From a virus, in IMG/VR virus record IMGVR_UViG_3300046791_000098, positions 1 through 40,206 of that record: a DNA stretch of 40,206 nucleotides. The stretch is one strand, 5' to 3'. The notes beneath the pieces were generated by a model. The model ran no database searches. It was not told the DNA's origin and worked only from the letters and a program-made list of their open reading frames with translations. Within the stretch, counting starts at the first letter, position 1. The number at the start of each line of letters is the position of its first letter. Shown here piece after piece: positions 1-40,206 of the stretch. A program made the position numbers and the translations under genes.

Positions 1-134
1 TGGGAAAAATAATTCTCAAATATTAAAAAGTAATATCTAACTTTAGTTTCCAGAAGGACTTAATCTCCTTTCTGACAAATGAAAATATTGAAAGCAAACG
101 GGTATCCGGCCGCTAATATTAACGCCTCTACTAT
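1..134. repeat. Terminal near-direct repeat, left copy
   Basis: This stretch matches the last 134 bases of the window (40073-40206) except at positions 127 and 132, where this copy has T and the right copy has A. Bases 1-12 are the last three codons and stop of the gene that fills 39419-40084, so the two ends describe the same junction. I infer a circular or circularly permuted genome assembled past its closure point. True terminal repeats are less likely, because the repeat stops inside a small reading frame and the mismatches cluster at its edge. Between the stop and the ATG at 79 lies an imperfect dyad (CAGAAGGA at 52-59 against a TCCTTTCTG-like arm) and a TAACTTTA box at 38-45. The box resembles a Bacteroidota -7 element but has no TTG at the right distance. 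Confidence 0.9.
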
Positions 135-210
135 TGTAGGGGCATTGTCATTTATAATGGTTACCAAAGAATTAATGTTGAATAAACAAGTTTATATCAA
201 TGGAAGATAA
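79..210 (+). CDS. Small hypothetical protein (43 aa)
   Basis: An ATG frame of 43 codons starts just after the terminal dyad, and its end overlaps the start of the next gene by 11 bases. The product has a hydrophobic central stretch (roughly residues 17-28) but no recognisable domain. Evidence that it is real: it fills the gap before the terminase genes and is tightly coupled to the next start. In the two copies at the window ends, the two base differences fall inside it. One changes Ser17 to Thr and the other is silent in Thr18. That pattern fits a translated frame, but two changes are too few to prove it. Function unknown. The second, truncated copy starts at 40151. Confidence 0.5.
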   Translation: MKILKANGYPAANINASTIVGALSFIMVTKELMLNKQVYINGR

Positions 211-475
211 GCCAAACGGTAATGGGCATGGTGGAAAGCGTGAAGGGGCTGGCAGGAAGTCAAGAGCTGAAGAAGATGACCTAATATCCAAATTGAAACC
301 AATGGACGCAGCAGCCTTAGAAATGATTGAGGACGGGCTTGCAAAAAAGGATTCGGCAATATTAAAAATATTTATGGCTTATAGATTTGGGCAACCTAAA
401 CAAACTATTGATGCTAACATTTCCGGCGAGTTATTTATAGACTGGCAGGAGATTAAGCGGTACGAAACCAAATGA
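200..475 (+). CDS. Terminase small subunit (probable)
   Basis: The 91-residue product starts with a Gly-rich basic segment (GGKREGAGRKS, about residues 11-21). A helical region follows with the pattern of small terminase-like proteins in Bacteroidota phages (KLKPMDAAALEMIEDGL, then AYRFGQPKQ). The small subunit recognises phage DNA and hands it to the large subunit for packaging. Its position directly before the large terminase, with its stop overlapping that gene's ATG (ATGA at 472-475), supports the role. It is shorter than classical small terminases (often 140-180 residues), so it may be only the DNA-binding part. Assignment rests on pattern and synteny. Confidence 0.7.
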   Translation: MEDKPNGNGHGGKREGAGRKSRAEEDDLISKLKPMDAAALEMIEDGLAKKDSAILKIFMAYRFGQPKQTIDANISGELFIDWQEIKRYETK

Positions 476-1794
476 TCCTGAATTACCGGCAAACCGAAGC
501 TCTTGATTGTTTAGAAGATGAAACGACGGAGGAAGTTCTTTTTGGTGGGGCAGCAGGGCCGGGGAAGACAACATTAGGTTGTTACTGGCAATTGAAAAGG
601 AGATTAAAGTTTCCCGGAACCAGAGGGTTCATAGGACGAGCTAAGATGATAACACTAAGGGAAACGACTTTAAAAACATTTTTCGAAGTAGCAGATAGAC
701 AAGGATTAAAAAGAGGGGGACATTATGATTTAACCACTCCTCAGGACAAAGAGAATCCTAATTGTATAGAGTTTAAAAACGGTTCTTTGATATTCCTTCG
801 TGATTTATTTCTTTATCCGTCAGATCCTGATTTTGACGAATTGGGTTCACTTGAAATCACTGATGCATACATTGATGAGTGTTCACAGGTAGTAGGTAAG
901 GCAAAAGATATTCTAAAGGTTAGGATCAGGTATAAATTGGATCAATACGGGCTTATTCCTAAGATCCTTTACACAACAAACCCGACAAAGAATTGGGCCT
1001 ACTCTGAGTTCTACAAAGCACACCAAAGAAACGAGTTACTTGACCGGAGGAAGTTTGTTCAGGCTTTTGCGTGGGACAATCCGGATTACCCAAAGTCAAG
1101 TTTGGAAAGCTTAAAGAATATGCCTGAAGGACCCGAGAAGGAAAGATTATATCGTGGCAATTGGGATTATTCAGATGATCCGTCCGTACTCTGTGAATTT
1201 GACGCTATCATGGATATGTTCACAAACGATCATGTTCAAAAGACGGGCAAGAAGAGAATTAGTTCAGACTTAGCAATGCAAGGACGGGATAAATTCATTG
1301 TAGCGTCATGGGATGGCCTTGTTTGTTCGTTTAAAGTAGATAAGGGTAAATCAGATGGCAAGAGTATTGAGGCTGATATTAAAAACGTAATGATTGCTGA
1401 AGGTATTTCGCATAGTCATACCGTTGTTGATTCAGATGGAATGGGGGCCTACCTGGAGTCTTACTTAAAAGGAATAAAAGAGTTTCACGGTGGCGCTCAG
1501 GCAGTTCATAAGAAAGAATTTGCAAACCTAAAAGCTGAATGTGGTTACAAGCTGGCCGAGAAAGTTAATAAAAGAGAAATCAAGATCATTTGTTCACCGG
1601 CACAAAAGGAAATTATAATAAAAGAAATGGGAGTATTAAAAGCTAAGAACGTTGATATGGACGAAAGCAGAAAAAGACTTATAGGGAAAGAGGAAATGAA
1701 AGAGCAATTGAATGGTAAGTCACCGGATTATTTAGATACGTTAATCATGGGAATGTTTTTTCAATTATATGAATTCGTTGTTGCGGTTGCGTAG
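472..1794 (+). CDS. terL: Terminase large subunit
   Basis: This is the ATP-driven DNA packaging motor and headful or site nuclease. The 440-residue chain opens with the ATPase domain: Walker A GAAGPGKT at residues 26-33, a Walker B-like stretch ending in the acidic pair of AYIDECSQ, and a coupling motif YTTNPT. The C-terminal RNase H-like nuclease shows three acidic sites: SDLAMQG, VVDSDGMG and SPDYLDTL near the end. Length and domain order are normal for the family. The gene overlaps the small subunit by four bases at its start. Its last 26 bases overlap a small helix-turn-helix gene in another frame. Confidence 0.96.
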   Translation: MILNYRQTEALDCLEDETTEEVLFGGAAGPGKTTLGCYWQLKRRLKFPGTRGFIGRAKMITLRETTLKTFFEVADRQGLKRGGHYDLTTPQDKENPNCIEFKNGSLIFLRDLFLYPSDPDFDELGSLEITDAYIDECSQVVGKAKDILKVRIRYKLDQYGLIPKILYTTNPTKNWAYSEFYKAHQRNELLDRRKFVQAFAWDNPDYPKSSLESLKNMPEGPEKERLYRGNWDYSDDPSVLCEFDAIMDMFTNDHVQKTGKKRISSDLAMQGRDKFIVASWDGLVCSFKVDKGKSDGKSIEADIKNVMIAEGISHSHTVVDSDGMGAYLESYLKGIKEFHGGAQAVHKKEFANLKAECGYKLAEKVNKREIKIICSPAQKEIIIKEMGVLKAKNVDMDESRKRLIGKEEMKEQLNGKSPDYLDTLIMGMFFQLYEFVVAVA

Positions 1795-1927
1795 GAATAA
1801 ATTAAATAAAGAGATCATTGATATTATTTACTCTTTTTATAAAGAAGGGATAAAATACGAAGACATGGTTACGATCACAGGATTAAGTAAGGCCACAATT
1901 TGGCGGGCAATTAAGATGAGAAAATGA
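1769..1927 (+). CDS. Small helix-turn-helix protein (52 aa)
   Basis: A 52-codon frame starts at an ATG inside the 3' end of the terminase gene and stops at 1925-1927, where its TGA overlaps the portal ATG (1924) in an ATGA junction. The product has a basic N-terminus and then a pattern typical of resolvase- or Hin-type helix-turn-helix segments: EIIDIIYSFYKEGIKYEDM, followed by TITGLSKATIWRAIK. The second helix carries the recognition-like SKATIWRAIK. I infer a DNA-binding protein, possibly acting with terminase or as a late regulator. It may instead be a relic of a longer terminase-associated HTH. The coupling and the clean HTH pattern make chance coding unlikely. Confidence 0.75.
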   Translation: MNSLLRLRRNKLNKEIIDIIYSFYKEGIKYEDMVTITGLSKATIWRAIKMRK

Positions 1928-3444
1928 ATGCACTTCAAAGATTAATATTAGGACGAAAGTTTATTGAAGGAATTGAGACCTTGAAGGCAGCTACGCTTTA
2001 CCAGTTGAATACCCGTTATGCAATTAATAACGGAAGATTAGTTACTCCGGCAGATAATAAACAGACCTACATTGAAGAAGGGTATAATAAAAACGCTATT
2101 ATATACTCCATCATAAACATGATTCTAGATAAGGTTGTTCTTCCTGAATGGATGCTTTACAAAGTCGTAAAAGAAGATTACTTAAAAGAATATCACAGGT
2201 TGATGGCACAAAAGAATATTTCTTTTAAAGATTTAAAAAAAGCAAAAGAATTAAAAGCCGAGGCAATTGAACCGTTAGATAAGTTTAATCTTCAAGCAGG
2301 TAAGTTAAAAGAGCTTCTTAAATATGCAAACGAAAATGACACTTATCAAGATCATACAAGGGGTTTATTTCTTTATAAGCTTTTAGTCGGTGATTATTTT
2401 GAATGGGGTGAATTACTTAATGGTGGCGCAAATGCCGGTGTTCCTAATGCGTTATGGTGCTTACCAGCACACTTGATAAATATTAAAATCACTAATCAAT
2501 TTCCTGCAAGGCCTTCAAGTTATCAACTTACAACATGGAACCAAGAGTTCGCAAGGGAGGCTATTCTGCATGAAAAATATGTAAATCCAAATTGGAATAT
2601 TAACGGGCAACAATTATACGGGTTCTCACCTTTAAAGCCGTTTCTTAGAAACTTAAACAGAATGAATTCGGCTATTGATGCAGCGGCGGCTAAGTTTCAA
2701 AACGGGGGATTAGATTCTATTATTTATTTCGATGATCCACGATTTTCAGCAGAGGAAGGATTAGCACAAGCGCAAGCATTAAAGATAAAACTATCAGAAG
2801 AATATTCGGGTCCAATTAATCAAGGTAAGATGGCTGTGAGTGGTTTAAAAACCGGTGTGGCTCAACTTGGTTCCACTCCTGTTGAACTTGGAATTATAGA
2901 TTCTGAGAAATGGGATGCTTTAATTGCTTGTGATATTTATGGGGTTCCTGGGGAGCTTTTAGGACTTACTCAAAAGACTTATAATAATGCGAAAGAAGCA
3001 GAAAAGGCACTAACAACAAGATCAGCAATCCCCCTTTTAACAAGTCGCAGAAATGCTTTCAATTGGAAGATACAAACTGATTGGGGGTTTAAAGGGCAGA
3101 ATATTTATGTTGATTACGATACTGAATGTTTCCCAGAGCTTCAACAAGACATCGCTGAATGGATGGCAGCTACTTCTCAGATGATAATGGTCACACCGAA
3201 TGAACAAAGAGAAGGGGCTAATATCGAAGCAAGACCAGAACCGGAAGCAGATGAGCCTTGGGTATTAGATACGGGTAGAACGCCTTTGAGTGATTACCAA
3301 GCAAATATAGTTGATCAAACTTTAAATACTGTGGTCAATGGAAATGGACAAGCCGCCAATAATGGCCAAGCAGCAAATAACGGAACAGGAAATGGAAAAG
3401 CGAGCAGCAACGGAATTTCCAATGGAAAAGTATTGCTGTCCTGA
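1924..3444 (+). CDS. Phage portal protein
   Basis: The portal forms the dodecameric ring at one capsid vertex through which DNA passes. The 506-residue chain has the features of HK97-type portals: an early YNKNAIIYSIINMILD segment, a central YGFSPLKP motif followed by helices with NGG, and a conserved block around CDIYGVPGELLGLTQKTYNNAKEAEKAL. Near the end (about residues 472-500) is a low-complexity tail of repeated Asn, Gly, Ala and Gln, which looks disordered. Position between terminase and prohead protease is standard. The start is set by the ATGA overlap with the preceding HTH gene. Confidence 0.92.
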   Translation: MNALQRLILGRKFIEGIETLKAATLYQLNTRYAINNGRLVTPADNKQTYIEEGYNKNAIIYSIINMILDKVVLPEWMLYKVVKEDYLKEYHRLMAQKNISFKDLKKAKELKAEAIEPLDKFNLQAGKLKELLKYANENDTYQDHTRGLFLYKLLVGDYFEWGELLNGGANAGVPNALWCLPAHLINIKITNQFPARPSSYQLTTWNQEFAREAILHEKYVNPNWNINGQQLYGFSPLKPFLRNLNRMNSAIDAAAAKFQNGGLDSIIYFDDPRFSAEEGLAQAQALKIKLSEEYSGPINQGKMAVSGLKTGVAQLGSTPVELGIIDSEKWDALIACDIYGVPGELLGLTQKTYNNAKEAEKALTTRSAIPLLTSRRNAFNWKIQTDWGFKGQNIYVDYDTECFPELQQDIAEWMAATSQMIMVTPNEQREGANIEARPEPEADEPWVLDTGRTPLSDYQANIVDQTLNTVVNGNGQAANNGQAANNGTGNGKASSNGISNGKVLLS

Positions 3445-3526
3445 GAAAAGAAGAAGGATATTAAGATTAAGAGCGCAATTTATATTGATGTTAAAAAGAC
3501 AAGATGAATTACACGAGCATAAATAA
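3422..3526 (+). CDS. Possible small basic protein (34 aa)
   Basis: A 34-codon frame starts inside the last codons of the portal gene and fills most of the following gap. The product is Cys- and Arg-rich at first (EKYCCPEKRRR) and then predicted helical and charged. The same frame stays open upstream over the portal's low-complexity tail to another ATG at 3338, but that part is a shadow of the Asn/Gly repeat. There is no coupling to the next gene, which starts 60 bases later. Function unknown; it may be non-coding. Confidence 0.3.
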   Translation: MEKYCCPEKRRRILRLRAQFILMLKRQDELHEHK

Positions 3527-3586
3527 AAGATTTGAAATCCGAATCGAAGATTAAGAAGGCCAGTAATAACAATTTAAAATATTGAC

Positions 3587-4435
3587 ATGAAAGATATTTA
3601 TTCATACATGGACTTTGCAATTAATAATCCATTACAATTTAAAGATGTTGATGGTAGGAAGGGAATTGTAACTGGATATTTTGCAGACTTTGATACTCTT
3701 GATTCCGATGGTGATGTAATAATGAAAGGGGCTTTTACAAAGACTATCTCAGCAACCGGCCCACAAAGCAAACAGCCAAGAATAAAACACTTGCTTAATC
3801 ATGATCCTTCAAAACCGTTAGGAGTTTTAACAACTCTAAAAGAGGATAATAAGGGGCTTTATTATGAATCTAAATTAGGCAATCATTCTCTAGGTGTTGA
3901 TTTTGTTAAAATGGTTGAATCAAATTTGATCGCAGAACATTCCATAGGTTATCAAACTAAAAAGTTCAACCAAGTAACGGCATGGGAAGATTGGAAAGAA
4001 GGTGATGTGAGGCGTGAATTAACCGAAGTGAAACTTTGGGAAGGAAGTTCATTAACTGCATGGGGCGCAAATCCAAACACTCCTTTAACCGGAATTAAAT
4101 CTTTGGAGATAAATAAACTTTTAGGAAAAGCAGAGGCAATAGAAAAATTCTGTCGTGATACAAAAGCCTCAGACGAAACTATTGAAACTCTTTTATTATA
4201 TAACAAACAACTTTTACAAACTATCACGGATCTAACATCCAAACAAACGGATAACGCCATTGTTGACACGGATACAGAAGAAGTAGAAAAAGAAGTTGAG
4301 AAAAAACAATTACCAGATGTTGTAGAATGTCCTAAATGCAAAAAATTTAATTACACCAAAGGCAATGATTATATCAAATGCAGCGGATGTAAAAAAGTTT
4401 TTGTTATTGGGTCAAACTTCGTTCTGGACATTTAA
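3587..4435 (+). CDS. Prohead protease (HK97 family) with C-terminal zinc ribbon
   Basis: This serine protease cleaves the scaffold or delta segment of the capsid protein during head maturation. The N-terminal 170 residues fit the caudoviral prohead protease family: GYFADFDTLDSDGDVIMKGAF, a His72 within LLNHDPSK, and Ser119 within EHSIGY as the likely catalytic pair. A Glu/Lys-rich linker (about residues 225-240) follows. The last 40 residues then form a Cys4 zinc-ribbon-like module with CPKC at 248-251 and CSGC at 265-268. Such a ribbon is not a usual part of the family. The gene stands directly before the capsid gene, as expected. Confidence 0.9.
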   Translation: MKDIYSYMDFAINNPLQFKDVDGRKGIVTGYFADFDTLDSDGDVIMKGAFTKTISATGPQSKQPRIKHLLNHDPSKPLGVLTTLKEDNKGLYYESKLGNHSLGVDFVKMVESNLIAEHSIGYQTKKFNQVTAWEDWKEGDVRRELTEVKLWEGSSLTAWGANPNTPLTGIKSLEINKLLGKAEAIEKFCRDTKASDETIETLLLYNKQLLQTITDLTSKQTDNAIVDTDTEEVEKEVEKKQLPDVVECPKCKKFNYTKGNDYIKCSGCKKVFVIGSNFVLDI

Positions 4436-4455
4436 AAACTTTTAAAATTTAAACA

Positions 4456-5718
4456 ATGGCAGAAGAAATTAAAATAACCTCGCAGCAATTGCAGAGTTAT
4501 TTCAAAGCATTAAAAGACGAATTAGCGCAAGATCAAAGAGATCAGCTTGGCGCAATCGTTATTGAACTTGAAACCCTGAAGCACATAAAAGAAACAAGTG
4601 CTTCTAAAGCTGACATTACTGCGGCTCAGGAAAAGATTAATCAGATGTTCAAAGATCAAAAAGAAAACATTGATTCTCTTTTAGCAACAGCAACAAAGAA
4701 TCAGCCGATCATCGACAACTATCTTGCGAAGCAAAGTGCAGCGCAACGAAATGGTGGCGAAAAAATGAGCTTCAAAGATGGATGGGGGGCCGCTATTCAA
4801 GAGCATATTGGTATAGATCAAAAGACTCCTGAGTTCCAAAAAATGGCAAAAGAGTTTCAGAGTAACCAGGCAAGCAGGATGAATTTCAAATTGGATCTTA
4901 AAACAATGACCATTGCAACGACTGTAACGGGTGATACTGTTCAAAGTTATAATAGTCGTCAAGGTTTGGCTCCAGCTCAGGCAATCAACTTCAGGGATAT
5001 TCTTGATACAACTCCTTCTCCTGACGGTTCAATGGTCACTTACAGAGAAACAAATGCTGTTCAGGTTCCCGGTGTTCAAACAGAGGGTCAGGCTAAGACC
5101 GATTTGAACTACACATTTGCAGAGATCAAACAGATCAGTAATTACATTGCCGGTAAGACGACGTTCTCTAAACAATTGATGTACTCTTTGAATTGGTTGA
5201 TGACAACGCTTCCAAAAATTTTGATTAGGGATTTTTATAAGAAAGAGAATGATTATTTCTATATCAAGATGGCACAAGCTGCAACGGGTGTAAATACTTT
5301 TTCTCCAACTTCAACAGTAGATGCGGAAGAAATGATTCAGATGATTGCAAACCAAAAGCAAGCAAATTTTGATGCTTCTTATCTTTTGGTTGATTGGAGA
5401 CAATGGGCAAGAATAATGCTGACTAAACCACAGGATTATTCAATCCCAGGAGGTGTTATTATTGATCCTGCTACTGGATTTACGAGATTCGCAGGTACGC
5501 CAATGGTTGCCGCTTCATGGGCACAATCAGATCACGTTTTAGTTTATGACCGTTCACAGGTTGAAAGGGTTGAGACCGAAAGTTTAAATGTTACTTTCTC
5601 TTATGAGAATAACGACAACTTTGAAAAGAACATGGTAACCGCTAAAGTGGAGTGCTTTGAGGAACTTAATATCCTCAGACCAGACGGAATTATTTATAGG
5701 GATTTCGGTAATTCTTAA
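4456..5718 (+). CDS. Major capsid protein (HK97 fold)
   Basis: The 420-residue protein has the two-part layout of HK97-type capsid precursors. The first 100 or so residues are charged, helical and likely coiled-coil (a delta or scaffold-like domain). The shell domain follows from about residue 110, with recognisable stretches such as DTTPSPDGSMVTYRET, YIAGKTTFSKQLM and the C-terminal AKVECFEELNILRPDGI. The preceding protease would remove the N-terminal part. A strong hairpin terminator follows the stop codon, which could set its transcript level apart from the connector genes. The start is preceded by TTTTAAAATTTAAACA, with no Shine-Dalgarno sequence. Confidence 0.93.
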   Translation: MAEEIKITSQQLQSYFKALKDELAQDQRDQLGAIVIELETLKHIKETSASKADITAAQEKINQMFKDQKENIDSLLATATKNQPIIDNYLAKQSAAQRNGGEKMSFKDGWGAAIQEHIGIDQKTPEFQKMAKEFQSNQASRMNFKLDLKTMTIATTVTGDTVQSYNSRQGLAPAQAINFRDILDTTPSPDGSMVTYRETNAVQVPGVQTEGQAKTDLNYTFAEIKQISNYIAGKTTFSKQLMYSLNWLMTTLPKILIRDFYKKENDYFYIKMAQAATGVNTFSPTSTVDAEEMIQMIANQKQANFDASYLLVDWRQWARIMLTKPQDYSIPGGVIIDPATGFTRFAGTPMVAASWAQSDHVLVYDRSQVERVETESLNVTFSYENNDNFEKNMVTAKVECFEELNILRPDGIIYRDFGNS

Positions 5719-5734
5719 TTGACGGATAATAAAA

Positions 5735-5764
5735 GGGTACGGTGAAATGCCGTATCCTTCTTTT
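5735..5764 (+). terminator. Intrinsic terminator after the capsid gene
   Basis: GGGTACGG (5735-5742) pairs with CCGTATCC (5750-5757) with one G-U wobble around a seven-base loop, and the sequence continues TTCTTTT. An A tract precedes the stem. It lies 16 bases after the capsid stop. An ATG at 5747 sits in the loop, so that codon is a poor start for the next gene. Confidence 0.7.
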
Positions 5765-5770
5765 AAAAGT

Positions 5771-6013
5771 ATGGAAATATTAAAAATTGGGTTTGATAGA
5801 TTTTATTTAGTTCATGTAAAAGACAATATTTGGGTTTACCCTATCTGGTCAAATGATATTTCTATTCCAAAATATGGTAATAGTAATTCCTTTAAAAATT
5901 CTACTTATAGGCTTGGGATTTTTGAAATAAGTGATAAAGAGGAACAAAGGGAATTATTAAAAGTATGGGATGAAAAGAAACGTTTTTTAAAAGAAAATAA
6001 TGTATCTGTATAA
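5771..6013 (+). CDS. Hypothetical protein (80 aa)
   Basis: An 80-residue protein of unknown function, rich in aromatic residues (FDRFYLVHVKDNIWVYPIW) with a charged helical C-terminus. I chose the ATG at 5771, which follows an A-rich stretch. The in-frame ATG at 5747 lies in the loop of the terminator hairpin. The 3' end overlaps the next gene by 14 bases. The place between capsid and connector genes suggests a head-associated or moron-like protein, but nothing in the sequence shows a function. Confidence 0.6.
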   Translation: MEILKIGFDRFYLVHVKDNIWVYPIWSNDISIPKYGNSNSFKNSTYRLGIFEISDKEEQRELLKVWDEKKRFLKENNVSV

Positions 6014-6578
6014 CACTTCAGGACAAACAAAGGATATAACCGATGACTCAGGAACAATTACTGAGCCTGTGACTATTCAGCAGATGAAGGATTATTTACG
6101 TCTTGAAGGCTTTGTTGATATTGATGATAGTCCGCAAACGTCTTTATCGGATTTTACTTTTGATGATACATTACTTACTCAGATGATCAGCGCAGCAAGA
6201 CAACTAATAGAACAGAGAGCAGGGATTTCACTGATAAGAAAAACTTTAAGGACTTCTGAGCTTTCTAATTTATGTGGGAGACAGGAAATTCCTTTCGGGC
6301 CTATTGTGAGCATAACAAGCGTAACGGATTATTTAGGAAACGTTTTGACTTATACAACTGTTGGGGAAAGTTATTTGAAATTATTGAGTCCTTGTCAGAA
6401 AGATTTAATCATTACTTACGAGGCTGGTTTTACAACAACTTCGGTTCCTGAGAAGATCATACTTGATATTAAAAGACTAACTGCTTATTTGTATGAACAC
6501 AGGGGGGATGATCCGGGAGTTCAGCCGTTTGTTTCGCAACTAGTGGGAAGTTATTCACGCAAAACATGGATAAGTTGA
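6000..6578 (+). CDS. Head-tail connector protein (gp6-like adaptor)
   Basis: The 192-residue protein matches the layout of HK97 gp6- and SPP1 gp15-type adaptors that sit under the portal. It shows VTIQQMKDYLRLEG near residue 25, a long helix (MISAARQLIEQRAGISLI), a beta hairpin near PFGPIVSITSVTDY, and a closing helix (PEKIILDIKRLTAYLYEHRGD). Its place after capsid and before a stopper-like protein fits. Its 3' end overlaps the next gene by 13 bases. Confidence 0.85.
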   Translation: MYLYNTSGQTKDITDDSGTITEPVTIQQMKDYLRLEGFVDIDDSPQTSLSDFTFDDTLLTQMISAARQLIEQRAGISLIRKTLRTSELSNLCGRQEIPFGPIVSITSVTDYLGNVLTYTTVGESYLKLLSPCQKDLIITYEAGFTTTSVPEKIILDIKRLTAYLYEHRGDDPGVQPFVSQLVGSYSRKTWIS

Positions 6579-6883
6579 TACCTACAAAACAAATAAAAAT
6601 CCAAAGGTGGGTGGCTCCTAAAGATGCGAACGGAAATGCAAAAGAAGGCATTGCTGAATCATATCATATTTGGGCAACTCCGGTAAACAATGGAGGTGGT
6701 AGAACAGATCATGCAGGGCAAACGATTTTAAACAATAGGGTAACGTTTAAAATTTATTTCAGGGCTGATTGGCAAATAAATTCAGCATGGAAGATTATTT
6801 ATTTAGGTCAGACTTTTACGATAACGAACATTTCAAGGATTGATGAAAAACGATTTAACTGGATAATTGATGGTGAAAATTAA
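6566..6883 (+). CDS. Head closure protein (stopper, gp16-like)
   Basis: The 105-residue protein is a small beta-rich chain of the SPP1 gp16 / HK97 gp7-like stopper type. It has an opening strand (IKIQRWVAPKDANGN), a middle RVTFKIYFRADW, and the pattern WKIIYLGQTFTITNI before a short tail. These proteins close the connector after packaging. It lies directly after the adaptor and overlaps it, as in other siphoviruses. The next gene begins on the base after its stop. Confidence 0.8.
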   Translation: MDKLIPTKQIKIQRWVAPKDANGNAKEGIAESYHIWATPVNNGGGRTDHAGQTILNNRVTFKIYFRADWQINSAWKIIYLGQTFTITNISRIDEKRFNWIIDGEN

Positions 6884-7891
6884 ATGGAATTTACTTTAAC
6901 ATATAATAAAAAGGTAAAAACATCTGATGATGCTAGACGTTTTTGGTTTAAGCATAATCGAATGCAGATAAAGATTGAAAAGCATTATGCTCCAAAAATA
7001 AGTCAGGCATTAATTAATCAGTATAAATCATTTATAAAGGCTATTGATGAGAAAGGTTTTAAATACGCAAAGAATAATTTATTTATAATTATTAACGGTC
7101 AAGAGATAGCAACAATAATAAAAGACCTATACCATAAGTCAGCTTTTATTGAATCAAATTATGTTCTAAATTATTTAAGAAGAAAGAAAAAAAACAATAG
7201 TGGTATTATAGAAAGCAAGGCATTTAATTTTGAAATAAAGAGACAGAATCTTGGGTTGGGCTTTGAAGATTTAGCTCCAGTAATAGATCAATATTTTCAA
7301 ATATATCTTTTAAAAAACTCTGCTTTACCTATAACCGAAACGACAAGAAAAATAATTATAAACCATTTGATAAGCGAAGTTGACAGGGGCGTTCCGTTAG
7401 AAGAGGCAATAAATAATTTTACAGATTTAGCTATTACAGGAGGTTCTGTTAAGTCATTACCAAGAGCAATTAAGATAGCGAAAACAGAATCTACCAAGTC
7501 TTTAAGTTTCGGGGGTTTAATAGGGGCTTATATGAGTGGCGTTGATGTAGATAAGGTTTGGGTTACATCGGATGACGAAAGAGTAAGAGGTCTTCCTAAC
7601 TATCCTGCAAAGTTTTCTCATGTAAACTTAGATTTGAATGAAGCTGATATGAATGGGGCTTTTTATAATGGAGAAGGAATAAGATTCCCCGGTGATCCAG
7701 AAGCGAGCATTGAAAATATAGCTAATTGTAGATGTGCGATGTTTTTTAAAGAAAAGTCAAACCCAATTGCTGATATTCCGGTTAGACAATTAAGTAACTT
7801 TTTAATTGATCTTTTTTCTGGATTATTTATTGGATTAGGAGCTGAATTATTAAGAAGGTTGCAAGGTGATAAAGAAACAGATAAAAACTGA
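6884..7891 (+). CDS. Minor head protein (MuF / SPP1 gp7-like)
   Basis: The C-terminal half carries the MuF signature: an AKTESTKS-like helix, GVDVDKVWVTSDDERVRG, a later GIRFPGDPEASIENIANCRCAMFF, with Asp, Arg and Cys in the usual spacing. MuF-like proteins bind the portal and can be injected with the DNA. The N-terminal 180 residues are basic and helical with no toxin domain that I recognise. After the signature comes a hydrophobic helix (LIDLFSGLFIGLGAELL, about residues 306-322). The position after the stopper, rather than next to the portal, is unusual. Confidence 0.8.
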   Translation: MEFTLTYNKKVKTSDDARRFWFKHNRMQIKIEKHYAPKISQALINQYKSFIKAIDEKGFKYAKNNLFIIINGQEIATIIKDLYHKSAFIESNYVLNYLRRKKKNNSGIIESKAFNFEIKRQNLGLGFEDLAPVIDQYFQIYLLKNSALPITETTRKIIINHLISEVDRGVPLEEAINNFTDLAITGGSVKSLPRAIKIAKTESTKSLSFGGLIGAYMSGVDVDKVWVTSDDERVRGLPNYPAKFSHVNLDLNEADMNGAFYNGEGIRFPGDPEASIENIANCRCAMFFKEKSNPIADIPVRQLSNFLIDLFSGLFIGLGAELLRRLQGDKETDKN

Positions 7892-7894
7892 AAT

Positions 7895-8338
7895 ATGTTT
7901 AAAACTGAAATAAAAGGATTAAAAGAACTTCAAGTGAAACTTGAACAGTATGATAAAAATCTGGCTAATAAGATAGATGAACAACTTTCTATTGGAGCAG
8001 AAAATATAGCCGTATTGGCAAAATCAAAGGCTCCTGTTGGAAGGTCAGGCAAATTGGGTGCAAGCATTTCAGCAGATGTTTCACAAAGGTTTTCAAAATC
8101 AATTAGTGTTGGAGTTCCTTATGGTGCGTTTGTTGAATTTGGAACGGGTTCAAAAGTTTTTAAAACGCCTGAGTTTAATTTTACGCCAGAGATGAAAGCC
8201 TACGCTTTAGAGTTTTTTGTATCAGGTAAAGGTAAACAGCCAGCAAGTCCATTTTTATTTCCTTCTTTAGAAATAGAAAAGAAGAGAATAATATTTAGAA
8301 TAAAAGAAGTGTTGTTTGGTAAGGGAGGTAAATTATGA
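7895..8338 (+). CDS. HK97 gp10-like tail completion protein
   Basis: The 147-residue protein fits the HK97 gp10 family, which helps form the head-tail neck. It has an N-terminal helix (GLKELQVKLEQYDKNL), then AKSKAPVGRSGKLGASISAD, and the characteristic VPYGAFVEFGTGSK motif. A PASPFLFPSLE segment and C-terminal helix follow. The stop overlaps the next start by four bases (ATGA). It sits between the head closure and tail terminator genes in the standard order. Confidence 0.87.
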   Translation: MFKTEIKGLKELQVKLEQYDKNLANKIDEQLSIGAENIAVLAKSKAPVGRSGKLGASISADVSQRFSKSISVGVPYGAFVEFGTGSKVFKTPEFNFTPEMKAYALEFFVSGKGKQPASPFLFPSLEIEKKRIIFRIKEVLFGKGGKL

Positions 8339-8760
8339 TTAACACAATGAATCCTTTGTTGAATAGTTGGTTCTCTTTAATAGGGAACGCATTGGGTTCT
8401 ACAAGTGTGTTTATAAGTGAAAGTGTTCCTGAAAATTATACAGGGCATTATGTTGAGTTAAGATGTGAAGGAGAAACGGAGGACGATACTAAACATAGTT
8501 TCAGAAGTGATAATATAATTATCACAGATATAGTTACTCAGTTTACAATGGCAATTGATAAAACAGTTGCCGAGTCTATTGATGGTATAATTAAAAACTT
8601 AGTTAGGCCAACTCCACAGACAATTGGTTTACCGGCACAAAGCGGGATTCAAATATTAATAGCAATCCCTGAAACAACTTCTTACTTAGAGCAGTATAGT
8701 TCAGGAAAAAAATATTATAGAAAAATAGTTAGATATAGAAACAGGATAGTTCAAACTTAA
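8335..8760 (+). CDS. Tail terminator protein (probable)
   Basis: A 141-residue protein between the gp10-like gene and the tail tube gene, the usual place of the protein that caps the tail tube and joins it to the neck. The predicted mix of an N-terminal helix followed by strands (GHYVELRCEGETEDD, NIIITDIVTQFTMAID) suits the terminator fold (lambda gpU / SPP1 gp17-like). No single diagnostic motif is visible, so the call rests on size, order and secondary-structure pattern. Confidence 0.65.
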   Translation: MINTMNPLLNSWFSLIGNALGSTSVFISESVPENYTGHYVELRCEGETEDDTKHSFRSDNIIITDIVTQFTMAIDKTVAESIDGIIKNLVRPTPQTIGLPAQSGIQILIAIPETTSYLEQYSSGKKYYRKIVRYRNRIVQT

Positions 8761-8787
8761 ATTCAAACAACTTAAAAACAATAAACA

Positions 8788-9252
8788 ATGGCAACAAATG
8801 ACTTTCTGGCTAACAATGTGGTCTTTCAGTATAAATCAGTAGGGGCCGCCGCTTCTACATGGAAGACCTTAGTGTGCGAAACAGACTTAAATGGTACGCT
8901 CAGCTCAGACGTAACAACTCTTGTAACTAAGTGCGGGCAAATTAAAGCTCTTGGTGTTCCAGGTGCAACGATCAACGGATCGGGTGCAGCTAATACTTCA
9001 CCGACGGCAACTCAGGCATCACTAGCAGAAGTGTTGGATGTATGTAATCTTCAGACACAACTTGAAGGCAGAATGATAAGCCTGTTTGTTGCCGGATCGC
9101 CATCCGTTGCAACGGGTCGGGCGGTACTTATCAGGGGTATTGGTTATTTTACAAACGTTCAACCACACGCTGCGGCTGCTGGTTCATTAACTTTTGACTG
9201 GACATTTGAAATAACAGGTACAGTCGATACTACAGAAGCTGATGAATCATAA
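8788..9252 (+). CDS. Major tail tube protein
   Basis: The 154-residue, strand-rich protein fits a siphovirus tail tube subunit: KTLVCETDLNGTLSSDVTTL, a loop rich in Ala, Gly and Thr, and a closing strand LTFDWTFEITGTVD. It is preceded by the terminator and followed by the chaperone frames, the standard order. Codon choice is less AT-rich than its neighbours, as often seen in highly expressed structural genes. A 55-base gap with a small TAGC/GCTA dyad separates it from the chaperone gene. Confidence 0.82.
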   Translation: MATNDFLANNVVFQYKSVGAAASTWKTLVCETDLNGTLSSDVTTLVTKCGQIKALGVPGATINGSGAANTSPTATQASLAEVLDVCNLQTQLEGRMISLFVAGSPSVATGRAVLIRGIGYFTNVQPHAAAAGSLTFDWTFEITGTVDTTEADES

Positions 9253-9307
9253 GATGTGGTGAGTTGTTTGAATGATAGCTTATGGCTAAACCTATAAATA
9301 TTTATAT

Positions 9308-9661
9308 ATGAGTAAGAAGATAACCGTTGACTTAAATGGTCAGTCTATAACATTGAACTTCGGCGTAGGACGTTTTTATAATTTGTTCAAAGAATCAACA
9401 GGTAAAGATTTGCTTACGTTCTCTGAGGGCTTTGATACTGTTAAATTGGTTGAAGTCACTCAGGGAATTGTTTATGCTGGTTACTATGCAGAATGTAAGT
9501 TGAATAAAGTGTCTCCTTTGTTTACTAAGGATGAAATCTTTGAGGCTATACTAGATTCAGAGACTTCGTTCATTAATGAAGTGTTTACAAAGTATAGCGA
9601 TTCTGTAAGATCTAACGGTGTTGCGCCGGGGGAGGTAGTGAGCCAACTGGAGAACCAATAA
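9308..9661 (+). CDS. Tail assembly chaperone (G-like)
   Basis: The 117-residue protein lies between the tail tube and tape measure genes, where siphoviruses encode chaperones that coat the tape measure during tail assembly. It starts with a short beta hairpin (KITVDLNGQSITLNFGVG) and continues as helices (YNLFKESTGKDLL and others), as in known G-type chaperones. Its last 15 codons overlap an open -1 frame that leads into the next chaperone frame, so a minority of ribosomes probably make a longer G-T fusion. Confidence 0.8.
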   Translation: MSKKITVDLNGQSITLNFGVGRFYNLFKESTGKDLLTFSEGFDTVKLVEVTQGIVYAGYYAECKLNKVSPLFTKDEIFEAILDSETSFINEVFTKYSDSVRSNGVAPGEVVSQLENQ

Positions 9662-9674
9662 CATTAGATTGGTT
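9624..9674 (+). promoter_or_regulatory. Candidate -1 ribosomal frameshift site of the tail chaperones
   Basis: A G5 run at 9628-9632 (CCG GGG GAG in the zero frame) lies where the -1 frame is open (from 9616) and the zero frame is about to end (TAA at 9659-9661). A perfect seven-base-pair hairpin, AACCAAT at 9653-9659 with ATTGGTT at 9668-9674, follows. The -1 product would read through a Gly/Ser-rich linker into the conserved second chaperone domain, which has no ATG at its start. The spacer from slip to stem (about 20 bases) is longer than usual, so the exact slip codon is uncertain. Confidence 0.55.
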
Positions 9675-10017
9675 GAAAGAAGTTGCTTTCGGTTGGCTCG
9701 GATTGATGCCTGAGGTGTTTTATGATATGGAGTTGGAAGATTTCTTTTTAATGCAAAAGGGGTTTTTTAATAGGCGTAAAAATGATGATATGAGTTTTGC
9801 AAAGGTTGCTTTTTATATCGCAGCGATTCATCAAAACATAGCGGGGAAACCATTACATGGAAACAGATTTATAGCAGAATGGTTTGGGGAGAAGGAAAAA
9901 CAAATGACACAAGAGGAACTTGATAAACGCAGTTTGGCGGTAATGGCACAACTTGAACTGGCTGAAAAGATTCGAGCAGAAAAAAAGAAGTTAAAAAAAG
10001 ACGATAGACTTAACTAA
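9631..10017 (+). CDS. Tail assembly chaperone, frameshift part (T-like)
   Basis: This frame is open from 9616 and conserved-looking from GEPITLDWLKE onward, continuing AFGWLGLMPEVFYDMELEDFF. This is the pattern of the second domain of siphovirus tail chaperones, which binds the tape measure. There is no ATG before the domain; a TTG at 9673 or an ATG inside the domain are the only independent starts. I infer translation as a -1 frameshift fusion with the preceding gene. The C-terminus is Lys- and Glu-rich. The stop shares one base with the tape measure ATG (TAATG). Confidence 0.7.
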   Translation, partial: GGSEPTGEPITLDWLKEVAFGWLGLMPEVFYDMELEDFFLMQKGFFNRRKNDDMSFAKVAFYIAAIHQNIAGKPLHGNRFIAEWFGEKEKQMTQEELDKRSLAVMAQLELAEKIRAEKKKLKKDDRLN

Positions 10018-12557
10018 TGGCCGAAACTTTAAAAATAGTAATTGATGCAGATGTAAGCGGGGCGATTTCTGGAGTGCAGCAATTGTCTAAAGTAATATCT
10101 TCTGATTTTACTGCTGCAACAAATGCCGCCTCAGCTTCGGCGGCTAATTTATCAAAAGATATTTCAGCTTCAGTAGCAAAAATTAATTCATCATTAGAAG
10201 GATTAAAAGTTACTTCATTAGATGTTAATGTTAATACTTCCGGGATTGATGCACAGATAAAAGATATTCAGGCAAAGTTTGCAACTTTAGTTGATCCAAC
10301 TATTAATGTACTTGCTAATACTACACAAGCTGAAACACAGATCAATGATTTGATTGCTGAACTTGGATCGTTAAAGGGTTCTGAAATATTTATTCAGGCA
10401 AACGATTCGCAAGCATTAGCGGCTATTAATGCTATTGAAACAGAGTTAAAGGGCGTACTTGATAAACAGATAAAATTAAATGTTGATTCAATAGATGTAA
10501 CAACTAAAATAGAGGATTTAAAGGCTCAGTTATCTTCATTACAAGACCAGCGTATAACAATTAGTGCAGACGGATTGCCGAAATTAGATGCGCAAATATC
10601 AGAAGTAAAAAATCAATTAGATTCGATAAGTAAGAAAGCCGTAGTTGTACCAATTGATGTAAATACTAATAAAGCTATTGATGGAGTTAATAAATTCGGA
10701 AAATCTCTTGATGGATTAACAACCGGATCAATTGCTCAACTACAGAAGGCCGCATTATTATTAAGAACACAACTTGCTAATCTTTCACCTGCTGCCTTGA
10801 AGTCTGATTTTGGAAGGCAACTTGTAACAACTCTTGAAACGGTAAAACATGAATTACGAACACTTGAATCAGAATCTACAAAAACGGCAGAAGGGTTAGG
10901 TAGGCTGCCGAGATCATCTAATCAGATTGCCGCATCATTTTCTAGTTTAGAAAGTATTTTAGAGGGGTCTCGCCATGGGTTTTCTGGCATTGCAAATGGT
11001 ATTGGTCCATTATTAGAAGATTTTGAAAGATTAAAGGTCTCAACGGGATCAACTGGCGGTGCTTTAAACGCATTGGTTAGTTCTTTAATGGGGCCGGCTG
11101 GTATTGGGTTAGCGGTAGTTGCTGTTTCGTCTTTATTGGAAGTATTTGGTGATAAACTATTTGGAGCCGCTAAATCATTATCTGATGCGGAAATAGAAGC
11201 AAGAAAGTTCACGGCTTCAATAGCTGATATTAAAACAGGCATAGATCAATTTTTCTCTAATCTTGACTTTGAGCAGGGATTACAAAAACTAAAGAATAAA
11301 TTAAAACTTGGCGATGCCGCCGAAGTTTTTAATATAGGACTTGATAAACAAAGCGCAGATAAGATTGTAAAAGAAACAGATGAGCAAATTACAAAAGCAT
11401 CAAATGAGATAGCTAGAATTATAAATAATAAAACACAGTTCCTTAGTAAAAGCGGCCAAAAATTAGCTGAAACATTTTTTTCGTCATTGCAAACGGGTGT
11501 TACGGTTGATGTTTCTGGTTTAAATGAAGCTGATACAAAAATATTTAGTATTTTAAATGAGAGTGCGACAAGGATAAACGCATTACAAGAACAGAATACA
11601 AAGGCAAGAAGAATATCTGCTGAGTCTGACGTTAAAATAGAATTACAAAAGGCTGAAGATATAAGGAAGGCATTAGAAAAACAAAAGGATGCATTTGAGA
11701 AATTCCAGAACGAAATAATTGCAAAGGCAAAACAGTTTAATGAAGAATTTGGTAATGCTTTTATAGTGCCAGATTTAAAAGAAAGTTTCTTTAAGTCAAA
11801 GGACGATATATTTAAACTAGCACTTAAAGAACTTCAAGATATTAAAACGGGAAATCTTAAAATAAAACTACCCGTCCTTACTACTTTTGATTTAATACCG
11901 GAAGCAACCGGAGTATCACAAGATACTATTGATAACTTCTTTAAAGGAATAAAAGCAGAAGCAAATATTCCAGTAGAAGTTACTCCCGATATTTCACTTT
12001 CTCCCGGATCAATAGAAAAGATAAACAAGAAATTAGACTTACAAGCACAGTTTAAAATACTTGGATCAGTAGGATTAAAAGAGTTTGACAAAATATTCAA
12101 AGGCATAGCTGATACGGATTTTACAGGAATGAATGAAGGTATTAAAGAGGCTACGAAGCAATTAAAAAACATGATGGACGTTGCCAATACTTTAAACCAA
12201 GCGATAGGGCAAGGATTAGTATCTGCGTTCAATGGTGTTTTCGATGCTATACTTGAAGGTAAATCAGTATTTAAGGCTCTTGGTAATGCTATAAAAGAAT
12301 TAGTAGTCGGAACTATTAAAGCTATTGCTCAGATGTTAATATTAAAAGCTATTACTAATTTAATATTCCCTGGCGCCGGTGGCGCATTTGCGGATAAGTT
12401 TTTAGTTTCTGGATTAGTAGGATCTGCAAATTTCGGAGGAGTAGGCGGTTCTCCTTTTAGTAACGTAATACAAATAGTAGGTCAATCAAGATTATCAGGT
12501 AACGATATAGTAACAAGTTATTCAAGAGCAACAAATTCATCAGGGAGGTTCGGGTAA
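10017..12557 (+). CDS. Tail tape measure protein
   Basis: The 846-residue protein sets tail length and is probably ejected with the DNA. The first 330 residues are helical and rich in Ala, Ser and Lys, with periodic coiled-coil character. A hydrophobic segment follows (GPAGIGLAVVAVSSLLEVFG, about residues 360-379). Another long helical region comes next, and a second hydrophobic block near residues 755-800 with GAGGAF. I see no muralytic domain. By the usual relation of about 0.15 nm per residue, the tail would be on the order of 125 nm. It is the longest virion gene apart from the fibres, and sits directly after the chaperones. Confidence 0.9.
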   Translation: MAETLKIVIDADVSGAISGVQQLSKVISSDFTAATNAASASAANLSKDISASVAKINSSLEGLKVTSLDVNVNTSGIDAQIKDIQAKFATLVDPTINVLANTTQAETQINDLIAELGSLKGSEIFIQANDSQALAAINAIETELKGVLDKQIKLNVDSIDVTTKIEDLKAQLSSLQDQRITISADGLPKLDAQISEVKNQLDSISKKAVVVPIDVNTNKAIDGVNKFGKSLDGLTTGSIAQLQKAALLLRTQLANLSPAALKSDFGRQLVTTLETVKHELRTLESESTKTAEGLGRLPRSSNQIAASFSSLESILEGSRHGFSGIANGIGPLLEDFERLKVSTGSTGGALNALVSSLMGPAGIGLAVVAVSSLLEVFGDKLFGAAKSLSDAEIEARKFTASIADIKTGIDQFFSNLDFEQGLQKLKNKLKLGDAAEVFNIGLDKQSADKIVKETDEQITKASNEIARIINNKTQFLSKSGQKLAETFFSSLQTGVTVDVSGLNEADTKIFSILNESATRINALQEQNTKARRISAESDVKIELQKAEDIRKALEKQKDAFEKFQNEIIAKAKQFNEEFGNAFIVPDLKESFFKSKDDIFKLALKELQDIKTGNLKIKLPVLTTFDLIPEATGVSQDTIDNFFKGIKAEANIPVEVTPDISLSPGSIEKINKKLDLQAQFKILGSVGLKEFDKIFKGIADTDFTGMNEGIKEATKQLKNMMDVANTLNQAIGQGLVSAFNGVFDAILEGKSVFKALGNAIKELVVGTIKAIAQMLILKAITNLIFPGAGGAFADKFLVSGLVGSANFGGVGGSPFSNVIQIVGQSRLSGNDIVTSYSRATNSSGRFG

Positions 12558-14875
12558 TGGATATAATATATACAATGGGGTTTACAAATTTTGAAGAACA
12601 AAGTGTTCAAATTCAAATACAGGCATTTAATCAAGTTGATCCAAGCCCATTACTTGTAGATACTACATTAGTAGGATCGGGTGATCCTCTTATACTTGAA
12701 TCGGTAGATAGTGATGACGATAAAACAAAGGTTATAAAGGGCAGAAAATTAACCATTGGGTTTAATTCAACCGATACAGATAGTGTTACTATTGGGAATA
12801 GTGCTGATTCATTTTCTGATGGGGATGAAGAAGATTTTCTTGTAATTAATACCGTTGGAGGAGTTAGTGCTCCGTTTATAGGGAACCTAATTCTTGATGA
12901 TAATACAGAAGCATTTCAACCAAGACCGAACCCTGTAAGATTATTTGCTAGTGAAGGTTTGGGGACAATAAAGGATATTAAATTAAGAGACGGCAGCGGT
13001 AATATCCCAGTGGGTCATTTTTCAATAATAGAATATATTTCATTATGCCTTAGAGATCTTTTCCCGGGACAGCAGATTCATGTGGCAATGAATTTATATG
13101 AGAAACAACGATATAGAAAAGTATCAGCTAATTTCAACATAACAGCAACTAACAAGTTCAGAATACCTTATTCAGAATTGGGATTTATTATAAATGGTGA
13201 TACAATAGAAATAACCGGGTCGGTGTCTGGGAATAACGGGAGCTATACAGTAACTGGGATAACAGTAAACGGAACTACTTCAATTGATATACAAGTATCA
13301 ACTTCTACTTTCGTTTTGGAAACAACAGAGGTCTGGATATTGAGAACTAATGGGCATACGTTTACAGATATATTTTTAGATGCTACAACTTTTGAAACTG
13401 AAGTAAACGAAAGAGACGATCAGTTTACAGTATTAAATAAAATACTTGATGCTTTTGGTTGCTTTATAACTTTTGACGATGATGGGTGGTATATAATAAG
13501 GTGGGATGAATATGATAGAATTACAATAGGAATAACTATTTTAAAATTCGCAAACTTTGATGCGGGTGATGGTACTTTCCAAGATTATACTAATATTGAT
13601 GTAAATAAAATAATTGCACATGATGAAGACTTTCAATATACGGGGCATAGGCTTTCAAATGATAATGCAGTTAAGAGATTTCAAAGAAGGTGGAAGTCAG
13701 TAGCTCATATTTATAATTTTGAACAACCAAGAGAAGTTCCATGTAATTCTGCCTTTCTTCGTGGTACAGTTGATGATGATGTACTTCCTTTGAAAACATA
13801 TATTCCTGAATGTTGGGAAATACTACGAGGCTTTGGCGCAACAAGTGCAACTCCAAATTCTGATTTAAGAATATGGGTTAGGTATGACGTTAATGATAAC
13901 GAAAGTGAAAGATATTTGGTATTAACACCACAAGCAGCAAGCGGAGGAGAGATAAACTATGCTAGGAGCCAAGGTATAGAAATTGCTGAAAAAGATAAAT
14001 TTGAATTATCATTTGATTATTCTGCTGATTCTGATAATGCAATTAACGGGGCAGCATCAATAACAATAGGGCTTGGTGTTTTATATGGTGATGATAGTAG
14101 TGTTTGGGTTTTAGGAGATAACGCTACATCACCAACTGATGGGGTTCCTGAATGGAAATTATCAAATGTTGATTTGTCTGTTAATAGAGACGTATATCAA
14201 TGGTTTTTTAGTGCAACATCTGGTAGCGAAGATTATACAGAATTTAAAAATTATTCCATTATTGCACCCCCTGCTCCTGTTGATGGTAAATTTTATATTC
14301 ATTTGGTTGCAGCTAATCAATTGGGATCTGCAATAGATGATTTTGCAATAAGGTATAATAATTTAACATTCACATACATTCCTTTGATTAATGGTACTTA
14401 CCAAAAAATTAAAGGTCAACAAGACAAAGTAACAGGAACAAACGATTCTCGTAAAAATATAGAACATGAAATGTTTATAGGAGAACCGGGTAAGAAAATA
14501 CTTAAGGGTGCATTAAAAAAATTCGATGGCACTAATTACGTCTTAACTGAAACATGGAATTATTATCATGATCCAACAGTTTTAACAGATAGTAAGTTAG
14601 CAAAACATATAGTTTACCAATGGTGGAATCAGTACAGAAAAACAAGAACGGTAATTGAATCAGATATTCAAGGGATAGGAACAAGCCCTCCTGGAATGAT
14701 TCACAGATGGAGTATTTTACACGGTGGACAAGAGACTAAAAAATTCATGTTGACTTCTTTTAGGAACATGGATTTTAGAACTTGTGGGTGGAGTGGAGTA
14801 TTTGTAGAAACTAGTTCAGTAAATGGTGATAGGGATTATTCAGATCCTTTCGAATTTCGTTATCTTCAAGAATGA
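12557..14875 (+). CDS. Baseplate hub / tail-associated protein
   Basis: The 772-residue protein follows the tape measure and begins at a TAATG overlap. Its N-terminal 300 residues resemble the hub proteins of Bacteroidota phages and prophages: GRKLTIGFNSTDTDS, a segment on a layered loop (GNLILDDNTEAFQPRPNPVRLFASEGLGTIKDI), and then FTVLNKILDAFGCFITFDDDGWYII. The middle (about residues 430-620) is a strand-rich insert with the look of a carbohydrate-binding beta sandwich. The C-terminus (KSDIQ-like strands, WSGVFVE) closes the hub fold. The hub links tube and fibres; the insert may touch the cell surface. Confidence 0.72.
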   Translation: MDIIYTMGFTNFEEQSVQIQIQAFNQVDPSPLLVDTTLVGSGDPLILESVDSDDDKTKVIKGRKLTIGFNSTDTDSVTIGNSADSFSDGDEEDFLVINTVGGVSAPFIGNLILDDNTEAFQPRPNPVRLFASEGLGTIKDIKLRDGSGNIPVGHFSIIEYISLCLRDLFPGQQIHVAMNLYEKQRYRKVSANFNITATNKFRIPYSELGFIINGDTIEITGSVSGNNGSYTVTGITVNGTTSIDIQVSTSTFVLETTEVWILRTNGHTFTDIFLDATTFETEVNERDDQFTVLNKILDAFGCFITFDDDGWYIIRWDEYDRITIGITILKFANFDAGDGTFQDYTNIDVNKIIAHDEDFQYTGHRLSNDNAVKRFQRRWKSVAHIYNFEQPREVPCNSAFLRGTVDDDVLPLKTYIPECWEILRGFGATSATPNSDLRIWVRYDVNDNESERYLVLTPQAASGGEINYARSQGIEIAEKDKFELSFDYSADSDNAINGAASITIGLGVLYGDDSSVWVLGDNATSPTDGVPEWKLSNVDLSVNRDVYQWFFSATSGSEDYTEFKNYSIIAPPAPVDGKFYIHLVAANQLGSAIDDFAIRYNNLTFTYIPLINGTYQKIKGQQDKVTGTNDSRKNIEHEMFIGEPGKKILKGALKKFDGTNYVLTETWNYYHDPTVLTDSKLAKHIVYQWWNQYRKTRTVIESDIQGIGTSPPGMIHRWSILHGGQETKKFMLTSFRNMDFRTCGWSGVFVETSSVNGDRDYSDPFEFRYLQE

Positions 14876-15543
14876 ATAACGGCTATAATATACAAGGTAA
14901 AAATGTTCGTGTATATAAGTACATTGATACAGCTCCCTTTGAGATTGTTTGCGGTACTAATATAGTTTTAGAATTTAATCAAGAGGTAATAGGAGCAACT
15001 ACACCTGATAGCGGAATGTATTTAGAAAAACGAGGTAGGATGCGGTGGATAAAAGGAACCATTTCAGGGGCCACCACTTCAACAAATGATAGTAATTTAT
15101 CGGTGTTCCATTTTTTAGATGAGGCCGTTTTTGGTGAAGCACAGGATTTAGAAATTATTTATACAGACAACAATGGGGCTACAAGATCGGTAAGAGCTGA
15201 TTTTATTATTGAAAGTTTACCGATAACAGCCGAAGCCGGAAATTCATCTACTTACGATATTAATTTACAAACGAGGGGCGGATATACTGTATCAATATTG
15301 CCCGATCCTACTTTAACAGGTAGTCATGTAAAATCTGATTATTATACGGTTGCAAGTGGTAAGATTTCAGATAGTGAATGGATAGGATTAACAACAGCTA
15401 ATATTATTGAAGTTTGTAGGGAAGGATCAGAGCAGTTAAGTTTAGGATTACCATATAGTTTTAATTCAGGAACCGGAGAAATTACTCCTGATGCGGGAAC
15501 AACGATGGACGGTCAAAGAATGTTTGTAATTTGGACGTATTAA
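14872..15543 (+). CDS. Tail-tube-like baseplate protein
   Basis: The first 140 residues strongly recall the TP901-1-type tail tube family: VLEFNQEVIGATTPDSGMY, then GRMRWIKGTISG, a short FHFLDEAVFG helix, a strand VRADFIIESLPITAEAG and YDINLQTRGGYTVS. The last 70 residues form a separate module that resembles the next gene's product. I infer a distal tube or baseplate ring that shares the tube fold and carries a surface module. The start overlaps the hub stop (ATGA). Confidence 0.6.
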   Translation: MNNGYNIQGKNVRVYKYIDTAPFEIVCGTNIVLEFNQEVIGATTPDSGMYLEKRGRMRWIKGTISGATTSTNDSNLSVFHFLDEAVFGEAQDLEIIYTDNNGATRSVRADFIIESLPITAEAGNSSTYDINLQTRGGYTVSILPDPTLTGSHVKSDYYTVASGKISDSEWIGLTTANIIEVCREGSEQLSLGLPYSFNSGTGEITPDAGTTMDGQRMFVIWTY

Positions 15544-15544
15544 T

Positions 15545-15799
15545 ATGAGCGATATATTACATTATAAAACGGTTACATCATCAAGTGGATTTTTCCATGT
15601 AGGCGTGTCCAGGCCCCAGATAATAAAAGTATCCAGACAAGGAGAGCAGAAAGATTATGGTGGGGCTTTTGGTTTAGCTGTTTTCAATGGCAGTAATTGG
15701 ACATTCTTACCGGGATCTGGTAGTAGATTAACGTTTGGGTCTGACTACCCCGCAACAACAGGGGAGGCCATTCATATAATTTATAAAGTAACTACATGA
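15545..15799 (+). CDS. Small baseplate or fibre-attachment protein (84 aa)
   Basis: The 84-residue protein is nearly all predicted strands. It can be aligned by eye with the last 70 residues of the preceding protein: both have Y-x-TV followed by Ser, then II(E/K)V-x-R-x-G, a Gly/Asn turn near the middle, a Pro-x-x-Gly turn, and end in an I-x-Y/W strand. This suggests a stand-alone copy of the same module, perhaps an adaptor between baseplate and fibre. The stop overlaps the ATG of the next gene (15796). Confidence 0.55.
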   Translation: MSDILHYKTVTSSSGFFHVGVSRPQIIKVSRQGEQKDYGGAFGLAVFNGSNWTFLPGSGSRLTFGSDYPATTGEAIHIIYKVTT

Positions 15800-18339
15800 A
15801 AAAGATATTGTTTTTTATATTACTTATTGTTTCAATTCAGTCTTTTGGGCAGCCTACTGGATTTCAGAAGAGAATTGTAAACGAAAGACTTCAGGGCGGG
15901 TTTATAGTTGATTCTCTTATGGTGATGCCAAGATTTACAGACACTACACAAGCTAATCTTCATAAACGTTTTGATACTTGCGGAGCCTACTTCTTTTCTT
16001 ATACAAAAGATTCTGTTTATTATAGAGCGTGTAATCCTAAAAGATGGATCTGTGTAGGATCGGGAAGTGGTAGTGGTAGCGGTATTGATAGCCTTTACGC
16101 TGATACAACTTTTCATAAAGTATCAGCCTATACAGCAGACCAAAAAAGAGGCAATGTACTTGGTGAAATTTATTCGCAAACGACCTTTACAGACCTTGAT
16201 ACATTTACTGTAAACACCTCACCATATAAGCCAGCAACTATTAGTAATTTGAAAATCCTTTTAGGGAAAACAGGAACAGATTCAGCATCATTAGTTACAT
16301 TAAAAAGATACACAGCACTTGACAGGTGGACAATGAAAGCGGGTTTTATTGTTGGTGATAAATCATCAATAAGCTACGGATTTGGTTTGTTTATGTATTC
16401 GGTGAATACAACTTTTGCACAAGACGTAAGGGCGCAATTTACACAAAGAACTACACCAGGTTATGATGGCTATATTACTATTGATGATGGTAATCATGGT
16501 ATTGCCTTTACAACTCGTGCAACTTCGGCAACCAATGTTATTTTTTCAGTAGGTGATTCAATAGAATTTTCACTTAATAGGAATAAAAATATTTTCACAG
16601 CAACTGCAAGGAATGTAACAACCGGTAATGCTGAAGTTTCTGTTTCCTATGTTTACACTGGACTAACAACAGCGGTGAATACAGGAAGTCCTGGCTTTTT
16701 TGCGGTTGGCAATGATTCTGTTTATCATTATTCTTTTTATTCTGATGAAAGTACAGGTGCTGACCTTATGCTCATTGGTGATTCTAAATTTACATGGTAT
16801 GGCAATGCAATTACTCAATCTATTCCTAATCTATTATATGCACAAGCTGGTAATGTAATAAATACAGGGAAAAGCGGTGATAAAACTGCTGAAGTTCTTT
16901 TGACCCTTGATGAAATGATTGCTTTAAATCCACGGCAGGCACTTGTTACTATTGGTAGTAACGATATAAGAAACGGAGTAAGTGAGGCAACGTACAAAGC
17001 AAATATTGATACTATTTATAACAGATTAACAAGAAACGGAGTTGATGTTTTTTTTGCGTTAATGTATGAAACAAGTGTTGACCAATCAGTACTTAGAAGC
17101 TATTTATTATCACGATACCCAACTAAATATATTGATGAAGCATATACGGCTACACTTAACTGCAATAGCTGCTTACTGGCAGATAATATTCACTTAACTG
17201 CTTACGGGAATAAAAAATGGGTAGAAGGGCTTTTGCAGGGCGATAAAATTGACTTTGCTACACTTGGGCATTTCTATGAAATGAAATATAGAACTGGTGA
17301 TTTATACTACCCTGCCATTGGCGATAGCTTTATAGTGCATACAAATTTTACAGGTAGAAAATTAAATGTTTTCAGAGAGGGCGAACTACAATGGGAAGCT
17401 GATACATACGAACCATCCAGTATTACCCGAAATATTGATACTATATTTTTCCATCCGCCACTTGCAACTGGTGAAAGAATAAGGATTCAATCTTACAATC
17501 AAATACAGTGGACTTCTATTGTTAAAGAGGCAGAGCCAGTATCACCACTATTTGACACTTATACGGGTCAAGCATTAGGATATTCTGTTAGGCTTCTTAA
17601 TAGTGCTTATTCTGGAAATTGTATAAGAGTAAGAAGGAGCAGTGATAATGCTGAACAGGATATTGGTTTCTCCAATAGCGAACTTGATACAGTAACACTA
17701 AAATCATTTATTGGTGCAAATTCAGCTTATGTTAAGACATGGTATGATCAATCTGGGAACGGTTCAGATGCCACACAAACAACTTCGGGTAATCAACCAA
17801 GAATAATGAATGCCGGGGTTATTGACAGAGTGCAAAATAATGATGGTAACTGGATAGCTGCAATAAAGTTTGATGGCACAGATGATTATTTATCTTTTAC
17901 AAACATTGCCTTTCCTACTGAATATTCAATGTTCATGGTACAAAAAAGAACATCAGCAGGGGTAAATGGGGCAGTGCTTAGTGGTGACCCTTATACCGGA
18001 TTTTTCATGCAGTATAATGATGATAAACTATATGTAAGTAAGAATAGTGGGGCTGGTATTACAAGGGATGTAGCAGATGCAACAGCAACTTATTGTTTGT
18101 TAAGTGGGTTTGATGATGCTTCAAACATATTGAGTGCTTATAAAGATGGCTCCGCATATACGTTGACAGCCGAAGCTGCTGCATTTGGGTTTAATGGTCA
18201 ATGGAATAGGATAGGTGTATTTGCTGGTACACAATACAGCAATGCACATATTAGTGAAATAACTCTTTATACAAGTGATAAATCAGGTGACAGGACAGGT
18301 ATAGAATCTAATATTACTTTATTCTTTCACACTTATTAA
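15796..18339 (+). CDS. Tail fibre / depolymerase with signal peptide, SGNH esterase and lectin-like domains
   Basis: The N-terminus is a classical signal peptide of Bacteroidota type (KKILFFILLIVSIQSFGQ). A Ser/Gly linker near residue 95 leads to a strand-rich domain. Residues about 326-485 form an SGNH hydrolase: GDS at 328-330, GSND at 387-390 and DNIH at 463-466 supply the Ser, Gly, Asn and Asp/His of the family. The last 260 residues match a concanavalin-like domain found in arabinofuranosidase-type and phage proteins: RVRRSSDNAEQDIGF, then KTWYDQSGNGSDAT and IKFDGTDDYL. Such a protein would deacetylate or bind surface polysaccharide. An export signal is odd for a virion fibre. Confidence 0.8.
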   Translation: MKKILFFILLIVSIQSFGQPTGFQKRIVNERLQGGFIVDSLMVMPRFTDTTQANLHKRFDTCGAYFFSYTKDSVYYRACNPKRWICVGSGSGSGSGIDSLYADTTFHKVSAYTADQKRGNVLGEIYSQTTFTDLDTFTVNTSPYKPATISNLKILLGKTGTDSASLVTLKRYTALDRWTMKAGFIVGDKSSISYGFGLFMYSVNTTFAQDVRAQFTQRTTPGYDGYITIDDGNHGIAFTTRATSATNVIFSVGDSIEFSLNRNKNIFTATARNVTTGNAEVSVSYVYTGLTTAVNTGSPGFFAVGNDSVYHYSFYSDESTGADLMLIGDSKFTWYGNAITQSIPNLLYAQAGNVINTGKSGDKTAEVLLTLDEMIALNPRQALVTIGSNDIRNGVSEATYKANIDTIYNRLTRNGVDVFFALMYETSVDQSVLRSYLLSRYPTKYIDEAYTATLNCNSCLLADNIHLTAYGNKKWVEGLLQGDKIDFATLGHFYEMKYRTGDLYYPAIGDSFIVHTNFTGRKLNVFREGELQWEADTYEPSSITRNIDTIFFHPPLATGERIRIQSYNQIQWTSIVKEAEPVSPLFDTYTGQALGYSVRLLNSAYSGNCIRVRRSSDNAEQDIGFSNSELDTVTLKSFIGANSAYVKTWYDQSGNGSDATQTTSGNQPRIMNAGVIDRVQNNDGNWIAAIKFDGTDDYLSFTNIAFPTEYSMFMVQKRTSAGVNGAVLSGDPYTGFFMQYNDDKLYVSKNSGAGITRDVADATATYCLLSGFDDASNILSAYKDGSAYTLTAEAAAFGFNGQWNRIGVFAGTQYSNAHISEITLYTSDKSGDRTGIESNITLFFHTY

Positions 18340-18340
18340 T

Positions 18341-19396
18341 ATGAAAAAAACATTCACAATATTATTTATTCTTGCCTCACTTGTTTCTTTTGGGCAAGCG
18401 AAACACAAAGAGAAGTTTGGGGTGTATAAATTTATGGACTCTGTTTATTTTGGTAACATTCCTTACAGCGCAAGTGCCTCAATAGTTCATTTGGGAATTG
18501 ATACATTAATAACTTCTCCTACTTATGGGAAGTTGGTGAGGAAGACGGCAAGCGCAGCGACTCCGGGCATTGATGCTGTTTTAGCAGTTGGGCAAGCATT
18601 GACAGCAAACAGGACAATAGATGTAGGCTCTAGTGATTTAATAATAAGTCAATCTGGAATTTTTACTTCAACGTTTGGAAGTAGTGGAAGTGGGCTTGTT
18701 TCATCGTCTTCTACAAATGCTGGATTATATGGTATTTCAACTACTAACGTTGCAGGGGTTGTGGGTGAAAATTCAGATAATACTACTGCGCCAATACAAT
18801 CTCAAAAGAATTTAAGCAATACCCATATATCTTCACCAACTTTATTTTTATTAAGAACAACTTCAGGAACAGCAATAAATGGGATAGGTCAAAAAATAAT
18901 GTTCGGGGTAGAAACGTCAACAGGGGCGCAGGATACTTCGGCAACAATAGAATCTTATTTAAAAAACGCAACGAATGCAAATAAAACGGGTCAGTTTGCA
19001 GTTAGGGGTGTAACAAATTCAGTAATTGATACTGCAATGGTTTTAGGTGGTTATGTTGATCTTACCGAATCTTCAGCAACAACATTTACTTCTACAACAA
19101 TAGCCTCCAGTAAAATTCAAGGCGGGACAATTTTGATTACTATCGAAGCAAACAACGGAACAGAATTTCAAGCAAGGACAATGAGGTTTATTTGGGTGGC
19201 AGAAAATAAAGCCGGAACAATGGCGATAACATTAAGCACACCAGAAGAAGTAGTGGCGGCTTCAACAGGAACATTGACTTGTACAATAACAGGAACGGAT
19301 GCCGGAAGCGGAGTTTTAAAATTTAATGCAAATGCCACAAGTTCTTTGACCCAAACTGTTTTAAGATGCTCTTATCAAACGTTTAAAAATTTCTAA
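18341..19396 (+). CDS. Fibre-like protein with signal peptide
   Basis: The 351-residue protein starts with a signal-peptide-like segment ending SLVSFGQ. It continues with Thr/Ser/Gly-rich, strand-forming sequence typical of phage fibres (SGIFTSTFGSSGSGLVSSSS, LYGISTTNVAGVVGENS). The second half is again beta-rich (EVVAASTGTLTCTITGTDAGSG). No catalytic motif or intramolecular chaperone domain is visible. The segment KFMDSVYFGNIPY after the signal recalls adaptor parts of the neighbouring fibre. It shares its stop base with the next start (TAATG). Confidence 0.6.
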   Translation: MKKTFTILFILASLVSFGQAKHKEKFGVYKFMDSVYFGNIPYSASASIVHLGIDTLITSPTYGKLVRKTASAATPGIDAVLAVGQALTANRTIDVGSSDLIISQSGIFTSTFGSSGSGLVSSSSTNAGLYGISTTNVAGVVGENSDNTTAPIQSQKNLSNTHISSPTLFLLRTTSGTAINGIGQKIMFGVETSTGAQDTSATIESYLKNATNANKTGQFAVRGVTNSVIDTAMVLGGYVDLTESSATTFTSTTIASSKIQGGTILITIEANNGTEFQARTMRFIWVAENKAGTMAITLSTPEEVVAASTGTLTCTITGTDAGSGVLKFNANATSSLTQTVLRCSYQTFKNF

Positions 19397-20367
19397 TGAA
19401 ATACTTAATCATCATACTTATACCTGTTTATTGTTTCGGTCAAGTAAAAGATGTAAAATTAGAAAACAATACTCTTTACAAATTAGTAGGTAAGGATTGG
19501 CAGCAAGCTGGATCGGTAATTGGTGGAGCCGGAAGCGCCCAAACTTTAATCTATGATTCTATTTGGGGATCGTACTATTCAATCGGATCAGGAGTAGTTG
19601 GGCATCCAGGTCAGTTCAACGTAGGGATAGGAGTTGGCACTTTTGAGAACGCAACTACTGCACATTACAATATTCATATCGGCCAGAGAGCAGGATGGCA
19701 AACTACAGTTGGGCATGATAACATTTATATAGGCTGGGAATCGGGCAGGCAAAATACGTCAGGAAGTAATAATGTAGGAATTGCCGGAGAAGATGCTTTA
19801 AGGGATAACACAACAGGATTTAATAACGTAGCTATCGGAAGGGGTTCGATGATTTCAAATACCACTGGAAGATACAATACAGCCACTGGTTACAATGCTT
19901 TACAAGCAAATTTAATCGGGGAAGGGAATACAGCCTTCGGTGCTTACAGTATGGCTTTGCACGTTAATGGAAGTAACAATACAGCTTTAGGATATTATTC
20001 ATTAGAAACAAATTCAGAAGTTGCGGTTAATAATTCTATCGGAATAGGTTACCAAGCCGGAATTGGAAATACTTATTCTAATGCAATCTTAATAGGGACA
20101 AATGTAAGCACAACTAAGAACGGAGGTATAAATATTGGTGGGGTTTATAAAGGCGATATTACAACCGGAGTTGCTGAAGTCAATTCAATAACTATATCTG
20201 GAAGAACAATTACATTTGATGATAATTTCATGTATGTAAAAACAAGTACAGGAGTGACAAAGAAAGTAGCCTTACAAGATATAGCCGCTCCTGTTCAAAA
20301 GATAATTGGAGTAAAGACATACAATTCACAAGGTCAATTATTATTTTATCAACCCGTTTATCAATAA
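19396..20367 (+). CDS. YadA-like fibre / adhesin with signal peptide
   Basis: A short signal-peptide-like start (KYLIIILIPVYCFGQ) is followed by about 160 residues (roughly 75-235) of imperfect 14- to 20-residue repeats. Their recurring form is GxxNxxxGxxAL with N-T-T-G turns, for example SGSNNVGIAGEDALRDNTTG and GRYNTATGYNALQANL. That is the left-handed beta-roll pattern of trimeric YadA-type adhesin heads. The C-terminus (IIGVKTYNSQGQLLFYQPVY) is short and lacks an S74 peptidase. I infer a trimeric receptor-binding tip. The gene ends the fibre group. Confidence 0.7.
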   Translation: MKYLIIILIPVYCFGQVKDVKLENNTLYKLVGKDWQQAGSVIGGAGSAQTLIYDSIWGSYYSIGSGVVGHPGQFNVGIGVGTFENATTAHYNIHIGQRAGWQTTVGHDNIYIGWESGRQNTSGSNNVGIAGEDALRDNTTGFNNVAIGRGSMISNTTGRYNTATGYNALQANLIGEGNTAFGAYSMALHVNGSNNTALGYYSLETNSEVAVNNSIGIGYQAGIGNTYSNAILIGTNVSTTKNGGINIGGVYKGDITTGVAEVNSITISGRTITFDDNFMYVKTSTGVTKKVALQDIAAPVQKIIGVKTYNSQGQLLFYQPVYQ

Positions 20368-20672
20368 TGCCTGAAATAAAGCTACCAGTTACATTTGCAG
20401 AGTTTGTAAAGAATAAAAAAGATGCTATCACTTACATGGCAATATTTGCTATGATGATACTCTTCGGGCTTTTGTATAAAGGATGGCAAAACGATAAAAA
20501 GGATTTAAGAAAACAAATCAGTGATTGCAATACTAATAACATTGCTAACGCATATACTTGTAAGGTGGAGAACGATCAATTAAGGGGACAGATAGTTGAA
20601 TTGATTACCGGGTTCAATGAAATGAAAGGCGAAATGAAAACACTTAGAAAATTAGGAATAATAAAAGAATGA
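20367..20672 (+). CDS. Membrane protein with coiled coil (101 aa)
   Basis: One transmembrane helix (residues about 24-40, ITYMAIFAMMILFGLLY) is followed by a charged periplasmic-type coiled coil with two cysteines. This is the topology of an inner-membrane spanin or a membrane anchor. It opens the membrane and lysis cluster, sharing a base with the preceding stop and four bases with the next start. Since a likely unimolecular spanin lies 1 kb downstream, a spanin role is only one option. Confidence 0.55.
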   Translation: MPEIKLPVTFAEFVKNKKDAITYMAIFAMMILFGLLYKGWQNDKKDLRKQISDCNTNNIANAYTCKVENDQLRGQIVELITGFNEMKGEMKTLRKLGIIKE

Positions 20673-21418
20673 AATATATCTGCCTGTTAATATTTATATC
20701 TTGTAATTATAGTAACCATGATAAGGTTATTAATAATAAACAAGTTGTTCATTCGTCATTTGTTGATTCATTTTCTAAAACAGTAGATAGTATTAAAATA
20801 GCATTAGCAGATTTTAAAGAGGTTTCAGATTTTGCAAAAGAGGCACAGGCAAGGATTCTAATGCTTGAAAGTAAAAAGAAAGCAATTGAAGTCCAGATAG
20901 GAGAGCAGCCTACTTATATGGCAGTACAGCCTGAAGATTATAAGCCTTCAGATGATAAGGATAAAGAGATTAACAGACTAAGGCAACAGGTTAGAGATTA
21001 TGAAAGAGAAATAGCTAAGTTAAAGAATAGGTTGTTTTACGATAGCATGAATCATATCAGTAAAAACTATGATATAGTTCCTGAGAATAAACCAGATGAT
21101 AAGAGTTTAATAATTACTCTCGATAAGAAGTTAAAAGGTGACGGTGATATTTCCGAACAGGGCGTAAGTGTTTACATAATGAAATATACTAAGGAAGCTA
21201 AAAAGCTATTTAAGGAGTATGGTAATTGTCAGACAAAAGACTTAAATTTACTTCAGGCGAAAGAGGCGAATTACTACAACGGCCAATATTTCTTTAACGA
21301 TATATCCCCTGGAAAATACTTAATAAAGGTTTGTGCTCTATTTGGAAACTGGATGGTAATTAACAAGACGGATTATAAACAGGAGATAAAGATGTTAATG
21401 TCTCCACCTATTCAATAA
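20669..21418 (+). CDS. Putative lipoprotein with coiled coil
   Basis: The start KYICLLIFISCNYSNHD reads as a short lipoprotein signal with Cys12 as the likely lipid site, though the residue three before it (Phe) is not canonical. A long helical section (about residues 45-125, with EINRLRQQVRDYEREIAKLKNRL) predicts a coiled coil. The last 110 residues are a compact domain with strands, ending GKYLIKVCALFGNWMVI. With the preceding membrane protein it could form a two-part envelope-spanning complex. Function not established. Confidence 0.5.
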   Translation: MKYICLLIFISCNYSNHDKVINNKQVVHSSFVDSFSKTVDSIKIALADFKEVSDFAKEAQARILMLESKKKAIEVQIGEQPTYMAVQPEDYKPSDDKDKEINRLRQQVRDYEREIAKLKNRLFYDSMNHISKNYDIVPENKPDDKSLIITLDKKLKGDGDISEQGVSVYIMKYTKEAKKLFKEYGNCQTKDLNLLQAKEANYYNGQYFFNDISPGKYLIKVCALFGNWMVINKTDYKQEIKMLMSPPIQ

Positions 21419-21429
21419 AAATTAAAATT

Positions 21430-21663
21430 ATGAACACGACTTCAAACATTAAAGACAAATTAAGTACTATCTGCGGATTATTGGGAGCGATTGCGGGGGC
21501 TATTCTATTAAGTGGGGTTGAACTTCCTACATGGCTTAAAACAGTCTGCGGGGCTACATCAGCCGTTTGTTTAGCAATCATTGGTTACCTGACTGGTAAA
21601 ACTCCAGCAGCCAAACCAAAGACAGAAGAGCAAGTTATTGACCAGAACGCTCCGAAGCCATGA
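21430..21663 (+). CDS. Holin-like protein (77 aa)
   Basis: The protein has two hydrophobic segments (about residues 13-28 and 36-52, ICGLLGAIAGAILLSG and VCGATSAVCLAIIGYLTG) joined by a short turn. It ends in a charged, Pro- and Lys-rich tail. This is the build of small phage holins that form the lesion releasing endolysin. The stop overlaps the next gene's ATG. Its place within 1.4 kb of the endolysin supports the call. Confidence 0.65.
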   Translation: MNTTSNIKDKLSTICGLLGAIAGAILLSGVELPTWLKTVCGATSAVCLAIIGYLTGKTPAAKPKTEEQVIDQNAPKP

Positions 21664-22184
21664 AAATATTTGCCCTCATATTACTCATTGGATTCATTGT
21701 AGGCTGCTATTCTGAAAAGAAAGCAACTACCCAATTTAACAAAGCGGTACTTTCTTATCCTCATATCCCTTTAGATTACTGTTCCTCAACTTTTCCTGAC
21801 AAACCGGATTCTGTAATTATTAAGACAGATACGATAGTTGAGATTGCTACAATGGATTCTTTAGTTTACGATACTCTTTTACTAAAGCATGATTCACTTC
21901 TAATTAGAACGATTGTAAAGACTAAGATCGTAACGGTTAGGAAGGATTCAATCATTTATCGAGAGAACAAAGCGGAATCTCAAAGGCTTCAATTATTAAT
22001 CAATGATTGTCAATCGAACAGTAATGCTATATTAAAAAGCAACCAGGATAAAGATTTAATAATTGCTGAATGGAAAGGCAAGGCTAAAAAACGATGGCTT
22101 TGGATTGCTTTACTGATCGGCGGTGCTGCGGCATTTACTGCTTTTAAAATCTGGAAACCTAAATTACCTTCAGTTAAAATTTAA
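21660..22184 (+). CDS. Probable unimolecular spanin (lipoprotein with C-terminal transmembrane helix)
   Basis: The N-terminus is a lipoprotein signal with a good lipobox (IVGC, Cys at residue 16). The middle 110 residues alternate strands with DTxV and DSL repeats (KTDTIVEIATMDSL, YDTLLLKHDSLL) and then a helix. The end has a single transmembrane helix flanked by basic residues (KKRWLWIALLIGGAAAFTAF). Lipid anchor at one end and transmembrane helix at the other is the defining build of u-spanins such as T1 gp11, which fuse outer and inner membranes at lysis. It overlaps the holin-like gene. Confidence 0.72.
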   Translation: MKIFALILLIGFIVGCYSEKKATTQFNKAVLSYPHIPLDYCSSTFPDKPDSVIIKTDTIVEIATMDSLVYDTLLLKHDSLLIRTIVKTKIVTVRKDSIIYRENKAESQRLQLLINDCQSNSNAILKSNQDKDLIIAEWKGKAKKRWLWIALLIGGAAAFTAFKIWKPKLPSVKI

Positions 22185-22188
22185 ATAT

Positions 22189-22422
22189 ATGATCTTCCTT
22201 CCTATCGGTATTTTAATAGTCTCAATAATTTCCTTTGTAATAGGTAATAAACAATGGAAAAGCGGCACTACGGTAACTGTTCGTGATCCAAGTGGCATCC
22301 CAATTGGAGAAAAAGATAGTTCAAAGCGTATGCCATGGACTTCAATAGGGGCCAATTGGTTCGGGATAATTTTCTTAGTAATATCTATCGGAATTGCATT
22401 TTGGATGTATCAAGAGAAATGA
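22189..22422 (+). CDS. Small membrane protein (77 aa)
   Basis: I start this gene at the ATG at 22189, four bases after the spanin stop and behind an A-rich stretch. Upstream in-frame ATGs would overlap the spanin needlessly. Two transmembrane helices (about residues 2-18 and 58-73) flank a 40-residue loop with strand character (TTVTVRDPSGIPIGEKDSS). It may be a second holin or an antiholin, or a superinfection-type membrane protein. The stop overlaps the next start (ATGA). Confidence 0.6.
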   Translation: MIFLPIGILIVSIISFVIGNKQWKSGTTVTVRDPSGIPIGEKDSSKRMPWTSIGANWFGIIFLVISIGIAFWMYQEK

Positions 22423-22811
22423 TCCCAATAGTTTACATACTATTAAATTTAATCCATGCCTTGTGGCACAGTTATCTCATCAAGAAAAACCGATTAATAA
22501 AATCAGGCCAGAAGATAATTGAATACAGCCTACTATCTATTTTAGCGGGATCAACAATATTAATACTTTCCGGAGGGCAAGTTGTCCCGCTAATTTTGTT
22601 TTCTATTCTTAGTCGAATGGCATTTTTTAGCCCATTCTTAAACATCTTTCGATTTGGTTTTTCAGGGATAAATTATGTGAGTATTTCAAGCAATAGAAAG
22701 AAGTGGACTTTTGATTGGTTCCAAGATCAAACGGGGTTGCCTGTACTATTCCTTAGAATTATTTACTTAATGGCTTTTTTAATTTATTTGATAATCTGGA
22801 TGAGACAATGA
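22419..22811 (+). CDS. Integral membrane protein (130 aa)
   Basis: A hydrophobic protein with about four membrane segments (PIVYILLNLIHAL, YSLLSILAGSTILILSGG, VPLILFSILSRMAFF, and a C-terminal LRIIYLMAFLIYLIIW). It has a basic loop in between. The ATG at 22419 is set by the ATGA overlap with the previous gene, and the stop overlaps the next start in the same way. I do not recognise a family. Context is the lysis cluster, but its size is unlike a classic holin. Confidence 0.55.
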   Translation: MIPIVYILLNLIHALWHSYLIKKNRLIKSGQKIIEYSLLSILAGSTILILSGGQVVPLILFSILSRMAFFSPFLNIFRFGFSGINYVSISSNRKKWTFDWFQDQTGLPVLFLRIIYLMAFLIYLIIWMRQ

Positions 22812-23005
22812 AAGATGTCCGTAAGCTAGTGGTCTTAATGTTCGCCCTTACAATCTGTGCTATAATGATGGCTATAATTTCATCATGGATTTATTACGGA
22901 TCGGCAAAACCTGAATCGGTTAATATTTTAGGGCATTTAATTGATACCATGCTAGGGGCTATAATTGCTTATTTAATGCTAAAACCAAACACAAATGAGG
23001 GATAA
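22808..23005 (+). CDS. Small holin-like membrane protein (65 aa)
   Basis: Two transmembrane helices (about residues 7-28, VVLMFALTICAIMMAIISSWIY broken by no charge, and 41-58, GHLIDTMLGAIIAYLML) with a short polar loop and a short charged tail. That is typical of class II holins. It overlaps the endolysin start by 11 bases, the tightest linkage of any candidate holin in this cluster. That makes it a strong rival to the protein at 21430 for the holin role. Confidence 0.6.
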   Translation: MKDVRKLVVLMFALTICAIMMAIISSWIYYGSAKPESVNILGHLIDTMLGAIIAYLMLKPNTNEG

Positions 23006-23501
23006 AGTATCTGAAGGCCGTGTAGCCTTATTACACCCTACTGTAAGGGCTGAAGTCAAACAGCTAATAGAAAAGGCCGAATCTGGTTTCCCGGCTACAA
23101 TGGCCGTTAGAATCGTTCAGGGGCTAAGAACTATTGCCGAACAGGATGCTCTTTATGCACAAGGCCGGACAAAGCCTGGTCCAATCGTCACAAAAGCCAA
23201 AGGAGGATCTTCGTTTCATAACTATGGCTTGGCTATTGATTTCGCAATTCTTACTGATAAAGACGGTAACGGGACTTTCGAGGATCTGTCGTGGGATATT
23301 AAACGAGATAACGATAAAGACGGTGTTGCTGATTGGCTGGAGGTGGTTAAAGTGTTTGAGGCTTCTGGATGGGAATGGGGCGGCAAATGGAGTTCAATTA
23401 AAGACTATCCTCATTTACAAAAGACTTTTGGTTTTACTTGGCAGCAACTTTTTGAGAAATATAATACTAGCGATATTAGTTCTGATTATGTAAGACTATG
23501 A
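22995..23501 (+). CDS. Endolysin, M15 family L-Ala-D-Glu peptidase
   Basis: The 168-residue enzyme has the zinc-binding set of M15 (VanY / T5 Lys-type) peptidases: His75 and Asp82 in SFHNYGLAIDF and His140 in DYPHLQ. It also has the preceding QGLRTIAEQDALYAQGR block. It would cut the peptide stems of peptidoglycan. Between the metal ligands lies an insert with two Asp-rich loops, DKDGNGTFED and DNDKDGVADW, which look like calcium-binding sites; T5 endolysin is calcium-controlled in this way. It has no signal peptide, so it depends on a holin. It ends the rightward late block and overlaps the convergent leftward operon by six bases. Confidence 0.92.
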   Translation: MRDKVSEGRVALLHPTVRAEVKQLIEKAESGFPATMAVRIVQGLRTIAEQDALYAQGRTKPGPIVTKAKGGSSFHNYGLAIDFAILTDKDGNGTFEDLSWDIKRDNDKDGVADWLEVVKVFEASGWEWGGKWSSIKDYPHLQKTFGFTWQQLFEKYNTSDISSDYVRL

Positions 23502-23675
23502 TTCTTCATATTGTTCTACCCAAAACCAGCCATATTCTTCTTCACCATCCCATGATTCATCATAACATACTACCATTTTATTGCCACAATTAGGGCAAAT
23601 AATAAAGTCGTCTCCGAGTGTGTCAAACCAGACTAAATCACCTAAATCAGCTTTACATTTTTTACATTCATGCAT
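23496..23675 (-). CDS. Small zinc-ribbon protein (59 aa)
   Basis: This short leftward gene encodes a Cys4 protein with CKKC at residues 4-7 and CPNC at 27-30. An acidic, aromatic tail follows (DESWDGEEEYGWFWVEQYEE). It is the last gene of the leftward operon. Its stop lies inside the last codons of the endolysin gene on the other strand. The spacing of the cysteines fits a zinc ribbon. Function unknown. Two bases separate it from the gene upstream. Confidence 0.7.
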   Translation of the reverse strand: MHECKKCKADLGDLVWFDTLGDDFIICPNCGNKMVVCYDESWDGEEEYGWFWVEQYEES

Positions 23676-23677
23676 AG

Positions 23678-23839
23678 TTATAATCCTTCTATTATTCTTT
23701 GTGGTTTAATTTCACTCACATAAATAACCTTAAAATCCTTCAGTTCTTTTTTAATGAACTGTATGATCTTATCTGCCAGGATTCCTTTGTCAAATTCCTG
23801 TTTGGATTGGATTTCTATTTCAAGATTTTGTTTCATCAT
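23678..23839 (-). CDS. Hypothetical protein (53 aa)
   Basis: A 53-codon leftward frame with a double Met start, fitted between its neighbours with gaps of two and eight bases. The product is predicted to be mostly helical with a closing strand (QEFDKGILADKIIQFIKKEL, then FKVIYVSEIKPQ). No family recognised. Tight packing in the operon and a balanced composition argue that it is translated. Confidence 0.65.
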   Translation of the reverse strand: MMKQNLEIEIQSKQEFDKGILADKIIQFIKKELKDFKVIYVSEIKPQRIIEGL

Positions 23840-23847
23840 ATTTGGTT

Positions 23848-24477
23848 TTATTTGTTTAGGCTATCATACTTCCAGGCCTTCTCTTTCAGCCTTTCATTCT
23901 CTGCTTTTAGTTCCTCTAACTTTTCTAAAATCGGTTCTTCAATTTGTCTTTTATATTCAGGAAAATATTTTTCTGCTTCGGCTTGATTATACTCATGGGT
24001 CATGTTGTCCATTGTCAGGTCGTTGATCTTAGCTTTTAGTTCCTCTAACCCTTGCTTTAGGGATTCTATTTCTGAATCTTGGGACGAGATGACTTTTTTA
24101 TAGCTTTCTATTTCGTCGTGGTAATTATTGCATCTTGCCGTCATGTTTTCAAAAGTTTTTACAGATGCGCTTTCTTTCAGTTCTTCACACTCCTTCTCTT
24201 TCTCTGTGCATTTAGATTGAAGAGCGGTGTAACGGTTTCTGAATTTTTCTACAACTGATTTACTAATTGAATAAGTATTTGTTTTATCAGAAAGGTTATA
24301 AAGTTTATAAACATTAATTTGTTCTTTCAATCGAGTATTCTCCTTTTCCAATTCTTCCCGCCCATCGGTTGCAAGTTCTTCAGACCATAATATTTTACCG
24401 TTGTTGCCATCAATTACTTCCCAATGGCTATGTGCGCCGTTATCAGCAAATGCTTCGTTTAGTATTGGCTTTATCAT
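23848..24477 (-). CDS. Coiled-coil protein (209 aa)
   Basis: After a short folded-looking N-terminus (HWEVIDGNNGKILWSEEL, residues about 18-35), nearly the entire chain is charged heptad-like helix, with stretches such as EELEKENTRLKEQINVY and a C-terminal EKLEELKAENERLKEKAW. It is likely an extended dimer or trimer. No enzymatic motif is visible. It belongs to the leftward operon of small accessory genes. A similar coiled-coil gene lies upstream at 25089-25691. Confidence 0.7.
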   Translation of the reverse strand: MIKPILNEAFADNGAHSHWEVIDGNNGKILWSEELATDGREELEKENTRLKEQINVYKLYNLSDKTNTYSISKSVVEKFRNRYTALQSKCTEKEKECEELKESASVKTFENMTARCNNYHDEIESYKKVISSQDSEIESLKQGLEELKAKINDLTMDNMTHEYNQAEAEKYFPEYKRQIEEPILEKLEELKAENERLKEKAWKYDSLNK

Positions 24478-24488
24478 ATTTTATTTAT

Positions 24489-24659
24489 TTATAAAACCTC
24501 TGGTAAATCTTCGTCCTGTTCTATATATTCGCAATGTTCGCCACAACAAGGGCAGATGCCATAATCTTCTGAATCATTATCGCCGTTGCCCCTTGGTTCT
24601 TCACCACAGCAATCAGAAACTTTTAGCTTACCCATTCCTTCTTTCGGTATAGTTGACAT
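24489..24659 (-). CDS. Small Cys-rich, probably zinc-binding protein (56 aa)
   Basis: I start this gene at 24659; the longer frame to 24728 would run across a hairpin and the end of the upstream gene. The product has two cysteine pairs, DCCGEEP near residue 16 and CPCCGEHC near residue 36, then a very acidic tail. This fits a small zinc knuckle or ribbon. The same pattern (small Cys4 plus acid tail) recurs in the 59-residue gene at the operon's end. Confidence 0.65.
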   Translation of the reverse strand: MSTIPKEGMGKLKVSDCCGEEPRGNGDNDSEDYGICPCCGEHCEYIEQDEDLPEVL

Positions 24660-24680
24660 TGTTTTTATTTTATAATTCCC

Positions 24681-24694
24681 CCGTCTAAAGACGG
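24681..24694 (-). other. Intergenic hairpin before the Cys-rich gene
   Basis: CCGTC and GACGG pair around a four-base loop in the gap between two leftward genes. The 3' side is AT-rich (TAAAATAAAAACA) up to the ATG, so it may be an RNA processing or translation-control element rather than a terminator. Confidence 0.4.
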
Positions 24695-24701
24695 AAGCGG
24701 T
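24688..24701 (-). repeat. Intergenic 14-base repeat, copy 1
   Basis: Read on the minus strand, ACCGCTTCCGTCTT begins two bases after a stop codon. The identical 14-mer begins directly after the stop of the preceding gene at 25088-25075. Both copies are followed by an A/T-rich run and then an ATG. Confidence 0.7.
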
Positions 24702-24703
24702 GA

Positions 24704-25054
24704 TTAAGTGTTTTGTTGGTTGTACCATGTGATGAATTGAAGCGTATCTTTATAAACATCCTCAATTTCTATCATCTTAGTCTCCATGTTCGGATTTAAC
24801 GCCTTCCATAATCTCCGCCTTGCTTCTACAAAGGCTGAATCTCTAATTAACATTGGCTGCTTATCAGACATAAGTAATTCGTAAATAACCTTCAAGCATT
24901 TGTTATGAACGGGCATAAGTTCATTCCAGTTTACCTCATAGCAATATGCAGCTACCAACATTTTATCTGAATTAACCCACTCTTGTTGGTCATCAGTAAC
25001 ATTACCCATAAACTCAGCGATCAATTTATTTCCTTCTTGTATTTCCTTACTCAT
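24704..25054 (-). CDS. Conserved phage hypothetical protein (116 aa)
   Basis: The opening EGNKLIAEFMG and the later NWNELMPVHNKC resemble a family often seen in Bacteroidota phages (typically NKxIAEFMG, then SWDWLMPVVEK), whose function is unknown. The rest is helical, with an Arg-rich helix ARRRLWKAL and a closing aromatic helix. It stands between the two 14-base repeat copies in the leftward operon. Confidence 0.7.
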   Translation of the reverse strand: MSKEIQEGNKLIAEFMGNVTDDQQEWVNSDKMLVAAYCYEVNWNELMPVHNKCLKVIYELLMSDKQPMLIRDSAFVEARRRLWKALNPNMETKMIEIEDVYKDTLQFITWYNQQNT

Positions 25055-25074
25055 GGTTAATATTTTTATTTTTT

Positions 25075-25088
25075 AAGACGGAAGCGGT
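25075..25088 (-). repeat. Intergenic 14-base repeat, copy 2
   Basis: Identical to the copy at 24688-24701 and in the same orientation. It follows directly on the TAA of the gene at 25089-25691 and precedes an A-rich run and the ATG at 25054. Confidence 0.7.
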
Positions 25089-25691
25089 TTAGAGATTTAA
25101 AAGTTGTTTGAGTTCATTATAATCATTATCTTTTTCAATGTTACCATCGCTACCTATATGTTCGTAAAGCATTTCTATATTAGAAATCGCTTTCCCTAAC
25201 CCTTCCTCCAATTCACTTATCCTTGATTGAAGCTCTTGTCTATGTCTTGCTGCTTCCATAGCTTTATCACACCATTCTTTTGAAGATTTAGTTTTCTTTT
25301 CAAGTTCTATTTCTACATCTTTCAATCTTTCAACTTCCTTTTTCAACTCCTCACAGTCTCGGTCACCTGTGGGGGAGGGGGTAGGTTCAGGTATTGATTT
25401 TAGCCGCTGCCATTCTCTAAGGGCTTCGTGCCATTTCATAAATAAATTATGTGATTCTTCTGGCATTCTATCAACATCCAATCGGTCAGTATTCCAATCA
25501 GAATAAGTTGCTATGTTCAATTCAGCCGCTTCACATCTTTGTTTCCAATAATTTTCCGAAGAAGTAGCACAGGGTTCTATGGATTCGGATAGGTATTCAA
25601 AAAACTCTCTAATGCTGTTGCCAATCAATATGCCTCCGTTTCGCTTTGTTTCTTTACACCATTTTTTATACTGTTCTTCGGGGAATTTCAT
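25089..25691 (-). CDS. Hypothetical protein with C-terminal coiled coil (200 aa)
   Basis: The N-terminal 95 residues look globular and aromatic (EEQYKKWCKETKRNGG, NYWKQRCEAAELNIATYSDW). A Pro-rich linker (PEPTPSPTGD) leads into about 75 residues of coiled coil (CEELKKEVERLKDVEIELEKK). Family unknown. It is the second coiled-coil gene of this operon and lies three bases from the MazG-like gene upstream. Confidence 0.65.
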   Translation of the reverse strand: MKFPEEQYKKWCKETKRNGGILIGNSIREFFEYLSESIEPCATSSENYWKQRCEAAELNIATYSDWNTDRLDVDRMPEESHNLFMKWHEALREWQRLKSIPEPTPSPTGDRDCEELKKEVERLKDVEIELEKKTKSSKEWCDKAMEAARHRQELQSRISELEEGLGKAISNIEMLYEHIGSDGNIEKDNDYNELKQLLNL

Positions 25692-25694
25692 ATA

Positions 25695-26117
25695 TTAATA
25701 TTTTTTGCCGTGATACTTTTCTCTAAGTGAATTATACCGCATCTTTGCTTGGATATGCCATTCAAGATTAATTTTCTTAAATGCTGCTAAGTCCATAACA
25801 CGAATCATTATATCAGCTAATTCATCCTCGAAATTATTTTTAACTTCTTGTTCAAAAAGCTGCTTAAAATCAAAATCATCAATATCCTCTTGCTGAATTA
25901 CTGGCGGGTCACCATAACTCCAATCACAATACATATCCTTTCTATCTGCTTCCAATGCTTCTGAAACTTCACTATGAATAAGAGCAAGCATTTCACCAAT
26001 GTTTTTTTCTTTATCAAAAAAGCCTTTCTCTTTGGCATTATTATGGATTTCTGCGGCTAAATCATTTACACCACTTGCTTTCACCCATCTGCATCCCTGC
26101 CTATTATTATTTTCCAT
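25695..26117 (-). CDS. MazG-like nucleotide pyrophosphohydrolase
   Basis: The helical chain carries the paired acidic motifs of the MazG / all-alpha NTP-PPase group: LIHSEVSEALEA with Glu-x-x-Glu in the first helix, and FEDELADIMIRVMDLA with Glu-x-x-Asp in the second. Such enzymes hydrolyse NTPs or dNTPs to monophosphates, and phage versions may alter nucleotide pools or the host alarmone response. Length (140 residues) is normal for phage single-domain forms. It overlaps the upstream gene by 11 bases. Confidence 0.85.
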   Translation of the reverse strand: MENNNRQGCRWVKASGVNDLAAEIHNNAKEKGFFDKEKNIGEMLALIHSEVSEALEADRKDMYCDWSYGDPPVIQQEDIDDFDFKQLFEQEVKNNFEDELADIMIRVMDLAAFKKINLEWHIQAKMRYNSLREKYHGKKY

Positions 26118-26358
26118 GATTGAGTGTTTGTTGATTGAATAATTCTTGATTGATATATTTCAGGGCAGCCGTAACACACTTGGCACGATCAATGCAAGTT
26201 TTTATTTTATTATCATCAGCATCACTTCTGAATGTCACATTTCTATCATTATTGCCATGATTTAAATAAAATGCTTTTGTCTTGTAATTCAGGCTTGCTT
26301 CAATATATGCTTCGCCTTCAAAAAACTCAACCGTTGCCCATGTTTTTATTACTTTCAT
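26107..26358 (-). CDS. Hypothetical protein (83 aa)
   Basis: A small protein with an N-terminal beta meander (KTWATVEFFEGEAYIEASLNY broken near its middle) and a C-terminal helix (IDRAKCVTAALKYINQEL). No family recognised. It is coupled on both sides: an ATGA overlap with the DUF551 gene upstream and an 11-base overlap with the MazG-like gene downstream. Confidence 0.65.
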   Translation of the reverse strand: MKVIKTWATVEFFEGEAYIEASLNYKTKAFYLNHGNNDRNVTFRSDADDNKIKTCIDRAKCVTAALKYINQELFNQQTLNHGK

Positions 26359-26669
26359 ATCGGCTCTGGTTTATTTGGTAGCGGCATCCAATATTTAACA
26401 TCGTATCTTATTCTAAACGGAGCATACCAATCTCCGTCTTCTGTATATTTTGCTATGTTTATATGTGATTCTAAAAATTCATCCAACTCAAAAACTAAAA
26501 CTCTCTTTCCCGTTTCGGGCAATCCATCTTCCACCCTCGTCCATCCCTGCCTATTGAGGGAGGCGTATTCGGTCATTGCCGCTTTGATACTATCCAACAT
26601 AGTCCCATAAACTAATGGGCAATGCTTTTTCAGCACATCTTCAATAGTAGGTGTCATAGTCTTTTCCAT
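26355..26669 (-). CDS. DUF551-type protein (104 aa)
   Basis: The C-terminal 60 residues follow the DUF551 pattern common in phage genomes: GWTRVEDGLPETGKRVLVFE, then a strand-rich middle with GDWYAPF, and the closing VKYWMPLPNKPEP. Function is unknown in the family. The N-terminal 45 residues are helical and add an IEDVLKKHCP-like segment. A smaller protein at 32430-32621 shows a similar, degenerate pattern. Confidence 0.8.
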   Translation of the reverse strand: MEKTMTPTIEDVLKKHCPLVYGTMLDSIKAAMTEYASLNRQGWTRVEDGLPETGKRVLVFELDEFLESHINIAKYTEDGDWYAPFRIRYDVKYWMPLPNKPEPI

Positions 26670-26680
26670 GTTTAAAGGTT

Positions 26681-26947
26681 TTATCTATTGATTAGGGGGT
26701 TAGAGATTAGAGTTCTTCCTTTAGTGAGAAGTCCCATTTTCTTGCAATCTTCAACAGTTAAAAATTTCCATTTAATTACTGATTCTCTCGTTATGTTTCT
26801 ATCTATATTTTCTTCTTGTAAATTTAAAACAACGGTATCAATAGAGTCTGCCGCCATTACAATTTGCATTAATTTTTTAGGATTGTCAAATACCATATAC
26901 GCCTCAATAACTTTTGTCTTAATATATTTCTGCGGTTTATTCACCAT
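26681..26947 (-). CDS. Hypothetical protein (88 aa)
   Basis: A small basic protein of unknown family (KTKVIEAYMVFDNPKKLMQI near the start; FLTVEDCKKMGLLTKG near the end). It is the first gene downstream of the structured non-coding segment on the leftward transcript, with about 30 bases between the segment and its ATG. If that segment is a cis-acting leader, this gene and those after it would be the targets. Confidence 0.6.
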   Translation of the reverse strand: MVNKPQKYIKTKVIEAYMVFDNPKKLMQIVMAADSIDTVVLNLQEENIDRNITRESVIKWKFLTVEDCKKMGLLTKGRTLISNPLINR

Positions 26948-26975
26948 ACAATTATTTTAAATAGTTACAAAATAT

Positions 26976-27167
26976 CGGGTTGAATGGTAACAGACGAACT
27001 TTTGCAATTAGCGCATCGGTTCGGAGCATTACCTCTTTACTTTTTATCCCATCACACCACCAACCCGAATATATTAAAAGAACATTGGCGGCTACAAACC
27101 CCGATTACGACCAATGTTCACACGGGAGGGGCTGTCATAGCTTCATTGGTTTCCCCGTAGCCGCCAA
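26976..27167 (-). ncRNA. Structured non-coding element with mutually exclusive long-range stems
   Basis: This gap of about 230 bases has no convincing gene but dense pairing. Outer stem of the first domain (plus-strand coordinates): TTGGCGGCTAC at 27085-27095 with GTAGCCGCCAA at 27157-27167, enclosing ACCAATG 27110-27116 with CATTGGT 27144-27150. A competing perfect nine-pair stem is GAACATTGG 27080-27088 with CCAATGTTC 27111-27119; on the leftward transcript it is followed by TTTT, so it looks like a terminator. The second domain is nested: CGGGTTG 26976-26982 with CAACCCG 27061-27067, GGTAA 26986-26990 with TTACC 27029-27033, and CGAAC 26995-26999 with GTTCG 27019-27023. It is richer in GC than its surroundings. 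It may be a riboswitch-like leader, a free RNA or a small mobile element. The strand is inferred from the operon. Confidence 0.5.
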
Positions 27168-27174
27168 ATAATTT

Positions 27175-27261
27175 TTAAACCAGAACTTCGCTGCCTTCTT
27201 TGCTTGTGATCACTCTCAAAGAAGGTTTGAAATTAAAATCCTTTAATGCTTTGTCTTTCAT
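27175..27261 (-). pseudogene. Displaced 3' end of the gene interrupted by the HNH endonuclease
   Basis: This 28-codon frame starts at an ATG that overlaps the HNH gene's TGA. Its residues 5-17 (ALKDFNFKPSLRV) match the C-terminal part of the gene on the far side of the HNH gene (ALKDFDFKPSLRV) with one change, while the DNA differs at most third positions. After that the two tails diverge. I infer that the HNH gene was inserted near the end of that gene. The true or an older 3' end now lies here, while the upstream gene carries a replacement end. Confidence 0.65.
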
Positions 27262-27692
27262 AAAAAAGATTCATTTAAAATAATGCCCTTTCTTTTACAT
27301 TTTTCAATATGCTTTTTACAGTATTTTTCTCTGCCCTTATACGGCCTTTTGTTTCCAGTATTCCCCTTACACTTAATCCCAATTCTTATACGGTGATTAA
27401 TGTTTTCTTGTAGCGTACACCACTCTAAATTTATCGCCCTATCATCTGTCTTGATCCCGTTTATATGGTTTACCTGTGGTAGATTATCTGGATTAGGATG
27501 AAATGCCAATGCGACAACCCTTGCTATGTGCCTATTATATGGTTTGTTTTTAACACGAATACCTATACAATACCTGCCGTCTCTTTTACATAAATACTTC
27601 TTTCTAAGTCTTCCGGTTTTGGCGTTTCTAATATCGCCGTTTTCGCTAACTTCATACATCTCAAATAGTATTTCAGACAATCTCCATTCCAT
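27258..27692 (-). CDS. HNH homing endonuclease with NUMOD4 domain
   Basis: The 144-residue protein has an N-terminal NUMOD4-like DNA-binding stretch (MYEVSENGDIRNAKTGRL) and an HNH_3-type nuclease with HIARVVALAFHPNP, then VNHINGIKTDD and INLEWCTLQENINHR. A basic tail rich in Lys and Cys follows. These free-standing enzymes cut a target gene in related phages and spread by repair. It sits between a gene and a stray copy of that gene's end, with a two-base gap on one side and an ATGA overlap on the other. Confidence 0.88.
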   Translation of the reverse strand: MEWRLSEILFEMYEVSENGDIRNAKTGRLRKKYLCKRDGRYCIGIRVKNKPYNRHIARVVALAFHPNPDNLPQVNHINGIKTDDRAINLEWCTLQENINHRIRIGIKCKGNTGNKRPYKGREKYCKKHIEKCKRKGIILNESFL

Positions 27693-27694
27693 AA

Positions 27695-28042
27695 TTAATA
27701 ATTTCCTACTATTTTATTACGCTCTAATTCCACATCAACATCTAAAACATTAGAAACCCTTAGCGACGGCTTAAAGTCAAAATCTTTAAGAGCCTTCCCT
27801 AAAGCTTCAAAGAACTCTTCTTCGGAAATGTGTTCCCATTCTTTATAGGCTTTTACAATATCTCTTTTTGCGCCCTCAATAGAATCATTAGAAAGGAATG
27901 TTCTTTTACCTTCTATCTGAAAAATGTTGATTACACATTCTTCAATTACTCCTAAATAGGAAAAAGAATTTTTAAAAAAAGCAGGAGTTTCAATTTCAAT
28001 TTCTACTTCCTGTTCGATGTTTACTTTGGTTTTTAGTAGCAT
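27695..28042 (-). CDS. Hypothetical protein, first gene of the leftward operon (115 aa)
   Basis: The protein starts with a beta hairpin (LLKTKVNIEQEVEIEIETP). It is then helical (GAKRDIVKAYKEWEHISEEEF, cut here by no known motif) and ends with ALKDFDFKPSLRV followed by a short acidic tail. No family is known to me. Its promoter lies in the divergent region just upstream. The 3' end seems to have been rebuilt beside the HNH insertion, since a diverged copy of the ALKDF segment lies beyond that gene. Confidence 0.65.
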   Translation of the reverse strand: MLLKTKVNIEQEVEIEIETPAFFKNSFSYLGVIEECVINIFQIEGKRTFLSNDSIEGAKRDIVKAYKEWEHISEEEFFEALGKALKDFDFKPSLRVSNVLDVDVELERNKIVGNY

Positions 28043-28071
28043 AACGTTTGTTTTATTGGTTTGTTAATGAT

Positions 28072-28101
28072 GCAAATTAAACAGTCTTTTTGATACCACA
28101 A
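28072..28101 (-). promoter_or_regulatory. Leftward promoter of the divergent region
   Basis: On the minus strand a TTG (28101-28099) is followed after 19 bases by TAATTTGC (28079-28072), close to the Bacteroidota pattern TTG-N19-TAnnTTTG. The start codon at 28042 lies about 30 bases further on. This is the only gap in the leftward block that could hold a promoter before its first gene. Confidence 0.5.
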
Positions 28102-28131
28102 AATATTTATTAATAATTTTCAATAAAATAT

Positions 28132-28161
28132 TTGTTTATTTAAAATAAACCGTTATCTTAG
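28132..28161 (+). promoter_or_regulatory. Rightward promoter of the divergent region (leaderless start)
   Basis: TTG at 28132-28134 and TATCTTAG at 28154-28161 are 19 bases apart, matching TTG-N19-TAnnTTTG with one change. The ATG of the regulator starts four bases after the -7 box. Transcription should therefore begin at or beside the ATG, giving a leaderless or nearly leaderless message. Confidence 0.6.
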
Positions 28162-28165
28162 CATT

Positions 28166-28387
28166 ATGAAAGTAAAAGAAATAACACAAAAAACAGCAGT
28201 AACCCTTGATGAAAAGGGAATATTGCAGCGCCTTTCTAATGGGGAAAGGACGGAAATTGTAGCTGAAGAATTTGAGCTATCGCTAAGCACATTTGCTACA
28301 AAACTAAGGGAGATGCGTATTAAATATAAATGTGAGAACACAACGCATTTGGTAGCCTATTTTTTAAGAAAAGGAATAATAAATTAA
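28166..28387 (+). CDS. Small LuxR-type helix-turn-helix regulator (73 aa)
   Basis: The chain matches the DNA-binding domain of the LuxR/GerE group without any sensor part: QRLSNGERTEIVAEEFELS, recognition helix STFATKLREMRIKYK, then NTTHLVAYFLRKGII at the C-terminus. It is the first gene of the rightward early block and faces the leftward promoter. It is the best candidate for a regulator of the divergent region, either activating early genes or controlling the late switch. No repressor of the CI type accompanies it. Confidence 0.75.
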   Translation: MKVKEITQKTAVTLDEKGILQRLSNGERTEIVAEEFELSLSTFATKLREMRIKYKCENTTHLVAYFLRKGIIN

Positions 28388-28389
28388 CC

Positions 28390-28530
28390 ATGATAGCAGT
28401 CATCTTTACTTTAGTCGTTTTGCTTTTTACCGGAATAATATTTATCGCACTTCCGTACATACGAGAAAACGATCAGATGAAAAAGCAAAAGAAGATTTGG
28501 AACGACTTTGACGAAAATTCTTATCATTAA
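28390..28530 (+). CDS. Small single-pass membrane protein (46 aa)
   Basis: An ATG two bases after the regulator's stop opens a 46-codon frame. Residues 2-22 form one strong transmembrane helix (IAVIFTLVVLLFTGIIFIAL). A charged cytoplasmic-type tail follows (RENDQMKKQKKIWNDFDENS). Position right at the front of the early block hints at a role in early takeover or exclusion of other phages. No family recognised. Confidence 0.65.
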   Translation: MIAVIFTLVVLLFTGIIFIALPYIRENDQMKKQKKIWNDFDENSYH

Positions 28531-28545
28531 CTTAAAATACAAATC

Positions 28546-29169
28546 ATGTCAATTATCGCATCTAATTCAGCACAGCAACGGGAGCTTATTCCCGCAGGAA
28601 ACTATATTGCCCGTTGTTATCAAATGATACACATAGGCACAGTACAGGAGTTAATAATGGGTGAAGTAAAAACCGTCAATAAAGTAAGGATCGGTTGGGA
28701 GCTTCCAGAAGAAAGAAGGGTTTTTAAAACTGAGAACGGGGAGCAGCCTTTTGTAATCTCTAAGGAGTTCACTTTATCAATGCACGAAAAAAGTAATCTC
28801 AGAAAGACTTTAGCCTCCTGGAGGGGTAAGGATTTTTCAGAGGACGAAGTAAAGAGCTTTGATATTACAAAACTTCTTGGAGTTCCTTGTATGCTTAACG
28901 TAATCCACAAGCAGGGTAAACGTGATCCGTCTAAGAGTTACGAAGAAATTGCAGGGGTTAGTCCACTTCCTAAATCGGTTAAATGTCCGGCACAGGAAAA
29001 CCCTACTTTGATATTGGCATACGATCATTTTGATACAGAAGTTTTTGATAAATTGCCTGACTTCATTAAGGATAAAATAAGGTCAAGTGACGAATATAAA
29101 AAGATGAAAAACCCGCACGAAACCCAAATTCAAAAAGACGAAGAACCAAACGATGATTTGCCCTTCTAA
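28546..29169 (+). CDS. Single-stranded DNA-binding protein-like (207 aa)
   Basis: The protein begins with RELIPAGNYIARCYQMIHIG, typical of a strand-rich phage replication protein related in layout to gp2.5- and DUF669-like binders. It ends in an acidic tail finishing DDLPF, like the C-terminal tip (DDIPF) by which bacterial SSB proteins recruit partners. I infer an SSB-type role in replication and recombination. Neighbours include a NinG-like nuclease, in keeping with this. The stop shares a base with the next start (TAATG). Confidence 0.68.
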   Translation: MSIIASNSAQQRELIPAGNYIARCYQMIHIGTVQELIMGEVKTVNKVRIGWELPEERRVFKTENGEQPFVISKEFTLSMHEKSNLRKTLASWRGKDFSEDEVKSFDITKLLGVPCMLNVIHKQGKRDPSKSYEEIAGVSPLPKSVKCPAQENPTLILAYDHFDTEVFDKLPDFIKDKIRSSDEYKKMKNPHETQIQKDEEPNDDLPF

Positions 29170-29438
29170 TGATTACTGCAAAAGACATATTTAATTTAGA
29201 GCAAGAAATGGCTGCTGAATTGGCTTCGCAAATTTACGAGGCCGGGTTCAGCAGCGAAGAAAGGAATCAAATTTTCGCTGAATTTGGAGAAATGACGGAA
29301 GAAAGATATAACGAGCTTCTAAAAATCATTTCAGACAGGCAAATAAGCCCTTTGGCGAGGGTTAGAAATGGGGAGCTGCTTCTTATCTCAGATGTAATAA
29401 AAGCCGTAAAACAGGCTGTAAACAACCCAAACACATGA
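29169..29438 (+). CDS. Hypothetical protein (89 aa)
   Basis: A small acidic helical protein (LEQEMAAELASQIYEAGFSS; EMTEERYNELLKIISDRQI) of unknown family. Both ends are coupled: TAATG with the SSB-like gene and ATGA with the next. It sits in the recombination and replication group, and that context is the only hint to function. Confidence 0.65.
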   Translation: MITAKDIFNLEQEMAAELASQIYEAGFSSEERNQIFAEFGEMTEERYNELLKIISDRQISPLARVRNGELLLISDVIKAVKQAVNNPNT

Positions 29439-29788
29439 TAATAATAGGTTGCCAATTTGATGGACTCAGGACTTTGGCCGATAAGACGCTAAAGATAACC
29501 TTTGAAACGGGGGAGCTGAACCCTCAAGACCTTTTGGGACTGATGGAAAATATTAATCAGTTTGGTTACCTGGCTTTCAAGAAAGAACCGTTTGCGGAAA
29601 AGGAAAAAGAGATGTTAGATAATATGAAATCAGATTTTACATTTAAAGGAAAGACAAGCTCACAAAGATTAAGATCGGTACTTTATTTAATGTGGCAACA
29701 AAATAATGAGGGTTTTGATAGTTCGGTAAAACACTATGAACATCACATGGAGATTATTTTGAATCAGTATAAAAACAATTTACCTTGA
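29435..29788 (+). CDS. Conserved phage hypothetical protein (117 aa)
   Basis: The opening strands (IIIGCQFDGLRTLADKTLKI) and the segment ETGELNPQDLLGLMENINQF recall a family widespread in phage recombination modules. Its function is not established to my knowledge. The second half is helical with aromatic and basic residues (SSQRLRSVLYLMWQQNN). The stop overlaps a TTG start of the next gene. Confidence 0.68.
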   Translation: MIIIGCQFDGLRTLADKTLKITFETGELNPQDLLGLMENINQFGYLAFKKEPFAEKEKEMLDNMKSDFTFKGKTSSQRLRSVLYLMWQQNNEGFDSSVKHYEHHMEIILNQYKNNLP

Positions 29789-30051
29789 AATTAATTTATA
29801 AATACGAACTTCCTATTAATGATATGGTTAAAATAAAAATTCCATCAAGCCATAGAATTTTATCGGTTGGTGAACAGTTTGGAGATGTTTTTTTATGGGC
29901 AATAGTTAATAACGAATCTGAATTAGTGGAAAAGAAAATTTATATTTTCGGTACTGGTTATACATTACCAAACGATATTAATATTTATCATTTTATAGGA
30001 ACAGTTATAACCGATGGCGGTAATTACGTTTGGCACATATTTGAATTATGA
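29785..30051 (+). CDS. DUF7352-like protein (88 aa), TTG start
   Basis: The sequence IYKYELPINDMVKIKIPSSH, then GDVFLWAIVNNESE and IYIFGTGYTLP follows a small beta-rich phage family usually annotated as a domain of unknown function. The start is a TTG at 29785 overlapping the upstream TGA (TTGA). The next in-frame ATG would remove the conserved first strand. The stop overlaps a short remnant frame. Confidence 0.7.
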   Translation: MKLIYKYELPINDMVKIKIPSSHRILSVGEQFGDVFLWAIVNNESELVEKKIYIFGTGYTLPNDINIYHFIGTVITDGGNYVWHIFEL

Positions 30052-30125
30052 AACAAAGATCCCTTCCAGTTCTTTTAAAATTAGCACAAGCGGCCTTTAA
30101 CAAAAATCACGGGATATTACAATAG
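30048..30125 (+). pseudogene. Displaced 5' end of the NinG-like gene
   Basis: A 25-codon frame is coupled to the upstream gene by an ATGA overlap. It reads KQRSLPVLLKLAQAAFNK and then runs out after seven more residues. The intact gene beyond the HNH endonuclease starts SRSLKSLKKEAIRVFNK, with RSL, L, K, A and FNK in register. I infer this is the original beginning of that gene, cut off by the HNH insertion after the FNK codons. Confidence 0.65.
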
Positions 30126-30131
30126 TATTAT

Positions 30132-30139
30132 TATATTTG
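30132..30139 (+). promoter_or_regulatory. Perfect -7 box (TATATTTG) before the HNH gene
   Basis: TATATTTG matches TAnnTTTG exactly and ends four bases before the ATG at 30144, the same spacing as at 28161/28166. No TTG lies 19-21 bases upstream. If active it would give a leaderless HNH message independent of the operon. Confidence 0.4.
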
Positions 30140-30143
30140 TTAT

Positions 30144-30695
30144 ATGAAAAAAGAAAAATGGTTGCCTGTTTTTGGTTATGAAGAATATTTAAAAATAAGT
30201 TCTTTAGGGAGATTAAAGAGACTTAATCGTGAATGGGTAACGGGGCGTAACACAAAACACAACTTTATTGAAAAAATAATAAACCCTAAAATTGATAAGT
30301 TGGGTTATTCATCAACAACTATTAGAATAAACAGCAAAACTGTTAATCTTTTGGTTCATCGTCTTTCTTTACTTTCTTTTAAATATGTAGATAATCATAG
30401 AGCATTACAGGCAAATCATATTAACGGTATAAAATCAGACAATAGAATTGAAAATCTTGAATGGCTTACAGCTTCAGAAAATCAAAAACACGCTTATCGA
30501 AATGGCCTAAAAAAACCATCTAAAAAACTTTGCAAGCCTATTCTAAAAGTAGATTTTTACGGAGTTGTAATTAAGAAATATAATTCATTTGCCGAAGCGG
30601 TAAAAGAAGGTTATGATAGATCAGCAATAATTAGAGTAGCAAAGGGGAAACAAAATTCATGTTACGGTTATAAATGGGAATATGCAAAAAAGTAG
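30144..30695 (+). CDS. HNH homing endonuclease with NUMOD4 and NUMOD1-like domains
   Basis: The 183-residue protein shows a NUMOD4-like start (WLPVFGYEEYLKISSLGRLK), an HNH_3 nuclease (HRLSLLSFKYVDNHRALQ, NHINGIKSDNRIENLEWLTA, ENQKHAYRNGL) and a C-terminal NUMOD1-like DNA-binding segment (KPILKVDFYGVVIKKYNSFA). It separates a short 5' remnant from the NinG-like gene, whose rebuilt start overlaps the HNH end by 14 bases. Confidence 0.9.
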   Translation: MKKEKWLPVFGYEEYLKISSLGRLKRLNREWVTGRNTKHNFIEKIINPKIDKLGYSSTTIRINSKTVNLLVHRLSLLSFKYVDNHRALQANHINGIKSDNRIENLEWLTASENQKHAYRNGLKKPSKKLCKPILKVDFYGVVIKKYNSFAEAVKEGYDRSAIIRVAKGKQNSCYGYKWEYAKK

Positions 30696-31041
30696 ATCAT
30701 TAAAGTCTTTGAAAAAAGAAGCGATAAGGGTATTTAATAAATTTGTTCGTGAAAGGGATAAGGGCAAGGGTTGTGTTTCTTGCATTACAGGAGGAGTTAA
30801 TAACGCAGGACATTTTTATCATGGCCATTTATATTCAGCCTTGCAGTTTAACGAAATGAATGTTCAAGGTCAATGTATTCAATGTAACTTAGGAATGGCA
30901 GGAAACGAAAAAGGATTCAGGCAGGGACTTTTAAGAAGATACGGGCAAGAGAAAGTCGATTTGTTGGATTCGGCGGCCAGGCATAAAAAGAAATGGCAAG
31001 CTCACGAACTTGAATTTATTATAAACCACTATAAACTTTAA
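30682..31041 (+). CDS. NinG/Rap-like recombination nuclease, rebuilt 5' end
   Basis: The protein resembles lambda NinG (Rap), a structure-specific endonuclease in recombination. It has FNKFVRERDKGKGCVSC with a first Cys pair (GCVSCITGG), then NAGHFYHGH, and NVQGQCIQCNLGMAGN with a second Cys pair, followed by a basic helix GFRQGLLRRYGQEK. The spacing suits a zinc-bound His/Cys nuclease core. The first 15 codons overlap the HNH gene's end, consistent with a new 5' end acquired on insertion. Confidence 0.78.
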   Translation: MQKSRSLKSLKKEAIRVFNKFVRERDKGKGCVSCITGGVNNAGHFYHGHLYSALQFNEMNVQGQCIQCNLGMAGNEKGFRQGLLRRYGQEKVDLLDSAARHKKKWQAHELEFIINHYKL

Positions 31042-31044
31042 ATC

Positions 31045-31308
31045 ATGATGCCAAAATGGAAAATTGACCACATTAAACGATTTGCTGGATTAAGGACACT
31101 ACAAAGATTATCACATGATGTTAATGAAAACGTTGATCTTATTAAAGAAATTTGCAAATTGTACAGTTTGGGCGAAGCTCCGGTACCACACACTTATCGG
31201 ATAGAAAAGGTAAAACAATTTGTCAAGATAGAACCGGTTAAAAGACCTCCGGCGGTTTATGATAATAAAAGTTGGGATGATAACATTAATGAAATTTTAG
31301 GCAAATGA
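31045..31308 (+). CDS. Hypothetical protein (87 aa)
   Basis: A small basic protein (KWKIDHIKRFAGLRTLQRL) with a Pro-rich middle and an acidic end (NKSWDDNINEIL). The N-terminal part resembles a short DNA-binding or replication-adaptor helix pair, but I cannot place it in a family. Its stop overlaps the next start by ATGA. Confidence 0.6.
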   Translation: MMPKWKIDHIKRFAGLRTLQRLSHDVNENVDLIKEICKLYSLGEAPVPHTYRIEKVKQFVKIEPVKRPPAVYDNKSWDDNINEILGK

Positions 31309-31511
31309 TAAGCGAAGAATTAAAAAGGGCGCAGGATAAATTAGAGGCTTATATTATTGCCTCTGTTGAAGAATTTGAAAAAGAAACGGGAGTCAACATT
31401 CAGACGCTTCATCTTATCACAACAACGACCGAGGTTACTTGTGGTTATTTAAGAGATCACACTATTGGTATTACTTATTCAAAAATTAATTATTATGCGC
31501 CTAATTCGTGA
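31305..31511 (+). CDS. Hypothetical protein (68 aa)
   Basis: An N-terminal helix (ELKRAQDKLEAYIIASVEEF) followed by two or three strands (TLHLITTTTEVTCGYLRD). Unknown family. It overlaps the preceding gene by four bases. The next gene starts either two bases after its stop or inside its end. Confidence 0.6.
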   Translation: MISEELKRAQDKLEAYIIASVEEFEKETGVNIQTLHLITTTTEVTCGYLRDHTIGITYSKINYYAPNS

Positions 31512-31512
31512 A

Positions 31513-31818
31513 ATGTCATTGGTAAAAGATCGGGTGAAGGCTTTGCTTTCAGATTACCCACATCTAAGAGATTCAGATAATAAACTTATTGCAAATATTT
31601 GGGCGCAAGATTTAAAAAAAATGGGGCTTGGTTCAGTTGATACAAGAGCTTTTTATTTTCTAAGCCTTTATGCTGATGGGCTATTAACAAACGCCGAAAC
31701 CATTCGTCGTGTCCGTCAAAAGATACAGGAGGAAAACCCAGAACTTCGGGGAACGGTGAATGATCTTAGGCGGGAACAAGGTGAATCTGTACGAAAAGAA
31801 ATTAAAGGATCTTCATAG
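31513..31818 (+). CDS. Conserved phage hypothetical protein (about 101 aa)
   Basis: I chose the ATG at 31513, two bases after the upstream stop; another ATG at 31495 would add six residues. The pattern VKALLSDYPHLRDSDNKLIANIW, later LTNAETIRRVRQKIQEENPELRG (broken by no gap) and a final basic helix, belongs to a family seen in many phage early regions, function unknown to me. The ETIRRVRQKIQE helix looks DNA- or partner-binding. It is the last gene before a strong terminator. Confidence 0.66.
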   Translation: MSLVKDRVKALLSDYPHLRDSDNKLIANIWAQDLKKMGLGSVDTRAFYFLSLYADGLLTNAETIRRVRQKIQEENPELRGTVNDLRREQGESVRKEIKGSS

Positions 31819-31839
31819 GGATATTGGATGATTTACAAA

Positions 31840-31870
31840 CCCCCGCCATTTCTATGGTGGGGTCATTTTA
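31840..31870 (+). terminator. Intrinsic terminator of the early block
   Basis: CCCCGCCAT (31841-31849) pairs with ATGGTGGGG (31854-31862) with one G-U pair around a TTCT loop, followed by TCATTTTAAAA. It lies 22 bases after the stop at 31818 and splits the rightward region into an early block and a second block. Confidence 0.8.
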
Positions 31871-31888
31871 AAAACTAAAAATTGATAT

Positions 31889-32110
31889 ATGGAAAAAGTA
31901 AAAGGAACAAAAACGCCTCGCAATTACGAAGCTATTAAAAACGGAGCAATGAGCTTATCTTTAAAAGAAAGAGTTGAGTTATTAAAATTATTAAAAGATT
32001 CTATTGAGGCTGAAGTAGAAGGTTTAAAATCCCTTGCTAAACAAGCTGAAGAAATCGCAAACGGTTATAGCGTTGAAATAATTGAAAATAAACATCAAAC
32101 TCCATTATGA
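31889..32110 (+). CDS. Hypothetical protein (73 aa)
   Basis: A small helical protein with a basic N-terminus (KVKGTKTPRNYEAIKNG) and a long amphipathic helix (LKERVELLKLLKDSIEAEVE). It is the first gene after the terminator, and its start is preceded by AAAACTAAAAATTGATAT. Family unknown. Its end overlaps the lipoprotein gene by ATGA. Confidence 0.6.
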   Translation: MEKVKGTKTPRNYEAIKNGAMSLSLKERVELLKLLKDSIEAEVEGLKSLAKQAEEIANGYSVEIIENKHQTPL

Positions 32111-32433
32111 GATTCATCCTGTTTTTAATAGCCTGTTGTGTTATCGCTGCTTTTTGCTCCTGTTCAAAACAAAGCACAACCGAATATTGCAAAACCTGTA
32201 TTATCTTATCAGAAAAATATTCCAATGACAAAAGAATAGTTTCTGGATTATTTAGTCCTCCGGCTGAAGTAACTTTAAGAATCTATTTAAGAACAGACAC
32301 TTTGTACCAGGATGTTCTTTGCGGTCATTGGCTCCAGGTGTTCAGAGAGAATAAGAAGATTTGGGATTTAGACACAGGTTTTGTGGTTTGTGATCGTTAT
32401 TTATTTGAACGCAGAATATATATTGTAAAATGA
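32107..32433 (+). CDS. Putative phage lipoprotein (108 aa)
   Basis: The N-terminus is a signal with several cysteines (RFILFLIACCVIAAFCSCSKQ split by its core); the Cys in CSK at about residue 19 is the likely lipid site. The mature part is small, strand-rich and has further cysteines (CKTCII, CGHW, VVCDRY). Lipoproteins encoded away from the lysis cluster in phages often block receptors against a second infection. That is an inference here. Confidence 0.6.
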   Translation: MRFILFLIACCVIAAFCSCSKQSTTEYCKTCIILSEKYSNDKRIVSGLFSPPAEVTLRIYLRTDTLYQDVLCGHWLQVFRENKKIWDLDTGFVVCDRYLFERRIYIVK

Positions 32434-32621
32434 ACTGGATCCCAATCATAGAAACCCCTGCAACCTTTATTGAATTTTTGTGTTATGATGATTACTATGA
32501 ACGGATTTATTTAGCTTATATGAACGAGGAAGGGATTTGGACTATTTGTCATACCGATAAAATGTTGAGGTCCGTAACCCATTATATGTTGGTCCATGAA
32601 AAACCTGTGGAAAACTTGTAA
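32430..32621 (+). CDS. DUF551-like small protein (63 aa)
   Basis: The chain opens NWIPIIETPATFIEFLCYD and closes VTHYMLVHEKP, a shortened form of the DUF551 pattern (W-x-P at the start, H/W-M-x-x-x-x-P at the end). It overlaps the lipoprotein gene by ATGA. The next promoter begins directly after its stop. Confidence 0.6.
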   Translation: MNWIPIIETPATFIEFLCYDDYYERIYLAYMNEEGIWTICHTDKMLRSVTHYMLVHEKPVENL

Positions 32622-32622
32622 T

Positions 32623-32652
32623 TTGTTTACTGGCTCTTTGTTTTTATATTAG
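32623..32652 (+). promoter_or_regulatory. Promoter TTG-N19-TATATTAG
   Basis: TTG at 32623-32625 and TATATTAG at 32645-32652 are 19 bases apart, as in the Bacteroidota consensus and like the regulator promoter with its TTAG ending. A dyad CGTAC-N7-GTACG (32653-32669) covers the expected start site and may be an operator. Confidence 0.6.
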
Positions 32653-32656
32653 CGTA

Positions 32657-32759
32657 CATTTTTAGTACGGATTTTGCAGATGAAGAGTGAATCATTCGCA
32701 AAATCTTATTTCAAGATTAAATAGTCGGTAAAGGTTTCACTCCCTGAGCCGGCTTTTTT
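32657..32759 (+). ncRNA. Candidate small RNA or attenuated leader with terminator
   Basis: A transcript from the promoter just upstream would be about 100 bases before any start codon. It contains a perfect eight-pair stem, GATTTTGC 32670-32677 with GCAAAATC 32698-32705, with a further ATGA/TCAT pairing inside. It then has AGTCGG 32723-32728 with CCGGCT 32749-32754 (one G-U pair), directly followed by TTTTTT and then the ATG at 32765. Promoter, hairpin and U-tract terminator make a complete small RNA unit. Alternatively it is a leader that stops most transcripts before the replication gene. Confidence 0.5.
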
Positions 32760-32764
32760 ATTTA

Positions 32765-33448
32765 ATGGAAGGGAAAAAATCTTTCGTTCTTTATTCTGAC
32801 ATCATTCATACTGTCAAGAAACTACCCAATAACAAGGCGGGAGAGCTTTTTAAATTGATCCTTTCTTACGTCAATGATGAAAACCCAACTACAAAAGACT
32901 TCGCTGTGGACCTTGTGTTTGAGCCTATAAAGCAACAGTTAAAGCGGGACCTTAAAGAATGGGAAAGAATAAGGGGTAAAAGGTCCGAAGCTGGCAAAGC
33001 AAGTGCTAACAAAAGGCAACAAGTGTCAACAAGTGTTGAAAGTGTTGAACAAAAAGAACAAGTGTCAACTGTAAATGGTATTGTTAATGTAACTGTAAAT
33101 GATACTGTAATAAATAAGAATATAAATATATATCCTGACGGAAATTTTCAAATCGAATTGCCGGAGTTAAAAATAAATACAGCTATTGAATATTTAAGCA
33201 GGACCAGAAAAACGGAAGCCGATCGGGATTTAGTTATTTCATTATTTACTGCATTTAAAGAAAAAAATTTCACCGGCGAAAAACCTTATTCATCCGAAGC
33301 AAAGATTTTTAGCCACTTTTTTGAAACATTAAAATTTGAAAAAATAAATGGACATCCAAAAACTCAAACAAGCAATAGACACAAGGGAGCCATGCAACTT
33401 GTCACAAATCTCAAACAAAATTACACCGGAAGAAAAGAAGATTCTTGA
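32765..33448 (+). CDS. DUF6291-like replication protein
   Basis: The first 90 residues match a domain found in phage replication modules: KSFVLYSDIIHTVKKLPNN, then AGELFKLILSYVND, and VDLVFEPIKQQLKRDLKEWE. A polar linker with a Gln/Ser/Val-rich part follows (QVSTSVESVEQ). The C-terminal 90 residues are helical (KTEADRDLVISLFTAFKEKNF). I infer a replication initiator or organiser. The start codon follows a terminator-like hairpin by five bases. The end overlaps the next gene by about 100 bases. Confidence 0.65.
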   Translation: MEGKKSFVLYSDIIHTVKKLPNNKAGELFKLILSYVNDENPTTKDFAVDLVFEPIKQQLKRDLKEWERIRGKRSEAGKASANKRQQVSTSVESVEQKEQVSTVNGIVNVTVNDTVINKNINIYPDGNFQIELPELKINTAIEYLSRTRKTEADRDLVISLFTAFKEKNFTGEKPYSSEAKIFSHFFETLKFEKINGHPKTQTSNRHKGAMQLVTNLKQNYTGRKEDS

Positions 33449-33872
33449 GCTTAAATATTCTGGCAAAAGATTTGGGCAAATGCAGCCCTTTGAAATATTA
33501 GAATCTGCTCAGCAAGTTCTTTTAAGAGTTCATGTAATTGCAGGATGGGTAATGCCAGCCGATGAACTTGTGGCAATCCTGGTTGATGAGTTCTCAAAAA
33601 AAATAGTTGAATCTTATCCAAATGTTACAGCCGAAGAAATAGCCTATGCTTTTAGATCGGAAGGTTATAAGGTTAAAGAATGGGGCAAGGCTTTAAACAT
33701 TGGATTGATCGATGAGGTCATGGTCCCATACTTAGAAAGAAGATTTGAATTAAGTAAGTTTGAAGAACAAAAAAAAGCCATTGAGTATAAACCTGACCTT
33801 GCACAAATAGAAAAAGAATATCAGGAGTTTTTACAAACCGATTTAGGTAAACAAATGAATCCAAAGATTTAA
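33348..33872 (+). CDS. Replication-associated hypothetical protein (174 aa)
   Basis: Mostly helical, with KITPEEKKILELKYSGKRF, a long ESAQQVLLRVHVIAGWVMP segment and a C-terminal EYQEFLQTDLGKQMN. It resembles proteins that follow DUF6291-like genes in Bacteroidota phages. The 33348 start makes a 101-base overlap with the previous gene. A start at the ATG at 33480 would avoid it but lose the KITPEEKK helix. The overlap is unusual in this compact genome. Function unknown. Confidence 0.6.
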   Translation: MDIQKLKQAIDTREPCNLSQISNKITPEEKKILELKYSGKRFGQMQPFEILESAQQVLLRVHVIAGWVMPADELVAILVDEFSKKIVESYPNVTAEEIAYAFRSEGYKVKEWGKALNIGLIDEVMVPYLERRFELSKFEEQKKAIEYKPDLAQIEKEYQEFLQTDLGKQMNPKI

Positions 33873-33900
33873 TTTTTTCTGACATACTAAAAATAAGAAA

Positions 33901-34728
33901 ATGATAAGCCAGATACTTTTTAATGACCACTTCCAGAACTTTAAAAAATATAACTTACACAAGGCACAGCTCATTATAGCTGATGTTCCTTATAATCTTG
34001 GTAATAATGCCTATGCCTCAAATCCGGCATGGTATGAAGGGGGAGATAATGAAAACGGAGAAAGTAAATTAGCTAAAAAAACCTTCTTTCATTCAGACGG
34101 TTATTTTAAGCCAGCGGAATTTATGCACTTCGCCAATGCGTTACTAAAAAAAGAACCGAAGGAAGTTGGACAGGCTCCGGTAATGTTATTATTTTGCGCT
34201 TTCGATCAGCAAATGTTTTTTATTGAGTTAGCAAAAAGATACGGGTTGCCTAAATATATAAACCTTGTATTTCGTAAAAACTTTTCCGCTCAGGTATTAA
34301 AAGCAAATATGAGAGTAGTTGGTAATTGTGAATATGGTTTGCTTTTTTATAGAGATAAATTACCAAAATTTAACAATAAAGGGAAGATGGTTTTTAATTG
34401 CATTGATTGGGAAAGGGATGATGCAAATATTGAAAAACTTCATCCAACTCAGAAGCCGATAAAATTATTAAAAAAACTTATTGAAATTTTTACAGATGAA
34501 GGTGATATAGTTATTGACCCAACAGCAGGAAGTGGCAGCACTTTAATAGCCGCTTTAGAATTAAATAGGAAAGCATACGGTTTTGAAATTGATAAGAAAT
34601 TTTTCAAGGAGGCAACTAAATGGATAGATCAAATTTCACAACGAAAAAAAGACATAGAAAAATATGGTTTTCCAAAGACTGAAATGGATAAAGAGCGAAT
34701 CAATTTATTTACTGAATGGACTTTATGA
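33901..34728 (+). CDS. DNA adenine or cytosine-N4 methyltransferase (beta-type order)
   Basis: The catalytic motif appears as DVPY at residues 28-31 in place of the usual D/N-PP-Y. The SAM-binding motif DPTAGSGST lies at 206-214, after HPTQKPIKLLKKLIE. Catalytic before SAM-binding motif gives the beta-class order. No restriction enzyme gene adjoins it, so it is an orphan enzyme that may protect phage DNA or mark it. Its end overlaps the next gene by ATGA. Confidence 0.88.
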   Translation: MISQILFNDHFQNFKKYNLHKAQLIIADVPYNLGNNAYASNPAWYEGGDNENGESKLAKKTFFHSDGYFKPAEFMHFANALLKKEPKEVGQAPVMLLFCAFDQQMFFIELAKRYGLPKYINLVFRKNFSAQVLKANMRVVGNCEYGLLFYRDKLPKFNNKGKMVFNCIDWERDDANIEKLHPTQKPIKLLKKLIEIFTDEGDIVIDPTAGSGSTLIAALELNRKAYGFEIDKKFFKEATKWIDQISQRKKDIEKYGFPKTEMDKERINLFTEWTL

Positions 34729-34985
34729 TAGCCATCCGAATATTTAGCGATGATCCAGAAACATTAATAAAACTTTGCACTCCTTTTATTCAGGAAGCGA
34801 AAGAGGACAAAGATTATTTACATTTTTGGAATACGCCTAAATGGTTTTTAAGTGAGCTTTACGGATATTTAAAACATAATGGAGATTTACCGGAACTTTC
34901 AAGAGAAAGGAAACTGGAGCTTTGGGACGAGGCAAAAAAAGACAAATTACTTTACTTATCTTTATATCTTGTAGAAGTTATTTAA
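34725..34985 (+). CDS. Hypothetical protein (86 aa)
   Basis: I start at the ATG at 34725, coupled to the methyltransferase stop (ATGA), rather than three codons earlier. The product is helical and acidic to neutral, with many aromatic residues (FWNTPKWFLSELYGYLKHNG). Unknown family. It ends the second rightward block; a 210-base gap with several hairpins follows. Confidence 0.6.
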   Translation: MIAIRIFSDDPETLIKLCTPFIQEAKEDKDYLHFWNTPKWFLSELYGYLKHNGDLPELSRERKLELWDEAKKDKLLYLSLYLVEVI

Positions 34986-35195
34986 CGGTTTTTTGGTTAA
35001 TGGTTTAATAATAAGGAAAAAGTTCTTTTATGTCTATGAGAGAACTATAAACAATTAGTCTTGGTAATTCCGGTATTTCTATATCGGAATTTATTTCTTA
35101 TCTTACATTTACTCTTGGTTAGGAGAGCTTAAAATTCTTGCGGTGGATAATTGAGGCTTCTAACCAGGCCAATTTTTGAAGCCGCATTTTTAATT
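34986..35195 (+). promoter_or_regulatory. Structured gap before the glycan cassette
   Basis: No gene is visible in this gap. It holds three separate hairpins: AGTTCT 35021-35026 with AGAACT 35041-35046; AATTCCG 35066-35072 with CGGAATT 35085-35091; and GGCTTC 35155-35160 with GAAGCC 35178-35183, the last followed by CATTTTT and, within 13 bases, the ATG at 35196. A TATCTTAC box near 35098 resembles the -7 element but has no TTG 19 bases before it. The layout (dyads, then a terminator-like hairpin against a start codon) repeats that at 32653-32765. Confidence 0.5.
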
Positions 35196-36068
35196 ATGAG
35201 AACAATAACATCTGCTCAAGGCTTGGGTGATCTTTGCTGGATTTTCCAAAAGCTAATTAATCAAGATGAAAAATTTGACTGGATAATTCCTTGCAATGAT
35301 TTCGACGCCGAAGTTCAGAAAAGGGCTTTCCAGTTACAAAAACTATTTCCTTCTTTGATAAATTCAATGACTCATAAAAAGATGAAGTTCAGGAGGGATA
35401 TTGCAAGTTTCAGCCATAGAGGAACGTGGGAACAAGCTGGCAAAATGGATTTGTTTTTAGAAGCTAATTCACATCTTGAAGCTGGACAAAGAATTGAAAA
35501 ATTTCTTCCTGATCTTAAGACAAGTTTTATAATTCCATTTCAGACTACAACCGAGAATAAAAAACAAGCAAAGGAAATTTTAAAAGGGAAAAAACTTTGT
35601 GGAATTTATACATCTAATCAGGCTAAGATAAAAGATTCATGGTTGGAAAATGATTGGATTGAACTAATGAATTTAATTTTAAAGCATGACCCAGAATATA
35701 GATTTGTGATGATAGGGGCTGAATACGATAGGCCTTTTTTAGAAAACATAATAAACGAAATGGATACTAAATGGGTTGCGTTTAAATACCCACTTTTTAG
35801 TGTTTGCATAAATAATGATTTAGGGGCCACAATAGAGGTCTTAAAAGGCCTTGATTTATTAATAGGGTTTCAGTCGGGGATAACGATAATAAACGAACTG
35901 ATAGGCGCAAAACAAACAGTAATGCTATATTGGAATGATTTCAGACACGCAAATATAATTAACGCATGGCCTGACCCAGAAAGGATAAAATCGGGAGCCT
36001 ACAAGGGCTGTCATTTCTGCCCACCAAAACAAATATTCGATTGGCTAATTCAAAATAAAAAAATATGA
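35196..36068 (+). CDS. GT9-like glycosyltransferase (GT-B fold)
   Basis: I start at the ATG at 35196; the frame extends to a TTG at 35151, but that part encodes the terminator hairpin. The N-terminus (TITSAQGLGDLCWIFQKL) has the Gly-Leu-Gly-Asp loop of heptosyltransferase-like enzymes. The C-terminal half has LKGLDLLIGFQSGITIINEL, the donor-binding site pattern of GT9. It would transfer a sugar, possibly to host lipopolysaccharide or to a virion part. It opens the sugar and methyl transferase cassette. Confidence 0.72.
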   Translation: MRTITSAQGLGDLCWIFQKLINQDEKFDWIIPCNDFDAEVQKRAFQLQKLFPSLINSMTHKKMKFRRDIASFSHRGTWEQAGKMDLFLEANSHLEAGQRIEKFLPDLKTSFIIPFQTTTENKKQAKEILKGKKLCGIYTSNQAKIKDSWLENDWIELMNLILKHDPEYRFVMIGAEYDRPFLENIINEMDTKWVAFKYPLFSVCINNDLGATIEVLKGLDLLIGFQSGITIINELIGAKQTVMLYWNDFRHANIINAWPDPERIKSGAYKGCHFCPPKQIFDWLIQNKKI

Positions 36069-36151
36069 AAAAGTGGATGCCTTTTATTCAGTTTTGCATG
36101 GCTATTTCAACGTTAATTTTATTGGTTATAATTTTAATTAAAAAGATATGA
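36065..36151 (+). CDS. Membrane micropeptide (28 aa)
   Basis: A 28-codon frame is coupled by ATGA to the gene before it (36065-36068) and by ATGA to the gene after it (36148-36151). The product is one transmembrane helix with basic ends (KKWMPFIQ, then ISTLILLVIILIKK). Exact coupling on both sides makes translation likely in spite of the size. It could anchor a glycosyltransferase complex at the membrane. Confidence 0.6.
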   Translation: MKKWMPFIQFCMAISTLILLVIILIKKI

Positions 36152-36366
36152 ATATACCAAAATTTGAAAACCCTCCAGAACCGCCAGTAAGAAAATATTA
36201 TTACTTAGGTAAAGATATTCAACAATGCTCAAAAGAGGAATTGCTTGATGCTTTAAAATATTCCATTGATAAAATAACAGAGCTAACAAATAATTATAGA
36301 GATGCCGAACTTAGTAAAATTGAATGGATGGGAATTGCTGCAAAAATAAAATTTAATAAGCCATGA
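36148..36366 (+). CDS. Hypothetical protein (72 aa)
   Basis: A Pro-rich N-terminus (KFENPPEPPVRKYYYLGKD) is followed by a helical segment (SKEELLDALKYSIDKITELTNNY cut at its middle) ending in aromatic residues. Family unknown. Both ends are coupled to neighbours by ATGA. Confidence 0.6.
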   Translation: MNIPKFENPPEPPVRKYYYLGKDIQQCSKEELLDALKYSIDKITELTNNYRDAELSKIEWMGIAAKIKFNKP

Positions 36367-36971
36367 AAGACTATTCTGAATATTTAAAGAAACCAGGAAT
36401 GTTAGAGTTCATTGAAAACTCATGGCTAACAGAAGCAAAAGAGATCCATGATTTTCATGCAGAGGTGATTAATGAAGTGATTGAAAAATATAATCTATAC
36501 GCTGTTATTGAAATAGGTTGTGGAACAGGGAACATTGCCAAACGATTAATAACCGATAAGATTTATTTAGGGTTTGACCTAAACGAGGATTGTATTAAAT
36601 TGGCAATAGAAAAAACCGGAAACAAAACACGAATATTTATCAATCGTGATATAAGGGAGTTTAATAAAGGTGACATTAAAATGCTGAACGGGAAAAAGAG
36701 CCTTGTTTTTACTTTTGGATTTCTAAAGCATTTCGGAATACATGAATGGAATGAAATATTCGCAAAGGTTTGTTCTATCGGGGATTATTTAATATTCAAT
36801 ATGCCAATAGCGGAAAGGACACATGATGACGGTATAGAATTTCATCATGTTTGGGCTAATGCAATTGAATTAAAAACCCAAATTGAAAAGAATGGATTCA
36901 TAGTTTTAAAAGTGATTGAACATGGAGTTGAGCCAATATTCATTTGCAAAAGAAGCGAAACAATAATATGA
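36363..36971 (+). CDS. SAM-dependent methyltransferase (class I), first of three
   Basis: The SAM-binding loop [15 protein letters not shown] (residues about 43-57) and the following acidic strand end [10 protein letters not shown] are typical of class I enzymes. Later come [18 protein letters not shown] and a C-terminal strand pair. Substrate unknown; context suggests a sugar, lipid or small molecule rather than DNA. It overlaps the next HNH gene by four bases. Confidence 0.78.
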
Positions 36972-37378
36972 GTAAAGAAATTTGGAAAGCATTGCCTTGG
37001 AGGTCATGGATTGAAATATCTAATTTTGGTAATATTAGATCGACCGATTTTAATGGCTCTGGAAAAATAAAGTTATTAAGTCAATCAAAGCACCATTGTG
37101 GATATATAAGAATTTCTTTTAATAATGTTGCTTATTATAGTCATAGATTGGTGGCAGAGTTATTTATTCCAAATCCTGAAAATAAAAAACAAGTAAATCA
37201 TAAAGATTGCAATAAGGCCAATAATAGAGTTGATAATCTTGAGTGGGTTAACCAATCTGAAAATATGCTTCATGCCAGAGCGAACGGGTTAAGGCCATTA
37301 ACAAACAACCAAATGAAAGGTTTAAGGATTGGATGGGCAAAAAATAAAAAACGAACCGATGTCAATACCAGCAGATAG
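36968..37378 (+). CDS. HNH homing endonuclease with NUMOD4 domain
   Basis: I start at the ATG at 36968 (ATGA with the previous stop). NUMOD4-like [20 protein letters not shown] is followed by an HNH_3 core: [20 protein letters not shown], then [20 protein letters not shown] and HARANGL. The C-terminus is basic and overlaps the next gene. Unlike the other two HNH genes I see no split or duplicated gene end beside it. Confidence 0.86.
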
Positions 37379-37865
37379 AAATTATATAGAAATTTACAAG
37401 GCAGATTGCGACTGTTATGTAGAAACGGGTAGCTATGTGGGAGATAGTGTTACACTTGCTGTAAAAGCCGGATTTCAGGAAATACATTCTATAGACATAA
37501 TTAATAAAATTCCGGAATCTTATTCTCATGGCATGAAAAATATAACTTTTCACATTGGAGATAGCCCAAAAGTATTAGACGAGCTTTTGCCTAAGTTGAA
37601 AGATAAAAAGATTTTCTTTTTTTTAGATGCTCATAGTATGCTGACAGAAGGCGAAGAAGAAAATTATCCTTTGCTTAATGAATTAAATGTTATCGCAAAG
37701 CATTGTAATAATTGTGTTATCTTAATTGATGATTATTTATATATGACACATCATTTAATAACAGGTTTTTCAACTAAGATGATTGAAAAAAGATTGGACA
37801 TGATGGGATTGGAAATTGAATATCTTTCAAACCCAATTATTAACAATATACTTTTAGCAAGATGA
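37359..37865 (+). CDS. FkbM-like or related methyltransferase, second of three
   Basis: The start at 37359 ([15 protein letters not shown]) overlaps the HNH end by 20 bases; an ATG 30 bases earlier is possible. [20 protein letters not shown] is a variant SAM loop and EIHSIDI the acidic strand end. [12 protein letters not shown] carries the Asp-x-His typical of sugar O-methyltransferases of the macrocin and FkbM type. I infer methylation of a sugar or related acceptor. The stop overlaps a 47-codon frame. Confidence 0.7.
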
Positions 37866-38005
37866 TTTCCGGTTATTATTTAGAAGCACATGGATGGGTA
37901 AGAAACAAATCAGTTTATACAAAGGGCGATAATGTTATTACTTATGATGGCACGAATTGGTTTTTAAACGGCAAAGAAATAACTTCAATAAATGAGATAC
38001 CATGA
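37862..38005 (+). CDS. Small hypothetical protein (47 aa)
   Basis: A 47-codon frame coupled by ATGA on both sides (37862-37865 and 38002-38005). The product is predicted to be a small beta sheet ([38 protein letters not shown]) with Trp and Tyr spaced as in carbohydrate-contacting modules. No family recognised. Confidence 0.62.
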   Translation: MISGYYLEAHGWVRNKSVYTKGDNVITYDGTNWFLNGKEITSINEIP

Positions 38006-38796
38006 AAACCTTTGTTCATAGTGGGAACCTAGGCGATGTTGTTTTCAGCATTCCTACAATCCAATATTTATCTGTAAACGAAGGCGCAGTTGTTTATGTG
38101 AAAGCGGCCAATTATGTTTTCGGAAATCAGTATGACGCAATAAAAGATTTACTTCTTCAGCAAGACGGAATAAAAGAAGTTCATCCTTTTTATCCTTCAG
38201 ACGGGAATTGGAATTATTTTAATTGGCCCGGATTGAAATACGATTATGATTTAGATAGGGCAAGACTTCAGGCAATGCGGGGAAGGATTCATATTGTTAA
38301 AAGATACTTTGATGCTTTCGGAATTGATGAAGATCACCGAAAGCCATTTCTGAAAATAGACGAAGATTATAAACGAGATGAAAAATTTGCATTGATACAT
38401 TTAACCGACAGGTGGAACGGACTTCAGTATGATTGGAAAAAGATTTATAACGAAGCAAAGCAAAGACATGAGAAAATTTACTTCATTGGTTTTGTGGGCG
38501 AGCACATGGAATTTACTATTCGTTATGGAGAAATAGAACACATAATTACCGAGAACCTTTTAGAAATGGCAAGGCTTGTGAGGGATTGCGAAGCTATTTA
38601 CTGTAATCAAGGTGTCGCTTTAACACTTGCGCAAGGATTGGGAAAAGAATATTATCTTGTAATGAATGGAATGAAAACTAATTGTCATTTAGGGACAGAA
38701 AATGAACATCTTTTAGGAACAGAATATTTAATTCCTAATCATACTTTGATTATTGGCGCAAGACCTGATTCACATTTAAATCACATTTTCAAATGA
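38002..38796 (+). CDS. GT9-like glycosyltransferase, second copy
   Basis: The N-terminal HSGNLGDVVFSIPTIQYLS is the standard opening of heptosyltransferase-like GT9 enzymes. The C-terminal half has a sugar-nucleotide-site-like segment (LLEMARLVRDCEAIYCNQG, then VALTLAQGLGKEYYLVMNG). It probably works with the enzyme at 35196 on the same glycan. ATGA overlaps link it to both neighbours. Confidence 0.72.
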   Translation: MKTFVHSGNLGDVVFSIPTIQYLSVNEGAVVYVKAANYVFGNQYDAIKDLLLQQDGIKEVHPFYPSDGNWNYFNWPGLKYDYDLDRARLQAMRGRIHIVKRYFDAFGIDEDHRKPFLKIDEDYKRDEKFALIHLTDRWNGLQYDWKKIYNEAKQRHEKIYFIGFVGEHMEFTIRYGEIEHIITENLLEMARLVRDCEAIYCNQGVALTLAQGLGKEYYLVMNGMKTNCHLGTENEHLLGTEYLIPNHTLIIGARPDSHLNHIFK

Positions 38797-39422
38797 ACTT
38801 TATATTAGGGAAATATCATTATTTAAAAGACGAATTTGGTGTACACCAGCTAAACCCCGATCCATACACATATGATGAAAACTATTGTGCAACCTATGAC
38901 ACAGAGGCATATAGAAAAGGAAACGAGAATCTACAACGGCTAAGATTTAATTTCATTATAAATTCATTCGGCAAAATACCATACTCGATATGTGATGTTG
39001 GATTTGGCAATGGGGCTTTTCTTAAATATTGTATTGGCAAGATTCCTATACTTTATGGCAAAGATGTTTCTGGTGTTAAATTAGATTTTATTGATATAGT
39101 TGATGAATATCCATTATGTGATGTTATGACGTTTCACGATGTTTTAGAACATATTCCAGATTTATCATTTTTGTACGACCTAAGATGTAATACAATTATA
39201 ATTTCTTGCCCGTGCTGTCATTTCGATTCAATAGAATGGTTTGATACATGGAAACACAGAAAGGAAAACGAACACCTTCACCATTGGGATGAATCAACGC
39301 TTACAAATTTGATGAATAAATATGGATGGATTCCAATATCTGAAGCATCTTACCATGAAGACCATGTCCGTAAGCCATTAAACGGGCAAAGAAACATTTT
39401 ATCAATGGCTTTTAAAAGATGA
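38793..39422 (+). CDS. SAM-dependent methyltransferase, third of three
   Basis: ICDVGFGNGAFLKYC is the SAM-binding loop, and VMTFHDVLEHIPDLSFL the later motif common to Methyltransf_23-type enzymes. A pair of cysteines (ISCPCCHFD) lies in the second half. The N-terminal 60 residues are an aromatic, Asp-rich segment (QLNPDPYTYDENYCATYDTE) that may bind substrate. It lies between a glycosyltransferase and a Stealth-like gene, so methylation of a sugar is the best guess. Confidence 0.78.
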   Translation: MNFILGKYHYLKDEFGVHQLNPDPYTYDENYCATYDTEAYRKGNENLQRLRFNFIINSFGKIPYSICDVGFGNGAFLKYCIGKIPILYGKDVSGVKLDFIDIVDEYPLCDVMTFHDVLEHIPDLSFLYDLRCNTIIISCPCCHFDSIEWFDTWKHRKENEHLHHWDESTLTNLMNKYGWIPISEASYHEDHVRKPLNGQRNILSMAFKR

Positions 39423-40084
39423 CAATAGTATTCCCATATAAGCCTGATATTTTCGACGGCTTAGAGCTTCGTTATTCTTTACGATCAATAGAAAAGAACC
39501 TAACCGGATTTACTGATTTAATAATCTATGGGAATGCTCCGGAATGGTATCGAGGAAATTGGATGCCATCAAGTGATTATCCTGGTAGAAAGCAATTCAC
39601 AATTTATAATAAATTATTAGCGGCCGAAACGGACAACTTTTTAATGTTTAACGACGATCACTTTCTTCTTAAGCCCTTACAAATTCATCAAATAAAATAC
39701 TGGCATAACGGGCCAATTAAAAACGAATTCAATAGAAACCTCACAGCTAGATATGCAGATGCTGTTAAAAATACTATAAATATCATCCCAGAAGGATTAA
39801 ACTTTGATATTCATACTCCAATAATTTACAACAAAGGGCATTTCAGAAAATTATTTTTAAATAAGACCGAAGAGATTTGTATAAAAAGTTATTATTGTAG
39901 TTCATTAAAGATCGAAGGTGAAAAAATGGATGATCTGAAGATTGACACTTTACTATCTGAGGAAGCGATTAAGGAACTAATAAAAGACCGGCTTTTCTTT
40001 TCAACTGGGCCAAACGGGATTAAGGAACCAATGAAGAAAGTTTTACAAGAGCTTTACCCAATAAAGAGCCGTTGGGAAAAATAA
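39419..40084 (+). CDS. Stealth-like sugar phosphotransferase / glycosyltransferase
   Basis: The opening PYKPDIFDGLELRYSLRSIE and the central ETDNFLMFNDDHFLLKPL correspond to conserved regions of Stealth-type hexose-1-phosphate transferases (ELRYSLRS and FLYFNDD). These act in capsule and exopolysaccharide synthesis. The protein (221 residues) is shorter than cellular Stealth proteins. A helical tail follows with no other motif. Its last codons and stop lie in the terminal repeat, so on the circular genome it is followed directly by the terminase region. Confidence 0.7.
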   Translation: MTIVFPYKPDIFDGLELRYSLRSIEKNLTGFTDLIIYGNAPEWYRGNWMPSSDYPGRKQFTIYNKLLAAETDNFLMFNDDHFLLKPLQIHQIKYWHNGPIKNEFNRNLTARYADAVKNTINIIPEGLNFDIHTPIIYNKGHFRKLFLNKTEEICIKSYYCSSLKIEGEKMDDLKIDTLLSEEAIKELIKDRLFFSTGPNGIKEPMKKVLQELYPIKSRWEK

Positions 40085-40206
40085 TTCTCAAATATTAAAA
40101 AGTAATATCTAACTTTAGTTTCCAGAAGGACTTAATCTCCTTTCTGACAAATGAAAATATTGAAAGCAAACGGGTATCCGGCCGCTAATATTAACGCCAC
40201 TACAAT
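40073..40206. repeat. Terminal near-direct repeat, right copy
   Basis: It matches bases 1-134 except for A instead of T at the positions equal to 127 and 132. It contains the last codons of the Stealth-like gene, the gap, and the first 56 bases (from 40151) of the 43-codon gene found whole at 79-210. It supports circular closure of the genome. Confidence 0.9.

Follow-up and report, generated by a model that had tools for sequence, protein, structure and literature searches.

A two-hairpin orphan element in the leftward accessory-gene operon of a phage, possibly an intercistronic control element

Why should a tightly packed phage genome hold, in its largest intergenic gap, two adjacent imperfect palindromes that together span ~190 bases? 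The gap measures 227 nt and lies in the leftward operon of an IMG/VR virus record of 40,206 bases, analysed here over its whole length (the window), which carries genes for terminase, portal, endolysin, methylase, NinG and primosomal-type proteins. Among 85k bacterial and archaeal genomes, the nearest match to the large terminase is a prophage copy in Paraflavitalea (Chitinophagaceae), at 49%, so the host of the phage is likely, but not proven, to belong to Bacteroidota. No integrase was found among the window proteins scanned, and ARAGORN found neither tmRNA nor tRNA genes in the window. The features of the locus are collected in Table 1. Further to the right, the divergent intergenic region 28043–28165 has Bacteroidota-style promoter candidates on both strands.

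Table 1. Positions of the two-hairpin element, its alternative stems and the surrounding features (window coordinates unless a related record, L131–L133, is named)
Feature	Position	Strand	Description	Basis
D1 hairpin domain	26976–27067		Outer 7-bp stem CGGGTTG, 26976–26982/27061–27067, with GGT/ACC continuation	Inverted-repeat search and shuffles
D1 inner stems			5 bp each: CGAAC/GTTCG and GGTAA/TTACC	Seen by eye
D2 hairpin domain	27085–27167		Perfect 11-bp stem TTGGCGGCTAC/GTAGCCGCCAA, 27085–27095/27157–27167	Inverted-repeat search and shuffles
D2 inner 7-bp option	27110–27116/27144–27150		ACCAATG/CATTGGT	
Competing 9-bp hairpin	27076–27119, including T tract	-	GAACATTGG/CCAATGTTC, arms 27080–27088/27111–27119	
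Extra 9-bp inverted repeat	27194–27225		CCTTCTTTG/CAAAGAAGG, inside the 28-aa ORF	
Next downstream gene	26681–26947	-	Orphan 88-aa protein, start codon 29 nt past D1	
28-aa ORF	27175–27261	-	MKDKALKDFNFKPSLRVITSKEGSEVLV; displaced native 3' end of gene 27695–28042	
NUMOD4/HNH_3 homing-type endonuclease gene	27258–27692	-	Free-standing, between gene 27695–28042 and the 28-aa ORF	
First gene of leftward operon	27695–28042	-	Homologous in four related phage records	
Promoter candidate	Ends 28073	-	TTG-18-TTAATTTG, upstream of 28042	
Promoter candidate	Ends 28161	+	TTG-19-TATCTTAG	
Hairpin after the same gene in relatives	L131 ~4285–4310; L132/L133 ~4600–4625	-	GGGATTTGGTTTGGCCGATYCCCTTTTT, conserved	

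The preliminary description of this DNA listed nested stems of 11, 7, 7, 5 and 5 pairs, and these stand: the long stems were found computationally and the 5-bp ones by eye. The perfect nine-pair hairpin that it placed before TTTT on the leftward strand is likewise present in the sequence (AAAA at 27076–27079 on the + strand). The two folds are indeed mutually exclusive, because they share arms: CATTGG, present at 27083 and 27144, is complementary to the sequence at 27111. In leftward RNA, arm 3 (GUAGCCGCCAAUGUUC) has a choice of partners, arm 1 over 11 bp or arm 2 over 9 bp, with UUUU following the latter. In dinucleotide shuffles of the element, an 11-bp inverted repeat was reached in 4 of 2000, and two inverted repeats of at least 9 bp, one of them at least 11 bp, in none of 2000. 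Nowhere else does the window contain a GC-rich inverted repeat of this length, and one of 20 whole-window shuffles had such a repeat. Compared with 200 dinucleotide shuffles, the fold of D1 has z-scores of -4.2 (+) and -2.8 (-) and that of D2 of -3.4 (+) and -1.9 (-); on the + strand, no shuffle of either domain (0/200) matches the native folding. Over the element as a whole the - strand folds in an ordinary manner (z -0.56), and among 1334 sliding windows of the phage the element ranks 50th (+) and 107th (-). The structure is genuine and exceeds chance expectation, yet other parts of the phage are more structured. The odd base composition of the gap was borne out as well: the element has 47% GC versus 35% for the window, a level that just 0.5% of 192-nt windows attain.

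The history of the locus can be read from the four closest phage relatives (L130–L133). In L131 (IMGVR_UViG_3300044726_000065), the first gene of the operon is uninterrupted (4323–4664) and ends ..DKALKDFNFKPSLRHITAKEGSKVTI / ..EALDKALKDFNFKPSLRHITAKEGSKVTI. In the window, the same gene has an altered, partly duplicated (re-encoded) end, ..GKALKDFDFKPSLRVSNVLD.., and the 28-aa ORF is 81% identical to the native gene end in L131. The HNH gene that separates the two has the properties of a free-standing HNH homing endonuclease, namely, NUMOD4 (with a score slightly below the curated cut-off), HNH_3 and a position within a gene that is intact in relatives. It is thus predicted to be a homing-endonuclease insertion near the 3' end of the gene, with the native end displaced; Rfam gave no match to a group I intron around it. 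Similarity to L131 runs through the native gene end and ceases approximately at the stop codon, where the two-hairpin element starts. None of the four relatives has the element. In the equivalent slot, L131, L132 and L133 carry a short terminator-like GC-rich hairpin with T5, GGGATTTGGTTTGGCCGATYCCCTTTTT, unrelated in sequence to the element, and L130 has another unrelated sequence with ordinary folding. Since homology stops at the native stop codon and the relatives carry other sequence there, the element and the downstream orphan gene, for whose protein searches gave no homologue, probably represent a replacement in this slot. The element is therefore foreign to its place, as had been suspected, but its proposed arrival together with the HNH gene did not hold up: the HNH insertion point lies across the displaced native gene end (27175–27261) and, as far as relatives show, the two would be separate events.

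Two further features of these phages deserve mention. Small accessory genes in the window (23850–26670, - strand) and in L130–L133, otherwise unrelated, share near-identical stretches of 30–62 bp, which look like recombination linkers for gene shuffling; for example, window 25032–25091 nearly matches L131 3545–3604, part of which is repeated at L131 3863–3898. Furthermore, L131 has a permuted two-piece tmRNA gene (218–550, + strand; ARAGORN tag DAKVIKMNQPVAQRAAA*), which matches Rfam RF04321 at 55.4 bits versus a cut-off of 47. Permuted tmRNAs have been described in Alpha- and Betaproteobacteria and Cyanobacteria (PMC11915505) and in some aquatic phages (PMC9004378); one in a phage whose hosts appear to be Bacteroidota looks unusual.

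The preliminary description likened the element to intergenic elements of other Bacteroidota sequences and proposed comparison with Rfam and a covariance-model search. Neither these nor blastn and pattern searches gave a member of such a family. In Rfam 15, no family reached the gathering threshold and no bacterial or near-cut-off match appeared even at E 10, the best permissive matches being to eukaryotic miRNA, snoRNA or lncRNA models with E>1. Blastn against phage and plasmid records found no relative of the element, exact and gapped patterns on the loops and both stems found none in IMG/VR (in this collection the element's own record is apparently not included), and a reading-frame search of IMG/VR and the 85k genomes gave no confirmed relative. 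No copy was found in 30 related phage loci or 20 whole related virus records, and blastn detected no homologue in ~870 Bacteroidota genomes (396 from Chitinophagaceae, 326 from across Bacteroidota and 148 from the Spirosoma order). Single-sequence covariance models run on 151 and 199 genomes (~350) also retrieved no homologue. As the element is known from a single sequence, its stems offer no covariation. These results are to be read with the scope of the searches in mind: few candidates were scored per genome, single-sequence covariance models are weak and the genomes searched need not include that of the true host.

The matches that did appear are regarded as chance, judged by context where they were inspected. 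The only blastn match in the 396 Chitinophagaceae genomes, of 22 nt, lies inside a different, simple-repeat-flanked sequence; blastn at E 10 against 14 genomes, mostly of Bacteroidota, produced only chance matches of 14–36 nt, and those among them that were inspected in full (L093, L095, L096 and L101) are unlike the element. The motif TTCGG..ACCAATGT..ACNGG matched once in 395 Bacteroidota genomes, which equals the reversed-control count, and a 46-nt covariance-model match proved to be an ordinary terminator-like hairpin. No replication-origin iterons were found in 26600–28200, and core sites matching an integron attC were not seen by eye. Since no second copy was found, the element looks like a one-off insert.

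What could such an insert do? We favour, with a probability of about 0.38, the possibility that it is an intercistronic transcript-control element (attenuator or stabiliser), an orphan recently acquired by the leftward accessory-gene operon. This reading is rated most likely because the same slot carries the terminator-like hairpin in three related records. Moreover, the folds of the individual domains beat shuffles, no other intergenic gap in this compact genome is as wide, homology to L131 continues through the gene end before it stops, and a promoter-like site is present on the - strand upstream of 28042. Transcribed leftward, D1 and D2 would form stable RNA hairpins that may set how strongly the accessory genes beyond them are expressed, through pausing or incomplete termination as well as by shielding the 3' end of the upstream mRNA once it has been processed. 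On the other hand, the + strand folds better than the transcribed one, no homologue and hence no covariation is available, and the 3' side of D2 on the - strand continues with TGTTCTTTTAATAT, without a U-run.

A more elaborate way in which a control element could work involves the competing fold. On the - strand, the 11-bp fold is computed at -33.0 kcal/mol, the fold with the inner 7-bp stem at -30.5 kcal/mol and the nine-pair fold at -24.3 kcal/mol. The energy gap of about 9 kcal/mol is reflected in pair probabilities of 0.98 for the 11-bp stem and 1.7e-7 for the nine-pair hairpin, and growing transcripts from 27261, folded in silico, have the 11-bp stem at all lengths tested. Masking 27157–27182 in silico, and thereby the first D2 arm, lifts the probability of the nine-pair hairpin from ~0 to 0.99. 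The stop codon of the 28-aa ORF (27175–27177) lies 7–8 nt before this arm, and judging from the coordinates a ribosome terminating there would cover the masked stretch. Thus, a ribosome finishing the 28-aa ORF might cause the nine-pair hairpin with its U4 to form instead, and translation and downstream transcription could be coupled, although we consider this weaker than the route outlined above. An intrinsic terminator has a stable G+C-rich stem, a short loop and then immediately ~5 or more U, whereas in the nine-pair hairpin 4 pairs are G-C, the loop measures 22 nt and no more than U4 follows, and the terminator scan reports none on the - strand at the element. This also weighs against the previously suggested attenuator or riboswitch at the head of an operon, the terminator of which would have a probability of ~1e-7 unless the first arm is masked. 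Furthermore, there is a plausible promoter upstream of 27695–28042, so three ORFs, or ~0.9 kb of the operon, would precede the element. The boldest version is unlikely: a new ~200-nt phage regulatory RNA, built from two hairpin domains, would act as a three-segment switch thrown by translation of the gene directly upstream, tying an early gene to the downstream accessory cassette, and relatives would employ hairpins of unrelated sequence there to the same end.

Two other explanations come close behind the control element. The more probable of them, though still doubtful, is that a passive palindromic insertion, similar to REP, MITE or Rickettsia palindromic elements, landed in the gap and has no role in the phage. 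The two neighbouring imperfect palindromes with strand-symmetric Watson–Crick pairing are consistent with this, as are the foreign GC content, the sharp edge at the gene end and the absence from relatives. However, REP/MITE-like palindromic elements are normally multi-copy in some host. Here, in searches that were not exhaustive given the host, the multiple copies per genome or lineage that define such dispersed repeats were not found: the window has a single copy, searches of the 20 related virus records and, by blastn, of the Bacteroidota genomes gave none, and no convincing target duplication is apparent. Slightly less probable is that the gap holds an intergenic leftover or a decayed gene, in which the hairpins are an accident of composition and history (three CATTGG copies) and have no function. 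Such an origin would agree with the modest sliding-window ranks, the ordinary folding of the element as a whole on the - strand and the lack of conservation anywhere. It is harder to reconcile with the fact that no shuffle of either domain folds equally well on the + strand and that both long inverted repeats never occurred together in the shuffled elements.

An improbable alternative is a rightward ~200-nt small RNA, antisense to the operon, with D2 as its terminator (the 11-bp GC-rich stem, then AATAATTTTT) and possibly with a short reading frame. The most significant folds are indeed those of the + strand, and ORFs of 63 aa (26980–27171) and 58 aa (26984–27160) span the element on this strand, both in 0/2000 shuffles. 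However, the promoter scan of the + strand upstream gave no match, the D2 loop is 61 nt long and the T-run begins 4–5 nt past the stem. Nor do the frames show the homologues or typical codon use of a protein-coding gene: their codon scores rank with the lowest of the gene range, there is no family or tblastn match, and single-sequence structure models have low confidence (pLDDT 60 and 48). When the 58-aa frame was searched in 198 genomes, weak matches (E 0.01 or worse) were obtained, and the four inspected lie in unrelated sequence. Finally, a metabolite riboswitch that controls the downstream genes, whether its class is known or new, would account for two mutually exclusive folds but is very improbable, as Rfam was silent on bacterial families, no search found a homologue with a conserved aptamer-like core or covarying stems upstream of related genes, the position is not the operon head and the downstream genes are orphan accessory genes.

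If functional, the element would point to a fast-turnover control slot, in which closely related phages place unrelated hairpins where a conserved gene borders on a reshuffled set of accessory genes. At present, it is a structurally sound orphan known in one copy and a candidate to revisit as more phage relatives appear.

Among known systems, REP/BIME, MITE and Rickettsia palindromic elements are similar in being palindromic, in size (~190 bp), foreign composition and partly open frames, whereas our element is single copy as far as searched and has no recognised target duplication or partner transposase. The free-standing homing endonucleases mobE and segF of T4 have associated terminators (PMC2988022); here, too, an HNH gene sits between phage genes with nearby secondary structure that might affect the host operon, although the element lies outside the HNH gene, past the displaced native gene end. 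In leader-peptide attenuators such as those of trp/his, translation of a short ORF selects between terminator and antiterminator folds. Similarly, a short ORF here ends a few nucleotides before a three-segment fold (arms 1:3 versus 2:3), which switches when arm 1 is masked, in silico only. By contrast with those leaders, the ORF is a displaced ordinary gene end without a regulatory codon run, and the terminator is weak and not at the operon head. Compared with the intrinsic terminators and attenuators of phage operons, the element is much larger, with two domains, long loops and U4 only after the competing hairpin, and its sequence is unrelated to that of the slot hairpin of L131–L133. Nevertheless, with these systems, including the T5-tailed hairpin of L131–L133, it shares its location directly behind the stop codon of a leftward operon gene, a G+C-containing stem and possible mutually exclusive folds.
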